Origin: Syntrophomonas sp.
GTDB lineage: Bacteria > Bacillota > Syntrophomonadia > Syntrophomonadales > Syntrophomonadaceae
NCBI GenBank assembly: GCA_016841245.1
Contig: JAENZN010000001.1
Span: 186,001 to 250,000, forward strand
Reading direction: 5' to 3'
DNA length: 64,000 nucleotides
The position numbers and the translations under genes are program-made. Position 1 is the first letter of the stretch. Each line of letters begins with the position of its first letter. The notes beneath the pieces are model-generated. The model was given only the letters and a program-made list of their open reading frames with translations. It was not told the origin of the DNA and did not search any database. Shown here one piece after another: positions 1-64,000 of the stretch.

Positions 1-1
1 A

Positions 2-718
2 GTTCTGATACGCGGCATACCCGGTCTGATAAGCAGCATTAGCAGTCCGGAAATTCAGTTTTCCATTGCATTGAGTTTGAAAACTTCTGCTGTTTCCACC
101 TTATCCTGTATAATAATTGCAATTCCTGTAGCTTATGGATTATCTAGATATCATTTCCGGGGTAAAACCCTGACAGCGTCCATACTATCCATACCGGTAT
201 CTCTGCCGCCTCTGGTTTCAGGTACCGCTCTCCTGCTATTATTTGGTACTACTACTCTGGGAAAAGAACTATCCCAAGCCGGGGTGGAATTTGTTTTCAC
301 CCCGCTGGGTATTATAGCGGCCCAGTTTTTTGTTAATGCACCTTATATGATTAAAATCATGAAAAGTACCCTGGATGCAGTAGATCCCCGCTTAGAATTT
401 GTAGCTCGGACTCTAGGTTTAAACCAGTTTGAGGCCTTCTGGCGGGTAACCCTGCCTATGGCTAAGAATGGCATTATCGCTGGAACGGTCATCACTTTTG
501 CCAGAGGTCTGGGAGAGTTTGGGGCAGCTTTGATGCTGGCTGGTGCCACCCGCATGAAAACTGAAATACTGCCCCTGTCCATTTACTTGAACATTTCCAC
601 CGGTAATTTGGAGATGGCTCTGGCGGCAGCTTCAGTATTGATTATAATATCAGTTGCTGCTCTCTTTATTTTTGAGGCTCTGGGCGGCAGTTTTTATGAA
701 ACTTCTCGTAATAAATAG
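2..718 (+). CDS. modB: Molybdate-type ABC transporter permease (partial, 5' end off window)
   Basis: This is the integral-membrane subunit of an oxyanion importer of the ModB/WtpB family. The reading frame is open to the left edge, encoding VLIRGIPGLISS before the first candidate start, so the gene begins outside the window and the TTG at 71 is internal. The visible part has five or so hydrophobic segments and the permease coupling loop (EAFWRVTLPMAKNGIIAGTV), followed by the family-typical FARGLGEFGAALMLAG. The ATPase gene follows 27 bases downstream, giving the usual permease-then-ATPase order; the binding protein is presumably upstream. The family also transports tungstate and sulfate, so the exact anion is inferred. 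Confidence 0.88.
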   Translation, partial: VLIRGIPGLISSISSPEIQFSIALSLKTSAVSTLSCIIIAIPVAYGLSRYHFRGKTLTASILSIPVSLPPLVSGTALLLLFGTTTLGKELSQAGVEFVFTPLGIIAAQFFVNAPYMIKIMKSTLDAVDPRLEFVARTLGLNQFEAFWRVTLPMAKNGIIAGTVITFARGLGEFGAALMLAGATRMKTEILPLSIYLNISTGNLEMALAAASVLIIISVAALFIFEALGGSFYETSRNK

Positions 719-745
719 AGTTATAGACCAATTAGGAGTTAGAAT

Positions 746-1780
746 ATGTTGGAATTAAGAAATATATCCCTATCCCTGGGCGATTTTAAGCTGGATAAAT
801 TCAGCCTCACGGTGAAGGAAGGGGAATACTTTGTACTCCTGGGCCCTACTGGCACCGGTAAAACGGTTACCCTGGAACTAATAGCGGGATTATATCAGCC
901 TGAAGAGGGGGAAGTATACTTTAACGGAGCCCGTATTGATAACCTGCCTCCCGAAAAAAGGCAGATAGGTTTTGTGTACCAGGATTATGCTTTATTTCCT
1001 TTCCTGACCGTAGATGAGAATATCAAGTTTCCCCTTACTCACCGGCGTATACATCCAAAAGAAATCAGGCAGAAGTGCCTGGAAACCATGGAAATGCTGG
1101 GAATCACTCACCTTCTCTCCCGTTACCCATCCGCCTTGAGCGGAGGAGAAAAGCAGAGAACAGCCCTGGCCCGGGCTCTGGTATGTTCCCCCCGCATACT
1201 GCTCCTGGATGAACCGTTATCGGCTCTGGACCCTTCAACCAGGGAATCCCTGCAGGAGGAACTCAAGAGAATCCATTGTATTACAGGTACTACTACCATT
1301 CACATCAGCCATGATTTTAAAGAAGCCCTGGCGCTGGCAGACCGTATCGGAGTAATGCACAACGGTGTTCTTATTCAACATGGGGACCCGGTAGAAGTCT
1401 TTAAATGTCCAGCCAGTGAATTCACTGCTTCCTTCCTGGGCAGCTGTAATATTTTCAGAGGAGAAGCTGATGGCAGCTGTGTTAAGCTCTCTGAATATAT
1501 TCAAGTTTTTACCCTGGATCAGAAGCACGGCAGAGTCTCAATAAGCATTCGTCCAGAAGATATCATTATTTCCCAAGACCCTGTATCAGCCAGTGCCAGG
1601 AATAGCTTTCCCGGGGTTGTGACCTCGATTATAAACCAGGGACCGCTTTTCAAAATAGAAGCAGATTGCGGAATAGCTTTGACTTCCCTGATTACCGGGA
1701 AGGCAGCTACAGAAATGGAGCTGGCTATTGGAAGTGAAGTCTGGATGACCTTCAAAACTACTGCAGTTAACGTGATTTGA
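746..1780 (+). CDS. modC: Molybdate-type ABC transporter ATP-binding protein
   Basis: A 344-residue cytoplasmic ATPase that powers the adjacent permease. Visible motifs are Walker A GPTGTGKT (about residues 33-40), the Q-loop glutamine near 79, signature LSGGE (131-135), Walker B ILLLDE (151-156) and the switch histidine in HISHD near 189. The C-terminal third (about 235-344) fits the TOBE/MOP-like regulatory domain of ModC/CysA/PotA-type ATPases. The ATG lies 7 bases after TAGGAG. It is co-transcribed with the upstream permease. Assignment to molybdate rather than tungstate or sulfate rests on the permease type and gene pairing, since ATPases of this class are poorly substrate-diagnostic. 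Confidence 0.85.
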   Translation: MLELRNISLSLGDFKLDKFSLTVKEGEYFVLLGPTGTGKTVTLELIAGLYQPEEGEVYFNGARIDNLPPEKRQIGFVYQDYALFPFLTVDENIKFPLTHRRIHPKEIRQKCLETMEMLGITHLLSRYPSALSGGEKQRTALARALVCSPRILLLDEPLSALDPSTRESLQEELKRIHCITGTTTIHISHDFKEALALADRIGVMHNGVLIQHGDPVEVFKCPASEFTASFLGSCNIFRGEADGSCVKLSEYIQVFTLDQKHGRVSISIRPEDIIISQDPVSASARNSFPGVVTSIINQGPLFKIEADCGIALTSLITGKAATEMELAIGSEVWMTFKTTAVNVI

Positions 1781-1787
1781 GCGATAT

Positions 1788-1874
1788 GGGGCCGGTTCTT
1801 GGCAAATTCTTCACCCCGCTGACTGTCAGTAATTCACTCAACTTTCTGACCAGAAAAACTGGCTGAGAAGCCCC
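1788..1874 (+). terminator. Two-part stem-loop after the modBC operon
   Basis: Immediately after the ATPase stop, GGGGCCGGTT (1788-1797) can pair in two blocks: GCCGGTT with AACTGGC (1857-1863), and GGGGC with GCCCC (1870-1874). About 60 bases of loop lie between the arms. No T-run follows (the next bases are AAATACC), so it is not a textbook intrinsic terminator. It could be an operon-end structure or part of a small RNA. I see no good match to a riboswitch. Confidence 0.3.
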
Positions 1875-1991
1875 AAATACCAATAAAATTAGGAGCTAAA
1901 AAACTAGTATTGACGTAAAAAGTGCACCCTAGTTTGGTAAAATGTTAATAACCACAAAAGCACGCCAAACGTAGAAAGGATGCACAAGTTA

Positions 1992-2063
1992 ATGTTATAT
2001 CAAATCGATCCGTCTGAGAAGGTTATTAGTGAAGTTAATCAGCCAGTTGCTTCATGCAGCTAA
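1992..2063 (+). pseudogene. Short orphan reading frame, possible 5' remnant of a mobile-element gene
   Basis: An ATG preceded at a suitable distance by GAAAGGA opens a 23-codon frame starting MLYQIDPSEK and ending at TAA. A ribosome site and plausible coding sequence that stops so early suggest the 5' end of a longer gene cut off by deletion. It lies just ahead of a repeat-rich stretch (2080-2160) in a gene-poor interval, which fits an insertion-sequence scar. I do not recognise the family. Confidence 0.3.
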
Positions 2064-2104
2064 CATCAAGAAGTCCTGAAAATGACACACCAAAAACGGC
2101 AGAC

Positions 2105-2154
2105 TGTGTCACTATGTGTCACTAAAAACGTCCCCCTGTGTGTCACTATGTGTC
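2105..2154. repeat. 16-bp direct repeats in a low-complexity GTGTC-rich tract
   Basis: TGTGTCACTATGTGTC occurs at 2105-2120 and again at 2139-2154, separated by a tract reading ACTAAAAACGTCCCCC. A related inverted GACACAC lies at 2084-2090. The arrangement resembles REP-like or IS-end debris rather than a gene. The interval 1781-2541 contains no convincing complete gene. Confidence 0.5.
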
Positions 2155-2254
2155 CTCCCAGGGCATAAATTAAAAAGCATCTCTCCCTTTTGATACAGCT
2201 AGCCCTAGAAAAAAACACAAGGTATATTCGAAGTTATGCCCGCTGAGAGAGGAT

Positions 2255-2275
2255 GGTGCAAAATATTTTGCCACC
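2255..2275. promoter_or_regulatory. Palindrome upstream of a sigma-54-type promoter (candidate activator site)
   Basis: The palindrome is centred on CAAAATATTTTG (2259-2270), flanked by GGTG on the left and CCACC on the right, so the arms extend with one bulged base. It sits about 30 bases upstream of the -24 element at 2307. An enhancer-binding protein would recognise such a dyad, but this spacing is shorter than the usual 80-150 bases, so the role is only suggested. Confidence 0.4.
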
Positions 2276-2304
2276 GACTATATAGGCATATCTAAAATTC
2301 TGCG

Positions 2305-2322
2305 TTGGCATGTATTTTGCTA
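2305..2322 (+). promoter_or_regulatory. Sigma-54 (-24/-12) promoter
   Basis: TTGGCATGTATTTTGCTA contains GG at 2307-2308 and GC at 2319-2320 with exactly ten bases between them. It matches the TGGCACG-N4-TTGCW consensus with one difference. Transcription would start near 2332, reading toward the cold-shock-like gene at 2542. No other sigma-54 element was noticed in the window, which makes this assignment stand out. Confidence 0.6.
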
Positions 2323-2541
2323 CAAACAATAGGCAACGAGTTATTTTCAACCAGTATGCTTCTGATCGTAAGAATAAGGTACTCATAATATAACGAAAGG
2401 AGGTTTGCAGTCTATAATAATTATGGCAGGAATCGGATGTGTTTCCATTGATCGGCCTCTGTAAGCTTAGATCATATGTCCCCTATGCGGATGATTTATA
2501 ACCCAATTTTATATTATTTTATATTGAAAGGATTGATATAT

Positions 2542-2745
2542 ATGTTAGGAAAAGTTGAATGGTTTGATAAGGCTAGAGGAATTGGCATAATTGAGACCCA
2601 GGATGGAGCTGAAGTGTCGTTTGACCGAAATACCCTGGAGAATTCAGCAGGATGCTTGAGCATTAGCAGCGGCCAGCTGGTAGATTTTGAGATAACCGAA
2701 AAGTCTAACGTTAAGGAAGCTACCATCATTCACCTGCTTTCTTAG
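2542..2745 (+). CDS. Divergent cold-shock-domain protein
   Basis: A 67-residue protein of the size and fold pattern of CspA-type single-stranded nucleic-acid-binding proteins. It opens MLGKVEWFDKARGIGIIE, matching the cold-shock GxVKWFNxxKGFGFI block, but the RNP1 aromatics are replaced (GIGII instead of GFGFI). The RNP2 region reads VSFDRN instead of VFVHFS. The loss of the stacking aromatics suggests altered nucleic-acid binding. The start at 2542 was chosen because AAAGGA lies 9 bases upstream; a longer frame from 2476 would add an unrelated hydrophobic leader. It sits downstream of the sigma-54-type promoter at 2305. Confidence 0.75.
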   Translation: MLGKVEWFDKARGIGIIETQDGAEVSFDRNTLENSAGCLSISSGQLVDFEITEKSNVKEATIIHLLS

Positions 2746-2993
2746 TACACGGTGAAATGACGTGCTAAACAATTCATCTAAGGCACAGGGGAGTATGGAA
2801 AAAACCATGTTGGAAGTGTTATGCAGATGAATTTGGTCAATTGACGTATTTGCTTCCCTTCCCCAGCTCTAAAACCAATATGAGTGGTCAATGTTGAAGA
2901 AGAAAGATTAACTGTAATTAATGTACATACAACATTCATGGTTATATTTTAAAGTATTGAATAGTACAGCATTCGTGTCTTCCCTGTCCCATT

Positions 2994-3026
2994 CTGCCTT
3001 GGAGAAGTACAGCATCTTCAAGGCAG
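2994..3026 (+). terminator. Stem-loop, candidate terminator of the cold-shock-like gene
   Basis: CTGCCTTGGAGA (2994-3005) pairs with TCTTCAAGGCAG (3015-3026), a 12-bp stem with one G-U pair and a 9-base loop. It is followed by GAATATTTTA, a weak T-rich tail. It lies in the 330-base interval between the cold-shock-like gene and the end of the convergent histidine kinase gene. Nothing else was identified in that interval. Confidence 0.45.
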
Positions 3027-3075
3027 GAATATTTTATGGTGCGAAATTGCTTAGGAACTAATCTGACTTCTATTA

Positions 3076-4305
3076 TTATCTTTGGGGCAGCTCTACGATA
3101 AACGAGGTATCTATTCCTTCCCGGCTTCTGGCATAGATTCTTCCCCGGTGCTGCTCGGCAATGGATTTAGCGATGGCTAATCCTAAACCATAGCCCCCAC
3201 TTTCTCTGGATCGAGAGGTATCCACCCTATAAAAACGTTCAAATATTTTTTCAATATGCTCCTGAGGAATACTTACCCCGGTGTTGCTTACCGCCAGTTC
3301 AATCAGATTTTTTTCGCTGCTGAGACTCACCGATATACTGCCCCCATCCGGGGTGTTCTTGGCTGCATTGTCTATTAATATATTTATCAATCGTTTGATG
3401 CTCTCTTTGTCTCCGTTGAGAATAATATCTGGCTGGATGCGGGTATTCAAATTTATACTATTTTCAAACAATACTGCCTCAAAGGATAAGAGGCTTCCGG
3501 TCAAAGTTTTACTAAGATCAAATTCACATGAAAAGGCCGCTGGCTCTAAGTAGTCATACCTGGCTAAAGAAAGCATATCATCCACCAGATCAGACATACG
3601 ATCAGCCTGTAAAGAGATATACTCCAGCCACTTGATCTGACTGGCTACCCTTTGATCACCATTGGACAAAACCAGGGCGGCATTAGTCTTAATGACCGTC
3701 AGCGGAGTCCTCAGTTCATGGGAGGCATCGGCAATAAACTGTTTTTGTTTTTCAAACATCTCTTTGATAGGAGTAATAGCTCGATTGGCAAAATAAATAC
3801 TTATTAAATAGAGCAGACCTAAACTGATGGTACCTACCACAACAAAAATAATCAGCAGGTTAGTAAGTGCCCGCTGCTGTGAGGTTCGGTCCACAAAGAC
3901 GATTTTAGTTCCAAAGTCAAAATTATGCTTGAGAAAAGCATAATTGCTGTCTCCTATATCAATGTGGGCTGATATTTTGTCGCTCTCCAATGCACTGGAA
4001 ACTGCCTGGTCTATGGTTTCTTTTTCAAAACTTACTACGGTATTAGTTTTCACTATTCTGCCCTCATCATCCAGCTCTACCACAATACTGCTGGCCATAG
4101 CAGGTTTATCGGGACCCGGGTGGGCGGGAGAAAACATTATATTGTCCAGAGCAAAATTAGTCTGTTGTTCGCCGCTGACCGCCGTTAAAATATAGATAAC
4201 CGAAAATATAACCACGAAAACAATCGTTAGTAAGGACATATTTATTTTAACAAATTCTCGTTTCAGCTTATTAAACACCGGTTTATTCCTCCATTTTATA
4301 GCCAA
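3076..4305 (-). CDS. Two-component sensor histidine kinase
   Basis: A 409-residue membrane kinase. A transmembrane segment at about 24-43 and another at about 147-171 bracket an extracytoplasmic sensor region of roughly 100 residues. After a short linker comes the HisKA box FIADASHELRTPLTV with the phospho-accepting histidine at about 196. The ATPase domain follows, with the N box (LINILIDNAAKNTPDGG), F box (IFERFYRVDTSRSR) and G box (GYGLGLAIAKSI). The start overlaps the end of the response-regulator gene by 23 bases, so the two are translationally coupled. The stimulus cannot be read from sequence. The divergent VTC/CotH operon is a candidate target. Confidence 0.92.
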   Translation of the reverse strand: MAIKWRNKPVFNKLKREFVKINMSLLTIVFVVIFSVIYILTAVSGEQQTNFALDNIMFSPAHPGPDKPAMASSIVVELDDEGRIVKTNTVVSFEKETIDQAVSSALESDKISAHIDIGDSNYAFLKHNFDFGTKIVFVDRTSQQRALTNLLIIFVVVGTISLGLLYLISIYFANRAITPIKEMFEKQKQFIADASHELRTPLTVIKTNAALVLSNGDQRVASQIKWLEYISLQADRMSDLVDDMLSLARYDYLEPAAFSCEFDLSKTLTGSLLSFEAVLFENSINLNTRIQPDIILNGDKESIKRLINILIDNAAKNTPDGGSISVSLSSEKNLIELAVSNTGVSIPQEHIEKIFERFYRVDTSRSRESGGYGLGLAIAKSIAEQHRGRIYARSREGIDTSFIVELPQR

Positions 4306-4954
4306 TTCCCCTCAAGGTACTTATGGTTGCCTTAGTGCCTACATGCAGAAGTTTCTTTCTTAAAAAGGAAATATAGACTTCCAGGTTATTATACTCGGCC
4401 TCGGAGTCAAAACCCCATACTTTAACAATCAGATCATCCTTGGATACGGCTCGATTGGGCCTGTACATGAAGTATTTCAATATCTCATACTCCTTTAAAG
4501 TAAGCCTTACACTGCCGCTATCCCCTTCCAGTTCATAAGTGTCTAGATTAAGACGAAAATCAGAAATTGTTAAGACATTGTCAGGAATAATTTCACCTTT
4601 ACGCCTGACCAAAGCTCTGATTCTGGCCAGTAATTCTTCTGATGCAAATGGCTTGGTTAGATAATCATCTGCTCCCCCATCCAGACCTTGCACCTTATCA
4701 CTGGTTTCGCCCTTGGCGGTAAGCAGGATCACCGGAGTAGATATCTCGTTGGCCCGCAGTTCTTTCAATATTTCTAATCCGTTAATTTTGGGCAGCATGA
4801 TGTCCAGTACAATAAGATCATATATCCCCGTTAATGCACAGTCCAGGCCGGATTCGCCATCCAGTACGGCATCTACTGAATAATGATTTTTAATCAACAG
4901 CTGAGTCAGTGCCTCTGAAAGCTGTTTTTCATCTTCCACCAGCAGCAATTTCAT
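4283..4954 (-). CDS. OmpR/PhoB-family response regulator
   Basis: A 223-residue regulator with an N-terminal receiver and a C-terminal winged-helix DNA-binding domain. The receiver shows the acidic pocket (VEDE), phospho-acceptor Asp51 in LIVLDIMLPKINGLEIL, Thr/Ala at the switch position (LLTAKGE) and Lys101 in TKPF. The effector domain contains the typical LTLKEYEILKYFMYRPNRAVS and the terminal TLRGIGYKME. It heads the kinase gene and is divergent from the VTC operon across a 153-base region. That region carries two TTTAAG repeats spaced 11 bp apart (5038 and 5049), the phasing used by this regulator family. Confidence 0.93.
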   Translation of the reverse strand: MKLLLVEDEKQLSEALTQLLIKNHYSVDAVLDGESGLDCALTGIYDLIVLDIMLPKINGLEILKELRANEISTPVILLTAKGETSDKVQGLDGGADDYLTKPFASEELLARIRALVRRKGEIIPDNVLTISDFRLNLDTYELEGDSGSVRLTLKEYEILKYFMYRPNRAVSKDDLIVKVWGFDSEAEYNNLEVYISFLRKKLLHVGTKATISTLRGIGYKMEE

Positions 4955-5037
4955 AAATCATTCCACCCTTGGTCAAATTAAGTTTAGTATTTACATCTCC
5001 TTCATTCTAACAGAGAAATCTTAAAATACCCTTTAGC

Positions 5038-5054
5038 TTTAAGATTAATTTAAG
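5038..5054 (+). promoter_or_regulatory. 11-bp-phased TTTAAG direct repeats, candidate response-regulator site
   Basis: TTTAAG occurs at 5038-5043 and 5049-5054, giving one helical turn between repeats. OmpR/PhoB-type regulators characteristically bind such direct repeats. The site lies 54 bases before the VTC-domain gene and 84 bases from the regulator's own start, so it could serve either direction. Binding is inferred, not shown. Confidence 0.4.
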
Positions 5055-5107
5055 GTAAATGTTTTATGTTATTAGTGTAAACTTTAATAAAATTCGGAGG
5101 TGATACA

Positions 5108-5794
5108 TTGAAACCGCAAAAATTGAGGCATGAGATCAAGCATTATATTATCATTAGCGATTACCTGTCCTTAAAAAGCAGATTAAAACATATTGCCTAT
5201 CCGGACCGCTTTGCTGGCGAGGATGGAACTTACACCATCAGAAGTCTTTATTTCGATAACCTTGACAATAAAGCCCTGATTGAAAAAATCAATGGAGTCA
5301 GGCAGCGCGAGAAATTCAGAATACGTTACTACAACCATGACCCATCATATATACGGCTGGAAAAGAAAAGTAAATTTAACACCCTGTGTTCAAAAATTTC
5401 CTCCCGGGTAAGTCAGGAAGAATGTCAGCGGTTAATCGACCATGACATCAGCTGGCTCATTAAATCTGACCGCATGCTCCTGCAGGAGCTGTATACCAAG
5501 ATGAAATATCAGCTGCTGCGCCCCAAAACTATCGTCGAATACACCAGAGAGGCCTACTGCTATAAAGCAGGCAATGTGAGAATTACTATTGACCGTAATC
5601 TGCGAAGCGGCTTGTTTTCCCGGGACTTTTTTAATCCCGAATTACCGACTATGTCCATGACTTCAGAAAGTCAGATAATTTTAGAAGTAAAATATGATGA
5701 ATTCCTGCCGGAAGTTATTCGGGATGTAATTCAGACTAATCAAAGACGCAGCACATCAATTTCAAAATATGCCGCCTGCCGTATATATGGTTAG
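5108..5794 (+). CDS. VTC-domain protein (polyphosphate polymerase-like)
   Basis: A 228-residue cytosolic protein matching the VTC (vacuolar transporter chaperone) catalytic-tunnel domain, which in yeast Vtc4 makes polyphosphate from ATP. Basic strands that would line the tunnel are visible: LRHEIKHYI, TIRSLYFDN, EKFRIRYYN, IRLEKKSK, VEYTREAY, RITIDRNLRS, and the late acidic LEVKYDEFLP. The start is TTG, supported by CGGAGG seven bases upstream; no nearby ATG has a ribosome site. It is followed by DUF4956 and CotH genes, a recurrent bacterial trio. Polyphosphate synthesis by bacterial members is plausible, but the phosphate acceptor and product here are unknown. Confidence 0.85.
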   Translation: MKPQKLRHEIKHYIIISDYLSLKSRLKHIAYPDRFAGEDGTYTIRSLYFDNLDNKALIEKINGVRQREKFRIRYYNHDPSYIRLEKKSKFNTLCSKISSRVSQEECQRLIDHDISWLIKSDRMLLQELYTKMKYQLLRPKTIVEYTREAYCYKAGNVRITIDRNLRSGLFSRDFFNPELPTMSMTSESQIILEVKYDEFLPEVIRDVIQTNQRRSTSISKYAACRIYG

Positions 5795-5816
5795 GCAGAA
5801 ATGAGGTAAATCAAAA

Positions 5817-6509
5817 ATGGATTTAAGTAATCAGATCGATTTCAATGATATTTTTAAATCGAATTTTTTGGATCAGATAACATCATTTTCTTTGTTGGAT
5901 ACCTTGATAGCAATGGGGCTGGCATTTGCCTTGGGACTTTTCATTTATCTGATATATAAGAAGACCTTCAAAGGGGTCATGTATTCATCCAGTTTTGGTG
6001 TTTCTCTTTTGGCTATGACCCTGATAACCACCGTCATCATTATGGCTATCAGTTCCAACGTTATATTATCCCTGGGTATGGTGGGGGCATTGTCTATTGT
6101 GCGATTTCGTTCAGCAGTCAAAGAGCCGCTCGATATTTGCTTCATATTCTGGTCCATTACCGCCGGTATTGTTTTAGGAGCAGGCCTCATCCCCCTGGCT
6201 ATATTAGGCTCGCTGTTCATAGGTATAATACTGCTTATATTCGTGAACCACCAGAGTACCGATAATCCTTATTTACTGGTTATGAACTGCAGCAGTGATG
6301 AGAGCGAAAACATAGCCATGGATTACCTTAGCAAAAACATCAAGAAACATGTTATCAAATCCAAAACCGTGGCTGCAGGCAGTGCCATTGAGCTGACGGT
6401 TGAAATAAGGCTGAAGGATGCATCTACTAAATTTGTAAATGAAATCAGCACTTTAACCGGAGTAAATAACGTGGTACTGGTTAGCTATAATGGGGAATAT
6501 ATGTCTTAA
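5817..6509 (+). CDS. DUF4956 family membrane protein
   Basis: A 230-residue protein with about four to five transmembrane segments in its first 145 residues (around 27-47, 57-79 and 83-140). It has a conserved-looking polar stretch SIVRFRSAVKEP after the third segment and a soluble C-terminal domain of about 80 residues. The family has no established function. It is consistently found with VTC-domain and CotH proteins, which is the arrangement here: 22 bases after the VTC gene and 13 bases before CotH. A membrane partner for polyphosphate handling or export is an inference from context. Confidence 0.82.
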   Translation: MDLSNQIDFNDIFKSNFLDQITSFSLLDTLIAMGLAFALGLFIYLIYKKTFKGVMYSSSFGVSLLAMTLITTVIIMAISSNVILSLGMVGALSIVRFRSAVKEPLDICFIFWSITAGIVLGAGLIPLAILGSLFIGIILLIFVNHQSTDNPYLLVMNCSSDESENIAMDYLSKNIKKHVIKSKTVAAGSAIELTVEIRLKDASTKFVNEISTLTGVNNVVLVSYNGEYMS

Positions 6510-6522
6510 AGGTGGTTCAATT

Positions 6523-8469
6523 ATGATAGAAAATAAATATATCAATCATATAATCGTGCTTATTATTATCATAGCCGTAGTATTTACCGCCTTCATCTTT
6601 CTAAAACCTGAAATACTCGGCAGTACTGACAGCAGCGAACCGGAGTATATCAGCACCATATTCAATACGGAGCAGGTAAGTACGATTAACATTGACATCG
6701 ATAAAGACGACTGGGATTACATCATCGAAATTGCCGACCAGGAGGAATATCGCAGCTGCGACATAAATATTAACGGCACCACCTTTAGTAATGTGGGCAT
6801 CAGGCCTAAAGGCAACAGCAGTTTAAGAACCGTATTACAGGATGAGACTACGGACAGATTCAGTTTTAAAGTTGATTTTGATGCTTATATTGATGGGCAA
6901 ACTGCCTTCGGTTTAGATAAGCTTTGTTTGAACAATATCATTCAGGATAACACCTATATGAAAGAATACCTGGCTTATGAGATGTTTTCAGCCATGGGAG
7001 TAGTAACTCCAGCCTATTCTTATGTTAATATTACCGTTAATGATGAGCCCTGGGGACTTTACCTGGCCGTTGAAGCCGAAGATAAAAGTTTTGTAGAAAG
7101 GGTTTATGGCAGTCTGGAGGGACACCTGTACCTTCCCGAGGGTTTGGGATCTGACTTATTATATACCGGCGATAATGCCTCCGACTATTCAGGTATTAAA
7201 AACGGGACGGCCTATAAAGTCAGTGACAGCGATTTTGAAAAAGTAATAACTATGATTAAGAACCTTAATGAAGGAAGCGACCTGGAGAATTATATAGATG
7301 TAGACGCAACCCTGCGTTATTTCGCGGTCAATACTTTCCTGGTCAATTATGATAGTTATCAGGGAAATCTGAAGCATAACTATTACCTTTATGAGCAGGA
7401 CGGGGTTTGCACCATCCTGCCATGGGACTTCAACCTGGCCTTTGGCGGGTTTAGCGGCAGCAGTGCCCAGGAAGCAGTGAATGATTCTATAGACAACCCG
7501 GTTAGTGGTACTACTTTAGAGGAACGCCCTCTACTGGGCAAGCTGCTGGAAATTCCTGAATATAAGGAACTGTATTATCAATACCTGGATGAACTGCTAA
7601 GTACCTATTTCGAAAGTGGACTCTTTGATGAAACGCTAGATAGTATTGACCTCTTAATAAATACTTATATTGAAAATGATGCTACGGCATTTTGCACCTA
7701 TCAAGAATATGAAGCCTCCCTGCCGGTTCTAAAACAATTTGCAGCACTGCGGGCCCAGGCGATTAGCGCCCAGTTAGCTGGAGATACCGAGGAAATCGAT
7801 GCTTCATCGATCAACCTGCGCGACCTTGGCAGTATGGGTGCTGGCGGCAAGGCTGGCGGCAGAGGTAATGCTCCCGATAATGCCGGTGGCCAACCTGCAG
7901 ATATGCAGCCACCAGACATCGGTGCAAATCCCGGCGATTGGGGGAATACTTCCGCTAATACTGGCATCCTACCTCCAGATATGCAACCGCCCAGTGGAGA
8001 AACAGCTGCCTTCAGCTCTGAAGCTGATGCCGCTGCTAATACTGAAAATACAGGAAATATGGTAAGTGCTGCAGCTGACGTCAACACCAGAGACCCTGAC
8101 CTCGGCAATCAAGCCAATCGAGAAAATACGTCGGCTGCTATGAAAATCATTCGCAATGCCGAAGATGGAGAACTCAGCAAGGAACAAATAGCAGAGCTCA
8201 AGGACCTGGGCTTTGATGAAGAACAGATCGAAAAAATGCTGACCATGCCTGCCATGGGTGATCGTCCTACCGGTCAGGCGCTTGGCCCTGGAGGTGAAGC
8301 TGGAAGGATGCCCGGTGGCGCAGCAGAAGGCAATAAGAATACCAAACCGGACGAAGCTGGAAGCACCCTCACCGCTACTCAGCTTTATTACCTGGGCGGC
8401 TGGACCGGATTGCTGCTGGCAGGGTTACTCCTGGCAGGGCTGTTTAAGAAACGTAAATACAGAAGTTAG
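6523..8469 (+). CDS. CotH kinase family protein, membrane anchored
   Basis: A 648-residue protein with an N-terminal membrane segment (about 9-27), an extracytoplasmic CotH-type atypical kinase domain and a C-terminal membrane segment followed by KKRKYRS. Kinase-like features include GIRPKGNSSLRT, a central helix-rich region (YMKEYLAYEMFSAMG), WGLYLAVEAEDKSF and the active-site-like ILPWDFNLAFGG. From about residue 420 the chain becomes Gly/Pro/Asn/Met-rich, with repeated MQPPD-type units. The ATG at 6523 was preferred over 6490 because AAGGTGG lies seven bases before it. CotH enzymes phosphorylate spore-coat proteins; the anchored form with VTC and DUF4956 partners points to a different surface substrate. 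Confidence 0.87.
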   Translation: MIENKYINHIIVLIIIIAVVFTAFIFLKPEILGSTDSSEPEYISTIFNTEQVSTINIDIDKDDWDYIIEIADQEEYRSCDININGTTFSNVGIRPKGNSSLRTVLQDETTDRFSFKVDFDAYIDGQTAFGLDKLCLNNIIQDNTYMKEYLAYEMFSAMGVVTPAYSYVNITVNDEPWGLYLAVEAEDKSFVERVYGSLEGHLYLPEGLGSDLLYTGDNASDYSGIKNGTAYKVSDSDFEKVITMIKNLNEGSDLENYIDVDATLRYFAVNTFLVNYDSYQGNLKHNYYLYEQDGVCTILPWDFNLAFGGFSGSSAQEAVNDSIDNPVSGTTLEERPLLGKLLEIPEYKELYYQYLDELLSTYFESGLFDETLDSIDLLINTYIENDATAFCTYQEYEASLPVLKQFAALRAQAISAQLAGDTEEIDASSINLRDLGSMGAGGKAGGRGNAPDNAGGQPADMQPPDIGANPGDWGNTSANTGILPPDMQPPSGETAAFSSEADAAANTENTGNMVSAAADVNTRDPDLGNQANRENTSAAMKIIRNAEDGELSKEQIAELKDLGFDEEQIEKMLTMPAMGDRPTGQALGPGGEAGRMPGGAAEGNKNTKPDEAGSTLTATQLYYLGGWTGLLLAGLLLAGLFKKRKYRS

Positions 8470-8547
8470 ATTCAATTGCTGCAGGACAAATAAGAAATAA
8501 GCTTTATTAAGCATGCAGCAGGCAGAGAAGAACGATTACTGCTCACA

Positions 8548-9372
8548 TTAATACGGATATACATATTCGTTGTCCGGTTTGCTGGTTGGCTCCAACTTGT
8601 CTATTACTATGACAGGCAGGGTTTGGCCATTGTAATCCATAACTTTTATGTTTCCAGTTACCTTAATCCAGGAATGATCCTCAAGATTTTCACTCTCTTC
8701 ATAACGGCATAAAAAGCCAATCGGCACCGTATCGGCAACACAACAGGTCATCAGCAAACGGGCCAGAGCAAAATCATTTTTAATCAATTGCTCATTTTGC
8801 ATAATAAATCCAGTTGCTTCTATTTGCTTGCCTGCATAAGCATCCATGTTCGTAAATATTTCTTCGCTCCACTGGTAAAAATTATCATCATCTAACACTA
8901 TACTGCCATCAATCATCTGAAGCTCCGGTTCCCGACCTGAATAGGAGTACTGGTCAGATTGACTATCGTCTGCTACGTTTGAATCTCCAATATTGCTACC
9001 GCTGGAAGAAATTGAGTCATCACTTCTACTACCTGCTGAACCCTCTGCCCCAGCATTTGCAGAACCAAATGATATCGGTGAAGTGTCCATAGCCTGGGGA
9101 GGTAAGGCAAAAGCAGTCAGTAATGGCAGTAAAAAAATCAAATACGGCAGGTAAGTTACATTTTTCTGTCTCCTTCTTAAATCCGGCAGAGAAAATAAAA
9201 CCATTAAGATTATAACTATAATAGCAAAGTACATATAAGGCACTATCCTGGGATGGACGTATGTCAGCACTTGCCCGCTTTGAATAATCAAGAAAAAGAA
9301 CAGGGCGAAGCCAAGCAAAATAATGGTCTTCACCAGAGCATCCAGGTTCAGTTCATACAGAATATTTCTCAT
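8548..9372 (-). CDS. TIGR03943/DUF1980 family protein (YcgQ-like)
   Basis: A roughly 274-residue protein with several N-terminal membrane segments, a Ser/Gly/Asp-rich spacer (near 125-160) and a C-terminal domain. The C-terminal domain contains TGFIMQNEQLIKNDFALARL and LLMTCCVADTVPIGFLC, typical of the TIGR03943 family. In Bacillus subtilis the YcgR permease and YcgQ pair is controlled by Zur, and the same pair is seen here at the end of a zinc operon. The start at 9372 (or the adjacent ATG at 9375) was chosen from GGGAGG directly upstream; the longer frame would run into the permease gene. The role in zinc or metal-protein handling is unproven. Confidence 0.82.
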   Translation of the reverse strand: MRNILYELNLDALVKTIILLGFALFFFLIIQSGQVLTYVHPRIVPYMYFAIIVIILMVLFSLPDLRRRQKNVTYLPYLIFLLPLLTAFALPPQAMDTSPISFGSANAGAEGSAGSRSDDSISSSGSNIGDSNVADDSQSDQYSYSGREPELQMIDGSIVLDDDNFYQWSEEIFTNMDAYAGKQIEATGFIMQNEQLIKNDFALARLLMTCCVADTVPIGFLCRYEESENLEDHSWIKVTGNIKVMDYNGQTLPVIVIDKLEPTSKPDNEYVYPY

Positions 9373-9383
9373 CATAACCTCCC

Positions 9384-10502
9384 TTAACCTAGCCAAGGTG
9401 CCACAATTAACATTAAGATAAAGGTAATGCAAAATATAATTAAAACTAACTTGATTACTACTCGTTTCTGAAAACTCCCCAAAAGCATCAGCAGGTTTTT
9501 AATATCGAGCATAGGTCCAAGTATCATAAATCCCATTACTGCGCCCATAGGAAACTGATTTACAAAAGTCCGGGCAATAAATGCATCTGATGTTGAGCAT
9601 ACAGAAAGCACAAATGCAGCTATCATCATAATAAGGATTGAAACAGCGGCTCCACTAACACCGTTTAAAATATCTTTTGGTACAAACACCTGTACTGCAC
9701 TCGATAATAAAGCTCCGAAAATCAGAAACCCACCTACTTGAAAAAACTCCTGGGCAGCATGCCGAAAAATCATCTCGACTTTATCCCGGAGTCCCATCAT
9801 TTCAACATTACTATGATCACAACTGCAGCTACAGTTACAACTGTTAAAGTTATCAGCAGTTAAAAGCAGAACATGCTCCTCGGGAAAAAGTCTGAACATA
9901 AATCCTGCTGCAAAAGCAACGATCAAACCAAAGTACACCCGCAATAAGGCCAGGTATGGTTCGTTGGGAAAAGCATACCAGGTTGAAGCAATAACAATAG
10001 GGTTTACAATAGGCGCTGCTAATAAAAAGGTAACCGCAGCGGGCAAAGGCACTCCTCTTTTCACCAGACCAGCTGCGACCGGCACTATAGCACAATCACA
10101 CACCGGGAAAAATACCCCGGCCACCATAGCTACAATAAATCCCAAACCCGAACTGCGTGGGAATATTCTAGTAATTGTCTCACTGGAAACAAACACCTGT
10201 ATAATAGATGCTACCAATAACCCCAGCAGTAAAAATGGAAACGCTTGAATTAATATACTCAAAAACACGGTATTAAAAACCAGCAGCCAGGATATATCAA
10301 CATTGGCTGCCCAATTACTCGACTTAATTATTGCAAGCAGAAAATAGGCCGCCGCCATTATAATAAAGATGAAAAGCATTAAGTCGCCAGGCTTTTTAGG
10401 TTTAGGATTTTCTAATCCCGCTTCCGAATATAATTTAAGCTGGCCGGTATTATTCTTGCCAGAATCAAGGAATGAGCTTAATTTATCTATCTTATCTTTC
10501 AC
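9384..10502 (-). CDS. DUF318-type permease (YcgR/YraQ-like)
   Basis: A 372-residue multi-spanning membrane protein of the permease family that includes ArsP and B. subtilis YcgR. Family blocks are FFPVCDCAIVPVAAGLVKRGVPLPAAVTF with a conserved Cys pair, and CSTSDAFIARTFVNQFPMGA near the C terminus. Between the two membrane halves is a cytosolic loop with the cluster NSCNCSCSCDHSN, a likely metal-binding patch. The start is GTG at 10502. It is followed by the TIGR03943 gene, whose start lies 9 bases beyond the stop, and preceded by the Zur-like gene. It probably moves or scavenges a metal species under zinc limitation (inference). Confidence 0.83.
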   Translation of the reverse strand: MKDKIDKLSSFLDSGKNNTGQLKLYSEAGLENPKPKKPGDLMLFIFIIMAAAYFLLAIIKSSNWAANVDISWLLVFNTVFLSILIQAFPFLLLGLLVASIIQVFVSSETITRIFPRSSGLGFIVAMVAGVFFPVCDCAIVPVAAGLVKRGVPLPAAVTFLLAAPIVNPIVIASTWYAFPNEPYLALLRVYFGLIVAFAAGFMFRLFPEEHVLLLTADNFNSCNCSCSCDHSNVEMMGLRDKVEMIFRHAAQEFFQVGGFLIFGALLSSAVQVFVPKDILNGVSGAAVSILIMMIAAFVLSVCSTSDAFIARTFVNQFPMGAVMGFMILGPMLDIKNLLMLLGSFQKRVVIKLVLIIFCITFILMLIVAPWLG

Positions 10503-10585
10503 TGGTAATTTCCCAACATTTAATATTCCTCAAATCCTCACTATCGATATCTTGTTCAGTATAAGTGCATATTTCCCCAGTATAA

Positions 10586-11056
10586 TCATTTCCTGCCCTG
10601 TTCAGTTTGACAAAAGTCATTCTTCTTGGCGGCGGTATTCGATTTACAGTCCTTGCATATGCCATATACTTCGAATCGGCATTCTAATTCGCTGAATCCT
10701 TCAGTCGATTCGGAACTCAAACCGTCAAGGGGGCAGGTATAGATGAGACTGGTTTTGCCACAGGAGCGACAAATCAAGTGGTGGTGATGCTCCTTCATTT
10801 CCCGCAGACAGTAAGCAAAAATGCCATTGTTTTCCCGATCTACCCGGCACAGCACTTCCAGCCCGGTCAGAGCATCCAGATTGCGGCACACCGTGGAGAA
10901 GTCAACATGTCCCTGGTGTAGGGATATTTTCTCATGCAGTTCCTTGGCAGTAACCCAACCCGAGTTTTCCATAAGGGCCTCCATGAGTATACGCCGGGGC
11001 CGGGTCATTTTGTATCCTTTACGGGCCAGATCCCGTTTGACACTACTTAGATTCAT
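10586..11056 (-). CDS. zur: Fur-family regulator, probably Zur
   Basis: A 156-residue Fur-superfamily repressor. The N-terminal winged helix contains KGYKMTRPRRILMEAL and DFSTVCRNLDAL. The dimerisation and metal-binding half shows HHHHLICRSCGKTS and a second CxxC in FEVYGICKDCKSN, which together form the structural zinc site. It was called Zur rather than Fur because it is embedded in the ZnuABC operon and followed by the YcgR/YcgQ-type pair. The start at 11056 follows AAAGGAG by 11 bases; an ATG at 11077 is possible but lacks a good ribosome site. Its likely target is the 38-bp palindrome at 13736. Confidence 0.8.
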   Translation of the reverse strand: MNLSSVKRDLARKGYKMTRPRRILMEALMENSGWVTAKELHEKISLHQGHVDFSTVCRNLDALTGLEVLCRVDRENNGIFAYCLREMKEHHHHLICRSCGKTSLIYTCPLDGLSSESTEGFSELECRFEVYGICKDCKSNTAAKKNDFCQTEQGRK

Positions 11057-11120
11057 TAGCAGCGGGGCTCCTTTCATATTCTTCTATATAATTATGACTG
11101 CCGCTGAAACATGAGTCAAA

Positions 11121-11942
11121 TTATTTATTTGGATGATGCAACCCGGGCCGGAAGCATAAAGCCGTGCTGGTATAAACCAGCACGGACAAGATTACGATGG
11201 CGGCCCCGCTAGGAATGTTGTAATGATATGACAGACACAGACCACCCAGGCAAATAAGTGCCCCCGCCATAACCGACAAACCCATAATGCCGGAAAGATC
11301 TGAACGGAAAAAATGCGCAAAGGCGGGCGGCGCACAGAGTAAAGCCAAGATAAGTATAATGCCTACCACTCGTATTAACACGACTACCGTAACAGCTATC
11401 ATAGCATAGGTCAATGCTTCAGCCAGGAGCACTCGCAATCCCAGACCCATGCTGAACTCTTCATCAAACCAGTACGCCTGCAGCAGATGATAAAACCCAA
11501 CTATGGTCAGAATCAGCAGTATATCCAAAAGAGCCATAACCAACAAATCTCCTCGGGATACCGTAAGGATGTCACCAAAAAGATAACTGCTCATACTAGG
11601 GGGATAACCAGGTGTAAGATAGATAAAAAGAATACCCAGTGCCATACCTAAAGGCCAAAACATTCCCATCAGTACGTCGGGCATAACCTGAGCCTGGCGT
11701 TGAATACGAGCAATGGACAGTGCAGACAAGAGTGAAAAAACCAGAGCGGCATAAATCGGCTCCACCCGAAGAAAATAACCCAGACCGATACCGCCGAAGG
11801 CCGTGTGAGCAATCCCCCCGCTCATCATCACCATTTTTTTCTCCACAATAATGGTGCCCAGTATACCACAGGCTATACTGGCCAGTATAGCTGCCATAAA
11901 AGCATTTTGCAGATAATTGTAGTTCAATAAAGCTGAAATCAT
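11121..11942 (-). CDS. znuB: Zinc-type metal ABC transporter permease
   Basis: A 273-residue ABC-3 family permease with about eight hydrophobic segments, including GGIAHTAFGGIGLGYFL and MPDVLMGMFWPLGMALGILF, both typical of ZnuB/MntB/TroC proteins. The ATG at 11942 overlaps the ATPase stop as ATGA and follows GGAGG by six bases; a longer in-frame extension from 12008 would merely overlap the ATPase gene. It pairs with the adjacent ATPase and binding protein. Zinc is inferred from the Zur-like regulator and the YcgR/YcgQ pair; this family also carries manganese. Confidence 0.87.
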   Translation of the reverse strand: MISALLNYNYLQNAFMAAILASIACGILGTIIVEKKMVMMSGGIAHTAFGGIGLGYFLRVEPIYAALVFSLLSALSIARIQRQAQVMPDVLMGMFWPLGMALGILFIYLTPGYPPSMSSYLFGDILTVSRGDLLVMALLDILLILTIVGFYHLLQAYWFDEEFSMGLGLRVLLAEALTYAMIAVTVVVLIRVVGIILILALLCAPPAFAHFFRSDLSGIMGLSVMAGALICLGGLCLSYHYNIPSGAAIVILSVLVYTSTALCFRPGLHHPNK

Positions 11943-12712
11943 TGCATTCCTCCATGCTGCCCCAGCACTCGATGAGGAACCCCATGAGCGATTAAATCCA
12001 CCGGGCAACCGTATACTTGCATAACCAGTTCCGGACTGATATCAGGCTCACCATGATAATGCAGAGTATAATTAATGCAGGCAATATCTTTCACACAGGA
12101 ACTGATGGCTATGGTATCATGAGTGACCATTACGATACTCAGTTCCTGGTTCAGTTCCTGCAGCAGTTCATATACCAGAGAACTGCTACTGGCATCCAGC
12201 CCGCTGGTGGGTTCATCCAAAAGCAATATTCTGGGCTGTACCACCAACGCCCGGGCGATCAGAACTCTCTGCCACTGTCCCCCGGACAGTTGGCCGATTT
12301 GACGATTAGCCAAATCCAGGATGTCCAGGCGAGTCAGACATCGCTCCACTATCTGGTGATCCCATTTGTGATAGCGATGGAAAAACGGTGTGCTTCCTGC
12401 CAGGCGCCCCTGCAGGACCACCTGGCGAACCGATATCGGAAACTGGCGATTACTGGATGCCGCCTGCGGTACATACCCGATCAAATGGCGGAAATAATGC
12501 GGTTCCCGTCCGAATATGCGCACCTTTCCCTGCCAGGGTTGAATTAGACCCAGCATTAATTTCAATATAGTGCTCTTCCCTCCACCATTAGGGCCAATAA
12601 TACCAGTGAAACTACCTTCCTCAATAGCCAGATTGACTCCCTGCACTGCAGTTATGCTTCCATAACCAGCACTTACATTTTCCAGTTCTACTGCCATTTT
12701 ACCTGCTGTCAT
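11939..12712 (-). CDS. znuC: Zinc-type metal ABC transporter ATPase
   Basis: A 257-residue ABC ATPase. It shows Walker A GPNGGGKST, the Q-loop in GYVPQ, signature QLSGGQWQRVLIARAL, Walker B ILLLDEPTSGLD and switch histidine in VMVTHD. The YVPQ-type Q-loop and overall length fit the metal-ion (ZnuC/MntA) subfamily. The ATG at 12712, eight bases after AAAGGTG, is preferred to the TTG at 12739. It ends with a 4-base ATGA overlap with the permease, so the two are translationally coupled. Confidence 0.88.
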   Translation of the reverse strand: MTAGKMAVELENVSAGYGSITAVQGVNLAIEEGSFTGIIGPNGGGKSTILKLMLGLIQPWQGKVRIFGREPHYFRHLIGYVPQAASSNRQFPISVRQVVLQGRLAGSTPFFHRYHKWDHQIVERCLTRLDILDLANRQIGQLSGGQWQRVLIARALVVQPRILLLDEPTSGLDASSSSLVYELLQELNQELSIVMVTHDTIAISSCVKDIACINYTLHYHGEPDISPELVMQVYGCPVDLIAHGVPHRVLGQHGGMQ

Positions 12713-12803
12713 CAGGATTTCACCTTTCTCTTTCCGCAATAATAGCCTTCAATTAGCCCTCGCTGCTAAATTTTAGGCCTGCTCTATGTAAATTTGATAC
12801 CGT

Positions 12804-13718
12804 TTACTGTTCCTGCAAAACTTTAGCAAAAGTAAGCGCTATTTTCTGCAAGTTGTCAATGTAGTCCGGTGCCAGCGGGGCAATAAGCTCTGCCTTGCCT
12901 CCCAGTTCCTGCGCCAGCGTCTGGGCTTGCTTGCTGTCTATTTCTGCCTGGTAGAATATTACTTTTATATTCTCCTTTTTAGCCTGATCGATTACTTCCT
13001 CAAGACGGCCAGAGGTGGCCTCTTTCCCGTCCTCTTCCAGAGCGATCATGTTTAAACCATAATCACTGGCAAAATATCCCATAGCAGGATGATAAACAAT
13101 AAAACTTTTCCCCGTTACCTGGACCAGAGAATCCCTTATTTCTGTATCCAGCTGCATCAGTTCAGCTTGAAAGGCAGCCGCATTTTCTTGATAAGTATCA
13201 GCATTTTCAGGATCCAGTGCCGCTAATTCGCTGGCAATAATCTTGACCATCTCTTGCACCCGCTGGGGAGACATCCAGCGATGCGGATCTGTTTCTCCCG
13301 GCGCCATTTCCAGAGCCGGATATACCTTATCCACCTGAGCGGCCAAATCCACCACTTTCAGATCTGCACATTCCGCCTGCAGACGGGGCAGGATACCATC
13401 CTTTTCTGCAGGAACGCCAATAGCAAAATAAACCCTGGCCTGGGCCAACTCTCCCATGGTTTGCGGGGTAGGGGCATAACTCTCCGGGCTGGCTCCTGGT
13501 GGAATCATGGTTGTCACTTCTACCAGGTCTCCTCCTACGGCTTCAACAAAGCTGGCCTGGGGTACAATAGATACCGCCACCCGCAGCTTATCCGGCTTTT
13601 CAACTGGCGCTTGTACCGCTTCCTGCTCGCTGCCACCACAGCCGGATACAGCCAATGAAACGAGAAGCAGAAAAGCAACCAGCATTGCCATGTATAATCT
13701 TTTCCTAAAATCTAACAT
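12804..13718 (-). CDS. znuA: Zinc-type metal ABC transporter binding lipoprotein
   Basis: A 304-residue cluster A-I metal-binding protein. The lipoprotein signal peptide ends in LAVSGC, with Cys27 as the lipidated residue. Metal ligands expected for this family are visible as His in DPHRWMSPQRV, His in FIVYHPAMGYFASDYGL and the late acidic region near YQAEIDSKQ. There is no His-rich acidic loop of the kind found in E. coli ZnuA. It is the first gene of the zinc operon, preceded by GGAGG. The promoter and 38-bp palindrome upstream indicate repression by the operon's own Zur-like protein. Confidence 0.9.
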   Translation of the reverse strand: MLDFRKRLYMAMLVAFLLLVSLAVSGCGGSEQEAVQAPVEKPDKLRVAVSIVPQASFVEAVGGDLVEVTTMIPPGASPESYAPTPQTMGELAQARVYFAIGVPAEKDGILPRLQAECADLKVVDLAAQVDKVYPALEMAPGETDPHRWMSPQRVQEMVKIIASELAALDPENADTYQENAAAFQAELMQLDTEIRDSLVQVTGKSFIVYHPAMGYFASDYGLNMIALEEDGKEATSGRLEEVIDQAKKENIKVIFYQAEIDSKQAQTLAQELGGKAELIAPLAPDYIDNLQKIALTFAKVLQEQ

Positions 13719-13735
13719 TTCGCAACCTCCTGTAA

Positions 13736-13773
13736 AATAATACTAGATGCAAGCACTTGCATCTAGTATTATT
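13736..13773. promoter_or_regulatory. Perfect 38-bp palindrome, candidate Zur operator
   Basis: Two perfect 18-base arms containing ACTAGATGCAAG and CTTGCATCTAGT are separated by only CA. The palindrome covers the -10 element and start region of the znuA promoter, 18 bases from the start codon. Placement over the promoter of an operon encoding a Fur-family regulator makes it a strong operator candidate. As the arms are almost contiguous, a hairpin role is less likely than protein binding. Confidence 0.6.
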
Positions 13774-13796
13774 ACTCTTAATCCATTTATTGTCAA
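13768..13796 (-). promoter_or_regulatory. Sigma-A promoter of the zinc operon
   Basis: Reading leftward, TTGACA (13796-13791) and AATAAT (13773-13768) are separated by 17 bases. The -10 is one base from consensus and lies inside the palindrome described at 13736. Transcription would begin near 13761. Confidence 0.55.
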
Positions 13797-13911
13797 TGTT
13801 TTTTTGGCTTAAAGCTCTAACAGTACTTCTTCCTCTAATAATTACAAAACTAATATTTGAAATGGCGGGGTCTTTGTTTTTTTTCTAATTTTTTCGTTTA
13901 TGTTATAAAGC

Positions 13912-13928
13912 CCCCCTTAGAAAGGGGG
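13912..13928 (-). terminator. GC-rich stem-loop after the EFR1 gene
   Basis: On the minus strand CCCCCTT pairs with AAGGGGG around a 3-base loop and is followed by GGCTTTATAAC, a weak T tail. It lies about 60 bases beyond the EFR1-type ferredoxin gene, in the 272-base gap before the zinc operon promoter. It would insulate the two same-strand units. Confidence 0.5.
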
Positions 13929-13990
13929 TTAAAACTACATTTAATTTTCACACAAGCAAATAGGGGTTATTAGTAATATCCAGGCTACAC

Positions 13991-14809
13991 TTATAGAAAT
14001 AATTTGCTTTGCAACCCCCGCAAATCATCTTCGGTCATTTTATGGTTATCCAGTTTATAAGGCCAGGTGGGAGTTAAGTCTTTTATATGCAAGGCATCTT
14101 CCGGACAAACAGACATGCATCTTAAACATACGATACATTTTTCCATATCAGCAAGTCCACTTTCAGCATTCATGGCCCCGGTAGGACATACTTCCTCGCA
14201 AAGACCGCAAAGGCAACATTCACCCTCACGGGCAGGAGGATGTTCAAGCAGTTTAAATCTGAATTTTTCAAACCCATCCATTTCTTCATCACTAAAAGCA
14301 GGTAACGGGAACCCATCAATTTCTCCCGGGTCTTCACCCTTAAATCGGAGAAAAGTTCTAGCTGCATATTCCCTGGCTACGACAAAATCCGAGCTGTCCG
14401 GCCTGTCTAGCATAGCCTTCCATCCTCCCCGATTATAAGTATGGGCACCCAGGAATTGAGCCGAGGAAACCAGTATAAAGCCTTGTTTGTCGAGTATCTG
14501 CTTAGTGGTGTAATGAACCGGTTCAAGCCAAAAACCCCCGTAAGTAAAAAAGGTTGCACATTTTTTGCCCTGCCCCGGCAAATTTTCCAGCCATTCCCTG
14601 CAAACCCGAGGAGCCCGGAGGGAATGCACCGGGAAACCAAATACAAGCGCATCGTATGAACTGATATCTATGTTTTTTTGCCTGTTTTCAAACGAGGTAA
14701 TATCCCATATGTCTACTTTAGCTCCCAGTCCCTCAAACTCTTCCTTGACGACTCCTGCAATTTTCTTGGTATTTCCGGTTGCTGAAAAATAGACCAGCAT
14801 TATCTTCAT
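13991..14809 (-). CDS. EFR1-type flavodoxin/2[4Fe-4S] ferredoxin protein
   Basis: A 272-residue two-domain redox protein. The N-terminal flavodoxin-like domain carries the FMN phosphate loop in YFSATGNTKKIA. The C-terminal part holds a bacterial two-cluster ferredoxin: CCLCGLCEEVCPTG and KCIVCLRCMSVCPEDA, giving two CxxCxxCxxxCP motifs at about 204-250. This is the EFR1 family architecture, found in anaerobes as an electron carrier. It is 34 bases after a nitroreductase gene and probably serves as its partner. A decayed partial copy of both genes lies at 45877-46633. Confidence 0.88.
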   Translation of the reverse strand: MKIMLVYFSATGNTKKIAGVVKEEFEGLGAKVDIWDITSFENRQKNIDISSYDALVFGFPVHSLRAPRVCREWLENLPGQGKKCATFFTYGGFWLEPVHYTTKQILDKQGFILVSSAQFLGAHTYNRGGWKAMLDRPDSSDFVVAREYAARTFLRFKGEDPGEIDGFPLPAFSDEEMDGFEKFRFKLLEHPPAREGECCLCGLCEEVCPTGAMNAESGLADMEKCIVCLRCMSVCPEDALHIKDLTPTWPYKLDNHKMTEDDLRGLQSKLFL

Positions 14810-14843
14810 TTAGGATCGTTCCTTTCCTAAGTTTTCGACAAAA

Positions 14844-15509
14844 TTACTCATACCACGTAATCAAATTATCAATTTCCTCTCGTTCTCTCCTAATACCGTT
14901 AAGCGGATGCTCCCAATCCGGATATCCGATAGCAATTCCTACCACGATTTGTTTGGATTCGGAGATGTTTAACTCGTTTCTTACCGCTTCCGGGTAGTTG
15001 CTGGTACCACTCATAATGCAGGTCCCCAATCCATACTCCTGGGCAATAAGGGTTATGGACTGCGTTACCAGACCTACATCCAGTACAAACCAGCCTGATG
15101 CTGATTTGTCGGCAACAACGAGAATATAGGCCGGAGCATGATACTGTCTTTCAGCCAGTTTAAACCATTCTAACATTTTTGACTTGTCATCTTCAGCCTC
15201 TATACATTCAGTTACCGCCTTGAAAAGTTGCTGCCTTCTTTTGGCATGCAGTCCTGTGGGATTTTTGCCAAACATATTTACATCCGGATTGGGTTTTGAA
15301 TCTTTGTTCCTAAAACTGTTACCTACGGCGTTTCCCATTTTAATTAATGCTTCCTGAGCCACAACGATAAATTCCCATGGCTGGGTATTGCCGCTGGAAG
15401 GGGCCCATCTGGCCGTATCCAGAATTTCTTTTAACACTTTCCTGGGAACCTGATCTGCTGTAAAGGCTCTTATGCTCTTTCTTGATTTTATGGCCTCCAA
15501 TAATTCCAT
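14844..15509 (-). CDS. Nitroreductase family FMN protein
   Basis: A 221-residue nitroreductase-fold protein with the FMN-binding N-terminal signature IKSRKSIRAF and WAPSSGNTQPWEF. The conserved Gly-rich tail region is QEYGLGTCIMSG followed by VVGIAIGYPD. The ATG at 15509 follows GGGAGG by eight bases and gives the family-typical start MELLEAIKSRKS; the longer frame adds 13 unsupported residues. It sits between a MATE exporter and the EFR1 ferredoxin. Substrates of this family range from nitroaromatics to flavins and quinones and cannot be assigned here. Confidence 0.86.
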   Translation of the reverse strand: MELLEAIKSRKSIRAFTADQVPRKVLKEILDTARWAPSSGNTQPWEFIVVAQEALIKMGNAVGNSFRNKDSKPNPDVNMFGKNPTGLHAKRRQQLFKAVTECIEAEDDKSKMLEWFKLAERQYHAPAYILVVADKSASGWFVLDVGLVTQSITLIAQEYGLGTCIMSGTSNYPEAVRNELNISESKQIVVGIAIGYPDWEHPLNGIRREREEIDNLITWYE

Positions 15510-15531
15510 TTTTTTGTCCTCCCTTAATAAA

Positions 15532-15741
15532 CTAAATATTTCTTCCAATATCTCTTACAGGCTTTCCGCCGGTTATACTCGCAGCGCCAAACTGGCACAC
15601 CATCCCTAATTTTTCATAACAAGAATCGAGAGCCCATGCAACCGCAAGAACCGTACCCTTGGTTTTTGCGTTAATGGTGACTATTACCATTAACGCAGAT
15701 GATAAAAAACCTAACTTGTTTATCTTTCTTGTTGTGGGCAA
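15532..15741 (-). other. Unrecognised 69-codon frame between MATE and nitroreductase genes
   Basis: An open frame starting at TTG and encoding a product ending GGKPVRDIGRNI. GGAG abuts the start without spacing, so translation initiation looks poor. The sequence has a plausible hydrophobic strand (KLGFLSSALMVIV) and an alanine-rich helix, so it may be the tail of a lost protein. I cannot assign a family. It fits neatly between the stop of MATE and the ribosome site of the nitroreductase. Confidence 0.25.
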
Positions 15742-15748
15742 CTCCGGT

Positions 15749-17131
15749 CTAACACACCTTCTTTTCTAATAGAGTATCACCGTTGTTCTCTTTGCTTCTA
15801 TTATTAAAAGTTATAAATTCTCGTATAATGAGAAAAATACCTAATATTACGGTAAGTGAATCTCCCAGTGGCATAGCAAGCCATGCGCCTATTTCACCTA
15901 TATACTTTGGTAAAAGTAATACAATAGGAATGAAAAACAGTATTTGTCTTCCCACAACCAATGCGGCAGCTTGAGCACCTTTCCCATTTGCCTGGAAAAA
16001 CACTATAGATATTGCCATAAAACCATATAGAATAAATATTCCCAGGAAAATTCTGAACTGTCCAATACCGGACTGTACTAAAGCTGAATCTGTTATAAAC
16101 CAACTTAATATGAAGCCAGGGAATAACATAAAGCCTAGCCATAAGACGCCTGAAATAACTGTAGATATTCCAGTGAATGACAAGAATGCTTGTTTTACTC
16201 GGTCAAATTGTTTAGCTCCATAATTTGCACCTATAATTGGCTGTACCCCTTGAGCAATACCCCATAATGATATAAACGCAAATGACATCACTCTATAGGA
16301 GGCACCCATTAAAATGACACTATTGTTCCCCCCATAATAAGACAATATCTTAAACATTAAAGACATCTGTATTGCAGGCATTATTTGCATGAGCATCCCA
16401 GAGACTCCCACGTTTAGAATTTGGGGGATAATACCAAATGACATTTTAAAACTGTGTTTTGATATTTTGATAGTACTTTTGCCTGATTGGAAATATAGAA
16501 TATCTCCGATTACAACAAAAGCTTGAGCAATGATTGTTGCTAAGGCAGCTCCTGCAATGCCCATTCCAAATCCTTTGATAAGAATTGGATCTAGAACAAT
16601 ATTGATAAGCATACCTGCAATAATTATTCTCATAGCAGCTTTCATTTGACCTTCACCACGAATTAAAAAGTTCAATGCAGGCCCCAGGGCTGCAAACACA
16701 AAGCCCAAAGAAAGAATTTTTAAATATCTTGTTCCTAAGGTCAATATCTCTTCATTTGCACCAATAAACTCGAGCATTGGACCTGCGAAATTATAAACAA
16801 TTATTGTTAATAAAACAGATATTGCTGAAACACCTATAAATACATTGCCAAACAGCATATCTATAGTTTTCTGATTCTTTTCGCCTATAGCCCTCGATAA
16901 AACAGATGTGGCTCCCATGGCCAATAGCATTGCACCTGCCAAATTCAATGCTATTATATTAGAAGCTATAACTACTGCCCCAACACCAGCAGCAGATACA
17001 AGTTGACCAACAAATATGGCATCAACCAGATTATACAAGCCAACTGCCATCATACCAATCATTGCAGGTATGCCTAACTTTCTAAAAAGCTTACCCATCC
17101 CCATTTCCAGTAATTCTTGTCGATTACCCAT
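15749..17131 (-). CDS. MATE family efflux transporter
   Basis: A 460-residue multidrug and toxic-compound extrusion protein with about twelve hydrophobic segments in two homologous halves. Family blocks include LGIPAMIGMMAVGLYNLVDAIFVG near the N terminus, AMGATSVLSRAIGEK and the second-half GIAQGVQPIIGANYGAKQ. It would export small organic compounds using an ion gradient. It sits downstream of the ABC exporter pair and upstream of the nitroreductase/EFR1 pair on the same strand, with a 42-codon small frame between it and the ABC genes. If co-transcribed with the Fur-boxed exporter pair it could take part in metallophore export, but this is inference. Confidence 0.88.
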   Translation of the reverse strand: MGNRQELLEMGMGKLFRKLGIPAMIGMMAVGLYNLVDAIFVGQLVSAAGVGAVVIASNIIALNLAGAMLLAMGATSVLSRAIGEKNQKTIDMLFGNVFIGVSAISVLLTIIVYNFAGPMLEFIGANEEILTLGTRYLKILSLGFVFAALGPALNFLIRGEGQMKAAMRIIIAGMLINIVLDPILIKGFGMGIAGAALATIIAQAFVVIGDILYFQSGKSTIKISKHSFKMSFGIIPQILNVGVSGMLMQIMPAIQMSLMFKILSYYGGNNSVILMGASYRVMSFAFISLWGIAQGVQPIIGANYGAKQFDRVKQAFLSFTGISTVISGVLWLGFMLFPGFILSWFITDSALVQSGIGQFRIFLGIFILYGFMAISIVFFQANGKGAQAAALVVGRQILFFIPIVLLLPKYIGEIGAWLAMPLGDSLTVILGIFLIIREFITFNNRSKENNGDTLLEKKVC

Positions 17132-17169
17132 AAAAAAATCTCTCCTTTAATCTTAAACGGTGAAATATT

Positions 17170-17298
17170 TCATATTTTGGCATTTTTTATTTCTTTGCCA
17201 AAATCATTGTACAGATCTTTTTCGCATATAAGATCATCACAAGTACTATTCTGAAAAAACTTGCTATCATCAATTACAAGTATTTGATTCTTTAACAT
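17170..17298 (-). CDS. 42-residue receiver-like small protein or fragment
   Basis: An ATG preceded by GGGGTG opens a frame starting MLKNQILVIDDSKFF, exactly the first strand and acidic pocket (DD) of a response-regulator receiver. It then departs from the family and stops after 42 residues. It therefore lacks the phospho-acceptor aspartate and cannot be a working receiver. It could be the 5' remnant of a lost regulator or a small protein in the exporter operon. The codon pattern and ribosome site are reasonable. Confidence 0.35.
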   Translation of the reverse strand: MLKNQILVIDDSKFFQNSTCDDLICEKDLYNDFGKEIKNAKI

Positions 17299-17356
17299 TA
17301 ACACCCCTGCTAATACCTCACCCTTTTATATAAGACTGTTCTTTTCCTTTCCAGTA

Positions 17357-19090
17357 TTAATTAGTTTGATATTGCGTCTTTAACATCGATGAAAAGATTC
17401 CTGGTTTTTCTTTTAATTCCATGGGTGTGCCGATTTCTGCGACAGCACCGTCTTTAATAACCACAATTTTATCAGCTCCTGATACTGTTCTCATGCGGTG
17501 AGCAATAATCAAAACGGTTTTGTTTTTTATAAGCACGCTGAGCGCACTTTGGATTTTACTTTCATTTTCCGCATCAAGAGATGCTGTAGCTTCGTCCAGC
17601 AGGATAATCGGCGCGTCTTTTAGTATGGCCCTGGCTATGGATATACGCTGTCTTTCGCCTCCTGATAATCTTTCTCCGTTTTCTCCGATCAAGGCATCAT
17701 ATCCCAGCGGAAGCTTTTTAACGAACTCATCGCATTGGGCCAGCTGCGCCGCCTTCATTACTTCTTCATCAGATGCGTCTTTCTTGCCCAGACGAATATT
17801 TTCCATAACGCTCGAATTAAACAGCGTAACATCCTGAAAAACGATTGAAAAATTATTCAGCAGGGTTTCAGGATCAACCCGGGCGATATCTTCCCCGCCC
17901 AGGGTGATGACCCCCTGGTCTATATCCCAGAAGCGCGCCGACAGCTTGGCTACCGTACTCTTTCCTCCGCCTGAAGGGCCAACCAGGGCAGTTACGTCGC
18001 CTTGCTTGGCGGTAAAGCTTACATTCTTTAATGTTTGCACACCGTCTTGATATGAAAAGTCGACATTATTGAACTCTATATCATAGTTTTTGGGATAAAA
18101 CTCAGTATTACCCTCTTGTCTTGGCATTTCATCCATCTGTTTCATACGGTCTATCCGTACACTGAGATATATAAGTGCTGCAAAGTTGTTCAAAGCTTCA
18201 ATAATCGGATTATAAATGCGTGCTGCAACTACAAGAAAGACAAGGTAAGTAAAAATACTTATAGAATCTGTTGACAAAAGATAAGCGCCGAACAATATAA
18301 CACTTGGCAATCCCAAATTTAAGATTACATAAGACAGGTTTATAAATGCGCCTATCAAGAGCTCTCCTTTGATCGTAAACTTTTCGTAATTGTCCAGCTT
18401 TGAGTTTAAAGCGTCTGAAAACTCCTCTTCTCTGTTATAAGATTTTATTTCATAAGCTGAGTCAAGCTTCTCTTGAATACTGTCTGAAATATCTCTTTTT
18501 AGATGATAAAGTTTCGCATGAACATTTTTTTGAAACCTTCTGGACAGATAAAAGACCAGGATCGCCAGCGGAACTACCCAAAATACAGCCAGAGAAAGCT
18601 GCCAGTTGTAAAAAAACATCATCACTCCCATGATCAGCAGAGTCAATACCGCTGCATATATTTGAGGAACTGAATGGGAAAAGAGCTGTTCTATTTGTGT
18701 AGCATCTTCCATTATGGTTGAGCTTAAATCGGCAATATCCTTTTTTCCAAAAAAAGCCAACGGCAGTTTTTTAAGAGTTTCAGCCAGACTGATCCTTCTT
18801 CGGGCGCTTTCTTCATAAATTTTGGTGTAGGCCGAGTCGTATTGAAAATAAGCAATAACAAACATCACCAGAAAAAACGCCGCAGACATAATAACGTAGT
18901 AGAGAATGCTATTTTCCGGGCTGTTTGAAGAGTTTAACAGTAAACGCATGTATACATCCAAGAATATAAAGCTGAGTACTACCGGGGCCATAAAGCTAAG
19001 GTCCATTACTACAGACCAAATAATTGAGCGCAAAAGATCCTGGGCGCCTTTTTCAGACATGGCGTATTTATTCTGAAAGTATTTAATCAT
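17357..19090 (-). CDS. ABC exporter half-transporter (second of a heterodimeric pair)
   Basis: A 577-residue half transporter with an N-terminal six-helix type-I exporter domain and a C-terminal ATPase. Motifs are Walker A GPSGGGKST, Q-loop IVFQDVTLF, signature LSGGERQRISIARAIL, Walker B IILLDEATASLD and switch His in IIAHRMRT. Its start overlaps the previous exporter gene by eight bases, so the two halves very likely form a heterodimer like IrtAB or TmrAB. A Fur box and TTAGG-type palindrome precede the pair, pointing to an iron- or manganese-linked cargo such as a metallophore. Confidence 0.88.
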   Translation of the reverse strand: MIKYFQNKYAMSEKGAQDLLRSIIWSVVMDLSFMAPVVLSFIFLDVYMRLLLNSSNSPENSILYYVIMSAAFFLVMFVIAYFQYDSAYTKIYEESARRRISLAETLKKLPLAFFGKKDIADLSSTIMEDATQIEQLFSHSVPQIYAAVLTLLIMGVMMFFYNWQLSLAVFWVVPLAILVFYLSRRFQKNVHAKLYHLKRDISDSIQEKLDSAYEIKSYNREEEFSDALNSKLDNYEKFTIKGELLIGAFINLSYVILNLGLPSVILFGAYLLSTDSISIFTYLVFLVVAARIYNPIIEALNNFAALIYLSVRIDRMKQMDEMPRQEGNTEFYPKNYDIEFNNVDFSYQDGVQTLKNVSFTAKQGDVTALVGPSGGGKSTVAKLSARFWDIDQGVITLGGEDIARVDPETLLNNFSIVFQDVTLFNSSVMENIRLGKKDASDEEVMKAAQLAQCDEFVKKLPLGYDALIGENGERLSGGERQRISIARAILKDAPIILLDEATASLDAENESKIQSALSVLIKNKTVLIIAHRMRTVSGADKIVVIKDGAVAEIGTPMELKEKPGIFSSMLKTQYQTN

Positions 19091-20891
19091 TTTGTCCTCC
19101 TTTGTTTACAGTATCTTTAGCGACTATTTTCCAGGCGGCGGATTTTTGGTATTCATCCCACATAGCTTTGTATAAGCCGCCTTTATCCAGCAGCTCCGCG
19201 TGGGTACCTTCTTCCGCAATTTTCCCGTTTTCTATAAGCAGGATTCTGTCCACATTTTGTACGCTGGTAAGACGATGGGCAATCATAAGCGTGGTTTTGC
19301 CGCGGCTGAGTTCTTTCAGGGCTTTTTGGATTAAATGCTCATTTTCGGGATCTGCAAAGGCAGTGGCTTCATCCAAAAGCACGATCGGCGCATTCTTTAC
19401 AATGGCCCGGGCCAGCGCGATTCTTTGCTGTTCTCCCCCTGAAAGATAGGTTCCTTTAGTACCTATTACCGTATCAAGTCCATCCGGAAGATTTTCGATA
19501 ATTTCTCTTGACTGCGAAAAATCAACAGCTTTATTTATTTCTTCCTCCCCAGCGTTTTCTTTGCCAAAGACTATATTATCTCTTAATGAACCTTTAAACA
19601 GCCTGGTATTTTGAAAAACAAAAGAGATATTGTCCATCAGTTCCTTTTTTGGAATATCCCTGACATTTATTCCTCCAACTAATACTTCACCTTCATCTGC
19701 ATCCCAAAAGCGAGCGGCCAGCCGGGCAATTGTAGTTTTCCCGCCTCCCGAAGCTCCGACCAGGGCGATGGTTTCGCCTTCGTTTAGTTTAAAACTGATT
19801 TTGTTGACGGCGGGTTTGTCGGTCCCTTCATAGGAAAACACTACGTCCTTAAACTCCAGGCTGTGATTATTAATACTTTTAGTGTTTTCGCTATAGCTCA
19901 TGACCGGGTAATCCAAAAGATTATCCACTCTGTCAATTGCCTGCTCGGCAATCAAAGCATTCTGCTGAAAATACATCGATTTCATCAAAAGCATGGTGAA
20001 GATCGGAGATATAAGAAGATAGAAGATGAAGTCGGCCAGCACCAGGGGGAGATTTCCTCCTCTGCCGATTAAAAAGATAGCCATTGGAATTAAGAAGAAG
20101 GCGGCTGACTGCATAATCACGATATAAAACGACATCGGTTTTCGCCAGAGAATAGTATAGGCGTAAACCATTTCTTTATATTTGATTATGCTGTCATAGA
20201 ATCGTTTAAAAGAAAATATGGATTGACCGAATGTTTTTACAACCGGAATACCGCGGACATACTCCACGGATTCAGAGCTCATTTCCTCCAGAGAATCAAA
20301 ATACATTTTTTGAAATTTTTTACCTTCAAAGCTGGTCATGAATCTCATGGTTACAAATCCCAAAATAATAGGAACCAGAGAAGCAAGACCCATTCTCCAC
20401 TCTACGATAAAAATCAGCGCGATCAGAATTATGGGGGAAACGATGCTGCCTGCCATATCCGGAAGCTGGTGGGCCAAAAATGTATGCGTTGTTCCCGCTC
20501 CGTCGTTGACGATTTTGCGAATTTTCCCGCTGGCATGCTGATCAAAAAAGCCTAAGGGCATAGATAATATTTTTTCCATACCCACTTTTTGCAAGCCGAC
20601 CTCGACGCGAAAGGCCGCCAGATGTGAGCTCATAAGCGCGCCAAAATATACCACGATTCCTGCTATGGCACTGGCAAAAGCAAGCCACGCATAATAACTG
20701 ACATTGGCAATATCAATAGCTTGCGGAGCTGATAGTATATCACGTGTTATGAACCATACCAGCACAAAAGGCAGGATGTTAAGAACTGCGGAAATTCCTG
20801 ACAATACTAATGACAAAGGCAGAAGTGCTTTCTTCTTGCCCATATAAGGCGTGAACCTTTTTAAAATGAATATTTTTTTCTCTTCTGGCAT
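19083..20891 (-). CDS. ABC exporter half-transporter (first of a heterodimeric pair)
   Basis: A 602-residue half transporter with six membrane helices followed by an ATPase. Walker A GASGGGKTT, Q-loop FVFQNTRLF, signature LSGGEQQRIALARAIV, Walker B IVLLDEATAFAD and switch His in MIAHRLTS are visible. The residue after Walker B is AFAD instead of ASLD, a departure common in asymmetric ABC pairs. GGAGGAGAAAGAGT precedes the ATG. It leads the exporter operon, whose leader contains a TTAGGTATACCTAA palindrome and whose promoter overlaps a Fur box. Direction and substrate are inferred. Confidence 0.88.
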   Translation of the reverse strand: MPEEKKIFILKRFTPYMGKKKALLPLSLVLSGISAVLNILPFVLVWFITRDILSAPQAIDIANVSYYAWLAFASAIAGIVVYFGALMSSHLAAFRVEVGLQKVGMEKILSMPLGFFDQHASGKIRKIVNDGAGTTHTFLAHQLPDMAGSIVSPIILIALIFIVEWRMGLASLVPIILGFVTMRFMTSFEGKKFQKMYFDSLEEMSSESVEYVRGIPVVKTFGQSIFSFKRFYDSIIKYKEMVYAYTILWRKPMSFYIVIMQSAAFFLIPMAIFLIGRGGNLPLVLADFIFYLLISPIFTMLLMKSMYFQQNALIAEQAIDRVDNLLDYPVMSYSENTKSINNHSLEFKDVVFSYEGTDKPAVNKISFKLNEGETIALVGASGGGKTTIARLAARFWDADEGEVLVGGINVRDIPKKELMDNISFVFQNTRLFKGSLRDNIVFGKENAGEEEINKAVDFSQSREIIENLPDGLDTVIGTKGTYLSGGEQQRIALARAIVKNAPIVLLDEATAFADPENEHLIQKALKELSRGKTTLMIAHRLTSVQNVDRILLIENGKIAEEGTHAELLDKGGLYKAMWDEYQKSAAWKIVAKDTVNKGGQND

Positions 20892-20940
20892 ACTCTTTCT
20901 CCTCCAATATCTAAATGTTGTTTAAAATATTTGTTAATCC

Positions 20941-20960
20941 AAGTTAGGTATACCTAACTT
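20941..20960. promoter_or_regulatory. DtxR/IdeR-like palindrome in the exporter leader
   Basis: AAGTTAGGTATACCTAACTT is a perfect 20-base palindrome, 50 bases before the exporter start codon and about 40 bases into the predicted transcript. The core TTAGG-N4-CCTAA resembles operators of iron- or manganese-sensing DtxR-family repressors. The same core recurs at 33315, and a variant occurs at 58505. Confidence 0.6.
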
Positions 20961-21007
20961 AACGACAAAATAAAATATCTGTTTGGCAACCATCTTACTT
21001 ACATAAC

Positions 21008-21036
21008 ATTATATTAATATTGATTATCATTATCAA
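21008..21036 (-). promoter_or_regulatory. Promoter with overlapping Fur box for the ABC exporter operon
   Basis: Reading leftward, TTGATA (21036-21031) and a perfect TATAAT (21013-21008) are separated by 17 bases. The -35 and spacer are covered by TGATTATCATTATCA (21021-21035), which matches the 7-1-7 Fur core at 13 of 14 symmetric positions. Iron-loaded Fur would block this promoter directly. Confidence 0.7.
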
Positions 21037-21101
21037 CCCTTTTGTGTATTATAATGCCCCGGGAAGTATTTCTGTTGATATGCTGCATATTTATTACCAT
21101 T

Positions 21102-21326
21102 CTACATCTCTAAATATAATGAAACTCCTTGGCAAATTATATCTTCCCCTTCCAGGGAACGAATTATCGCCAATAACATGGCTCCCCCCACCAGATTATA
21201 TGTACCGCAGTTTTCGTTACCGCCAATATAAGGTATTGGGGTAATGAGTTCTGCATATTCACGCTTACCGGCTTCATAGAACTTAGCTATTTTAGCTCTA
21301 TCAAAATACCATCTAATGATCGTCAC
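21102..21326 (-). pseudogene. Fragment of an L-2-amino-thiazoline-4-carboxylate hydrolase-like protein
   Basis: A 74-codon frame whose product contains AGKREYAELITPIPYIGG, then NLVGGAMLLAIIRSLEGED. This resembles the N-terminal block of ATC-hydrolase family proteins, in which a PYIGG motif precedes a helix ending in a Leu-rich segment. The full family is about three times longer and the catalytic part is missing, so this is a remnant. It lies upstream of the Fur-boxed exporter promoter. The rest of the 20892-21459 interval holds only the regulatory sites listed. Confidence 0.45.
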
Positions 21327-21459
21327 GCGTACTTAAACATCGTGTCAAAATCTTTCATCATTTTTGTTTACATATCCAGGTAATAATTTGCACCATTACC
21401 CTGCTTCATTTTAACTACCTCCTATGTTCCCTAGATTCATATTTTAAAACATCTATTGT

Positions 21460-22518
21460 TCATGAATTATCGGCACAAACGCAGGTAGCTCTCATAATAC
21501 TAAAACTAACCTCTTGACCAGGTTCATAACAACTATCGGCCATAGCCTGAACTTTTAATATATAATCGTTAATTTTTATTTTGTAGTTTATTACACTACC
21601 ATTAAAATTCTTAGTAATAATTTGACCTGTTAGATGTCCAGAACCTTCGCTAAGTTTAATATCTTCACTGCGGACTACCAATATCTGTTCGGATTCAAAT
21701 TCCCTTGCTTTTCCGTTAATCAGGTTCTGCCCAGCCATTTTCCACAGCTTCATTTCCGCCGGATTGTCCTGTTTCGGGCAAATTAAATTGGAGTCGCCCA
21801 TAAAACGGGCAACAAACTCCGTTCGGGGAAAACGATAAACTTCTTCAATCGTTCCGACCTGCACAAGTTCCCCCTGATTCATTATTGCAATACGATCAGC
21901 AATAGACATAGCCTCTTGCTGATCATGAGTAACATGAATTACTGTCAATAATAAGTCTCTTTGAATTCGTTTGATCTCTTCCTGCATCTCCTTTTTCAAA
22001 TTAGCATCAAGATTAGAAAGTGATTCATCCAGAAGTAAAATCATTGGCTTTAAAGCCAAAGCCCGAGCCAGAGCTACTCGTTGTTGTTCTCCTCCACTCA
22101 ATTCATGCGGATAACGGCGCTCCATACCCTGGAGCCGAACTAATTCCAGCAGCTCTCCTACTACTTGTTTTTGTTTGGAATGACTATATTTCTTAATTTT
22201 CAAGGGATAAGCGATATTGCCGAACACATTATAATGAGGCCACAGGGCATAATCTTGAAAGACCATAGCAATACTGCGTTTTTCCGGATTAATGTAAATA
22301 TTTTCATCAACCGAGGACATTAACTTTCCGGCTAAGGTGAAGCTGCCGGCATCAGCCTTAACTAGACCGGCGATAATTTGCAGTAAGGTAGTTTTTCCAC
22401 AACCGCTAGGTCCTACAATAGCAAATATCTCCCCTTGATAAATATTCAGGCTCAAATCATTTACAACCTTGACCTGTTGGTACTCTTTACTTATATTACT
22501 CAGTTGAGCATAAGCCAT
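21460..22518 (-). CDS. fbpC: Iron(III)-type ABC transporter ATPase
   Basis: A 352-residue ATPase of the FbpC/PotA/CysA class with a C-terminal TOBE-like regulatory domain. Walker A GPSGCGKTT, Q-loop AMVFQDYALWPHYNV, signature LSGGEQQRVALARAL, Walker B ILLLDESLSNLD and switch His in IHVTHDQQE are clear. Note DESLSN in place of the usual DEPLSN. The ATG at 22518 shares its A with the permease stop (TGATG) and follows GGAGGGG by five bases. Last gene of the fbpABC-type operon. Iron is inferred from the operon type and the upstream Fur-like box. Confidence 0.83.
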   Translation of the reverse strand: MAYAQLSNISKEYQQVKVVNDLSLNIYQGEIFAIVGPSGCGKTTLLQIIAGLVKADAGSFTLAGKLMSSVDENIYINPEKRSIAMVFQDYALWPHYNVFGNIAYPLKIKKYSHSKQKQVVGELLELVRLQGMERRYPHELSGGEQQRVALARALALKPMILLLDESLSNLDANLKKEMQEEIKRIQRDLLLTVIHVTHDQQEAMSIADRIAIMNQGELVQVGTIEEVYRFPRTEFVARFMGDSNLICPKQDNPAEMKLWKMAGQNLINGKAREFESEQILVVRSEDIKLSEGSGHLTGQIITKNFNGSVINYKIKINDYILKVQAMADSCYEPGQEVSFSIMRATCVCADNS

Positions 22519-24212
22519 CACGACCCCTCCATCCTGGATTTTCCAAATTTTTCTATTAATACATTTCCTATTACAGTCAGCAAAATGACTAAAACCGCTA
22601 AAGCAGAAATTGTTTCTAAACCTCCGCTATCTGAACGCATATTAAACATAAGTACTCCTATAGTTTCACTTCCCACTGAGTAGAGCATTATGGATATGGG
22701 TATCTCCCGCAAAGCCATTAGAAATGACATAATCCACCCGGTCCTGATTCCGGGCATGATTACAGGCAGGGTAATGTCCTGGTAGGACTGAAACCTAGAG
22801 GCCCCCGATATCCGGGCTGCGTTCTCCAATACCGGGTCCATTTCCTGCATGAGACCGTTTACGTTTCTCACGGCAAAGGGCAGACAGGCCGCAACATAGG
22901 TAATTATTATTATCCAGGGAGTAGCATATAACTTAAATGGCGGATTGATCCACGCCAGGGTAGCAGCGACTGCCATAACCGTTCCCGGTACTGCCAGAGG
23001 CCAGGTTGCTGCAAATTCTATTGCCTTTCTGCTTTTCAGCCGGGTCTTATTGGAAATAAAGACCACCGTTGCTCCCAGCACAGCAGCAATTGAAGCTGCT
23101 CCTGCTCCAAAGCATATACTATTTCTTATTGCCCTTACTGCTGTGGCCTGCTCCATAAATATTGCCCGGTAATTAATCAGAGTAAAGTTTTCCAGGCTCA
23201 GTTCCATCCCCCATTTCTTCAGAAAAGAAGAAAATATCAACGTACCCAGTGGTATTAAGGTAGTTAAAGTTAAAATGCCTGCAACTCCAGAAACCACCGG
23301 TATTTTCCATCTGCCTAGAGGAATCAGTTCCGGCGTTTGACTGCGAGAGTTGACATGGATGTAACGTTTTTTGCGCAAACTGATATTATGCAGAATGAAT
23401 ACCAACCCGGAACAAAGCAGTAGTATTCCTGAAGAAGCTGTAGCCATAGGCAGATCCAGGCCGTTAAGAGCACTGTAAATTCTGGTGGTTAAAATATATT
23501 TTCCCGACGGTAATCCGATAACAGCGGCCACTCCAAAACAGGCCATAGTCTGCTGAAATACCAGGAGGCCTATCGATAGTATACTGGGCATTATCAGCGG
23601 AACCGTGATACTTAACAAAGTTCTTAGACGTCCAGCTCCGGCCAAGCGAGATGCCTTTTCCAAGCTAATATCGCTCATCTTCAGTGCGCTGGAAAGTGAC
23701 ATGAATACCAGCGGGAAAAGATGAATGGCCATGATGATGATAATCCCTTCCAGGGAATATATGTTTATGGGCTCATCTATAAAGTGCCATTCCTTCATTA
23801 TACGGTTAAAAAAACCATTTCGTCCAAATAACTCTATCCAGGCAACCGCCAGTATATACGACGGGATAACAAAAGCAAGAAATATTAACACCCGGAAAAT
23901 CCTTTTCCCTGGCAGGTCAGTCCTGCTAATCAACCAGGCCAGCCCCCCGCCCAGGAGACCGGCCATTAATGTTACTCCAGTCGCTATATATAAAGTATTT
24001 TTTATTGAGATTATTGTTTTAATATCGCTGAATGCATCCCAATATTTAACCAGGCTAAAATCGAATGAGTGTACACTTACACCCAGGCTGTACAGTAAAA
24101 GAACGGCCAGAGGATATAAGACTACCAGGATTAATATCAGAGCAACCAAACCACCCATAAGCAGTTGCCAGGAGTTAAATTTGCATTCCTTTGTTTTTAT
24201 TAGATCCAGCAT
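22518..24212 (-). CDS. fbpB: Iron(III)-type ABC transporter permease (two fused domains)
   Basis: A 564-residue membrane protein made of two homologous permease domains of about six helices each, the layout of FbpB/SfuB. Each half carries an EAA-type coupling loop: EKASRLAGAGRLRTLLSITVPL in the first and ENAARISGASRFQSYQDITLPV in the second. It overlaps the ATPase gene by one base and starts six bases after the binding-protein stop, so the three form a tight operon. The same family includes 2-aminoethylphosphonate and thiamine transporters; iron is favoured by context. Confidence 0.84.
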   Translation of the reverse strand: MLDLIKTKECKFNSWQLLMGGLVALILILVVLYPLAVLLLYSLGVSVHSFDFSLVKYWDAFSDIKTIISIKNTLYIATGVTLMAGLLGGGLAWLISRTDLPGKRIFRVLIFLAFVIPSYILAVAWIELFGRNGFFNRIMKEWHFIDEPINIYSLEGIIIIMAIHLFPLVFMSLSSALKMSDISLEKASRLAGAGRLRTLLSITVPLIMPSILSIGLLVFQQTMACFGVAAVIGLPSGKYILTTRIYSALNGLDLPMATASSGILLLCSGLVFILHNISLRKKRYIHVNSRSQTPELIPLGRWKIPVVSGVAGILTLTTLIPLGTLIFSSFLKKWGMELSLENFTLINYRAIFMEQATAVRAIRNSICFGAGAASIAAVLGATVVFISNKTRLKSRKAIEFAATWPLAVPGTVMAVAATLAWINPPFKLYATPWIIIITYVAACLPFAVRNVNGLMQEMDPVLENAARISGASRFQSYQDITLPVIMPGIRTGWIMSFLMALREIPISIMLYSVGSETIGVLMFNMRSDSGGLETISALAVLVILLTVIGNVLIEKFGKSRMEGS

Positions 24213-24218
24213 CTTTTA

Positions 24219-25307
24219 TCAGAGTTCGGTCATTATTTTTTCAAAATTTTCCCGTATTTCATCATCATTGGCGCTGGCATTTTCCCAGTCCAGGGTAATT
24301 GCCTGAACTTTATTCGGTACCCCGGCCGGGAGTTCTTGATCATTTCTTACAGATACAAAACCATATTTTGCCGCTATCTGCTGCCCGGATGGCGCAAGCA
24401 CAAAATTGATAAATTCTTGACATAATTCGTTGTTGGCATCTGGACGTGCCTCATTGGCAATTATAGCTATCGGCCTCTGTACACTAATAGCACCTTCTTC
24501 AGGCCACGCTATAGCCAGCGAACTATCTATACCTTTTTTCTTATCACTTTTAATAGCCCTCAATACCCCATCATGGGGAACGATAGCTGCATCGGCCTCG
24601 CCGGTAGATACCATTTCCACCGCCTGATTATTCTGTTTGGTAAGGATGACCCGGTTATCTTTAAGCGATTGTAAATATTCCCAGCTGCCATCGTTGATCT
24701 GCAGCAGCCCTGCTGTAAGAGCCAGAGCCATAGCAGACTGTCCGGCGTCAGCTATAGCTACCCGGCCTTTCCAGTTAGATTTGGTTAAATCTGCCCAGAA
24801 TGAAGGTATCTCCTCGGCAGCGACTTTTTCCCGGTTATAAACAATGACTCCATAACGGGCGTTGCATAGAGTATAGTAGTTATCTCCCATCTTATACTCT
24901 GGTTTTATTGCTTCTGCTTCCGGAGAAGTATACTGCTGCAAAAGCCCCTTTTCTCTAAGATTCATATACAACAGAGGTTCTGCTCCCCATATTACATCAG
25001 CCTGAATGCCACCTGCTTCTGCTTCGGTACATACTTTTTGCGCCAGTGGGCCACATCCCATAGGCAGTATGTTTAATACATCACCACGTTCCTGTTCAAA
25101 GGCATTTTCCAAATCTGCCAGCATCTGTTCCGGTCCTGAAAGATAAATAGTAATTCGTCCTTCTTCTCCACTGTAAACCTGAGTTACCGCCTGATTTTCT
25201 GATGCTTTGTTTTCATTATCACTCGCAGCCTGCTGACCGGCACAGCCACTGAATAACAGTGCCAGGGCCAGAATTAAACTCCAAAAGACTCCTGTACTTT
25301 TCCTCAT
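24219..25307 (-). CDS. fbpA: Iron(III)-type ABC transporter binding lipoprotein
   Basis: A 362-residue extracellular solute-binding protein with a lipoprotein signal ending FSGCAG. The mature N terminus is Ser/Ala/Asn-rich, then the family-typical ITIYLSGPEQMLADLENAFEQE begins the first lobe. QADVIWGAEPLLYMN and ARYGVIVYNREKV are typical of the Fbp/AfuA class. FbpA proteins bind ferric iron through tyrosines; several are present (YYTLCNARYGVIVY), but I cannot align ligands reliably. A Fur-like box about 140 bases upstream supports iron. Confidence 0.82.
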   Translation of the reverse strand: MRKSTGVFWSLILALALLFSGCAGQQAASDNENKASENQAVTQVYSGEEGRITIYLSGPEQMLADLENAFEQERGDVLNILPMGCGPLAQKVCTEAEAGGIQADVIWGAEPLLYMNLREKGLLQQYTSPEAEAIKPEYKMGDNYYTLCNARYGVIVYNREKVAAEEIPSFWADLTKSNWKGRVAIADAGQSAMALALTAGLLQINDGSWEYLQSLKDNRVILTKQNNQAVEMVSTGEADAAIVPHDGVLRAIKSDKKKGIDSSLAIAWPEEGAISVQRPIAIIANEARPDANNELCQEFINFVLAPSGQQIAAKYGFVSVRNDQELPAGVPNKVQAITLDWENASANDDEIRENFEKIMTEL

Positions 25308-25443
25308 AATTCTCCACTTCCTTTTTGAAAACTTGATCTTATTTTACTGCTTAGGCGATTCATATTTAGTAGACATAATAATCAAAATTACCAAGACAAT
25401 ATGATCCTAATCTTAAGCATTGAAAATAATAAGATTACAATAA

Positions 25444-25458
25444 CGGTAATCATTATCA
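25444..25458 (-). promoter_or_regulatory. Fur-like box upstream of fbpA
   Basis: CGGTAATCATTATCA matches the TGATAAT-N-ATTATCA core in 12 of 14 positions, with the right half perfect. It lies about 140 bases before the binding-protein gene and just beyond the stop of the siderophore-type ATPase gene. No clear -10/-35 pair was identified around it. Confidence 0.5.
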
Positions 25459-25476
25459 CTATAACGACAAGAAATA

Positions 25477-26262
25477 TTACCCTGACAGAGCAACTACAGT
25501 CTTCATTGGAATTCCTCTGTTTTCAAACGGTATTATCCGTACGTCTACGTCAAAAAATTTCCTTAAATTATCTTCAGTAATTACTTCTTCTGTTCTGCCA
25601 AAAATATGTTTTTTGTTTTTCCCAAGAATAAGCGTTTTATCAGATATTCGCAGAGCATGTTCGGGATAATGGGTATTAATGATACAGCTTATCTCCTGGT
25701 CCCTGGCTATTTTTTTTAGCAAATCCAGAATCAACAGCTGGTTTTTAAAATCCAGATGAGATTCAGGTTCATCCAGTATGAGTATCTCCGGTTCAGAAGT
25801 CAGTGCTCTGGCTATCAAGACCAGCTGCATTTCTCCGCCGCTTATCTCTGAACACGATTTATCTCCTAAGTGTTCTATCCCCACTATAGCGAGCGACTTT
25901 TCAGCTATTACCCTATCCTTTTCAGCTGGAACAGAAAATATTCCCAGATAGGGCGCCCTTCCCATAAGTACCATATCCATAACGCTATAAGAAAACACGA
26001 CTCCGTTACTCTGAGGTACATAGCCTATATTCTTCCATACCTGTACAGCTTGCATATCATGCAGTGGTTTTCCATCCAGGTAAGTACTGCCTTGTTTCCA
26101 CTGATATATATTGGTAATGCATTTTAACAGAGTTGTTTTACCAACCCCATTAGGGCCCAGAATTGTTAGCGTTTCCCCAGCTTCAACTGAAAACGATAGA
26201 TTCTTATAGAGTGTTCGTCCCATTCCGTATTTAAACTCGCCGTTTTTCACTTCCAGCTTCAT
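25477..26262 (-). CDS. Iron-complex ABC transporter ATPase (FepC-like)
   Basis: A 261-residue ATPase of the FecE/FepC/BtuD class. It has Walker A GPNGVGKTT, YVPQSNG Q-loop, signature EISGGEMQLVLIARAL, Walker B ILILDEPESHLD and switch His in INTHYPEHA. The DEPESHLD sequence replaces the usual DEPTSHLD. The ATG at 26262 shares its A with the permease stop (TAATG) and follows AGGAGG. It is the last gene of the operon that begins with the NifH-like gene at 33022, so it probably powers uptake of the compound that the nitrogenase-like proteins act on. Confidence 0.85.
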   Translation of the reverse strand: MKLEVKNGEFKYGMGRTLYKNLSFSVEAGETLTILGPNGVGKTTLLKCITNIYQWKQGSTYLDGKPLHDMQAVQVWKNIGYVPQSNGVVFSYSVMDMVLMGRAPYLGIFSVPAEKDRVIAEKSLAIVGIEHLGDKSCSEISGGEMQLVLIARALTSEPEILILDEPESHLDFKNQLLILDLLKKIARDQEISCIINTHYPEHALRISDKTLILGKNKKHIFGRTEEVITEDNLRKFFDVDVRIIPFENRGIPMKTVVALSG

Positions 26263-27296
26263 TACCATTTCCCTCCTGTCTTTCTTAATAAGTAGGCAAA
26301 GAACGGTGCCCCTATTATCGCCGTGAGAATAGACAGTGGGATTTCTGCTGCAGTAGCTGTCCTGGCAATATCGTCAATAATCAGAAGATAAAACGATCCG
26401 ATAGAAACGCAGGCCGGCAACAGCCTTTTATGATCGGGACCAACTATCATCCTGGCTATATGAGGTATCACTAGACCAACCCACCCTACTATTCCACATA
26501 AACAGACTGATGCTGCAGTAATAACCGTGGAAGCTGCAATAACTACCCATCTAGTCTGCTGGATATTTATACCCAGCGAGCGTGCTTCTTCTTCTTCCAA
26601 TGACAGAATATTTATCCTCCAGCGCAGCAGTATCAGAACCACAATCCCGCCAATGATCAAAGGAGCTCCTATCAGCAGATCATCATAGGAAGCACCGGAC
26701 ATACTCCCCATCAGCCAGTACACAATAGCTGGCAGTTTATCCTCCGGATCGGCTATATACTTTATCAAAGAAATCAAAGCTTGAAAAAACGCTCCTACAA
26801 TTACTCCGGAAAGAACCAGCATAAATATCGGGGTTCCACTTTTCAACCTGCTTATCGTCCAGGTAGCGATAACTGCTATAATTCCAAAAAACAGGGCCAG
26901 GGCCTGCACCGTCCCTACCTGCCCGGATAGAAGTATCCCCAGTGCAGCTCCGAAACCCGCTCCCGCCGAGACGCCCAGTATATGTGGACTGACCAGCGGA
27001 TTAGCAAATAAGCCCTGGAATCCCGCGCCGGATATCGCCAGTCCCGCCCCTACCAGCATAGCCAGCATAAGCCGCGGCAGCCTTATGTTTATTACTACCG
27101 ATTGTTCTACTTCAGTCCAATCAGGTGTCATCGGCATCAAATAGGAAGATAATATGTTCAGCACCGTTCCGGGAGATACCCAATATCTTCCCATACAAAG
27201 TGAAATGAAAAAAACTATTACCGGCAGCAGTACCAAGCTGATTATCAATAATCTATTCTGTTTATTAGTGTGTTCTCGTGCCAGTACATCCTGCAT
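26262..27296 (-). CDS. FecCD-family iron-complex ABC permease
   Basis: A 344-residue permease of the BtuC/FecCD/FepD class with about ten membrane segments. Diagnostic stretches are RLPRLMLAMLVGAGLAISGAGFQGLFANPLVSPHILGVSAGAGFG and, late in the chain, GWVGLVIPHIARMIVGPDHK. These transporters import siderophores, heme, cobalamin or other metal complexes. It is translationally coupled to the ATPase downstream and follows two binding-protein genes. Preceded by GGAGG at seven bases. Confidence 0.88.
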   Translation of the reverse strand: MQDVLAREHTNKQNRLLIISLVLLPVIVFFISLCMGRYWVSPGTVLNILSSYLMPMTPDWTEVEQSVVINIRLPRLMLAMLVGAGLAISGAGFQGLFANPLVSPHILGVSAGAGFGAALGILLSGQVGTVQALALFFGIIAVIATWTISRLKSGTPIFMLVLSGVIVGAFFQALISLIKYIADPEDKLPAIVYWLMGSMSGASYDDLLIGAPLIIGGIVVLILLRWRINILSLEEEEARSLGINIQQTRWVVIAASTVITAASVCLCGIVGWVGLVIPHIARMIVGPDHKRLLPACVSIGSFYLLIIDDIARTATAAEIPLSILTAIIGAPFFAYLLRKTGGKW

Positions 27297-27402
27297 TAAA
27301 TATCCTCCTAGACTATCACATCGTTCTGCTATAATTAGAAGTTATTAAGTGACGGGATCATATCAGCTATTCCCCCCCATTAATAGCTCCTTGATTTTAA
27401 TT

Positions 27403-28548
27403 TTATTTATATCCTTCGGCTGCAGCACGTACTGGATTAAGAATCATTTCGGTTTGTTCATCGGAAAGGTTATATTCATAAAACCTGGAATAAAAGCTTT
27501 TAATTTCATCTTTTATGTCATAATCAGGAAAAACATCCGGATGATTTTTTTGAGCCAGCCATTTTAGCATCAATGGTGCATCTCCGCTGGGGGGAAACCA
27601 GCGGTAAATTCCCAGCGGGATCTTATACACCCGGCCTTCCTGTACCGCTTTTACTCGACTCCAGTCCTGGCCCTTAATAGTATTGTTTATAAGATCTTCC
27701 GGCTGGGTTTCTGTAAAGTTGGTTATATAGATGATATCTGGATTCCATTTGTATATCTGTTCCATATTGACTATTGATTTGATATTTATTTCCTCGGCTA
27801 CATCTCTTGCACCCGTAGATACTAACCAATGGTGACCAAAGAATCCTGAACCCGATACCTCTATCTCGTTATCAGAATGGCGGAAGATCATTAAACCCCG
27901 TGGTTTTTCTTCTTCCGCAATGTTTTCAAGTCGACTATCGATCATTTTCTGGGTTTCACGCCCGTAATTGATTATTTCCTCTGCTCTTTGGTTTTTACCT
28001 GTAATTTGCCCTAACAGTTCTAACCAGGAATTCAGGGTTTCCACTGAATCGCCATCATACAAAGACGAGGTTTTTATCCCTATGGTAGGTATACCCGTAT
28101 CAGCTACCTTTTCCAGGTTACCACCCATTCCGGTCTCGCCTAATACAAAAACCAAATCCGGATTCAGTTTCAGCAGTTCTTCAACATTAAGTTCTTCCCC
28201 CTTTACAAATCCGGTTTGCGCATTTAGTATTTCCGGAGCCAGTACTTTTAGCATAGAATTTTCAGCCGCACTTTTAGATGCAGGATGAATACCTGCCACT
28301 TCTTCGCATGACCCGGTAGCCAGATAATATGCTGCTGGAAAAGGCAGTATCCGGCCCATTACCACCTTATTTATTTCTGCCGGAATTTCCACAGTTCTTC
28401 CATTTTGATCAGTTACCGTCTTTTCTATCACAGCTGCTTCCCCGCTTGCATCTGATCCGGTATCCGACTCAGCGCTACAACCTGTCAGCAACACCAGACC
28501 CATAATTAGAATCAGCAATAGCACCATCGTTTTTTTACTTTTCATCAT
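27403..28548 (-). CDS. Iron-complex ABC binding lipoprotein, paralog 2
   Basis: A 381-residue class III periplasmic-binding-fold lipoprotein (lipobox LLTGC) of the FecB/BtuF type. It contains VTDQNGRTVEIPAEINKVV at the start of lobe one, LNVEELLKLNPDLVFVLGE, and the C-terminal IYRWFPPSGDAPLMLKWLAQ. It is clearly paralogous to the protein encoded just upstream (28595), sharing the GFVKGEELN-type and GRVYKIPLG-type blocks, so the pair arose by tandem duplication. Two binding proteins for one permease would widen the ligand range. The ligand cannot be named from sequence. Confidence 0.84.
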   Translation of the reverse strand: MMKSKKTMVLLLILIMGLVLLTGCSAESDTGSDASGEAAVIEKTVTDQNGRTVEIPAEINKVVMGRILPFPAAYYLATGSCEEVAGIHPASKSAAENSMLKVLAPEILNAQTGFVKGEELNVEELLKLNPDLVFVLGETGMGGNLEKVADTGIPTIGIKTSSLYDGDSVETLNSWLELLGQITGKNQRAEEIINYGRETQKMIDSRLENIAEEEKPRGLMIFRHSDNEIEVSGSGFFGHHWLVSTGARDVAEEINIKSIVNMEQIYKWNPDIIYITNFTETQPEDLINNTIKGQDWSRVKAVQEGRVYKIPLGIYRWFPPSGDAPLMLKWLAQKNHPDVFPDYDIKDEIKSFYSRFYEYNLSDEQTEMILNPVRAAAEGYK

Positions 28549-28594
28549 AATCCTCCACTCAACTTGGCTATTTTGTATATTTCCACTCAGACTG

Positions 28595-29692
28595 CTACCA
28601 GTTTCCTGTAGGTTTCGGGTTTAAAATCATTTTTATCTGCTCGTCATTGATTTCATACTCAAAAATACTGCTATAGAACTCCTTTATTTCTTCTTCCATA
28701 TCGTAGTCATCAAATACATCCGGGTAGTTTTTCTGAGCACACCACTTAAACATCAAGGACCATTCGGCACAAGGCGGATCCCACCTGTATTCACCCAGCG
28801 GCACCTTATAAACTCGGCCTTTCTTTACTGCTTCTACCGAACTCCAATCCTGTCCTTTCACTTTGTTTTGCAAGATATCTTCCGGGTAATCGTCACAGAA
28901 ATTGCCTATGTAAATCACATCCGGGTTCCATTCATATATCTGTTCCATATCTACACTTTGTCCCCATTCGCAGCCTTCCACCAGGTTTTTGGCACCGGCT
29001 ACATCTACCCAGCAGTAATCTGCAACCTGCAGATCCTCCACGTTGGTCAGTGTAATCGCTTTAACCCTTTTATCTTCCGGTATACTTTCTATCCTGTTAC
29101 TAATGTTTTCCAGAGCTCTGCGGTGATACTCGATGAGCTTGTCAGCCCGTTCCTCTTTTTCCATTACTTCGCCGATTATTCGGAACCAGGATTCAATACT
29201 GTGTTCATCACCCACATTAGCCTCCATTCCAGCTACAGTCAGGCCTGCCCTTTCCAGTTTGCTCATCTCTTTTTCATATCCCGACCACTGAAAAACGATA
29301 TCTGGATTTAATTTCAGCAATTCCTCGGTATTTACTTCTGAACCTTTAACAAAACCGGTAGATGCATTTTTTATTTCCGGCGCCATAATCGATAGCATAG
29401 AAGCATCAGCCGCCGTCATCGCCAGCGGGTGTATCCCCACAGCTTTTTCCATGGAACCTACCACTGCATAATATGCCGCGGCAAAAGGAACACTTACCAG
29501 AACTACCCGATTTATTTCTCCAGGCAGTTCCACCTCTCTGCCAATCTGGTCTGTCACGACCCTGACGGTGGAACCTGCATTCTCATCAACAGGAGCTGAT
29601 TGTTCATCAGAAGCTCCATTGCACCCTGCTAAACTGCCAAAAGCAAGCATAAATATCACAAATATCGCAGCCAAATTCCTATGTTTGCCCAT
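28595..29692 (-). CDS. Iron-complex ABC binding lipoprotein, paralog 1
   Basis: A 365-residue binding lipoprotein (lipobox SLAGC) of the FecB/BtuF fold. Lobe one starts VTDQIGREVELPGEINRVV; TGFVKGSEVNTEELLKLNPD and GRVYKVPLGEYRWDPPCAEW follow. Compared with its downstream paralog it carries extra cysteines around the C-terminal ligand-facing segment (DPPCAEWSLMFKWCAQ). A strong GGGAGGAGATG precedes the ATG. It lies 58 bases after the NifK-like gene on the same strand, which ties the nitrogenase-like proteins to the transporter. Confidence 0.84.
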   Translation of the reverse strand: MGKHRNLAAIFVIFMLAFGSLAGCNGASDEQSAPVDENAGSTVRVVTDQIGREVELPGEINRVVLVSVPFAAAYYAVVGSMEKAVGIHPLAMTAADASMLSIMAPEIKNASTGFVKGSEVNTEELLKLNPDIVFQWSGYEKEMSKLERAGLTVAGMEANVGDEHSIESWFRIIGEVMEKEERADKLIEYHRRALENISNRIESIPEDKRVKAITLTNVEDLQVADYCWVDVAGAKNLVEGCEWGQSVDMEQIYEWNPDVIYIGNFCDDYPEDILQNKVKGQDWSSVEAVKKGRVYKVPLGEYRWDPPCAEWSLMFKWCAQKNYPDVFDDYDMEEEIKEFYSSIFEYEINDEQIKMILNPKPTGNW

Positions 29693-29750
29693 TATTTACA
29701 TCTCCTCCCGTTTTGTTCTTACCATTCCCATCTTTCCAAATACTCTAAAA

Positions 29751-30947
29751 TCAACAGTTCATTCCATGTTGTCCTGCCTGACAGTAGTTATATAAGAGCT
29801 TATATCCCGCTTCACCTACGAAATTTATGGGTCTATCCCAATAAAGACGGCTTGATAAGGCAATATGGGGAAAATCGACATATCGGCTCCCTTTCTTCAT
29901 ATTCAATAAATTACGGTATAAGGGGTCCCCTACGACCAGGTCATAGTTGCCTTCTTTACTCAGGACAAGCAGGTCTGCTTCCTGTTCCAGCTGCACATCG
30001 CCTTTTTCCCTTATCCCGGAATTCAGCTTAAAAAACGAGGCCACATCAACTCTTTCTACCCCCATATCCATACGCAGGCACTCGCGGATCGAGTTGCTCA
30101 TTACCTGTTCTCCAATCACAAGAACACTGCCTGCATCACAGGTTTTCTTCACGAATATATCATTTTCTGCTACCTTCTTTTTCCCAAGCACAGCGGCAGC
30201 ACTACGAATAAATTCTGCAGCGGGCGCACTTCCGATGGGTATCCCGACCAGATAAGGAATTCCATATTCACTCTCCATAAAACGAGCTGCCGCCAGACCG
30301 GAATATGCTGCCACCACATTAAGAACTGCCCGGGCTGATCCTGCAATCTCTTCCATTCCCGCATCCATTCCCCAGCATAAAACTCTCTCAAAACCGGCCC
30401 GTTTCAACAAAGATGACATTTTTCTTACATTACCGCCCTGCCCCAGGTCCAGTACTGTAGCACCGATAATATTAACCAGAGGTTCCGTGGTTCCCCAGGT
30501 AGGTTTAACAAAACGCCGGGCTATCTCCAAGAAAGCCATCGAGGCTCCGCTATCGTAGTAATTGATCCCATTGGTATCGAAAGCCATAACCGGTAAGCCA
30601 GTTCTTTTTTCCAACAGGCAAGCCAGTGCCTGGTAATCTTCTCCTATTACCATTGGCGCAGGGCTGCCCAGCAGCGCTATAAAACCACGTTGCAGCACGT
30701 TGGCCGCATCTTCAATCTTCTTGATCATTTTATCGTCATCACCCAGTACTGCGTCTATCTCCCGCAGTTCTGAACTGAAAATCGCAGAATCATTACCATA
30801 CCAACGCGGTTCATCATAACCGGTAATATTACCTGTACAGCCACCAGCGTCATGTACGACCACCATTCCTCCCAGATTATACAAAACTGAGCAAACCCCG
30901 GAATAATCAGGCGCAAAAGGCGGCAGCACTTTAAACAAGCCTTTCAT
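29751..30947 (-). CDS. Nitrogenase component 1-like protein (NifK-like position)
   Basis: A 398-residue member of the nitrogenase component 1 superfamily (NifD/K/E/N, BchN/B, CfbD, MarD/K). Two N-terminal cysteines, Cys19 and Cys37 (HDAGGCTGN), occupy the metal-cluster region. The third ligand position, normally Cys before GDD, reads LLGSPAPMVIGED and has no cysteine. Later blocks NIIGATVLDLGQGGN and YGIPYLVGIPIGSAP fit the Rossmann-like subdomains. The ATG at 30947 was chosen from GGAGGA nine bases upstream. It is shorter than true NifK (about 520 residues), as expected for a reductase-like relative. Substrate unknown. Confidence 0.82.
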   Translation of the reverse strand: MKGLFKVLPPFAPDYSGVCSVLYNLGGMVVVHDAGGCTGNITGYDEPRWYGNDSAIFSSELREIDAVLGDDDKMIKKIEDAANVLQRGFIALLGSPAPMVIGEDYQALACLLEKRTGLPVMAFDTNGINYYDSGASMAFLEIARRFVKPTWGTTEPLVNIIGATVLDLGQGGNVRKMSSLLKRAGFERVLCWGMDAGMEEIAGSARAVLNVVAAYSGLAAARFMESEYGIPYLVGIPIGSAPAAEFIRSAAAVLGKKKVAENDIFVKKTCDAGSVLVIGEQVMSNSIRECLRMDMGVERVDVASFFKLNSGIREKGDVQLEQEADLLVLSKEGNYDLVVGDPLYRNLLNMKKGSRYVDFPHIALSSRLYWDRPINFVGEAGYKLLYNYCQAGQHGMNC

Positions 30948-30962
30948 TTCAATCACTCCTCC

Positions 30963-32264
30963 TTATATCACCATTCCAGAAGCATACATTTGTTCCCTAT
31001 GACCGTGAGGGCTCTGCAGCGCCTGCAGCATTTGACGAAGCAACGATACAACACCCTGATAACCATAAGGCTGTCGGTCAACACTCAAGGGAGCGGTTTT
31101 AGCTCCCGAGCAGAAGTATCCGGCATCAAAGCCAATTGCCAAATCAACCGTCAGTTTTTGCTTGAGAAATTCCACCATAGTAGGATGAACATTAGTAAAC
31201 ACTTTGATATCTGGTTTATTTTGGGCAAGCCAGTTAATATGTTCCTGATCGAAATCAAGTACCTGATCTGCAAAAATATAAGGAACATCAAATCCATATA
31301 CACTCAAAGCCCTGGCCAGTTCAAAAGGGCTAGCATTTGCTGTTTCCCCAATAGCAACGGAAATATTTCCCAGCATATTCCGGTATAGCCTAACTGCATT
31401 CTCGGCCTCTTCACGAAAACAATCAGCTTCAATGTCAGTATCCAGAAATACCTCCAATCGCTGATAAGTATTGTTAATTGACTCTATTCCATATTCAACC
31501 GGCGCATAACAGTAAGGAATCCCAAGTTTATCATGCATAGATTTCACCGCAAGTCTTCCTCCGGGTTTAACCAGGATATTATGGGATGATTTTCCCATAA
31601 GGTATAGTTCTTCGAGATTCGAACAAGCAGCGATATGACGCACAAGAGATCTTCTCGCCCTTAGAATAACCTGGTAAAATTCACTGTCAATATCCAGCGG
31701 AGCAAAGCTACCAATAATATTTACTCCCCCATCTTTCTCGGCTGCCGCAGGAACGAAATCATAAATCGCCTGCTGCACAGTCAGATTCGGCGGAGTACTC
31801 CCATCCATAGCAATAGGATTCATATGGCAGGAACGCACGGGAATCCCATGTTCTATTTCCAGGTCCCGTGCTATCTGCTCATAATCAGATGCCAGCAGGT
31901 CATCAATACAGGTGGCACAAATAAGCATAGCTTTCGGTTTAATAGTTCGAAATATTTCAGCTGATGCCTGGTATACTTTTTCCAGGTGCTGACCGGTTAC
32001 CAGATCAACTTCATTAATATGCAAAAAAAACAAACGTCTTTTAAAGCCTAACTGAAGTCCAGCTATAGCACCGTGTCTGCCACAGCCAGCTGGCGATACG
32101 AAGAGCATTACCGATTCGGGTACCAGCAGGCCAACGCGTATTATGCCCCATCCGCCTGCGCTGGGAGGACAGTAATGAAGGTTGCATGAAGGCATCACCC
32201 TTTTTCTCTCTAAATCACTAACCCCGCTTAGGTCACCTATAGACAAGCAAAATGCTTCACCCAT
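30963..32264 (-). CDS. Nitrogenase component 1-like protein (NifD/NifE-like position)
   Basis: A 433-residue component 1 superfamily protein. Cysteines at about 27 and 32 (SCNLHYCPPSAGG), 61 (SPAGCGRHG) and 116/119 (LICATCIDDLLASD) match the spacing of the three cluster ligands of NifD-type subunits. The segment NILVKPGGRLAVKSMHDKLG aligns with the NifD region holding the FeMo-cofactor cysteine, but no cysteine is present there. The start codon is fused to the NifH-like stop (TAATG). It presumably forms a heterotetramer with the next protein and receives electrons from the NifH-like ATPase. Confidence 0.84.
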   Translation of the reverse strand: MGEAFCLSIGDLSGVSDLERKRVMPSCNLHYCPPSAGGWGIIRVGLLVPESVMLFVSPAGCGRHGAIAGLQLGFKRRLFFLHINEVDLVTGQHLEKVYQASAEIFRTIKPKAMLICATCIDDLLASDYEQIARDLEIEHGIPVRSCHMNPIAMDGSTPPNLTVQQAIYDFVPAAAEKDGGVNIIGSFAPLDIDSEFYQVILRARRSLVRHIAACSNLEELYLMGKSSHNILVKPGGRLAVKSMHDKLGIPYCYAPVEYGIESINNTYQRLEVFLDTDIEADCFREEAENAVRLYRNMLGNISVAIGETANASPFELARALSVYGFDVPYIFADQVLDFDQEHINWLAQNKPDIKVFTNVHPTMVEFLKQKLTVDLAIGFDAGYFCSGAKTAPLSVDRQPYGYQGVVSLLRQMLQALQSPHGHREQMYASGMVI

Positions 32265-33022
32265 TAAGCCACCTCCAGATCTTGGACCAAACTCCGCGCT
32301 ATAGAAATAATAGTCCGAGATATTTCTAGATCAGGGTTTCCCTGTATTACAGTCTGTTTTTTTTGTTCATAATACTGCACATTATTATCTCGTGGTATAT
32401 CCCCGATTATTTCTATACCGTTCTTCAGCGCAAAGCTTTTTACTATTTCACTTTCATTCTCAACGTTGCGGCGGTTTAAAATCATTCCCCGAAGTTTGGC
32501 ATAATTGCGTTCAGCAAAATTGTCTATTGCCGTTTTGATATTTTGAGCTGCAAAAAGAGACATATTTTCCCCTGAAGTAACGATAATTACTTCATCGGCA
32601 TATCCCTCTCTTATCGGCATAGCAAAACCACCGCACACCACATCCCCCAACACATCGTAAAACACAAAATCCGGCCGATAAATCTCAAAGGCGTTTAGCT
32701 CTTCCAAGATATTGAAAGCAGATATAATTCCTCTGCCCGCACATCCTAATCCTGGAGTGGGTCCTCCAGCCTCAACGCATACTATCCCATTAAACCCTAC
32801 AACTGCAATATCATGCAGCGAATTACATTTACCTTTTTCTTTGAGATAATTCATTACCGGAGTAACTGGCCTGCCGTTGGTAAGATTAATAGTTGAATCA
32901 GACTTGGGATCACAGCCAATCTGCATAACCTTGAATCCCAGACTGGAAATGGCAGCCGACAAAGCACTAGTAGTTGTAGATTTCCCAATACCACCTTTTC
33001 CATAAATTGCGATCTTCTTCAT
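32264..33022 (-). CDS. NifH-like iron protein (nitrogenase/BchL superfamily ATPase)
   Basis: A 252-residue homodimeric [4Fe-4S] ATPase-reductase. The deviant Walker [11 protein letters not shown] (8-17), switch I DPKSDST (38-44), cluster ligands Cys94 in GLGCAGRG and Cys130 in GDVVCGGF are all intact, so it should be a functional ATP-driven electron donor. It is a little shorter than nitrogenase NifH (about 275-297 residues). The gene leads a seven-gene operon: H-like, D-like, K-like, two binding proteins, permease, ATPase. The upstream region has a sigma-A promoter, a Fur box and a TTAGG palindrome, so expression should follow iron starvation. Confidence 0.9.
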
Positions 33023-33309
33023 TTAATATTCTCCTTAGCATTTTTAGATTTTTCCTATACCTAATCATTCTATTTTTAAACCGCTACAGCAAATAAATAG
33101 TACAATATTAAATTAAATTGTTTTTCAAAGAGGAATATAGCAAAAACTCGTGATATCAACCACAGCCTATGGCAATTAACGGTTATTATATGGTTTAAGC
33201 AGGACTAAAAACTTCTATTGTTCACTTATAAAATAATATCTAATCAATACTATTATTTAATTACTGGTTGAAAATCAGATACTCCAAAAATCACTTTTCC
33301 TTGCCTAAT

Positions 33310-33333
33310 AAGTGTTAGGCTTACCTAACACTT
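33310..33333. promoter_or_regulatory. DtxR/IdeR-like palindrome in the nitrogenase-like operon leader
   Basis: Ten-base perfect arms (AAGTGTTAGG and CCTAACACTT) flank CTTA, giving the core TTAGGCTTACCTAA. It lies 54-77 bases downstream of the predicted transcription start and about 290 bases before the NifH-like gene. The core is the same type as at 20941. Confidence 0.6.
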
Positions 33334-33363
33334 CAAGCAAAAAAAAGAAACCACCTGCATCTG

Positions 33364-33420
33364 TGATATTGATTATCATTATTATAAATAATAATATACC
33401 TACCCCTCTGCTTTTGTCAA
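33364..33420 (-). promoter_or_regulatory. Sigma-A promoter and Fur box of the nitrogenase-like operon
   Basis: Reading leftward, a perfect TTGACA (33420-33415) is followed after 16 bases by TATATT (33398-33393), with TATTAT two bases further as an alternative. Just downstream, TGATATTGATTATCA (33364-33378) fits the 7-1-7 Fur core at 13 of 14 positions and overlaps the start region. No gene was identified in 33023-33587; the interval is a long regulated leader and promoter. Confidence 0.65.
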
Positions 33421-33587
33421 CCCAAAAACTTCAAGGCTTTTCACAAAATTGTTCTATATCCTTGAATAAATTCATTAACAAGGGCCGCATTTTTGAGGTG
33501 TCGAATTCATAATAACATTCCATATCAGGTCTATATAGGAATGTTGAGTTTTTTCAGAACATGTACTAACCCTAAGCATGAACAGGC

Positions 33588-34229
33588 TTAAGGTCCGACT
33601 CCAACTGCTTTCTTACTATGGCTGAAATTTTTATTATTAAATAATAGCCATAAATCCTCTAAAGTATCAACTATATCTGGATCAAACTGCCTGTTTTTGT
33701 TTATTTTTATCTCATTTTTTGTTTCCTCAAAGCTGAATGCCTGCCGATAGGGTCGATCAGAAGTCATAGCATCTATCGTATCGCATACCGCTATTATTCG
33801 TGATCCTAAAGGTATTGCTGCGCCTTTCTTTTGAGAAGGATATCCTTTTCCATCCCATCGTTCATGATGATGCAGGACAATGTCAGCAAACACCGCTAAC
33901 TCACTATAGTTCATCAAAATATTATAGCCTATTACCGGGTGCTGCTTAATTAACTCCCATTCGGCTTTACTTAGAGGCTCCTGCTTATTCAATATGTATT
34001 CCGGAATACATATTTTACCTATATCATGTAAATGAGCAGCAATATGAACCTTTTCTAATTCCAGCCCTCTGAGACCAATTTCTTTGGCCAGATAATAGGC
34101 CATGTCCCCAACTCTTACACTGTGCCCTCCGGTATATGTATCTTTTTCCTCCAGGTTGAAAGCCAGCCTTTCTATAATGTCATGAAAACCATGGTTGAGA
34201 TATAAAGGTTCATTAACATTTAGTAACAT
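33588..34229 (-). CDS. HD-GYP domain protein (probable c-di-GMP phosphodiesterase)
   Basis: A 213-residue protein consisting almost entirely of an HD-GYP domain. The metal and catalytic motifs are visible: TGGHSVRVGDMA, HLHDIGKICIPEYILNK, KQHPVIGYNIL, HHHERWDGKGYP and the late CDTIDAMTSDRPYR. All canonical residues, including the HD pair and the GYP triad, are kept, so hydrolysis of cyclic di-GMP is likely. There is no sensor domain. Upstream on the same strand is the tail of a GGDEF protein, so the two may once have been one GGDEF-HD-GYP gene or a two-gene unit. Confidence 0.88.
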   Translation of the reverse strand: MLLNVNEPLYLNHGFHDIIERLAFNLEEKDTYTGGHSVRVGDMAYYLAKEIGLRGLELEKVHIAAHLHDIGKICIPEYILNKQEPLSKAEWELIKQHPVIGYNILMNYSELAVFADIVLHHHERWDGKGYPSQKKGAAIPLGSRIIAVCDTIDAMTSDRPYRQAFSFEETKNEIKINKNRQFDPDIVDTLEDLWLLFNNKNFSHSKKAVGVGP

Positions 34230-34280
34230 TTAAAAATCACTTCCTCAATAATAAACAATAATTCCATTTACTTTTTTACA

Positions 34281-34475
34281 CTAAAGGCATTCCAGTAGAA
34301 TATCCGCTTCCTCCTTCCTATTTTTTTGGTAATAGCAAACTCTATTTCGGCCCTGTCTTTTAGCGGCATACAGGGCCATATCAGCAATCTTGCATATTTT
34401 ATCAACAGCCTCATCACAATAAGCATCCATCGCACTCCCCCCAAAAGAGCAGGAGCTCCCTTTCCCGCACCTCAA
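34281..34475 (-). pseudogene. C-terminal remnant of a GGDEF (diguanylate cyclase) protein
   Basis: The encoded KICKIADMALYAAKRQGRNR is the unmistakable final helix and strand of a GGDEF domain. Upstream sequence to about 34560 keeps scattered coding similarity but in shifting frames with stops, and the GGDEF active-site motif itself is absent. This is therefore a 3' remnant of a lost gene. A well-formed Fur box at 34595 remains upstream of it. Nothing else was found in 34476-34834. Confidence 0.7.
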
Positions 34476-34594
34476 TCAAATGGGCCATCCACTTATGTCG
34501 CGCATAAGCGTACAAATTCATTTTCATCGGCATTTTCCCAGCCCTGATTGGGCAGACTATCAACATCCCAAGTCTTTTTTTCAATATGTGATAT

Positions 34595-34609
34595 TGATAA
34601 TTATTATCA
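34595..34609. promoter_or_regulatory. Perfect 7-1-7 Fur box without an obvious target
   Basis: TGATAATTATTATCA is a perfect match to the TGATAAT-N-ATTATCA core. It lies 226 bases upstream of the LysR gene on the plus strand and upstream of the decayed GGDEF gene on the minus strand. A plus-strand TATAAT follows at a loose spacing. The original controlled gene may have been lost. Confidence 0.6.
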
Positions 34610-34834
34610 TGTAGTAATTATAATGCATAGCTCGAAAGATCAATATAGGACTTTAGGCCCTTTTTAAATATTTTTTTACACAAATGCACAACCGGCCCAC
34701 ATCATTCAGTAGTTTCAGACTATACTCAATCACTGCATTACACTATAATAAGAACAAAATTATTGTTTCCGGAAAGCTTAAAAAGAGTAGGAATTATGAA
34801 GGTTTATCCATCATGTGTTTCAGGGGGTTAAATT

Positions 34835-35755
34835 GTGACACTCCAACAATTAAGATACATTATAAAAATAGTTGAATGCGGCTCTATTTCCGAGGCTGCC
34901 AAGCAACTGTTTTTGTCGCAGCCCAGCCTTTCCAATGCTGTTAAGGAGCTGGAAAATGAGCTGGGCATCGAAATATTCTATCGCACCACCAAAGGCATTT
35001 CTTTATCAATTGACGGCACGGAATTTCTTTCATACGCCCGTCAGGTCATAGAGCAGACCGAGCTTTTGGAACAGCGTTATCTGGGTAAAAAGCCCTCCAA
35101 ACAGCTTTGTTCGGTTTCAACTCAACATTACGCTTTCGCCGTCAACGCCTTTGTGAACCTGCTGTTGACATTGGATGTGGATGAGTATGAATTTACTCTT
35201 CGTGAAACGAGAACCTATGAAATTATTGAGGATGTTAAAAATCTTCGCAGCGAGCTGGGCATTATTTATTTTAGCAACTTTAATGAAAAGGTGCTGAATA
35301 AGCTGTTAAAAGAAAATCACTTGACCTTTAACCCTCTTTTTAAAGCCGATCCCCATGTTTTTATCAGTTCAGTTCACCCGCTGGCCAAGAAGTCAACGCT
35401 TACTCTTGAAGATTTGGATGATTACCCTTTTCTTGCATTTGAACAAGGCGAATATAACTCTTTCTACTTTTCAGAGGAGATTCTAAGCACCGTTCCGCAC
35501 CGGAAAACCATCCATGTCAGCGACCGCGCAACCCTTTTCAATCTGCTGATCGGATTGAACGGGTACACGATCTGCACGGGTGTTCTAAACAGTGATTTAA
35601 ACGGCGATAACATTGTTTCCGTACCGCTTGAAACAGATGAGATGATGCTGGTGGGCTGGATAGCTAATGAGCAGGCTCATTTGAGTGCCCTCGCAATGAA
35701 TTATATTACTGAACTAAAACGGGTGATTTCCGACTATGGCTATACTGTAATGTGA
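34835..35755 (+). CDS. LysR-family transcriptional regulator
   Basis: A 306-residue LysR-type regulator. The N-terminal winged helix-turn-helix is MTLQQLRYIIKIVECGSISEAAKQLFLSQPSLSNAVKELE, followed by the linker helix and a periplasmic-binding-like effector domain. The start is GTG, preceded by CAGGGGG. It converges on metF/metE. LysR proteins such as MetR and CysB-like regulators often control methionine or sulfur genes, so regulation of metEF is a reasonable but unproven guess. Confidence 0.88.
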   Translation: MTLQQLRYIIKIVECGSISEAAKQLFLSQPSLSNAVKELENELGIEIFYRTTKGISLSIDGTEFLSYARQVIEQTELLEQRYLGKKPSKQLCSVSTQHYAFAVNAFVNLLLTLDVDEYEFTLRETRTYEIIEDVKNLRSELGIIYFSNFNEKVLNKLLKENHLTFNPLFKADPHVFISSVHPLAKKSTLTLEDLDDYPFLAFEQGEYNSFYFSEEILSTVPHRKTIHVSDRATLFNLLIGLNGYTICTGVLNSDLNGDNIVSVPLETDEMMLVGWIANEQAHLSALAMNYITELKRVISDYGYTVM

Positions 35756-35783
35756 AAAGACCTCCGCTATAAAGCAAAGGTCT

Positions 35784-35905
35784 CAGGGCGATGACAAAAG
35801 CGAATATCTGCGTCATTGTGAAAAGCCCGCTCTATCAACGTACTCTAGTACGCCTCAATCGCGGGCTTTTCACATTCCTTGATCTTCACTCTTGTCATCG
35901 CCCTG
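35784..35905. terminator. Nested inverted repeats between convergent LysR and metF genes
   Basis: An outer perfect 14-base inverted repeat (CAGGGCGATGACAA at 35784-35797, its complement at 35892-35905) encloses an inner 13-base repeat (GTGAAAAGCCCGC at 35818-35830, complement at 35861-35873). The inner repeat in turn encloses a CGTACT/AGTACG hairpin. The inner stem ends GCGGGCTTTTCAC, so it can act as a bidirectional terminator for the two converging genes. The inner element resembles the one at 62352-62396. Confidence 0.65.
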
Positions 35906-35925
35906 GCAAGCGAAGGTTTTCTCAG

Positions 35926-36789
35926 TTAGGCGGCCAGCAAAGTACTTATTGCAGCATAGATCTTGTGTGCAATATACGGGTTGTTCATCGTATAAAGGTG
36001 GATTCCATCAACGTCCTGTGCCAAAAGGTCAACAATCTGATCAATGGCATAGGCAATCCCCGCATCACGCATGGCAATTGGATTGTTTTCGTACTTTTCC
36101 ATCATAGCCGTAAATTTCCTGGGCAGCTTCACTCCGCACAGCGATACCATTCTTTCAATCTGTTTTTTGTTTACCACCGGCATAATTCCCGCTTCCAGCG
36201 GGACGTTTATTCCTGCATGGGTGGCCCGCTCCCTAAATGTATAAAAATAATTATTGTCGAAGAACAACTGAGTGATAAGCTGATCCGTACCGGCATCCAC
36301 CTTGGTTTTAAGATTGCCTATATCTTCAACAAGACTCCCGCATTCGTTGTGTCCCTCCGGATAGCACGCCCCGATAATATTGAATTCGCCGTTTTCCTTA
36401 ATAAATGAAATCAAGTCGCTGGCATACCGAAAATCCTGTTTCGGTGCCAATCCAGGATTTATATCGCCGCGCAGGGCAAGAATGTTTTCGATGCCCTGTT
36501 GTTTAAAACCATCCAGCATTTTCAGCACATCGCCTTGGGTGAGATAAATACCCGGGAGATGGGCAACGCTTTCAATCCCGTAGTCGTTTTTGATAGCCGA
36601 TGCAATTTCCAGGGTAGCGGTGTTATTCTCACTTCCGCCGGCACCATAGGTTACGCTGATGAAGTCCGGATTTAACCCTTTCAATTCATCAAGGGTATCG
36701 TAGATAATATCAATAGCGGCGGTTCGCCGGGGAGGAAATATCTCCAGCGACAGCACGGTTTTGTTTTTGAATATCTCTGATGTTCTCAT
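35926..36789 (-). CDS. metF: Methylenetetrahydrofolate reductase
   Basis: A 287-residue FAD-dependent TIM-barrel enzyme that reduces 5,10-methylene-THF to 5-methyl-THF, the methyl donor for methionine synthase. Family blocks LSLEIFPPR, FISVTYGAGGS, LALRGDINPG and ITQLFFDNNYFY are present. It overlaps metE by four bases, so enzyme and methyl acceptor are translated together. No separate zinc- or NADH-partner subunit gene is adjacent. Confidence 0.92.
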   Translation of the reverse strand: MRTSEIFKNKTVLSLEIFPPRRTAAIDIIYDTLDELKGLNPDFISVTYGAGGSENNTATLEIASAIKNDYGIESVAHLPGIYLTQGDVLKMLDGFKQQGIENILALRGDINPGLAPKQDFRYASDLISFIKENGEFNIIGACYPEGHNECGSLVEDIGNLKTKVDAGTDQLITQLFFDNNYFYTFRERATHAGINVPLEAGIMPVVNKKQIERMVSLCGVKLPRKFTAMMEKYENNPIAMRDAGIAYAIDQIVDLLAQDVDGIHLYTMNNPYIAHKIYAAISTLLAA

Positions 36790-39062
36790 GGCTGCAAACT
36801 CCTTCTTACTTCTTGGGCGGCATCAACCAGGTTTTCCAGGCTCGGAACCGTTTCAGCGTTCCCTCTCGTTTTGAGTCCGCAGTCCGGATTTACCCAAAGC
36901 TTTTCTGGCGGTGTTTTTTCCAGCATCTTAAAAAGTGCTATCTTTATTTCCTCAGCACTCGGAATTCTCGGCGAATGGATGTCATAAACACCCGGGCCGA
37001 CCTCGGTCTTAAATCCGCACTGGTTCAGCACATTGATAATCGTAAGATCTGAACGCGAAGCCTCGAAGGTGATAACATCAGCGTCCATATCGTCGATATC
37101 CCTGATAATGTCGCTGAATTCACTGTAGCACATATGGGTGTGAATCTGAGTCTGCGCCTTAACCCCGCTGTGAACCAGCCTGAAGGCAGGAATCGCCCAG
37201 TCCAGATATTCGCTGTGCCAATCACTTTTTCTAAGCGGCAGCTTTTCGCGCAGGGCGGCCTCATCAATCTGAATAATTTTTATGCCGTTGGCTTCCAGAT
37301 CAAGTACCTCTGCCCTGATGGCCAGAGCGATCTGCAAGGCGCTTTCCTGCAAGGAAATATCCTCCCGGGGGAATGACCAGTTTAAAATAGTGACGGGACC
37401 CGTAAGCATTCCTTTCATGTATTTCCTGGTAAGGGATTGCGCGTATACGATATAATCTATCGTAATGGGCCTGGAGCGGGAAATATCCCCCCATATAATC
37501 GGCGGTTTTACACACCTGGTCCCATAAGACTGCACCCAGGCCTTTTCAGTGAAGAGGAAGCCATCCAGACGCTCGCCGAAGTATTCAACCATGTCGTTGC
37601 GTTCAAATTCGCCGTGCACCAGCACATCAAGTCCGATTTTTTCCTGCAGTGCCACACATTCCGCAATTTTTTCCTGGTTAAACCGGGTGTATTGTTCAAA
37701 TGTTATCTTGCCGTTTTTGTAATTGGAGCGGTTCGATTTCACCTCCCTGGTCTGCGGGAATGAACCGATGGTGGTGGTCGGCAACAAGGGCAGATTAAAC
37801 AGCGCCTTCTGTATCTTTTCCCGTTCCTCAAACGCAGGATGTCTGATGAAATCCTCCTGCTCAAGAGCCGAAACTGCAGCTTGGACGGAGACCTCCGGGT
37901 GGAATCTGCTGGCTTTAAAAAGCCTGGCATTTTCAATGTATTCAGGAATCTCAGCCGGCCTATCGCCGGACATAATTCTCTTTAGCTCGGCCAGCTCCGA
38001 CAGCTTTTCTTCCGCAAAGGCGAAATATTTTTTATATTCATCAGCTAGAGCACTTTCATTCTTTAAAGAATACGGAGCATGCAGAAGCGAACAGGAGGTA
38101 CTTAAAACAATCCCCGCGCTGAATTTTTTCAATTCAGCCAGGATATTCATGGTCTTATCATAGTTGTTGCGCCAGATATTTTTGCCGTTGACAACCCCGG
38201 CAAAAAGGATTTTACCAGCGGGGAAACCGTTGCGTTTCACCAGTTCCAGCGTATTTTGGCCTTCGACAAAATCCAGTCCTATGCCGGCCAATGGCAGAGA
38301 GACGACCTCCTGGTAACAGTCACGTATGTCGCCGAAATAGGTCTGTAAAAGCACCTTGATACTGCCCTTAGCCAAAAGAATTTCACTGTAGATTTTATTA
38401 AAAAGAATAATATCGTCTGCGGTTAGGTCCATAACCAGCGCAGGCTCATCAAACTGTATCCATTCCGCACCCAAATCATTAAACTGATTAAGAATTTCCG
38501 CATATGCCGTGATAACATCTGCTGCGAAATCAACCGGCGTTTTGTTTCCGGTAGTTTTAGCGAGTTTCAAAAAGGTAAATGCTCCGATGATAACGGGTTT
38601 GGTAGTTATCCCCAGGCTCTTGGCTTCGGTGAATTCATCAAACGGCTTGGTTCCAACCAGAGAAATCCTGGTATCATCCTCAATCTCCGGCACTATATAA
38701 TGGTAATTGGTATTGAACCATTTTTTCATGGCCAGGGCCTTCACATCACCGTTGGCGCCCTGATATCCTCGCGCCATGGCAAAATACTCATCAAGACGAT
38801 CAAGCCGTAAATCATGGTATCGTTTGGGAACAACATTAAGCAAAACTGCAGCATCCAACATATTGTCATAAAACGAAAAATCATTTGATGGTAAAAAATC
38901 AATGCCATTTTCTTTTTGAGTTTGCCAGTGGTTTTTCCTAAGCAAGGCAGCGGTGTCTTGCAGCTCCGCTTTCGATAAACCGCCTTCCAAATATTTCTCC
39001 GTGGCAAATTTTAATTCCCGTAAAGTCCCTACTCTAGGGTAACCGGTTATGGCTGTTTTCAT
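36786..39062 (-). CDS. metE: Cobalamin-independent methionine synthase
   Basis: A 758-residue methyltransferase transferring the methyl group of 5-methyl-THF-glutamate to homocysteine. It opens with KTAITGYPRVGTLRELKFA and contains the second-barrel start TTIGSFPQTREVK. The zinc ligands appear as His and Cys in HTHMCYSEF and Cys in NPDCGLKTRGN. The ATG at 39062 follows AAAGGTG by nine bases and is preferred to the GTG at 39074. It leads the metE-metF operon. In the 269-base upstream gap I see no S-box or T-box, so a protein regulator is more likely. Confidence 0.94.
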   Translation of the reverse strand: MKTAITGYPRVGTLRELKFATEKYLEGGLSKAELQDTAALLRKNHWQTQKENGIDFLPSNDFSFYDNMLDAAVLLNVVPKRYHDLRLDRLDEYFAMARGYQGANGDVKALAMKKWFNTNYHYIVPEIEDDTRISLVGTKPFDEFTEAKSLGITTKPVIIGAFTFLKLAKTTGNKTPVDFAADVITAYAEILNQFNDLGAEWIQFDEPALVMDLTADDIILFNKIYSEILLAKGSIKVLLQTYFGDIRDCYQEVVSLPLAGIGLDFVEGQNTLELVKRNGFPAGKILFAGVVNGKNIWRNNYDKTMNILAELKKFSAGIVLSTSCSLLHAPYSLKNESALADEYKKYFAFAEEKLSELAELKRIMSGDRPAEIPEYIENARLFKASRFHPEVSVQAAVSALEQEDFIRHPAFEEREKIQKALFNLPLLPTTTIGSFPQTREVKSNRSNYKNGKITFEQYTRFNQEKIAECVALQEKIGLDVLVHGEFERNDMVEYFGERLDGFLFTEKAWVQSYGTRCVKPPIIWGDISRSRPITIDYIVYAQSLTRKYMKGMLTGPVTILNWSFPREDISLQESALQIALAIRAEVLDLEANGIKIIQIDEAALREKLPLRKSDWHSEYLDWAIPAFRLVHSGVKAQTQIHTHMCYSEFSDIIRDIDDMDADVITFEASRSDLTIINVLNQCGFKTEVGPGVYDIHSPRIPSAEEIKIALFKMLEKTPPEKLWVNPDCGLKTRGNAETVPSLENLVDAAQEVRRSLQP

Positions 39063-39331
39063 GATAATCTTCACCTTTCAATTATGATAATATAATAAGA
39101 ACATACCATGATAATTAAGCCATAAGGTAATACCGAATTCATATGCCTTGCCATAGTTAATATCTATATATCTGATACAGAGCCGCTTAACTTAAGTCAA
39201 TGGCGACCGGTTACCTCAGCTTGTACTGCTGTAATTTTTCGATCATATCCTCCTAACAGGGCATGAACCTCCCCTGCCGGTCCGTCCAAACCATCAAACC
39301 TTCCTTTACCCCAATCTCTCGCCCGGGAATT

Positions 39332-39958
39332 TCAACATTTAACGTTAAACTGGATCATGTAATTATAGCCCAGATCAACGTAACTAAATTTTTCAAACCC
39401 ATACGGGGTTATCGCAGCTTCCAGTTCTCCAGGTGAATTGCGCATATGCATGGGTGGGCCAAAAGGCAGATCTTCTTTTTTGCATTCAATAATTACCAAA
39501 CGCCCATCGAGTTTCAGAACACGACGGATTTCGCTAAATAAGATTTTCCCATCTTTATTGAGATTAAATAAATGAAGTACGGTAGCAATAAAGCAAACTT
39601 CAATACAGTTGTCTGTAACTGCCAGGGGGCTGTCAATATTAGAAACCATGGTTCTAATGTTTTCTAATCCTTGAAAAGCTGCTTCTTCTAGCAGGCCATC
39701 AAGCAACTCTTCCCGAATGTCCAGCGCATATACCACTCCTGAAACTCCCACGATTTTAGCTGCCTGCAGGGAGTAATCTCCTGCCCCACAGCCCAAATCA
39801 AGAAATGAATCCCCCTCTTTCAGCTTAAGCTCGCCAAAGACAATATCCGGATCATGCATGGAAAAACTGCTGGGACCGCGCCGGCGAGCACCAGGCCTGT
39901 TGTTGCATCCCATCAAATGTTCGTTTTTACATCTTTTTTTATAATCCATGACCATCAT
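39332..39958 (-). CDS. Class I SAM-dependent methyltransferase
   Basis: A 208-residue protein with a Rossmann-type methyltransferase core: FLDLGCGAGDYSLQAA (motif I), VYALDIREELLDGL (acidic end of strand 2) and EVCFIATVLHLF. An N-terminal stretch with four Arg in ARRRGPSSFSMHDPD precedes the core. Several arsenite or menaquinone-type methyltransferase relatives share this arrangement, but the substrate is not readable. It sits between metE and the decayed dehydratase gene without operon partners. Confidence 0.75.
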   Translation of the reverse strand: MMVMDYKKRCKNEHLMGCNNRPGARRRGPSSFSMHDPDIVFGELKLKEGDSFLDLGCGAGDYSLQAAKIVGVSGVVYALDIREELLDGLLEEAAFQGLENIRTMVSNIDSPLAVTDNCIEVCFIATVLHLFNLNKDGKILFSEIRRVLKLDGRLVIIECKKEDLPFGPPMHMRNSPGELEAAITPYGFEKFSYVDLGYNYMIQFNVKC

Positions 39959-40020
39959 GCCCTTTCATTTTTTCTTAAATTCAATTTCTATAGGCTGGTT
40001 TTATAGTAATATTAAACACT

Positions 40021-40326
40021 CTATAGATAATACATAAAGGATTCAATCTTAGTTTCATCATTTTCATTCCTGTTGCCATCAAAGGTCAAATTAAGCACCG
40101 GCTTTAATGCTTCCCTGGCAAAACCCTTATGCAATACATTCAAGACAATAGCAGTATTTTCGTACATGGAGGCCACCGTAATAATTCCGTCAATACCTTG
40201 TAAGTCTTCCAATAATTTTGCTTCCCTGTATCTCCCGTTAGCACCGGCATAGTATCCCACTGTTTTATCCGCTCTGTCCACAAGATTGTCCAAATCCTTT
40301 GCAAAGGGCTCTCCTCTTCTAAACAC
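40021..40326 (-). pseudogene. C-terminal fragment of the dehydratase-activase-related gene
   Basis: The 101 codons encode the C-terminal end of the protein started at 41965, in a different frame. The intervening piece, LWEKNIDKNTPLFRHRLKKFEYD, is in yet another frame (40140-40430). Two frameshifts near 40320 and 40430 thus separate the tail from the body. The order of conserved segments is still collinear across the breaks, so this is one broken gene rather than separate genes. Confidence 0.7.
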
Positions 40327-40360
40327 TCTGATATAGCGCTGATATCATATTCAAATTTTT

Positions 40361-41965
40361 TCAATCTATGCCGGAACAGCGGCGTATTTTTATCAATATT
40401 TTTTTCCCAAAGTCTTTCCACAGCATCCACATGGCTTCACTCAAAGGACTGTAAACAACCCTGTGTCCTTGATCCTCAAGGTTGCTGAAAGTAAAGTAAT
40501 TCAGGAAATCATTGAACAAAATCATGACTTCTCCAACAGCCAAAACTCTTTTCTTTGCTTTGGTAATCTTTATTTGCATATAAATCTCTTTTGAGATATC
40601 CAGCAGGTTTTTCAGTGAAAGTCGCCGGGCTTTAACTAAATTAATGATTCTATTCAATTGTCTTTTTCTATATCTTTTCGGTGCAATCCTAATCAGATCT
40701 CCCGCCAGCAAACCTAAACATATCAGCTTTACATCTTCTTCATCTTTTTCCAGCACATCCTCCATAAAAGGCGAAATGACATCAACATTTTTAAAGCCTT
40801 CTTCATCCAGTTTCGTCCTCAGCAAGCGGCTATACTGCCCGTCTGTTTCCGTCCCTTCATTCTGAGGAATTAAAAAGGCAATCCTTCCTTTCTCAACCTT
40901 TGTTAATTTGTCAAGCTCCTTGAAAACATCCCCCAACAGGGCAGTTAAAGAGAAATACTCCTCAGTGATGGTAAATTTCCTTCCTATATCGGCGGAAGCC
41001 CTGCTGGTTGCGGGCAGAACCCTGGCGTTTAGTCCTTTTTTAATCAGCATCTCCTTGAAAATTTCCGAGTAAGGGTATACATAGGGCAGATAAACTACTG
41101 CTTTATCGTTTAATTCATTTAAGCCTTTCTTGACATCGACCTCTTGATGTATAATATTGCGGGCATAGACTTCCATGTCCTCAGCTTCTTTCACCCCGGC
41201 CTTTTTCAGGCTGTTAACAAAAGCTTCCACCCTGGTAATAACCCCCACTCCGGAGGAATGCTCATCCACCTCGATGTGCAAATACGGCTTGCCGTTCATT
41301 TCTTCCCGGAAGTAGTGCGATACCACCGAATCAGGGCCGCAGCCGTGATGAGTCAGGAGGATGGCGTATAAATTGGGATGCTGTTTGACAAGCTGCGCCG
41401 GCTCCAGGATATGCTGCCCGAAAGGCCAGAACATATTGGGGTGTTCCTTGGAGATATCCCCCTCCGGCAAATCGTAGAAAGGCAGAACCTTATATCCCAT
41501 GTCCATAAGCTTCGCTGGTATTCCCATATTTAACACCGGATCGGCCACGCCATAGATTTTGGAAATAAGCACAAAGGCTTTTTCGTCCGGTCTCAATTCC
41601 TTAATAACCTGCTTGCCGTTTTCACCGATTCTTTCTTCAAAGCCATGGAAAGCGACCATTCCTTTTTGCAGGGCCTGGGCAATCTGTTCCGGAGTTTTAC
41701 CAAGCTGTTTTCCCAGATTTCCAAAGCTTTTCATCATGAACTCCTGGCCCAGGCTGAAAGCTATGGTGGGATCCAGTAATTCTATTCCTTTTTTATCTAA
41801 TTCCATGGCCTGCTTCATAACTTTAAAGGCCAGCTGCATATAAGCACAGCCGTAATTCTGCCTGCTCATGGAGCCGGGATGGTCTACCGTAAATAGATCG
41901 GGGAAGAAGATATAATCCACCTTTTTCTCCACCAGTTCGGCCACATGGCCGGTAATGAGCTTCAC
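40361..41965 (-). CDS. 2-hydroxyacyl-CoA dehydratase-like (DUF2229/HgdB-type) fragment of a broken activase gene
   Basis: A 534-codon frame that begins inside a DUF2229 domain at KLITGHVAELVEKKVDYIFFPDLF and continues through an HgdB-like region. In intact family members all of this is the second half of a protein of about 1400 residues whose first half has two ATPase domains. Here the GTG start overlaps the upstream stop and is not preceded by a ribosome site, so independent translation is doubtful. The 3' end runs out of frame into IKIRRCSGID. Probably a pseudogene segment; kept as a frame because it is long and uninterrupted. Confidence 0.65.
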   Translation of the reverse strand: MKLITGHVAELVEKKVDYIFFPDLFTVDHPGSMSRQNYGCAYMQLAFKVMKQAMELDKKGIELLDPTIAFSLGQEFMMKSFGNLGKQLGKTPEQIAQALQKGMVAFHGFEERIGENGKQVIKELRPDEKAFVLISKIYGVADPVLNMGIPAKLMDMGYKVLPFYDLPEGDISKEHPNMFWPFGQHILEPAQLVKQHPNLYAILLTHHGCGPDSVVSHYFREEMNGKPYLHIEVDEHSSGVGVITRVEAFVNSLKKAGVKEAEDMEVYARNIIHQEVDVKKGLNELNDKAVVYLPYVYPYSEIFKEMLIKKGLNARVLPATSRASADIGRKFTITEEYFSLTALLGDVFKELDKLTKVEKGRIAFLIPQNEGTETDGQYSRLLRTKLDEEGFKNVDVISPFMEDVLEKDEEDVKLICLGLLAGDLIRIAPKRYRKRQLNRIINLVKARRLSLKNLLDISKEIYMQIKITKAKKRVLAVGEVMILFNDFLNYFTFSNLEDQGHRVVYSPLSEAMWMLWKDFGKKILIKIRRCSGID

Positions 41966-43146
41966 GGGACGATCAGTTCTCCGATCATATACCTGCCGGA
42001 ACCCGTAGCGCCGGCTCCAATCACCTTGACCCTGTCTCCCAGCTCTTCCCGCAATTCTTGCAGGCCTGTTCTTACTGCTTCCACAGGATTCCCCAGGGTT
42101 CTCAGATACTTGTATGATACAATTTCGTTTTCCGTATTCAGCAAAACCAGGTTGGTGCTGGTGGAGCCTACGTCAACACCCAGGTAGCAGTCTATAGTGC
42201 TTTGATAATTATTTATGGATTTGCAGATATGCTTGCCCAGGCTGTCGTCTTCACCAAAAGGTGTCAATTTTGGCAATGCAACCTCGTCATCCGCTTCTCC
42301 ATAATCTTCTTCCAATTGTTCTATGCTGTTTAATAATTTCTTTAAATCAATGGTAGTATTGTCCTTTGCAGCTATGACAGCCGCTCCCAAAGCTCCAATA
42401 TTGCTGAAGCAGAGGGGTATGATTAATTCCTCCTCAGCCAAATTGAGCACGTCTTTCAAAGCTGTAATAATTCCTTGATTATGGGCTACTCCACCCACAA
42501 ATAAGATGGGCTTTTGCAAGGGGAGCTTTTTCATCACCGCTCCTTTATAGTTCCTGATTACAGCATAAGCAAGCCCCAGCAAGATATCCTCCATTGGAAC
42601 CCCTTCTTGCTGGTGGTGAATAATATCGGTCTTGGCAAATACGCTGCACCTCCCGGCTATCCTTGGTATGGATTTTGCTCTGGCCGCATATACGGAATAG
42701 TCCTCCAATCTCAGCTTCAGCCTGGACATTTGCTCTTCTAGAAATGCGCCGGTGCCGGCGGAACAGTTGGAATTCATCGCAATCTCCAGCTGTGTTTTAT
42801 CTAGCCCGTTTAACCCGGTGATAAATTTGGCGCTTTCTCCGCCGATCTCAACGATCGAACCGATCTTTTCATTGGTCACGGTGCTGCCTTCCACTATGGC
42901 TGCTACTTCATTGACAAATGCAGCCTCACCGGTTTTGCTTAAAAATTTGCTCCCGCTGCCTGTAACGGAGCCGTATTTTATTTCCTCCGCCTGGTAATTT
43001 GCCAGCAGATCTTCAATTGTACTTATTAGATTCTCTTTAACTCTCCCTTTATGGAGCAAATATCTATTGTATTTGATTTCATGCTCGCCATTCATCAAGG
43101 TTACTTTGATGGACGAATATCCGATATCGATTCCTACGCTATACAC
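41962..43146 (-). CDS. Acyl-CoA dehydratase activase (BadF/BcrA ATPase), truncated by deletion
   Basis: A 394-residue ASKHA-fold ATPase of the 2-hydroxyglutaryl-CoA dehydratase activator family. The first domain is complete: GIDIGYSSIKVTL, SNCSAGTGAFLEEQ with the cluster-ligating Cys, and AGRCSVFAKTDIIH with the second Cys. A second ATPase domain starts at YLGVDVGSTSTNLVLL but ends abruptly after GSGRYMIGELIVP, where the frame meets the DUF2229 part of the following frame. About 350 residues of the family are missing at this junction. The first domain might still make a soluble activator. Confidence 0.75.
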   Translation of the reverse strand: MYSVGIDIGYSSIKVTLMNGEHEIKYNRYLLHKGRVKENLISTIEDLLANYQAEEIKYGSVTGSGSKFLSKTGEAAFVNEVAAIVEGSTVTNEKIGSIVEIGGESAKFITGLNGLDKTQLEIAMNSNCSAGTGAFLEEQMSRLKLRLEDYSVYAARAKSIPRIAGRCSVFAKTDIIHHQQEGVPMEDILLGLAYAVIRNYKGAVMKKLPLQKPILFVGGVAHNQGIITALKDVLNLAEEELIIPLCFSNIGALGAAVIAAKDNTTIDLKKLLNSIEQLEEDYGEADDEVALPKLTPFGEDDSLGKHICKSINNYQSTIDCYLGVDVGSTSTNLVLLNTENEIVSYKYLRTLGNPVEAVRTGLQELREELGDRVKVIGAGATGSGRYMIGELIVP

Positions 43147-43199
43147 TTTATGCCTCCTCTTTTACTTTTTTAAGCATCGGAAGAAACTGTGGAGCAGTT

Positions 43200-43301
43200 T
43201 CAACACACCGCTGCAACGAGGCAGGGGATTAAACCCCGCCGCCTGTTTTGTTAATAGGAACCCGACCGCTTAAGAAGCGGGGGACATCTTTTGCCTCGTT
43301 A
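43200..43301 (+). ncRNA. Structured element, copy A (possible HEARO/IscB omega-RNA relative)
   Basis: About 100 bases repeated at 54118-54220 with roughly 84% identity. Pairing: P1 AACGAGGC (43215-43222) with GCCTCGTT (43293-43300); P2 GGGG/CCCC around ATTAAA; P3 CCTGTT/AATAGG; P4 CCGCTT/AAGCGG around AAG (43266-43280). P3 and P4 change compatibly in the other copy, which argues for a folded RNA or ssDNA. Its right end supplies the stop codon region of the fur gene. The layout recalls HEARO/omega RNAs of IscB-type elements, but no IscB gene is adjacent. Strand is assumed. Confidence 0.5.
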
Positions 43302-43739
43302 ATGGTTTGAACAGTTTTTGCATATGCCGAAAACCGTTAACCTGTGGTTTGTCACCGTAAAACCCTTTTTCAGGAAGACATGCTGTTCCAAATGCTCCAG
43401 CATGTCTTCCTGAACGTCAATCACTTCCCCGCAGATTTCGCAAATAAGATGGTGATGCTCATGCTTTTCCTCCGGATCTGCCATCTGGTATCTCATTCGT
43501 CCGTCATCCAGGGAAATATGCTGAACAAGCCCTATTTTTTCAAATAGCTGCACTGTCCGGTAGACAGTTGCCAGCCCTATTTGGGGGTATTTCTTTTTTA
43601 CCTCGCCAAATATTTCCCCGGTGCTTAAATGGTTTTCTCTGTTTTGTGAAATGACCTCCAGCACTGCTTGACGCTGCTTTGTAAACCTATACCCGCCTGT
43701 CTGAAGTGTATTAATAATTTCTGTCTCCTTGGACGCCAT
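43299..43739 (-). CDS. fur: Ferric uptake regulator family protein
   Basis: A 146-residue Fur-family repressor. The DNA-binding half contains GYRFTKQRQAVLEVI and IGLATVYRTVQLFEKIGLV. The metal-binding half has the HEHHHLICEICGEVID cluster and the C-terminal FGICKNCSNH with the second CxxC. The complete set fits Fur or PerR better than Zur. The ATG at 43739 follows GGGAGG by eight bases. A Fur-like palindrome upstream at 43767 suggests autoregulation. The stop codon is formed at the edge of a repeated structured element (43200-43301), implying that the element landed exactly at the gene's 3' end. Confidence 0.87.
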   Translation of the reverse strand: MASKETEIINTLQTGGYRFTKQRQAVLEVISQNRENHLSTGEIFGEVKKKYPQIGLATVYRTVQLFEKIGLVQHISLDDGRMRYQMADPEEKHEHHHLICEICGEVIDVQEDMLEHLEQHVFLKKGFTVTNHRLTVFGICKNCSNH

Positions 43740-43766
43740 CTCCATCACCTCCCAATTATTCGGTAA

Positions 43767-43781
43767 TGAAAATCAATTTCA
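43767..43781. promoter_or_regulatory. Fur-like box upstream of fur
   Basis: TGAAAATCAATTTCA is an imperfect 7-1-7 palindrome, 28 bases upstream of the fur start codon and about 90 bases before the divergent Crp-type gene. It is less like the Fur consensus than the other boxes (AAAT instead of TAAT) and could suit a PerR-type protein. Confidence 0.45.
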
Positions 43782-43867
43782 TTTACTTTCCTTTTCGATT
43801 GTATTACAATACTTTTAACAAAACAGTATCTCTTGATACACTTTTCTTTTTTGAAAGGAATATTCTT

Positions 43868-44560
43868 ATGGATAATCTCTTAGCATTGCTGCAAAAATGC
43901 AGTCTGTTTCAAAACAAAAACCCGGAGAAAATTGAACAGCTTCTGTCAAATACCAATTATAAAATTGAATCCTTTAAAGAAAATGAAGTCATCTTTTCAC
44001 CGCTGCAAACAGCCGATAAAATGGGAGTTATTTTGTCAGGAACCGTTGATGTGCAAAAGCTTTTTCCCTCCGGGAAAGTGGTGATTATTGAACGGAAAAA
44101 ATATCCTGATTTAATTGGCGAGTCTTCTGTTTTTTCCCGGGTGGAGTATTATCCGGATACTGTCTCCGCAGGCAGGCCGTGCAAAATTCTCTTTTTGCTC
44201 AAAACTGAGCTTTTGGCCTTATTTGCCCTGGATAGAGATTTTATGCTTAATTTTTTGGAATCTGCCTCAAATTCCACACTGATCTTAAAACACAAAATCG
44301 GCATTCTATCTTTGGATTCTATTCAAGAAAAGATTGCCGGTTTTCTGATTCACGATAAAAAGCATGCTAATATCGCTAATTATTCCAATGTGGTTACCCT
44401 TCCTTTTTCCAAAAAAGCCTGGGCCGAGTACATGAATGTTTCCAGAACCTCTCTTTCCAGAGAATTAAGGGCACTGGAGAATGAGGGGATTATCTCTTTT
44501 GAGAAACGAACGATAGAAATAAAGGATTGGAATAGACTGGAGAAAATACTTTCACTGTAA
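43868..44560 (+). CDS. Crp/Fnr-family transcriptional regulator
   Basis: A 230-residue regulator with an N-terminal cyclic-nucleotide-like beta-barrel (NEVIFSPLQTADKMGVILSG, then DLIGESSVFS) and a C-terminal helix-turn-helix (KKAWAEYMNVSRTSLSRELRALENEGII). There is no N-terminal Cys cluster of Fnr type, though Cys residues occur at about 12 and 100. It resembles the many uncharacterised Crp-type regulators of clostridia. The ATG at 43868 follows AAAGGA. It is divergent from fur across the 43740-43867 region. Confidence 0.85.
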   Translation: MDNLLALLQKCSLFQNKNPEKIEQLLSNTNYKIESFKENEVIFSPLQTADKMGVILSGTVDVQKLFPSGKVVIIERKKYPDLIGESSVFSRVEYYPDTVSAGRPCKILFLLKTELLALFALDRDFMLNFLESASNSTLILKHKIGILSLDSIQEKIAGFLIHDKKHANIANYSNVVTLPFSKKAWAEYMNVSRTSLSRELRALENEGIISFEKRTIEIKDWNRLEKILSL

Positions 44561-44714
44561 GCAAAGTAGACAAATATACCAATGGCGGAAACTGTCATTT
44601 CTCAAAATGGGTTTCCCCCGTACATCCTCAATCAATCGTATCTCTATTATCATTTTGAAATTCATCCATTAGCAATGAATCAGCTTCATAGTTAAAACCA
44701 GTTGTTCACCCTTA

Positions 44715-44939
44715 TTGCAAAATCATACTGCGTATACGACAGGTATCACTAACATGGTGAGCTTTGATCCGGGCGGGCATGAATGTGGCCGGGATATTAT
44801 GGGCACTATGGCCAACACCTTGATTCTCACTTATACTGGTGGAGCCATCCCGCTTATATTGGTCTTTATGGCTTATAATACGCCCTTCATAAAGATCATT
44901 AACCTGGATCTGATCGCTAGCAAAGTTTACGGGCGTTAA
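44715..44939 (+). pseudogene. Fragment of a YibE/F-type membrane protein
   Basis: The product contains GRDIMGTMANTLILTYTGGAIPLILVF, which is the strongly conserved C-terminal segment of the YibE/F family. Only this end (about 74 codons of some 380) survives, beginning from a weak TTG. No continuation was found upstream. The rest of the 44561-45018 interval has no recognisable feature. Confidence 0.6.
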
Positions 44940-45018
44940 CCTCTCCCCTGCCGAAAGCAGCATTCGCGTTTTAATTTACGACTCTTTTGGATAGAAGCTA
45001 TAGTTGATTTTAATAATA

Positions 45019-45834
45019 TCAGCCCATTAAAAGCAGGCTTAAGGCCATTACTATCATTCCGCTAATTATGCCATAAACCGAATGATGCGCCTCCCCGTAT
45101 TCCCGAGCGGCGGGCAGAAGTTCGTCTAAGGAGACAAACACCATTATTCCGGCCACTGAAGCAAAAAGCAGTGCGAATAAGGCGTCGTTTATGAAAGGCA
45201 ATAAAAGAAAATAGCCGATTACGGCACCCAAAGGTTCAGATAATCCGGACAGAAATGAAAAGACAAAGGCCTTCTTCCGATCCCCGGTTGCAAAATAGAC
45301 CGGTACCGACACCGCTATACCTTCCGGTATGTTGTGGATGCCTATGGCCACGGCAATGGCTATACCCAGAGCAGGATCCTGCAATACCGAGACAAAGGTC
45401 GCCAGCCCCTCCGGGAAATTGTGAATGGCAATGGCCAGGGCAGCCAGCACCCCGGTGCGAAAAAGCTTTTCCTGCCCAGCCGGCGTTCCATTGTCCTCCA
45501 TTTCTTCCAACAGCCGGGGTTCATGCGGGTTTTCATAAGAAGGCACCAGTTTGTCAATTACGGCGATCAGTATCATTCCGGAGAAAAACGCCCCTGCCGC
45601 CGCCCATAATCCCCCATCTCCCCAGGCCTTTATAGCCGATTGCTGGGCCAAGGGATATATTTCAACCATCGAAACGTATATCATGACTCCCGCAGAAAAT
45701 CCCAGTGCGAGTGACAAAAAAGCCGTATTGGTCCTGCGGGCCAAAAGGGCAATTAGGCTGCCGATGCCGGTTGATAGACCAGCCAATATGGTTAAAGCAA
45801 AAGCCAGCCATACATTATTCAGTTCCACTATCAA
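45019..45834 (-). CDS. zupT: ZIP family metal transporter (ZupT-like)
   Basis: A 271-residue, eight-helix divalent metal transporter. The diagnostic binuclear site is present as HNFPEGLATFVSVL in helix 4 and IGIHNIPEGIAVSVPVYF in helix 5. Between helices 3 and 4 is a charged loop ENPHEPRLLEEMEDN that could bind metal. ZupT imports zinc, iron, manganese and other ions. No operator is evident in the short upstream region, so it may be constitutive. Confidence 0.9.
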   Translation of the reverse strand: MIVELNNVWLAFALTILAGLSTGIGSLIALLARRTNTAFLSLALGFSAGVMIYVSMVEIYPLAQQSAIKAWGDGGLWAAAGAFFSGMILIAVIDKLVPSYENPHEPRLLEEMEDNGTPAGQEKLFRTGVLAALAIAIHNFPEGLATFVSVLQDPALGIAIAVAIGIHNIPEGIAVSVPVYFATGDRKKAFVFSFLSGLSEPLGAVIGYFLLLPFINDALFALLFASVAGIMVFVSLDELLPAAREYGEAHHSVYGIISGMIVMALSLLLMG

Positions 45835-45876
45835 TCCTCCAATCTATTTCCACAGAGGTCATATAGAGGGCTTACA

Positions 45877-46633
45877 CTATAGAAAGAATTTGCTTTGCAA
45901 CCCCCGCAAATCATCTTCGGTCATTTTATGGTTAGCCAGTTTATAAGGCCAGGTGGGAGTGAAATCTCTTATATGCAGAGCATCTTCCGGGCAAACAGGC
46001 ATACATCTTAAACATACGATACACTTTTCCATATCACAGTTCCGCTTTCAGCATTCATGGCCCCGGTGGGGCAAGCTTCCTCACAAAGACCGCAGAGGCA
46101 GCATTCGTCATCTCCACGGGTAGGAGGATGTTCAAGCAGTTTAAATCTAAGCTGTTCAAACCCATCCAATTCTTCATTACTGGACTGCGTTACCAGGCCT
46201 ATGTCCAGGACAAACCACCCGATGCTGATTTGTCGGCAACAACAAGAATATAGGCTGGAGCATTATACTGTCTTTCAGTCAATTGAAACCATTCTAACAT
46301 TTTTGACTTATCATTGTTAGCCTCCATACAATCAGTTACCTTCTTAAAAAGTTGCTATCTTCTTTTAGCATGCAGTCCCGTTGGATTTTTGCTAAACATA
46401 TTTATATCCGTATTGGGTTTTATAGCTTTGTTCCAAAAGCTATTCCCTACTGCACTTCCTATTTTAGTCAATGCTTCCTGAGCTACAATGATAAATTCCC
46501 ATGGCTGGGTATTGCCGCTGGAAGGTGACCATCTGGCCGTATCCAGAATTTCTTTTAGCACTTCCCTGGAAACCTGATGGGTTACAAATGCTCTTATGCT
46601 ATTTCTAGATCTAATTGCTTGCAATACTTCCAT
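45877..46633 (-). pseudogene. Decayed, internally deleted copy of the nitroreductase-EFR1 locus
   Basis: The sequence is a close copy of 13991-15509 from which about 760 bases are missing. Codons for the N-terminal half of the nitroreductase (46633 down to about 46181) join directly to the C-terminal ferredoxin half of EFR1 (46180 to 45877). The junction falls at CATTACTGGACTGCG. The nitroreductase part has a CAG-to-TAG stop after HAKRR (near 46355), and the ferredoxin part has a one-base deletion near 46040. The ferredoxin CxxC motifs remain recognisable. Confidence 0.88.
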
Positions 46634-46763
46634 TATTTATCCCCTCCTCTTCAATCCAATGAGTTAAATGTCCTTAAAAGAACCGTTTTTCTGTCGCATT
46701 ACCGCACGTATAGATATACTGCTTTCAAAGCTCCGCATGGCCAACATCAACCGGTATTTAATA

Positions 46764-49700
46764 TTACCCGGACGGTAGTGTATGATCCTGGTCTAAATTC
46801 TCAATTACATCTATTTGATTTTTTTGCTTTCTTGTAAAGCTAAATTTTTCTCCCAGTTCATCCAAGAGTGAATAAAAGACCGGTACAACAAATAACGTCA
46901 GCAGAGTTGATGAAATCAGCCCGCCAATAATAGCATGAGCCATGGGAGCACGAAATTCCCCCCCTGCTTCCATGCTCAGGGCAACGGGCAGCATCCCCAT
47001 GATCATAGCCAATGTGGTCATTATAATAGGACGAAAACGGACCAGGCCCGCCTCCCTTAAGGCCAGATGTTTTTCCACTCCCTGAGCACGCTGCTGTTTG
47101 GTGAAATCCACCAGCAAAATAGCATTTTTGGTGACCAGCCCCATCAGCATAATTATACCGATCATTGCCACCACGGAAATATCGCTTCCGGCCACCAAGA
47201 GCCCGGCAATTGCGCCAATAATAGCCATAGGCAGTGCCAGTAAGATAGAAAGCGGATCTATGTAGCTTTCAAACTGGGCGGCCAGTATAAAGAAGATGAA
47301 TAGTATTCCTAAAATAAAAGCTGTTAATAAAGAAGCAAAGCTACTGGCCATATCTTCCGACTCCCCGCCCATATCTATCCGATATCCTTCAGGAAGATTA
47401 ATCTCTTTTGTTTTTTGGTTAAATGCTTTATTGAATTCCCCGGATGAAATTCCATCCAGGTTGGCGGAAATAAATACTTCCCGGCTCTTATCAAAACGCT
47501 GAATCTCGCTGGAACCCGTGGCAAAAATTGCTTTACCGACCTGCCCCAAAGAAACCGGAACTGGATTGGAATCCGGGGACGTATACTGTCCTAAAAGGTA
47601 AACCCGTTCAAGATCTTTAACATTTCTGCGGTCCTTATCATCCAGGCGCAGGCGTACATCCACCCTGTCATTTCCATCGTTAAACCGGCTGACGACTGAA
47701 CCGCTGAAGAGGGTGTTCAGCGTTAATCCCGTTTGCGCGGTACTAATCCCCAGATCGGCCGCCGCCTTTTGGTCTATTTCCACTTTAAGTTCCGGGTTTC
47801 CCGGCCGGTAAGAAGAACTAATATCAACAACCCCGGGTATATCTTCCAATACACGCTCAATTTTTCTTCCATAGACCTGCAGTTCCTGCATATTATCACC
47901 CAGCAGCCTGAGTCCCACAGGTTTGCCCTGACCAGTACCTGTTTCCGCCAATAACGATGCTTGTATACCAGGGATTTTTTGCAGTTCCCGGCGCAGGTCC
48001 TTAATTACACTTTGCTGATCCCGCTCACGTTCTTGGCGAGCACGCAGGTTTACCTGTATATTCATCTGGGAAGCTGTTACCGTGTTGTATATACTTTCTA
48101 CATCCGGATCTTTTTTTATAAGTTTTTCAATATCCCGGTTTATTTCACCAGCTGCCTCCAGGTCCAGTCCGGCATCCAGATCTACGGTAAGATTCATCTG
48201 ACCCAGGTCAGCCGTTGGTATGAGCGAAGAACCAAGCAACGGGACCAACATGATACTGGCAAAAAATAAGGCAAAAGCAACAATGAGGGTAAATGCTCTC
48301 CTTTCCAAGGCTTTTCCCAGCATTTGCGAATACCGTTGAGCCAGGATATCAAACCTTTCATTAAAGCGTTTAATCCACCTTGCGGGCCATCTCCTGGCTA
48401 TATATTCTTCATTGCTAAGATAACGGGAAGATAAAAGCGGCACCAGGGTAAAAGAGACCAATAAGGATACCAGCACACAAACTGCAACCGTAATACCAAA
48501 TTCTTTCAAGAATTCCCCAATAAACCCCTCGGCCAGCCCCACCGGCAGAAAGGCGGCCACAAGCGTCATAGTAGTAGCCGTAACCGCCAGTCCGATTTCC
48601 GCCGTTCCTTCTCGGGCTGCCTGTAAAGGCGTTTTTCCCATTTTGAGATGCCGGTATATATTTTCAATAACAACTATGGCGTCATCAATTAAAAGTCCCA
48701 CAGAAATCGATAAAGCCAACATACTCATAGTATTGAGGGTAAATCCCAAGAGGCGCATGGCAAAAAACGAGGAAATAATCGAGGTGGGTATGGCCAGGGC
48801 TCCTATGGCAGTACTCCGCCAGTTTTTCAGGAACAGGAAAATAACCAGCACAGCCAGTATTCCGCCTTCGACCAGGGTTTTTTCCACCCCTTTCAGATTA
48901 TTTCTGATACGTACTGAGTTATCACGTATTACATTTATTTCAACCCCTTCCGGCAATTCAGGTTTTATTCTTTCAACTGTTTTATTAACCTGGTCGGCAA
49001 CTACAACCGTATTACATCCCGATTTCTTTATAATTTCCAGGCCTATAGCCGGTTTTTCCTGATATCTGGCTATATTTTCCTGATCTTTTATCCCGTCGAC
49101 CACCTCGGCAATATCTTCTACATACAATTGAACGCCGCCACGGCGGGCAACCGGGATCTTCCTTATCTGTTCCACCCGGTCTACTTCACCCGTTGTTCTC
49201 ACTATTAACTGTTTACCCGACATTTTCAGTTTTCCGGCCGGGATATCCAGGTTTTCATTTTGCAGGCTCTCCATAATCTCAAATACTGTTAGTTTGTTGG
49301 CCGCCAATTTATCCAGGTCAAGCTGGATCTGAATTTCTCTTTCCTCCGCGCCATATATTTCAACATCTCCCACCCCGTTGATGGTCTGCAAACGGGGCTT
49401 TAAGATATCTTCGGCCACTTCGGTCATTTCCCGCAAAGACCTGTCACCTGTAAGCGCCAGGGTTACCGTTGGTATGGCATTGGGATCAAATATCTCCACC
49501 ACCGGTTCTTCAATATCTTCCGGAAACTCGGAACGCATGGCGGCAATTTTATCGCGCACATTCAGAGCCGCTTCTTCAACCGGTGTTTCCATGGTAAATT
49601 CCACCCACACCAGTGCGACGCCTTCATTGCAAATAGTATAAATATGCTTTACTCCGGAAATCTGACCCACTGCTTCTTCGATTTTTTCTCCAACATTGCT

Positions 49701-49880
49701 GGCTACTTGTTCTGGTGAAGAACCCGGCTGCACCACAGTAACGGAAACATAAGGCAGCTCCATTTTCGGCCAGTCATTAATACTCAATTCCGTGTAGCTG
49801 ACAATACCCAGAGCCAGGAGAGCCAGTATTGCTACGGTTGCCAAAACCGGCCTTTTTAAACTTAAATTACTTAGAAACAT
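46764..49880 (-). CDS. RND-family efflux transporter (AcrB/HAE1 type)
   Basis: A 1038-residue resistance-nodulation-division pump with two six-helix halves, each holding a large extracytoplasmic porter loop. Clear blocks are LSLKRPVLATVAILALLALG at the N terminus, SISVGLLIDDAIVVIENIYRHL with the proton-relay aspartates in helix 4, and GLVTKNAILLVDFTKQQR with the matching residue in helix 10. The ATG at 49880 follows GGAGGG. The adaptor gene overlaps upstream. No outer-membrane channel gene is adjacent, which is common for RND systems in Bacillota. Confidence 0.92.
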   Translation of the reverse strand: MFLSNLSLKRPVLATVAILALLALGIVSYTELSINDWPKMELPYVSVTVVQPGSSPEQVASNVGEKIEEAVGQISGVKHIYTICNEGVALVWVEFTMETPVEEAALNVRDKIAAMRSEFPEDIEEPVVEIFDPNAIPTVTLALTGDRSLREMTEVAEDILKPRLQTINGVGDVEIYGAEEREIQIQLDLDKLAANKLTVFEIMESLQNENLDIPAGKLKMSGKQLIVRTTGEVDRVEQIRKIPVARRGGVQLYVEDIAEVVDGIKDQENIARYQEKPAIGLEIIKKSGCNTVVVADQVNKTVERIKPELPEGVEINVIRDNSVRIRNNLKGVEKTLVEGGILAVLVIFLFLKNWRSTAIGALAIPTSIISSFFAMRLLGFTLNTMSMLALSISVGLLIDDAIVVIENIYRHLKMGKTPLQAAREGTAEIGLAVTATTMTLVAAFLPVGLAEGFIGEFLKEFGITVAVCVLVSLLVSFTLVPLLSSRYLSNEEYIARRWPARWIKRFNERFDILAQRYSQMLGKALERRAFTLIVAFALFFASIMLVPLLGSSLIPTADLGQMNLTVDLDAGLDLEAAGEINRDIEKLIKKDPDVESIYNTVTASQMNIQVNLRARQERERDQQSVIKDLRRELQKIPGIQASLLAETGTGQGKPVGLRLLGDNMQELQVYGRKIERVLEDIPGVVDISSSYRPGNPELKVEIDQKAAADLGISTAQTGLTLNTLFSGSVVSRFNDGNDRVDVRLRLDDKDRRNVKDLERVYLLGQYTSPDSNPVPVSLGQVGKAIFATGSSEIQRFDKSREVFISANLDGISSGEFNKAFNQKTKEINLPEGYRIDMGGESEDMASSFASLLTAFILGILFIFFILAAQFESYIDPLSILLALPMAIIGAIAGLLVAGSDISVVAMIGIIMLMGLVTKNAILLVDFTKQQRAQGVEKHLALREAGLVRFRPIIMTTLAMIMGMLPVALSMEAGGEFRAPMAHAIIGGLISSTLLTLFVVPVFYSLLDELGEKFSFTRKQKNQIDVIENLDQDHTLPSG

Positions 49881-50982
49881 ACAGCCCTCCACTTACCTGC
49901 AAAATTTCAATCAAGTCTCCGTCTTTCAGGCTATTGACATTGGAAATAATGATCTGCTGGCCTTTTTTTAAACCAGATGTTATTCCCACCATATCTTCAA
50001 TCACTGAAGAAGTTTTTACTTCCTGCTGCCTGGCCTTTTGCCCTTCTGCAACAAAAACATACTGCCGGTCAGATTGCCCGATTACAGCATTGACCGGAAC
50101 AGCCAGAACTTCGCTTGTTTCTCCCGTTTTCATCTCCACGTTTGCAAACATCCCCGGTTTCAGCAGTTCTTCCTCGTTATTTACCTTAATCTTTACGGCA
50201 AAAACTCTGGCGGACGCATTGCCAGCGGGATTAATGGCAGCTACTGTCCCCCCGAATGCGTTACCGTCCAGACCGGGGACATTTATCATGGCTTCCTGCC
50301 CTTTTTTCACTCGAGCCACGTCCTTTTGTTCAATGTTGGTCACTACATAAACAGAAGATATATCGACTACTCTCATCAGTTCTGATCCCGGATTCACCAT
50401 TTCACCCGCATGGATGTCGCAATCCGCAACCAAACCGGCAAACGGGGCAGGAATTGTGGTGTTGTTTAATAACTCGCGGGCACTTAAAACTGCAGCATGA
50501 GCAGCCTTCACATCAGCCTGGGCAATTCGCAGGGCAATAGAGGCATCGTCATATATGCTTTCAGATACCGCTCCCTGTTCATACAATTTCCGGCATCTAT
50601 TATAATCCAGATCAGATTTATGCAAGCCCGCCTCCGTCTTATCCAACGCCGCCTCAGCAACAGCCAGGGCGTTCTGATAATCTAGCTGTTCAAGCATTAT
50701 AAGAGCTTGCCCCTTTACAACAGCGGTACCATTTTCCACCTTAACGCTATCAGCTTTAGCTGCAACCTTTGCACTAATGGAGACTTCCCGGAAAGGAACA
50801 ATATCCCCGTTTAAGATAATGCTTTCTTCCTTTTCCAGCACTCTGACTCGCTGAACATTAACTGGCTGCGGCTGTTCAGATAAAGCCACTTTTTCCTTTC
50901 CAAAATCGGCACTATTAAAAACCATACCCACAAATAAAATAAGGAACATCAGGATAAGCCACAATTTCCACTTGTTCTTCAT
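49867..50982 (-). CDS. RND/HlyD-type membrane fusion protein
   Basis: A roughly 371-residue periplasmic adaptor with an N-terminal anchor (WKLWLILMFLILFVG), lipoyl-like halves (VSISAKVAAKADSVKVENGT and TIPAPFAGLVADCDIHAGE), an alpha-hairpin between them and beta-barrel/MP domains. It overlaps the RND gene by 14 bases and forms the pump with it. The start is uncertain: ATG at 50982 lies 14 bases from AGGAG, while GTG codons at 50994-50997 overlap it. Confidence 0.87.
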   Translation of the reverse strand: MKNKWKLWLILMFLILFVGMVFNSADFGKEKVALSEQPQPVNVQRVRVLEKEESIILNGDIVPFREVSISAKVAAKADSVKVENGTAVVKGQALIMLEQLDYQNALAVAEAALDKTEAGLHKSDLDYNRCRKLYEQGAVSESIYDDASIALRIAQADVKAAHAAVLSARELLNNTTIPAPFAGLVADCDIHAGEMVNPGSELMRVVDISSVYVVTNIEQKDVARVKKGQEAMINVPGLDGNAFGGTVAAINPAGNASARVFAVKIKVNNEEELLKPGMFANVEMKTGETSEVLAVPVNAVIGQSDRQYVFVAEGQKARQQEVKTSSVIEDMVGITSGLKKGQQIIISNVNSLKDGDLIEILQVSGGLYVSK

Positions 50983-51134
50983 ATTGTTATTCACCACTCC
51001 TCTGGTATTTCTTTGCCCTTACCCTTCGGTCTCAGCTAGCATCATGATTATAAAACTACGACAAATATTGTTCAGCGGATTTAGTTCTTAAATAATCCTT
51101 ACCATCTTCTGATTGCAACATAATTACTACAACC

Positions 51135-51389
51135 TTATTCAAGCAAATTTAAACCCCTTTCACTAATCGTCCACATAAGAGGCTTATTATTATTACATCC
51201 AGCCTTCATATAACAATTACGGCAACTTTCGTAACCGCATCCCGGTTCTATCTTTTCGATATATCCCATTCTTGCAAGCGATCCAAGCATATCATCCAGC
51301 ATCATCTCATTAACACCCAAACAAGAAGCTAAACTGCTCTTAGGCATACTTATGCCCTTCGCCAACTGCATCAGCACTCTATTTAACAC
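51135..51389 (-). CDS. FeoC-like winged-helix protein with four cysteines
   Basis: An 84-residue protein with a winged-helix pattern (LAKGISMPKSSLASCLGVNE then MLDDMLGSLARMGYIEKI). The wing carries C-x4-C-x2-C-x5-C (Cys51, 56, 59, 65). FeoC proteins have a similar small fold with cysteines that bind an iron-sulfur cluster. The GTG at 51389 follows AAAGGAG by eight bases; a longer frame from 51413 has no ribosome site. It is the third gene of the feoA-feoB-feoC arrangement and would sense iron or oxygen for FeoB. Confidence 0.72.
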   Translation of the reverse strand: MLNRVLMQLAKGISMPKSSLASCLGVNEMMLDDMLGSLARMGYIEKIEPGCGYESCRNCYMKAGCNNNKPLMWTISERGLNLLE

Positions 51390-51453
51390 CGAATATACTC
51401 CTTTCAGTAACACAGGGGTATGGTTACGCCATTAGCCCCTAGAGAAGAATTTT

Positions 51454-53505
51454 TTAGAATATTATCAGACCTATATGATAAGCAATAATTCCTGCCACAA
51501 TCGAAGTCAAGGTATAATATAACACAGCACCCAGTGTCCATGTTAATGATCTGCTTTCCGAATATATGGCTCCTACTGTGCCTATGCAGGGTACCGAAAA
51601 CAGCATGGCAAATATAAAAGCCAGGGCCGTAGCAGGTGAAATCATAGTCATAAGATAAGCTCCCAGGCTGGCGTGTTCAACTGTTGCTCCCAGAAGTACA
51701 GTCAGGGATGACGCAGCTTCTCCCAATCCAAGCACTACCGCCATACTTGCCAGAGCCGCCTCTTTGGATACAAAACCAGCCATGAGACAAATAATCAGCC
51801 TCCAGTCCATCCCCATTAATCCACCCACAGGCTCCAACAGCCGGCCCAAAGATGCCAGATAACTGGTTTCAATAGACTCATTAGGCAGATAGGATAAAAC
51901 CCATATGGCCATGGTTACAAGAACAATCAAGCTGCCTGCTCGTTTAAGGAATTCTTTGCCACGAACCCATACATAAGCAGCAACATTTTTCCAATCAGGT
52001 TTATGATAAGGAGGCAGTTCCATAATCAAGCCGCCGCTTTCACTGCGTATTACATAACGCCGCAGCAGGATTGAGGTCAATACCAGCTGCAAAACAACCG
52101 CTGCCAACATAGCCGCCACGATAATTACTGCACCGGAACTGAAAAACAAACTGCTTATAAATCCAGTTACACCCCATACAGCTGCGCAGGGGATAATAGG
52201 AGCAAGTATAATAGCAATTAAGCGCTGTTTTCCTGAGTCAATTACTCTGGTTCCCATAACTCCGCTGACATTACAGCAAAAGCTCATAAACAGCGGCATA
52301 AATGCTTTTCCCTGCAAACCAAGACGCTGCATAAAACGATCGGTTACATAGCTTAAACGAGCCATATAGCCGACATCCTCCAGAACAGCTATAACCAGAA
52401 ATACTGCCAGCACGAAAAACAACATAGCCAGAGCCATACCTAATCCGGGAACCAATCCATCGATAACAGCTGCAGTTAGCCAGACGGGCATACCGGTCAT
52501 AATATTAGACAGTATTCCAGAAAGTACGGATATTCCAGCCATACCAGCAGATGCGGCCGGCATCCCAATCACCATTGCTGCCATCAAGGCTCCCATCATG
52601 ATAGCCAGAGCAATAAAATTCCCCCATACCGGATGGGTAGCGGCCCGATCAAATTTACTGCGCAGCGGGACTTTGGTTCCCGCCGGTAAGCTAACAACTT
52701 TTTCGCTTATTTCTTTTATCCAATTATAGCGGCTCTCCGCTGCCAGCAAGACTCCATCCGGATAGTGGCTCAGGGTCTCTTCCATTTTCGTCCATTCTTT
52801 CGCCTGCATATTTTCTTTTACGACTTTTACAACCTCACTGTCCCCTTCCAGCAATTTCACTGCCGCCCAGTCAGCAGGATAGGAAGATGGTATTATACCT
52901 GCAATTTTCTTCTTGATATCCTTGAATAGCAAGACAAATTCCTCTTTAAATTCTGGTTTTTGAGGATTATACTGCATCCGGCCCCAACGCATTTCTGCGA
53001 TTGCGTCCTGGAGTTCCTTAACACCCTGGTTTCTGGCAGCACTCATGGGCACGACTTTTATCCCCAATGCTTTTTCCAGAGCGTTAACATCGATTTTACG
53101 CTCCTGTTCTTTCGCCACATCCATCATATTTAGTGCCAGGATAACTGGCGCCGGCAGCATAATGAGTTCTGATAAAATATAAAGTGAGCGTTCCAACTGC
53201 GAAGCATCTACCATAGCAATTACCAGATCAGGCTGTTCTTCTATAATATAGCTGCGGCTGATCCTTTCTTCCAAAGAATTAGCCGTAAGACTGTAAGTTC
53301 CGGGCAGGTCTACTAATAAATATTCATTCCCGGCATATCGGAAATTCCCGGTCTTTTGTTCTACTGTTTTACCAGGCCAATTCCCGACATGCTGCCGGGA
53401 ACCCGTTAGTCTGTTAAAGACTGTTGATTTTCCAGTATTAGGCTGACCCGCCAGTGCTATAACAAACGATTTATCGTCTGGCGCTGTCTGTTCTGAAGCC
53501 GCCAT
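51454..53505 (-). CDS. feoB: Ferrous iron transporter FeoB
   Basis: A 683-residue GTPase-linked ferrous iron permease. The G domain shows G1 GQPNTGKST (residues 20-28; most FeoB read GNPN), G3 DLPG (66-69) and G4 NMMD (126-129). A linker of about 100 residues leads to the membrane domain with paired gate motifs (FVLAVFLVIAVLEDVGYMAR and FMPLFMSFCCNVSGVMGTRV). The length fits the family. It starts one base after feoA. A Fur-like box precedes feoA. Confidence 0.94.
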   Translation of the reverse strand: MAASEQTAPDDKSFVIALAGQPNTGKSTVFNRLTGSRQHVGNWPGKTVEQKTGNFRYAGNEYLLVDLPGTYSLTANSLEERISRSYIIEEQPDLVIAMVDASQLERSLYILSELIMLPAPVILALNMMDVAKEQERKIDVNALEKALGIKVVPMSAARNQGVKELQDAIAEMRWGRMQYNPQKPEFKEEFVLLFKDIKKKIAGIIPSSYPADWAAVKLLEGDSEVVKVVKENMQAKEWTKMEETLSHYPDGVLLAAESRYNWIKEISEKVVSLPAGTKVPLRSKFDRAATHPVWGNFIALAIMMGALMAAMVIGMPAASAGMAGISVLSGILSNIMTGMPVWLTAAVIDGLVPGLGMALAMLFFVLAVFLVIAVLEDVGYMARLSYVTDRFMQRLGLQGKAFMPLFMSFCCNVSGVMGTRVIDSGKQRLIAIILAPIIPCAAVWGVTGFISSLFFSSGAVIIVAAMLAAVVLQLVLTSILLRRYVIRSESGGLIMELPPYHKPDWKNVAAYVWVRGKEFLKRAGSLIVLVTMAIWVLSYLPNESIETSYLASLGRLLEPVGGLMGMDWRLIICLMAGFVSKEAALASMAVVLGLGEAASSLTVLLGATVEHASLGAYLMTMISPATALAFIFAMLFSVPCIGTVGAIYSESRSLTWTLGAVLYYTLTSIVAGIIAYHIGLIIF

Positions 53506-53506
53506 A

Positions 53507-53731
53507 CTATATCCTCCTCACCTTAATCTTCTCTGCTTCTCCCCGCCCCAAGGCTATTTGACTATCTCTCAAAAACACCAGTAATGGTCCCCTGGAAAAG
53601 TTTTGCAGCATAGTAAATTCCACGTTGCCGGTAAAACCCATAGCGGATACCCGACTTATAAAACTTCGGCCCCCGGTTATTCTTTCAACTATACCTGTTT
53701 CTCCAGCCTTTAAAGCTGTTATACTCTCCAT
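53507..53731 (-). CDS. feoA: Ferrous iron transport protein FeoA
   Basis: A 74-residue SH3-like beta-barrel protein with the family ends SITALKAGETGIVERITGG and RGPLLVFLRDSQIALGRGEAEKIKV. FeoA is thought to assist the FeoB GTPase. Its stop is one base from the feoB start, so the two are coupled. A Fur-like box lies about 100 bases upstream. Confidence 0.93.
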   Translation of the reverse strand: MESITALKAGETGIVERITGGRSFISRVSAMGFTGNVEFTMLQNFSRGPLLVFLRDSQIALGRGEAEKIKVRRI

Positions 53732-53832
53732 TTATCGTATCTCCTTTCCTTTTAGGCTATCTCAACTTTTTGGTTAACAACGTCAGCTTGCACTAAACTG
53801 CAATCATTCTATGCTTCAATAATCGTTGATAT

Positions 53833-53847
53833 TGATTATCACTTTCA
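53833..53847 (-). promoter_or_regulatory. Fur-like box upstream of feoAB
   Basis: TGATTATCACTTTCA matches the 7-1-7 Fur core in 11 of 14 positions. A TTGAAA that could be a minus-strand -35 overlaps it (53848-53843), with GATTAT about 18 bases further. No TTAGG-type palindrome follows, unlike at three other operons. Confidence 0.5.
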
Positions 53848-54117
53848 ACTCCCAGAAGTATCTTAATTGCCCCAAGAGGTATTTCTATCTTCCTAAACTT
53901 AGACTCGATGTTTTCTCTTTTCTGCCTTCATTTGTTGCTTGAACAAGTTCCGATCGGATATAAGCACGCTCATTCAAGTGAAAAATCTGTAAATAACTCA
54001 ACTTTTTCATGTTAAAGTAACAACCGGGCTTGGTGATCATTATGTTTGGTTCTGCCGTCATCCTCCGGGCACCACTGATACTCCCGTTGGTTGCAATTAA
54101 TGTTGCAGGCGGCGTAT

Positions 54118-54220
54118 CAACATACCACTGCAACGAAGCGGGAGATTAGAACTCGCCGCTTGTTTTGTTAACAGGAACCCGACCGCTCAAAGGAGCGGCG
54201 GACATCTTTTCGCCTCGTTA
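54118..54220 (+). ncRNA. Structured element, copy B (possible HEARO/IscB omega-RNA relative)
   Basis: Second copy of the element at 43200-43301. P1 AACGAAGCG (54132-54140) pairs with CGCCTCGTT (54211-54219) with one mismatch. P3 reads CTTGTT/AACAGG and P4 CCGCTC/GAGCGG around AAAG, so the outer pair of P4 changes from T-A to C-G relative to copy A. It fills the gap between feoA and the SprT-like gene, together with the Fur-like box at 53833. No protein-coding gene with a ribosome site was found in 53732-54302. Confidence 0.5.
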
Positions 54221-54302
54221 TATTTATATCCAGGTGAAACAGGAAAAAGTTGAAATCTTATAGAAATAATTAAGATAATGAAAATAGGGAAAGAATAGAT
54301 TG

Positions 54303-55046
54303 ATGTTTAATTTAAGCACCTTGAGCTATACCAATGAGGAAGTACTGACCCGAAGGAAGGAAGCAGCCCGGCGTTTAACATTAATTTCGCCCAATATAAA
54401 AGATATGAGCATCCGCCAAATAGGCAGTTCGGATCTGAAGCTGCTTTTCGACTTATATGATGAATTATTCTTTGAGCAACAATTTGCCAAAGAGTACCAG
54501 GGCAAAGTAAAATTTTCTCTTTCCACCCGTTTAATCAAGACCGCAGGAAAGACGATTAGTCCCCAAAACATAAGCCAGTTAAAACCAGAAAAAGTGGCAT
54601 TGGAGATAAGAATAGGAACCTATTTTTTCTTCCGGTATGATGAAATAGAGAGTGAAAAAAGCGTAGCGGGAATTGTGTGCAGCAGCGCGCTGGAAGCCTT
54701 ACAGCTGGTTTTCGAGCATGAGCTTTGTCATGTAATTGAGTTTATTATGTTTAAGGCTTCCAACTGCAGTAAGGAAAGATTCAAAACCCTGGCGAGAAAT
54801 CTATTCGGGCATACGGAAAGCACGCACCGGTTGCCCACTCCCGCACACATCGCCCGGGAGAAATATGGTTTTAAAATAGGTGATACAGTAAGCTTTAATT
54901 TTAATGATCACAGGCTGAAGGGCACATTGTACAGAATTAACAAAAGGGCCACGGTAATGGTTCAAGACAAAAAAGGAAACTATGCCGACAAGCAAGGCAA
55001 CCGATATATCAAGTATTATGTACCAATTAGCTGTCTGGAATCATAA
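54303..55046 (+). CDS. SprT-like zinc metalloprotein
   Basis: A 247-residue protein with the zinc-metalloprotease motif HELCH in ALQLVFEHELCHVIEFIMF, followed by a helix and the STHRLPTPAH region. This is the SprT-like layout, in which HExxH and a downstream His bind zinc. The N-terminal part (SIRQIGSSDLKLLFDLYDELFFEQQ) also fits SprT-like proteins. The C-terminal 70 residues form a small beta-rich segment (FKIGDTVSFNFNDHRLKGTLYRINKRATV). The ribosome site is weak (GGGAAAG). Its role is unknown; SprT-like domains often act in DNA-protein crosslink repair. Confidence 0.72.
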   Translation: MFNLSTLSYTNEEVLTRRKEAARRLTLISPNIKDMSIRQIGSSDLKLLFDLYDELFFEQQFAKEYQGKVKFSLSTRLIKTAGKTISPQNISQLKPEKVALEIRIGTYFFFRYDEIESEKSVAGIVCSSALEALQLVFEHELCHVIEFIMFKASNCSKERFKTLARNLFGHTESTHRLPTPAHIAREKYGFKIGDTVSFNFNDHRLKGTLYRINKRATVMVQDKKGNYADKQGNRYIKYYVPISCLES

Positions 55047-55103
55047 CAAAATACTTAACGGGGAATATCCAACAGACACAAAAAAGCTATCTACAGCGCA
55101 TCG

Positions 55104-56189
55104 CTACAGATTCACCGGGTTAACGGGCTTGGTATAGATATTGTTTTCAATGCCTGATCGTTTAGCCGACAAAAAGAAAGTCCCCCTGTTGGCTTTGGCA
55201 TATTCATTCGGATTTATCCCGTATTTTTTTCTAAAAGCGGAAGTAAAATGACTAGGATTGGAATAACCCACTTCCTGGGCAGCCTCTATTACACTTTTGC
55301 GGGCACCGCTCAGCAGAAAGCGGGCTTTTTCCATACGCATATCCCGCAGGTAGCCAAAAACTGTCGTACCCCACATTTCCTTAAAACCCACTTTTAATTT
55401 ATAGGTATTCAGCTCTATTTGTCTGGCCAGTTCAGCAATACCTAAAGGCTCCTGCATATTATTAACTATAATTTTCTTGGCCAGGTCAAGCTTAACCCGA
55501 TCTTCCTGGCTTAAATATATTTTGTAGTTCTTCTGCTTATACAAAACTGACTCATTGTGAATAAACAGCGAAAATATCTCGGCCGCTTTACTTTCAAGAT
55601 ATAACAGCCTGCCCACCCCTTGCTGGGAGCAATTCATTATCTGATAAAAGGCCATTTCCATATCCGGTGAATGGCAATAGCAGTCACTACCCTGGCTGCA
55701 TCTGGCTAAAATAGATCGTACCGCTTCCACATCACCTGGAGTAGAGCCCAATTCCTGAAATGAATTAATGAATTGCTCCTGGTAATTAATTGAAATTATT
55801 TTCCAGGGCAATTTGCCCGGGTAGTTCATCCAGCTCTGGGTATTATCATTCAACCAGCAGTCACATTCATTGGCCTTAATTGTTTTTTCGATTGCTTTTT
55901 GGTAATTACCATAAGTAATCTGACCTTCAGCGCAGTAAAATATTTCAAAACAGATTTCTTCCATCTGGCAAACGATATCCATATCTTTTGTCAATTCCAT
56001 GGTACAAATGTTTATATCCACCCCATTACGAAGATTGATCCTCTCTACCAGACCTTTACCGAAATTTGGATTAATGTGATAACAACAGCTTGAACCAATT
56101 TGCTCAAATAGCCCTACTTCAGAATTCATTAAGCCATAATAATCGTCGACATTTTTAATTTTAAAGTTGTTCTCATTGGCTTTATCCAT
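55104..56189 (-). CDS. AraC-family regulator (PchR-like)
   Basis: A roughly 361-residue regulator with a long N-terminal domain and a C-terminal AraC DNA-binding domain. The latter has two helix-turn-helix units: IAELARQIELNTYKLKVGF and AAQEVGYSNPSHFTSAFRKKYG. The N-terminal region has many cysteines in two groups (ECDCW and CSQGSDCYCHS). Such long AraC proteins include PchR/YbtA, which sense ferric siderophores. Neighbouring feo genes fit, but no ligand is shown. The ATG at 56189 is preferred (AGAGGA ten bases upstream); a GTG at 56285 with AGAGGGG would add a hydrophobic leader. Confidence 0.8.
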   Translation of the reverse strand: MDKANENNFKIKNVDDYYGLMNSEVGLFEQIGSSCCYHINPNFGKGLVERINLRNGVDINICTMELTKDMDIVCQMEEICFEIFYCAEGQITYGNYQKAIEKTIKANECDCWLNDNTQSWMNYPGKLPWKIISINYQEQFINSFQELGSTPGDVEAVRSILARCSQGSDCYCHSPDMEMAFYQIMNCSQQGVGRLLYLESKAAEIFSLFIHNESVLYKQKNYKIYLSQEDRVKLDLAKKIIVNNMQEPLGIAELARQIELNTYKLKVGFKEMWGTTVFGYLRDMRMEKARFLLSGARKSVIEAAQEVGYSNPSHFTSAFRKKYGINPNEYAKANRGTFFLSAKRSGIENNIYTKPVNPVNL

Positions 56190-56363
56190 AAGCCTGCAAT
56201 CCTCTCTTAAGCGCTTAATTTCACTTTTATGCTCGCAATACCTATAGTAAAAAAGAGATACCAAAATCAGTAAGACTTTGGCCACCTGGTCCCCTCTTCT
56301 CTAGTCAGCTTTCAGTCTGAAATAACAGAACGGAATAATGGCAACCAGAAGGAAACTCAGCCG

Positions 56364-56504
56364 TTAATCGTCTGCAAGGTTTTTATATACAATTTCTATC
56401 TTTTGCATTTCTTGATTCCACGTAACCTCAGCTCCTAATGCTTCAGAAATGTAGCTTACAGGAACCATGGTGCGGCCGTTGACAATAATCAGTAGTGTTT
56501 CCAA
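56364..56504 (-). pseudogene. Copper amine oxidase N-terminal-like domain fragment
   Basis: A 46-codon stretch reading LIIVNGRTMVPVSYISEALG followed by AEVTWNQEMQKIEIV. This is the repeated unit of the copper-amine-oxidase N-terminal-like domain common on clostridial secreted proteins. No signal peptide or further repeats precede it, so it is a remnant. It lies in the otherwise featureless 56290-56617 gap. Confidence 0.6.
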
Positions 56505-56617
56505 ACCGGGTCCTAATCCTCCTGTCGTTTTTATTTGTTTACATCCTGTGGCTCTTTATTCGCAAGTTTTGGTACTCCTTATTCCATCTATGTTGTCAGT
56601 GCCGCCTAACATCCGAG

Positions 56618-56815
56618 TCATATTTTTATTACCTTTCCTGCCCTTTCCCCTTGTTCGCTTTCAAACAATTTATTGCTCATACTAGCTGCCATTACATAAC
56701 TGTCGAATATTCTATCCACCTCCTCCAAAGAGAATTTACTTAAGTCAAAAAAATCCGCTTTGATTTCATTTAAGACACCGACCAGACACTTTGCGCCAAT
56801 AATCGCCACAAACAT
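56618..56815 (-). CDS. Hypothetical protein, 65 residues
   Basis: A short protein opening MFVAIIGAKCLVGVLNEI with an acidic middle (DLSKFSLEEVDRIFDSYVMAA). The ATG is preceded immediately by GGAGGAGGA. It lies 48 bases beyond the stop of the 68-residue protein in the DUF2325 operon and may be its last gene. I recognise no family. Confidence 0.5.
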   Translation of the reverse strand: MFVAIIGAKCLVGVLNEIKADFFDLSKFSLEEVDRIFDSYVMAASMSNKLFESEQGERAGKVIKI

Positions 56816-56863
56816 TCCTCCTCCAATATGTGTGTTTACAGAAATTGTTTGGGCCAGGAAGCC

Positions 56864-57070
56864 CTAAATACTTGCTTTTTCATGCATTGATTCAAAAAAG
56901 CTGACCAATCCCAGCAGCTTATGGCGAGCCTTCTCATATTCTCTTTCTTTTATCCAGCCCAGCGCCCTTAATACTTGCTCCGTCTCCATAAGGTTCATAT
57001 CCCGGATAGGCTGCTTTTCATTTAAGTCAATGAGATAGTCCAGTACATTTTCTCCCCGCTTCAGCCCCAA
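56864..57070 (-). CDS. Hypothetical protein, 68 residues, DUF2325 operon
   Basis: A small, helical, charged protein (LDYLIDLNEKQPIRDMNLM, then YEKARHKLLGLVSFFESMH). The start is TTG, supported by AAGGGG eight bases upstream. It begins 31 bases after the DUF2325 gene on the same strand, so it is probably part of the same Fur-controlled operon. I recognise no family. Confidence 0.55.
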   Translation of the reverse strand: MGLKRGENVLDYLIDLNEKQPIRDMNLMETEQVLRALGWIKEREYEKARHKLLGLVSFFESMHEKASI

Positions 57071-57101
57071 TATTATCGCCCCTTCCTCTCCAAGCCAGCC
57101 A

Positions 57102-58292
57102 CTAACCGACCTGTTCTGTCAACACCCGGGCGATACCGCTCAAACTGCTGTTGTGCAAAAGGCGATATTCCTTTTTGAGTTTATCCGCATACTCTTTTAC
57201 ACAGTTGACGGCTCCATGGCTGTTCACATCCAGCGAACACAGTATTAAGTCAGACCATTTTAATCTTTCTATCAGGGTTTGCCGCCCACCATTGAGACAG
57301 CCATCGTGATAGCGAAATTCCCAGCCCATGTTTTCAATTATTTCACGGTAATAGGAATTTAAGCTGCAACTCCCACCTACCATCAGCAGTCGTCCTTTGT
57401 TTGATCCCTCATCTGTCAAAGCTCCATCAGCACAACAAGCCTGACCTCCAGTTAAAACTTTTATCTCCTGACACAGTTGCATAATAGTCTCTCTTTGCCG
57501 GGACACCTCCCTTTCCAGTCGTATCTTTTCCTTCTCGTTCTCTCTATACTGCTGCCTATAATCCTGCCTTTCAGCATCTATTTCCTGTAACTTATATTGA
57601 AGTTCACAATTGTCTTCTTTCAGCCGGTCAAGGCTTTGCTTCTGAATATTGTATTCTGACTGATTAGTACTTTTTAATTGCAACTCTTTGATCTGCTTTT
57701 CCAGCCTGCCGATACAACCCTGGGCCGCTTCCAAGTCTGCCTTCAATCGTTTTTCGTGGTCTTTATCCTGGTGCAGTCTCCTTCTTAGTTTTATTTTTTC
57801 TTCTTCCAGGCGTTTTAACTGAGTTCTTTCATGTCTGCACATCCCCCCGTTCAAGTGCGACATCATATGAACCTCTCCAACTATGTGGTTTAAAGCCCCC
57901 TGGGATAAATCTGCTTTGCTCACTGCCACCCAGAAGAATCCGCAGACATCTCCCTCTCTGGCTTTTTCTTCCCAAACCTTCAAAATATCGCACTCCTGCA
58001 TTTTGCCATATTGCGCAATATCGTCGCTGTATTTTTTGTCTAAATAGTCATTAACCATTTGGGATAATTTATTGTGCTGATTAAGATTATTAGCGAAAAT
58101 AGAGTGAATTTCATAATCTTTATAACCATTTTTATTGATTTTAAGCTTTTTCAATATGTCTATTTGCTCTTTTATTGTCATACATGTTCCACATATTGAG
58201 CAGTGTAAATTAGACGGAAGTTCCCATATTTTTTTACGTTTTAGAGGTCCGATGTTCTGACCCCTTTTACTTTTGCAGTGATTAATCTCCAT
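57102..58292 (-). CDS. DUF2325 domain protein with long coiled coil
   Basis: A 396-residue cytosolic protein. Near the N terminus is HCSICGTCMTIKEQ, a possible metal site. Residues about 155-290 are a heptad-rich coiled coil (RLEEEKIKLRRRLHQ onward). The C-terminal DUF2325 domain contains LLMVGGSCSLNSYYREIIEN and RYHDGCLNGGRQTL, ending in a Rossmann-like HNSSLSGIARVL. The ATG at 58292 follows AAGGAG by 11 bases and is preferred to 58337. DUF2325 genes are often near feoB, as here. The operon has a strong Fur box (58558). Confidence 0.82.
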   Translation of the reverse strand: MEINHCKSKRGQNIGPLKRKKIWELPSNLHCSICGTCMTIKEQIDILKKLKINKNGYKDYEIHSIFANNLNQHNKLSQMVNDYLDKKYSDDIAQYGKMQECDILKVWEEKAREGDVCGFFWVAVSKADLSQGALNHIVGEVHMMSHLNGGMCRHERTQLKRLEEEKIKLRRRLHQDKDHEKRLKADLEAAQGCIGRLEKQIKELQLKSTNQSEYNIQKQSLDRLKEDNCELQYKLQEIDAERQDYRQQYRENEKEKIRLEREVSRQRETIMQLCQEIKVLTGGQACCADGALTDEGSNKGRLLMVGGSCSLNSYYREIIENMGWEFRYHDGCLNGGRQTLIERLKWSDLILCSLDVNSHGAVNCVKEYADKLKKEYRLLHNSSLSGIARVLTEQVG

Positions 58293-58394
58293 TTTTTTGG
58301 ACTCTCCTTTCTCACAATAATCAATTCCCTCATCCATATTTGAATCAATGCCAGGGATCTTAAATATCCATTAACTCTTTCCCACTTAGAAACA

Positions 58395-58478
58395 TTATTT
58401 CAGTAATCGACGAATGCGTATTATTAGAATTAAAACCAAAAGTAAGAAGGCCAAAATTATAATTATTAAACACTCCAC
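58395..58478 (-). CDS. 27-residue single-span membrane peptide
   Basis: A GTG at 58478, eight bases after GGAG of AAGGAG, starts a 27-codon frame beginning MECLIIIILAFLLLVLIL and ending in a basic tail RIRRLLK. It is one transmembrane helix with a single N-terminal Cys and positive-inside C terminus. It leads the DUF2325 operon and sits just after the promoter, Fur box and palindrome. It resembles the small membrane peptides that accompany Feo or stress operons. It falls below usual size cut-offs and may go unannotated. Confidence 0.6.
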   Translation of the reverse strand: MECLIIIILAFLLLVLILIIRIRRLLK

Positions 58479-58503
58479 CAATACTGCTCCTTCCAGTCGG
58501 TTT

Positions 58504-58519
58504 GTTAGTCTCGACTAAC
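58504..58519. promoter_or_regulatory. TTAG-N6-CTAA palindrome in the DUF2325 operon leader
   Basis: GTTAGTCTCGACTAAC is a 16-base palindrome with perfect 7-base arms around TC. Its TTAG-N6-CTAA frame matches the TTAGG-N4-CCTAA cores at 20941 and 33310, although the inner bases differ. It lies about 60-75 bases after the predicted start site and 26 bases before the membrane-peptide gene. Confidence 0.5.
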
Positions 58520-58557
58520 TTTATGCTTAAAATTCAAGGCCCCTCGGCCTATTACTT

Positions 58558-58614
58558 GATAACGATTATCATTATCTTATAGTTCATAATACTGATACCT
58601 TTTATTTTTGTCAA
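58558..58614 (-). promoter_or_regulatory. Promoter with Fur box for the DUF2325 operon
   Basis: Reading leftward, TTGACA (58614-58609) and TATTAT (58591-58586) are 17 bases apart. Directly downstream, GATAACGATTATCATTATC (58558-58576) matches the classical 19-base Fur consensus in 17 positions, the best Fur box in the window. Position at the start site implies direct repression. Confidence 0.7.
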
Positions 58615-58754
58615 GAAAATTTTTATGATTTTTCAATTAGCTGCCAATCCATAATGCCCTGGTATCCCCCTGACTGACACCTGTATTTTTATATATGCCT
58701 GGCATAATGTCAGCTTCAAACGTATAATTATAATTGCAGGGAGGGGGTACAATT

Positions 58755-61700
58755 ATGCAGTTTAATCCTACAGAACTGGAACAGAAAGAAAGCGAAACTC
58801 TATTTAATGAAAGTCTCCAAAAAACCTGGCAGGAATTAGGTTCCCTTCGGGTAGATTTAATTATAGGAATACCTTTTTATAATGAAAAAGATACTCTGCC
58901 TGAGATATTGAAAATTATTGAAGAAGCATTAATATCCATAGAAAATTATAAAAACCCTTTGATTTTATGCGTAGGTGACCCTGAAGGTGCTGAAGCACTA
59001 ACGCTCATTCAGGAGCTGGATTTTAGTTTTGCCCACTATGAATTCCTTATGAAGCCGGGCAGCAATGGAAGGGGCGCCAGCATACGGGCTATGCTGGAGA
59101 TAGCTGACCATTTAACCGCTGATATAGTTGTCTTTGCTGCTGATCTGGCCAGTGAAAATGATAGAGGAGTAAACGCAGAATGGATAACGCGAATTGTAGA
59201 GCCATTAGGGTTGAAATACGACTTTGTATTGACCACTTGCCGACAGCACTACTTCGATAATATTGTCAACAGCTTCCTGGTATCACCACTGTTGGAACAA
59301 TTCTACGGTTATAAAATCGAAAGCGCCATAAGCGGTATCTATGCCCTATCTCATAACCTGGTGGAAGACTTGTGTCTGGAACTAAAGTTCTGGCCTGACA
59401 TCACCAGAAGTTACGGTATCGACCCCTGGATATTGACCAGGGTTATGACGTGGGACAAAGATATGTGCGAAGTTTCGCTGGGGGCCAAATTGGAGAGATT
59501 CTCCCTGGAGAAGGTCAATTATGTTTTCAAGGAAATAGCTAGGGCCTTGTTTGAATGTATTAAAAGCGATGAGGAGTACTGGTTAAAAAAACAGATTATC
59601 GTGCGAGTCCCTGATATATATGGGGTTAGAAATGAAGAAGAACCAGTGGAAGTAATCTTCTGTGCCGAAGAAATGGTGCTGTTCTTTAAACGTAAATTTA
59701 ATCAGTATGCCAGCATATATGAAACCGCCTTGGAGGGAGCCGTGTATAAAGACATCCAAAACTCGGTCCTGACCCCCAGCAAGGAATTTAAATTCAAACC
59801 TGATAGTTGGGCTGAACTGGTACTCTCTCTGCTGTTCGAGTACTGCTTTGCCCGGGAATTGAATCGAGACGATATATTAAATACCCTTACTTCAGCCTTT
59901 AATGGAAGAACAGCCAGCTATGTATTGCATATGCAGCTTTTACAGGAACACTTGGAAGGTATAGAAGTTGATAACACCAGCCATTTGCCAGAACTTGAAG
60001 CAGCAGCCATGAAAGCTGAACAGCGCAGATGTTTTCTCAGGATACGGGATAGTTTTAACGATAAGTGGGAAAAAACGCTGCTCGAGGTTACGCCTCCCCT
60101 TACTCCTTCCCGCTACCTGGAGTATGTTCCGGGAATACCCATAGTCTTACCAAATACTATCGTTGGCAAAGGTGGTAAAGAAGTATACACGGAAGAAGTA
60201 TTCAACCGTCTGCAAAAACGTTATCAGGAAGCATTTGAAGAGGTAATTCACCATTCACTGGGAGTGCCCCGAGATTCGAAACCGGATACTATATTTGACC
60301 GCTTCAGAGAGTACATGAACCAATTGGAAGCTACTATGGAATCTCTCTTCCCTGGTGATCTTTATACCGAGGACGGAGTTGAGCAAGTCTTACAACGGCT
60401 TTTTGAAATGCTCCCGTATCGAAAGATGTATTCTGTTAAGAACGAGATTTACAAGGAAATGTTCTTCAGATTCCCTCCGGTAAATGTTATGATACCTGCC
60501 GGATATCAAAGTATCAGGGATCTGATCGAGCAGATGGATATCAGGGATGCAGTAAGCCTGGCCAATTTGATTGAGACTCGTAAATGGGCCGACCGCGCAC
60601 TTCTCTGGGTATTAGAAAACCTGCGCCCGGAAGGTCTGGAAGATGTGGATATCAAATATATCGTATTAGGCCCGAAATTCAGTCAGATCGCCAGGTTAGG
60701 CAATATCTCCAATTTAAATAAAGTGACGAGCAGGATAGTAACCACTCCATTTAATAAGGGTATGGGGGGAGACTTCCACAAACTCAGATTCTGTTTGTTC
60801 ATAGCCCGGCACATTACTACAGCCGAAAACTATGGCCAGTTATGGAGAAACTTTGCCCGGGAGAGAAAGAATTTAGGAACCAAGATACGCAATTCCTTAA
60901 TCGGCCGTTACGAAACAACAGCTTTTTCAGCCCATAATATTTTCGAAAATCTTCATCACCGTACCCTGATAAAAAACTTTAGGGGTCTGACAGAAAAACT
61001 CCATGACCAGGGTCTAGTTGAAGAAGCAAATATCATAAGGATAATGTGTGACAGTTATGGCTTAAGCCAGGTGCTTGATAACGGCACTTTTCTTCCCCTG
61101 TCCGCCTGGAGTTGGTCCAGCTACAATTATAAAGGAGGCAAAGGAGTACCTACACCTCTTTCCAGCCATGTGGAAGAAAAATGGTTCAATCATGATTTGC
61201 TGGAAGATATTTATAAAGAACTGGGTTACGATGTCTCCGGCATCGAGTCCGGCGTACAGCAGCTTATTGGTGAAGGAAGAGCCAGCGACAATGTTCTGGA
61301 TTCTCTTCTGGGTATCAGACCTAAAGATGTAACGGTGGTGGCTCAAGAAGCAATCGCCTATCCTCCCGCAAAACCTCTGATCAGGTATAAGGGTAACCCC
61401 ATACTAAATCCTATCAAAGATCATTTCTGGGAAAGTAAATATGTGTTGAATGCTGCAGCACTGAGACTTGATGACCGGGTCTATATATTGTACCGGGCTT
61501 ATGGTGACGATGAAGTCTCCCGCATAGGTATGGCGGTAAGCGATGGCTTCAATATTCTTGAAAGGCTGCCGGATCCGATATTTATACCATTGAATGAAAA
61601 GGAGAAGAGGGGCTGTGAAGATCCGCGAGCCGTTATCATAGATGACGAAATTTACATGATGTACACCGCTTATGATGGGGTTATAGCCCAGATTTCGGCT

Positions 61701-62315
61701 GCCTCCATAAAGGTAACCGACTTCCTGGAACGCAGGTTTGATAAATGGGTGAGAAAGGGATTGGCCTTTAAAGATGTATGGAACAAAGATGCCATACTGT
61801 TTCCAGAGAAAATACAGGGAAAATACGTTATTTATCACCGCATCGAACCCAGTATATGGGTTTCCTACTTGGATAAACTGGAATTCCCGGTACCCCGGGA
61901 AAGGCATGCCATAATCATAGGACCCCGTTCAGGCCGGATGTGGGATTCTTTGAAAATCGGTTCCGGCACCCAGCCTATAAAGACCCGTTATGGCTGGCTG
62001 ATGATTTATCATGGAGTCGACCGGCAGATGGTTTATCGTCTGGGAGTAATCCTGGTAGATCTTAATAACCCGGAACTCCTTATTTATCGTTCTCCCAACA
62101 GTATCCTGCAGCCGGAAGAAGACTATGAAATTGGTTCCAGTACCGGCTCTTGGGTACCCAACGTAGTGTTCACTTGTGGGGCAGTGGCCTCTTCCAACAA
62201 GGAAATCCTGGAAGACGATGATGAGATACTGGTATATTACGGAGCTGCCGACACCCACATAGGAGTAGCCACAGCCACCCTGGCCGACCTTATTCCCGAA
62301 CAATATCGCAGATAA
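58755..62315 (+). CDS. Fused glycosyltransferase (GT-A, GT2/GT78/GT81-like) and GH130 glycoside phosphorylase
   Basis: An 1186-residue cytosolic fusion. Residues about 30-330 form a GT-A glycosyltransferase: IGIPFYNEKDTLPEILK, PGSNGRGASIRAM, DIVVFAADLASE (acidic metal-binding part) and RSYGIDPWILTRVM, close to mannosylglycerate-synthase types. A middle region of about 500 residues has no recognised domain. Residues about 870-1180 are a GH130 fold with GCEDPRAVIIDDEIYMMYTAYDG, where Asp of EDPR is the catalytic acid. GH130 enzymes phosphorolyse beta-mannosides. One protein may therefore both make and recycle a mannose-based oligomer. The ATG at 58755 follows GGGAGGGGGT. Confidence 0.78.
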   Translation: MQFNPTELEQKESETLFNESLQKTWQELGSLRVDLIIGIPFYNEKDTLPEILKIIEEALISIENYKNPLILCVGDPEGAEALTLIQELDFSFAHYEFLMKPGSNGRGASIRAMLEIADHLTADIVVFAADLASENDRGVNAEWITRIVEPLGLKYDFVLTTCRQHYFDNIVNSFLVSPLLEQFYGYKIESAISGIYALSHNLVEDLCLELKFWPDITRSYGIDPWILTRVMTWDKDMCEVSLGAKLERFSLEKVNYVFKEIARALFECIKSDEEYWLKKQIIVRVPDIYGVRNEEEPVEVIFCAEEMVLFFKRKFNQYASIYETALEGAVYKDIQNSVLTPSKEFKFKPDSWAELVLSLLFEYCFARELNRDDILNTLTSAFNGRTASYVLHMQLLQEHLEGIEVDNTSHLPELEAAAMKAEQRRCFLRIRDSFNDKWEKTLLEVTPPLTPSRYLEYVPGIPIVLPNTIVGKGGKEVYTEEVFNRLQKRYQEAFEEVIHHSLGVPRDSKPDTIFDRFREYMNQLEATMESLFPGDLYTEDGVEQVLQRLFEMLPYRKMYSVKNEIYKEMFFRFPPVNVMIPAGYQSIRDLIEQMDIRDAVSLANLIETRKWADRALLWVLENLRPEGLEDVDIKYIVLGPKFSQIARLGNISNLNKVTSRIVTTPFNKGMGGDFHKLRFCLFIARHITTAENYGQLWRNFARERKNLGTKIRNSLIGRYETTAFSAHNIFENLHHRTLIKNFRGLTEKLHDQGLVEEANIIRIMCDSYGLSQVLDNGTFLPLSAWSWSSYNYKGGKGVPTPLSSHVEEKWFNHDLLEDIYKELGYDVSGIESGVQQLIGEGRASDNVLDSLLGIRPKDVTVVAQEAIAYPPAKPLIRYKGNPILNPIKDHFWESKYVLNAAALRLDDRVYILYRAYGDDEVSRIGMAVSDGFNILERLPDPIFIPLNEKEKRGCEDPRAVIIDDEIYMMYTAYDGVIAQISAASIKVTDFLERRFDKWVRKGLAFKDVWNKDAILFPEKIQGKYVIYHRIEPSIWVSYLDKLEFPVPRERHAIIIGPRSGRMWDSLKIGSGTQPIKTRYGWLMIYHGVDRQMVYRLGVILVDLNNPELLIYRSPNSILQPEEDYEIGSSTGSWVPNVVFTCGAVASSNKEILEDDDEILVYYGAADTHIGVATATLADLIPEQYRR

Positions 62316-62351
62316 GAAAGGTCAAGGCAATTTCAACTAATGAATAAATAT

Positions 62352-62396
62352 AAGCAGCCTGCTCCTTGGACGTTTCAAACACGTCTCAATCGCGGG
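62352..62396. terminator. Nested-hairpin terminator between the fusion gene and GT4 gene
   Basis: AAGCAGCCTGC pairs with GCGGGCTGCTT around an inner ACGT/ACGT hairpin, ending in CTGCTTTTA. It lies just after the fusion-gene stop and before the convergent GT4 gene. The ACG-x-CTCAATCGCGGGCT segment is shared with 35848-35866, so the two terminators have a common design. Confidence 0.65.
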
Positions 62397-62440
62397 CTGC
62401 TTTTACTCCTCAATATTCGCTTCTTACCCTAATCAGCGTA

Positions 62441-63619
62441 TCATACCAACCTGCTCCTACTGTAATGGTAATGCTGCGCTCTATCAGTTTCCAATAACTC
62501 TTCGGCTATATCATGATAAAGCTTTGCCACACTGGGCCAGGTCAGGGAACGGCCCAGATCGGCTGCCTTGTTTTCCAGCTCTTGCTTTAGACCAGGATTC
62601 TTAAGAAGCAGGTCCAGGAGCTCTGCCAGTGCTTCGGGAGTAGTATCCCTCGCTATCATACCCCGACCCTGGACCAGGACTTCCCGGGCATACTCATAGG
62701 GAGTAGAGACGATAGCCCGCCCGCAGCCTACGGCAAAAGCCAGGGTACCGGATACCGCCTGGTCAAGATTAGGATAGGGACTAAGATAGATATCTGTCAT
62801 GAACAAATAATCTCCTAATTCGTCATCATCAAGAAAACGGTTGTCAAAAAGCACATGCTGATCCAGGTGTAAATCCGTCACCAACTGTCTGACACTATCT
62901 CTATAGCGTTCTCCTTCATTTCTCAGCAGGTTGGGGTGAGTAGCACCAGCGATAATATACAAAAGCTGGGGGTGCTCAGCAACCACCTTTGCTAAAGTCT
63001 TAATACCAATTTCCAGGCCCTTTCCCGGACCTATTAAGCCGAAGGTAGTAATGATGCTGCGTTCCTGCAGACCATACTGCTCTTTCAAAGCAGGTCGATT
63101 CTTTTTAATAAAACTGGGAACCCCATGAGGTACTACAAATATCTTATCTGGCGTCACTTCATATACGCTGGCCAATAAGCTGCTGGCCCGTTCAGTCATA
63201 CACAGAACTCTAGCTGCTAAACCTGCCAACCTGCTCAATATTTGCTTTTGCTTTACAGACGGCTGTGGCAGTACGGTATGAGTAACCAGCAGAAACGGTT
63301 TGGTGAGGTGCGTAGCTAGATCAATTACGTATTCACCATCCTGACCCCCAAATATGCCGTACTCATGTTGAATAATAAGCATATCCAGGTTGGGCTCATG
63401 ATTAGCCCAGGTGGCACAAGCTATATAATCAGCTGTATTCTCCTGCTGAAGCTTCAATACTACCTCGGAAGGATATTTATGGGATTGAAAGGGATCATTA
63501 ATAGCAGCTACTAGAACTTCTGGCACGTGTTTTAACAGATTATCCCTTAAGTCCTCAGAGAACGTTGCAATTCCGCACTTCCGGGGAGGATAGGTACTCA
63601 CGATCAAGCAAGCGTTCAT
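62441..63619 (-). CDS. GT4-family glycosyltransferase
   Basis: A 392-residue GT-B enzyme. The N-terminal domain starts NACLIVSTYPPRKCGIATFSEDLRDNL with the glycine-rich acceptor-binding loop. The C-terminal donor-binding domain shows TFGLIGPGKGLEIGIKTLAKVV, YIIAGATHPN and the nucleotide-sugar signature SGTLAFAVGCGRAIVSTPYEYAREV. The ATG at 63619 follows GGAGGTG. It converges on the GT-GH130 fusion gene. Similar GT4 genes are neighbours of GH130 genes in other anaerobes, so both may work on one mannose polymer (inference). Confidence 0.85.
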   Translation of the reverse strand: MNACLIVSTYPPRKCGIATFSEDLRDNLLKHVPEVLVAAINDPFQSHKYPSEVVLKLQQENTADYIACATWANHEPNLDMLIIQHEYGIFGGQDGEYVIDLATHLTKPFLLVTHTVLPQPSVKQKQILSRLAGLAARVLCMTERASSLLASVYEVTPDKIFVVPHGVPSFIKKNRPALKEQYGLQERSIITTFGLIGPGKGLEIGIKTLAKVVAEHPQLLYIIAGATHPNLLRNEGERYRDSVRQLVTDLHLDQHVLFDNRFLDDDELGDYLFMTDIYLSPYPNLDQAVSGTLAFAVGCGRAIVSTPYEYAREVLVQGRGMIARDTTPEALAELLDLLLKNPGLKQELENKAADLGRSLTWPSVAKLYHDIAEELLETDRAQHYHYSRSRLV

Positions 63620-63831
63620 CCCTGAGTCACCTCCTTTTTCCGGTACTATGCAATTTAGCACAGTACGACTGAAGTTGAATCAACATCTTCTCAGCAGCTA
63701 TATGGTGGGGCTAATATAACAGCAGATGAGGGGCTAATCAATTTTGCAAAGTTTAGCTCTCTTAACTTTAATTTTAACATATATTTCAAATATCGTCAGC
63801 GGGTAGATCATTAAGCTGGTATACGAAAGAT

Positions 63832-63867
63832 AAGCTGAAATCGGATATTGCCCCCCAACTTCAGCTT
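63832..63867. terminator. Stem-loop near the right edge
   Basis: AAGCTGAA (63832-63839) pairs with TTCAGCTT (63860-63867), with a 20-base C-rich loop. GATTTTTT follows on the plus strand; on the minus strand the tail is ATCTTTCG. It could end the partial minus-strand gene at 63916, or a plus-strand transcript not seen here. The rest of 63620-63915 has no gene. Confidence 0.35.
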
Positions 63868-63915
63868 GATTTTTTAACCCGTCTGGAATAAATTCGGTAC
63901 CAGGCAGCGAACTTA

Positions 63916-64000
63916 TTAGCTTACGTTTACGCCCAGACTTTCAAGATAGCCAAACAGCTCGCCTTGTATTTCATCGAGAGTTTCCGGGGTACTTCCTTCA
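63916..64000 (-). CDS. C-terminal end of a gene running off the right edge
   Basis: A minus-strand frame open to the window edge encodes 27 residues, ending FGYLESLGVNVS before TAA. The frame shows normal codon use and is followed by a stem-loop at 63832. The product cannot be identified from so short a piece. Confidence 0.35.
   Translation of the reverse strand, partial: EGSTPETLDEIQGELFGYLESLGVNVS

Follow-up and report, generated by a model that had tools for sequence, protein, structure and literature searches.

A nitrogenase-like H-D-K gene set joined to a FecCD-type importer in Syntrophomonas, a candidate iron-starvation module

Among the reductions catalysed by nitrogenase-like enzymes are some of the most difficult known in biology, and every assignment of a function to a further member has started a field, as for chlorophyll, F430 and the metabolism of methionine and sulfonates. 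The isethionate reductase IsrBHDK, which works with the SsuCAB importer, shows that the substrate of such an enzyme can be an imported one (PMC11423573). Nitrogenase-like proteins beside ABC transporters were already noted by Dos Santos 2012 in Methanocorpusculum labreanum, Desulfitobacterium hafniense, Clostridium cellulovorans and C. botulinum (PMC3464626). In M. labreanum and D. hafniense, D has two cysteines (alpha-88 and alpha-154) and K has one (beta-95), and the imported metal was proposed to supply cofactor assembly (PMC3464626). A sequence-only reading of the locus described here had stated that no function is established for such an arrangement. This still holds for the function: no paper assigning one to the transporter-linked enzyme was found in literature outside most subscription journals and bioRxiv. 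The arrangement itself, however, was published in 2012 (PMC3464626).

The window, that is, the whole 64,000-nt stretch of Syntrophomonas sp. DNA that was analysed, carries a block of seven genes on its minus strand (25477-33022). All seven open reading frames of the sequence-only reading were found:

32264..33022, minus strand: H, NifH-like ATPase/reductase (Fer4_NifH, E=4e-86), with a P-loop and both cluster cysteines
30963..32264, minus strand: D, component-1-like subunit (Oxidored_nitro, E=2e-30)
29751..30956, minus strand: K, component-1-like subunit (Oxidored_nitro, E=2e-30)
28595..29692, minus strand: SBP1, substrate-binding lipoprotein (Peripla_BP_2)
27403..28548, minus strand: SBP2, substrate-binding lipoprotein (Peripla_BP_2)
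26262..27296, minus strand: FecCD/BtuC-type permease (FecCD, E=5e-91)
25477..26268, minus strand: ABC ATPase of a FecCD-type importer (ABC_tran, E=4e-32)

The NifH-like ATPase with intact cluster cysteines and the tight gene joins, both claimed earlier, were recovered as well. H and D overlap by 1 base (TAATG at 32264) and D and K are 6 nt apart. The further spacings are 58 nt (K-SBP1), 46 nt (SBP1-SBP2) and 106 nt (SBP2-permease), and the permease and ATPase genes overlap by 7 nt. The Peripla_BP_2 proteins, FecCD permease and ABC ATPase together form a complete FecCD-type importer set. In the profile models, H scored under every equivalog cut-off. The AlphaFold2 model of D (pLDDT 82) has a component-1 fold. 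The source genome carries true nifDKEN at another place.

D and K each formed one clade with a support of 100, apart from NifDKEN and BchNB, in a long-branched tree that held one Bch pair only and no CfbD, Mar or Isr sequences. The best score to the Nif equivalog models was 58 bits, whereas the NifD, NifK and NifE cut-offs lie at 427 or higher. The Bch models gave 32 and 57 bits (cut-offs 420 and 490), and the CfbD model gave 24 bits to K and none to D (cut-off 268). Thus, a place inside the Nif or Cfb clades, which would have spoken against the sequence-only reading, was not observed: the clade is separate from Nif, and the Cfb score is far too low. Assignment to Nif, DPOR or Cfb was rejected, because the defining features that were tested were missing. 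Structure comparison of D and K gave superfamily-level matches only.

C61 and C119 of D align with C88 and C154 of NifD, and C40 of K aligns with C95 of NifK and D36 of BchB. These three cysteines were invariant over 101 pairs, gaps aside. Also invariant family-wide were D17, D36, D48, E49 and R51 of K, with one exception for D36. In 23 alignment rows of the D family, the column of the FeMoco ligand C275 was a gap and that of H442 had no conserved His. With a single iron-sulfur site and without FeMoco ligands, the enzyme has a DPOR-type architecture, and a DPOR chain was the closest in TM to the K structure among the matches listed (0.77-0.78). Both points favour an enzyme of the DPOR or CfbCD kind, which would take an imported tetrapyrrole (heme, corrinoid or other) and reduce its ring, with metal release secondary or absent. 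We consider such an enzyme rather unlikely; K carries C40 in place of the Asp ligand of BchB, and further evidence on both sides came from the importer and from the relatives of the enzyme.

The top models for the permease were BtuC, which would suit a tetrapyrrole, and the importer ATPase matched HmuV-like and corrinoid-type models below cut-off. The two binding proteins reached only 26-38 bits with the model of the heme binder IsdE, which counts against a tetrapyrrole. Among their relatives by sequence are binders of the iron, nickel and molybdate types. For both, the closest PDB structure was 4ovk (2e-68 for SBP1 and 3e-63 for SBP2), for which the search output gives no ligand name. MolA HI_1472 was the second-best solved relative of both (2e-23 for SBP1). 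This, together with the MoeA-like genes added in one subclade, could mean that molybdate, tungstate or another metallophore complex is what the importer brings in and H-D-K then reduces. It seemed very improbable to us, as the MolA match is far weaker than the 4ovk match and most modules lack MoeA-like genes.

The H-D-K and importer module was present in 39 of 80 related loci, from Bacillota, Spirochaetota and Synergistota. H-D-K and the permease lay on one strand in all 39; 38 had a binding protein and 37 had an ATPase. Transporter linkage, on which the sequence-only reading depended, is therefore kept in close relatives. Close kinship alone was rejected as the cause of this gene order, because Spirochaetota and Synergistota have the module too. 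The same pairing with an importer is seen in a sister clade of nitrogenase-like proteins. There, one binding protein is similar to IsdE (190 bits, under the cut-off), which is a further point for a tetrapyrrole substrate.

The transporter-linked modules usually had no further conserved gene; neither a NifB-like gene nor a client enzyme gene was found among their conserved parts. The latter result bears on the proposal of Dos Santos 2012, by which H-D-K would be a scaffold or maturase building a metallocofactor from the imported metal (PMC3464626). NifEN was among the top structural matches of D and K, as this proposal would expect. With no client enzyme conserved and with widely different host organisms, we judged it unlikely. 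A reductase of sulfur compounds akin to Mar and Isr, with an importer adjacent by chance, has a precedent in IsrBHDK with SsuCAB (PMC11423573). It can hardly be credited here: neither the window operon nor the core gene set of the transporter-linked modules contained a B-type radical SAM gene, C275 is not conserved, and the importer is of the FecCD type and not of the Ssu/Tau type.

The Fur-boxed promoter claimed earlier was also found, as a predicted Fur box at a good sigma-70 match, and a second candidate site lay nearby:

33391..33420, minus strand: sigma-70 promoter match, TTGACA-18-TATTAT
33365..33383, minus strand: predicted Fur box, AATAATGATAATCAATATC, 17/19 bases, overlapping the expected transcription start
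33310..33333, no strand assigned: perfect palindrome, AAGTGTTAGGTAAGCCTAACACTT, DtxR/IdeR-like box

The sigma-70 match ranked among the top two over the 8.4 kb scanned, although matches there were no more numerous than in shuffles. Between the Fur box and the start codon of H, which follows downstream, are ~340-360 nt; this corrects the earlier note. In a genome-wide scan by pattern only, the predicted box was one of two exact matches to the derived pattern in 3.9 Mb, and the 64 kb window accounted for four of the eight top-ranking Fur-like places (0-2 mismatches). A feoA-like ORF has a weaker Fur-like site in front of it, with 3 mismatches; sites of this class are mostly at background level. 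A second importer, of the FbpABC/PhnSTU type, begins 169 nt past the block end, with its own Fur-like site (25439-25457) in the gap. Its genes are neighbours outside the core:

24219..25307, minus strand: binding protein, SBP_bac_6, FbpA/PhnS type
22518..24212, minus strand: double-domain permease
21460..22521, minus strand: ATPase

A family-wide Fur box was rejected. The Fur box is a local feature, because only two of 36 transporter-linked loci carry one. DtxR-like boxes were commoner, being found upstream in 11/36 of these loci compared with 0/43 hyp-linked upstream regions. Riboswitch control was also rejected, as the window had no Rfam family and seven related loci yielded nothing but two tRNAs. 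The Fur and DtxR-like sites, being of the iron type, argue against molybdate or tungstate and against a sulfur compound; standing in place of an apoenzyme linkage, they argue against a scaffold too.

Among the remaining related loci, H-D-K adjoins hypFCDE in 32. In a concatenated tree, the sister group of the window D/K pair comes from gut Firmicutes, with links to both hypFCDE and [FeFe]-hydrogenase maturation. All 17 hyp-linked genomes tested had [FeFe]-hydrogenase maturation or enzyme genes and none had HydG (0/17). In an unbiased draw, HydG was present in 0/9 hyp-linked genomes versus 210/217 (p = 3e-12, uncorrected for relatedness). Probably, the H-D-K family replaces HydG in H-cluster synthesis in these loci; literature outside most subscription journals and bioRxiv yielded no report tying H-D-K to HydG absence. 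Such a replacement suggests chemistry on iron complexes and not specifically on tetrapyrrole rings. The hyp-linked members of the clade lie in H-cluster maturation loci, in which no tetrapyrrole gene was seen, and their position as sister group argues against tetrapyrrole-specific chemistry. That they adjoin metallocofactor biosynthesis genes would also suit a scaffold. A part of the window H-D-K in hydrogenase maturation was rejected, because the source genome has HydG, HydE, HydF and HypD. The transporter type is, moreover, found in genomes that lack HydF or HydG (G380, and G418, with a broken copy), which is more evidence against it.

Our best explanation, which we rate at even chances, is that the operon is an iron-starvation module that imports a metal (most likely iron) complex, which H-D-K reduces in the cytoplasm with release of the iron. 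The two binding lipoproteins, the permease and the ATPase would bring in the complex. H would spend ATP to send low-potential electrons one at a time through its [4Fe-4S] cluster. They would reach a cluster that at least three conserved cysteines would hold between D and K. By analogy with protochlorophyllide in DPOR, the imported complex, as the substrate, would sit in the D/K cavity where FeMoco would be, and its reduction would loosen or destroy it and free the iron. This explanation draws on the recurrence of the module, the importer and IsdE-like protein of the sister clade, the Fur and DtxR-like sites, the cysteines, and the missing FeMoco ligands and NifB-like gene. The hyp-linked cousins, where an iron-CO/CN complex is made without HydG, likewise suggest that this chemistry is directed at iron complexes. 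The scarcity of the Fur box, the DtxR-like box in only about a third of loci, the rank of MolA, and the MoeA-like and DUF364 genes of one subclade count against it. Since most ferric complexes are reducible without ATP, only a complex of very low potential would account for the expense. Uptake-coupled reduction to free iron, as first read from the sequence, thus gained from the separate clade, the conserved importer linkage, the iron-type sites and the absence of FeMoco ligands; no result singled out heme, siderophore or tetrapyrrole, the substrates named there. An iron role of the module is likely.

We tentatively extend this to the clade, which might be a general ATP-driven iron-complex reductase, originally stripping imported complexes and recruited, possibly twice, beside hypFCDE in gut Firmicutes. 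There, two H-D-K enzymes with HypFCDE, HydE and HydF might build the H-cluster without HydG, for example by supplying CO or reducing an Fe(CN)2CO unit. For anaerobes, a conserved and iron-controlled pairing of enzyme and importer would open a new route to iron. The hyp-linked cousins make [FeFe]-hydrogenase maturation testable in HydG-less gut bacteria (Blautia, Coprococcus, Megasphaera) and possibly bear on the origin of the hydrogenase CO ligand without oxygen.

Compared with known systems, the enzyme shares with DPOR (BchL-BchN-BchB) the H-D-K division of labour and the lack of FeMoco ligands. C54 and C115 of BchN and D36 of BchB (Sulfitobacter numbering) align with C61 and C119 of D and C40 of K. 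However, K has Cys at the Asp36 ligand, D conserves two of the three BchN cysteine positions but not the third, and the window enzyme forms a separate long-stemmed clade without pigment genes, far under the Bch models. CfbCD of coenzyme F430 synthesis is also a nitrogenase-like reductase without FeMoco, but a single gene product makes up the CfbD homodimer, whereas the window has separate D and K genes. IsrBHDK and MarBHDK (methylthio-alkane reductase) are nitrogenase-like H-D-K enzymes, and Isr depends on an ABC importer for its substrate; both differ in being paired with a B-type radical SAM protein and in having importers not of the FecCD type. The HypCDEF and HydG pathways for Fe-CN/CO ligands are tied to the hyp-linked cousins and not to the window locus, whose genome has HydG. 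The main text of Dos Santos 2012 holds no binding-protein, regulation or phylum-wide data (PMC3464626). Its clusters share with the window the D and K cysteine positions, an adjoining importer and anaerobic hosts, and from the cysteine pattern and neighbours, not that paper's tree, we infer that the two are probably the same clade.

The seven genes between 25477 and 33022 were found as the sequence-only reading had described them, all on the minus strand. Profile searches matched H to the NifH profile (E = 4e-86), D and K each to the component-1 profile (E = 2e-30), the permease to FecCD (5e-91), and the other three ORFs to two Peripla_BP_2 binding lipoproteins (SBPs) and an ABC ATPase. These matches mean that the content of the block is not due to chance. 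The intergenic spacings are, in order, -1, 6, 58, 46, 106 and -7 nt. True nifDKEN genes are also present in this genome, on another contig.

D and K scored far below the cut-offs of the Nif, Bch and Cfb models. In a superfamily tree built from NifDK(EN) of three genomes, Sulfitobacter BchN/BchB and other component-1 pairs, and holding no CfbD, Mar or Isr sequences, D and K each formed one fully supported clade on a long stem; the single Bch rows were long branches. AlphaFold2 models of D and K (pLDDT 82 and 80) had component-1 proteins alone among the structure matches listed, of which a DPOR chain was closest to K (TM 0.78). Over 101 D/K pairs, D-C61, D-C119 and K-C40 were invariant wherever the row was not gapped. 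Their counterparts are NifD C88, NifD C154 and NifK C95, and K-C40 also aligns with the BchB ligand Asp36. The FeMoco ligands showed no conservation. The predicted architecture is DPOR-like: D and K would hold a single iron-sulfur relay cluster at their interface and leave a cavity open to a substrate. Two more cysteines near the N-terminus of the window's D (PSCNLHYC) could include the fourth cluster ligand; these residues vary across the family, unlike K-D17, which is conserved. A tetrapyrrole ring seems an unlikely substrate. That H-D-K is a scaffold appears slightly less probable again.

We scanned named genomes with a K profile and took the best 80 of 505 confirmed matches, typing each locus by any FecCD permease, HypF, HypD or HypE gene at most 6 kb away in the same orientation. 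A permease accompanied 39 of the best 80 loci, and among these 39 a binding protein occurred in 38 and an ATPase in 37; another 32 (54 D genes) lay beside hyp genes. Neither kind of neighbour accompanied the remaining eight D genes, several of which were at contig ends. This split into importer type and hyp type holds for these 80 loci, whose selection rested on resemblance to K of the window. The importer type spans Clostridia, Tissierella, Christensenella, Treponema and other spirochaetes, and Synergistota, and its block is usually bare H-D-K-SBP-permease-ATPase with no other gene conserved.

Some importer loci showed further features. A Treponema saccharophilum plasmid also carries the module. 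In loci L068 (4904-6680) and L070 (6080-7857), two proteins of roughly 280 aa that resemble each other lie between SBP and H; one is SIR2-like, with an Avs5 match of 76 bits, far under the cut-off. The subclade of L071, L075, L182 and L183 has extra MoeA-like and DUF364/DUF4213 genes, and at least one of its loci, L075, encodes an HmdB-like radical SAM protein as well (149 bits, under the cut-off). HmdB itself serves a further pathway to an organometallic iron cofactor. Another nitrogenase-like clade without characterised members (L177-L181), adjoining K in the superfamily tree, has a FecCD-type importer in the order H-SBP-permease-ATPase-D-K, and one of its SBPs is IsdE-like (190 bits, under the model cut-off).

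Candidate control sites in the window
33420-33391, -35/-10 pair
33365-33383, Fur box (17/19)
33310-33333, perfect palindrome of DtxR/IdeR type
21016, Fur-like site
25439, Fur-like site, preceding a second importer
34590, Fur-like site, three mismatches
53828, Fur-like site, three mismatches, directly upstream of ORF 53731-53507, which is followed by a GTP-binding protein (53505-51454)
58558, Fur-like site

The -35/-10 pair is among the two best-scoring promoter matches of the scanned region, where such matches as a class are not more frequent than in shuffled sequence. A pattern derived from the Fur box had two exact matches in the 3.9 Mb genome, this site and one on contig 34, and four of the best eight Fur-like places genome-wide (0-2 mismatches) fell inside the 64 kb window. 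Matches with three mismatches are mostly background (51, versus 39 for the control). The two ORFs downstream of 53828 are read from sequence as putative FeoA and FeoB. Among relatives, a DtxR-like box (p <= 0.05 against shuffles) was found in 11 of the 36 upstream regions of importer type and in none of the 43 of hyp type, and a Fur box in 2 of the 36.

In the hyp type, hypF, hypC, hypD and hypE usually lie between a pair of H-D-K copies; in Megasphaera, HydF and an aspartase-like gene come next.

Genomes with hyp-type H-D-K
Neighbours seen: L090, L098, L101, L102, L105, L110, L112, L123 (G439-G446)
Typed by D sequence: G412, G332, G114, G353, G263, G186, G371, G350, G097

The first eight encode [FeFe]-hydrogenase, HypD and HydE, and their hydrogenases retain the three H-cluster motifs; HydG, the CO/CN-making step, gave only sub-cut-off matches (184-206 bits, cut-off 312). 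Among 398 genomes drawn without bias from the phylum, HydF was present in 226, HydG in 213, and HydF without HydG in sixteen. The nine hyp-type genomes, typed by D sequence and paired or fused copies (the HypD search concerns the other eight), all fell within these sixteen: HydG occurred in 0 of 9, compared with 210 of 217 others (Fisher p = 3e-12, relatedness ignored). HydE exceeded its cut-off in 17 of 17 hyp-type genomes. A [NiFe]-hydrogenase large subunit had no match in 12, a fragment only in 2 and a full-length match in 3, so the Hyp proteins are mostly without a [NiFe] client. A 2022 survey left unexplained the clostridial acetogens with HypCDEF and without HypAB or recognisable HydG (PMC9431212). 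Hyp-linked H-D-K probably offers these genomes another way to make the H-cluster.

A single ORF of about 790-870 residues holds D and K fused together in L029, L030 and L032 (G353, G263, G186). In seven genomes (G125, G148, G163, G195, G233, G303, G327), HydF was found without HydG and without a close H-D-K match; some of these assemblies are incomplete, and others may use a further route. Clostridium aminophilum (G437; L145, L088) has an [FeFe]-hydrogenase with intact H-cluster motifs, no HypD and zero HydG-model matches at E <= 0.001.

In the concatenated tree, the window's group has a first hyp-linked clade as its sister, and a second is sister to importer-type rows including Christensenella; from these positions, importer linkage looks ancestral. 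In the superfamily tree, D by itself does not nest the first of these clades in this way, so recruitment beside hyp genes on two occasions is a probable reading.

The putative importer would bring a solute in, and ATP-driven H-D-K would then reduce it. This is the best reading of a module that holds nothing but an importer and a reductase driven by ATP, and whose control sites are of iron type. The regulatory sites and the hyp-linked cousins suggest an iron complex as the substrate, to which we give an even chance. A role with molybdenum or another metallophore is improbable; in its favour, MolA is the second-best solved relative of both SBPs, and the MoeA-like and DUF364 genes of one subclade count against an iron complex. 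The earlier proposal of uptake-coupled reduction is partly supported, by importer linkage and iron-type sites. Import coupled to reduction has a genetic precedent in IsrBHDK with SsuCAB, which acts on another substrate (PMC11423573); a sulfur role for H-D-K is very improbable. The linkage of H-D-K to a transporter was published in 2012 without a function (PMC3464626). New here are the conservation of the bare module over three phyla, its regulatory sites, the cluster-ligand pattern traced through 101 D/K pairs, and the finding that hyp-linked cousins and HydG are distributed in a complementary way.
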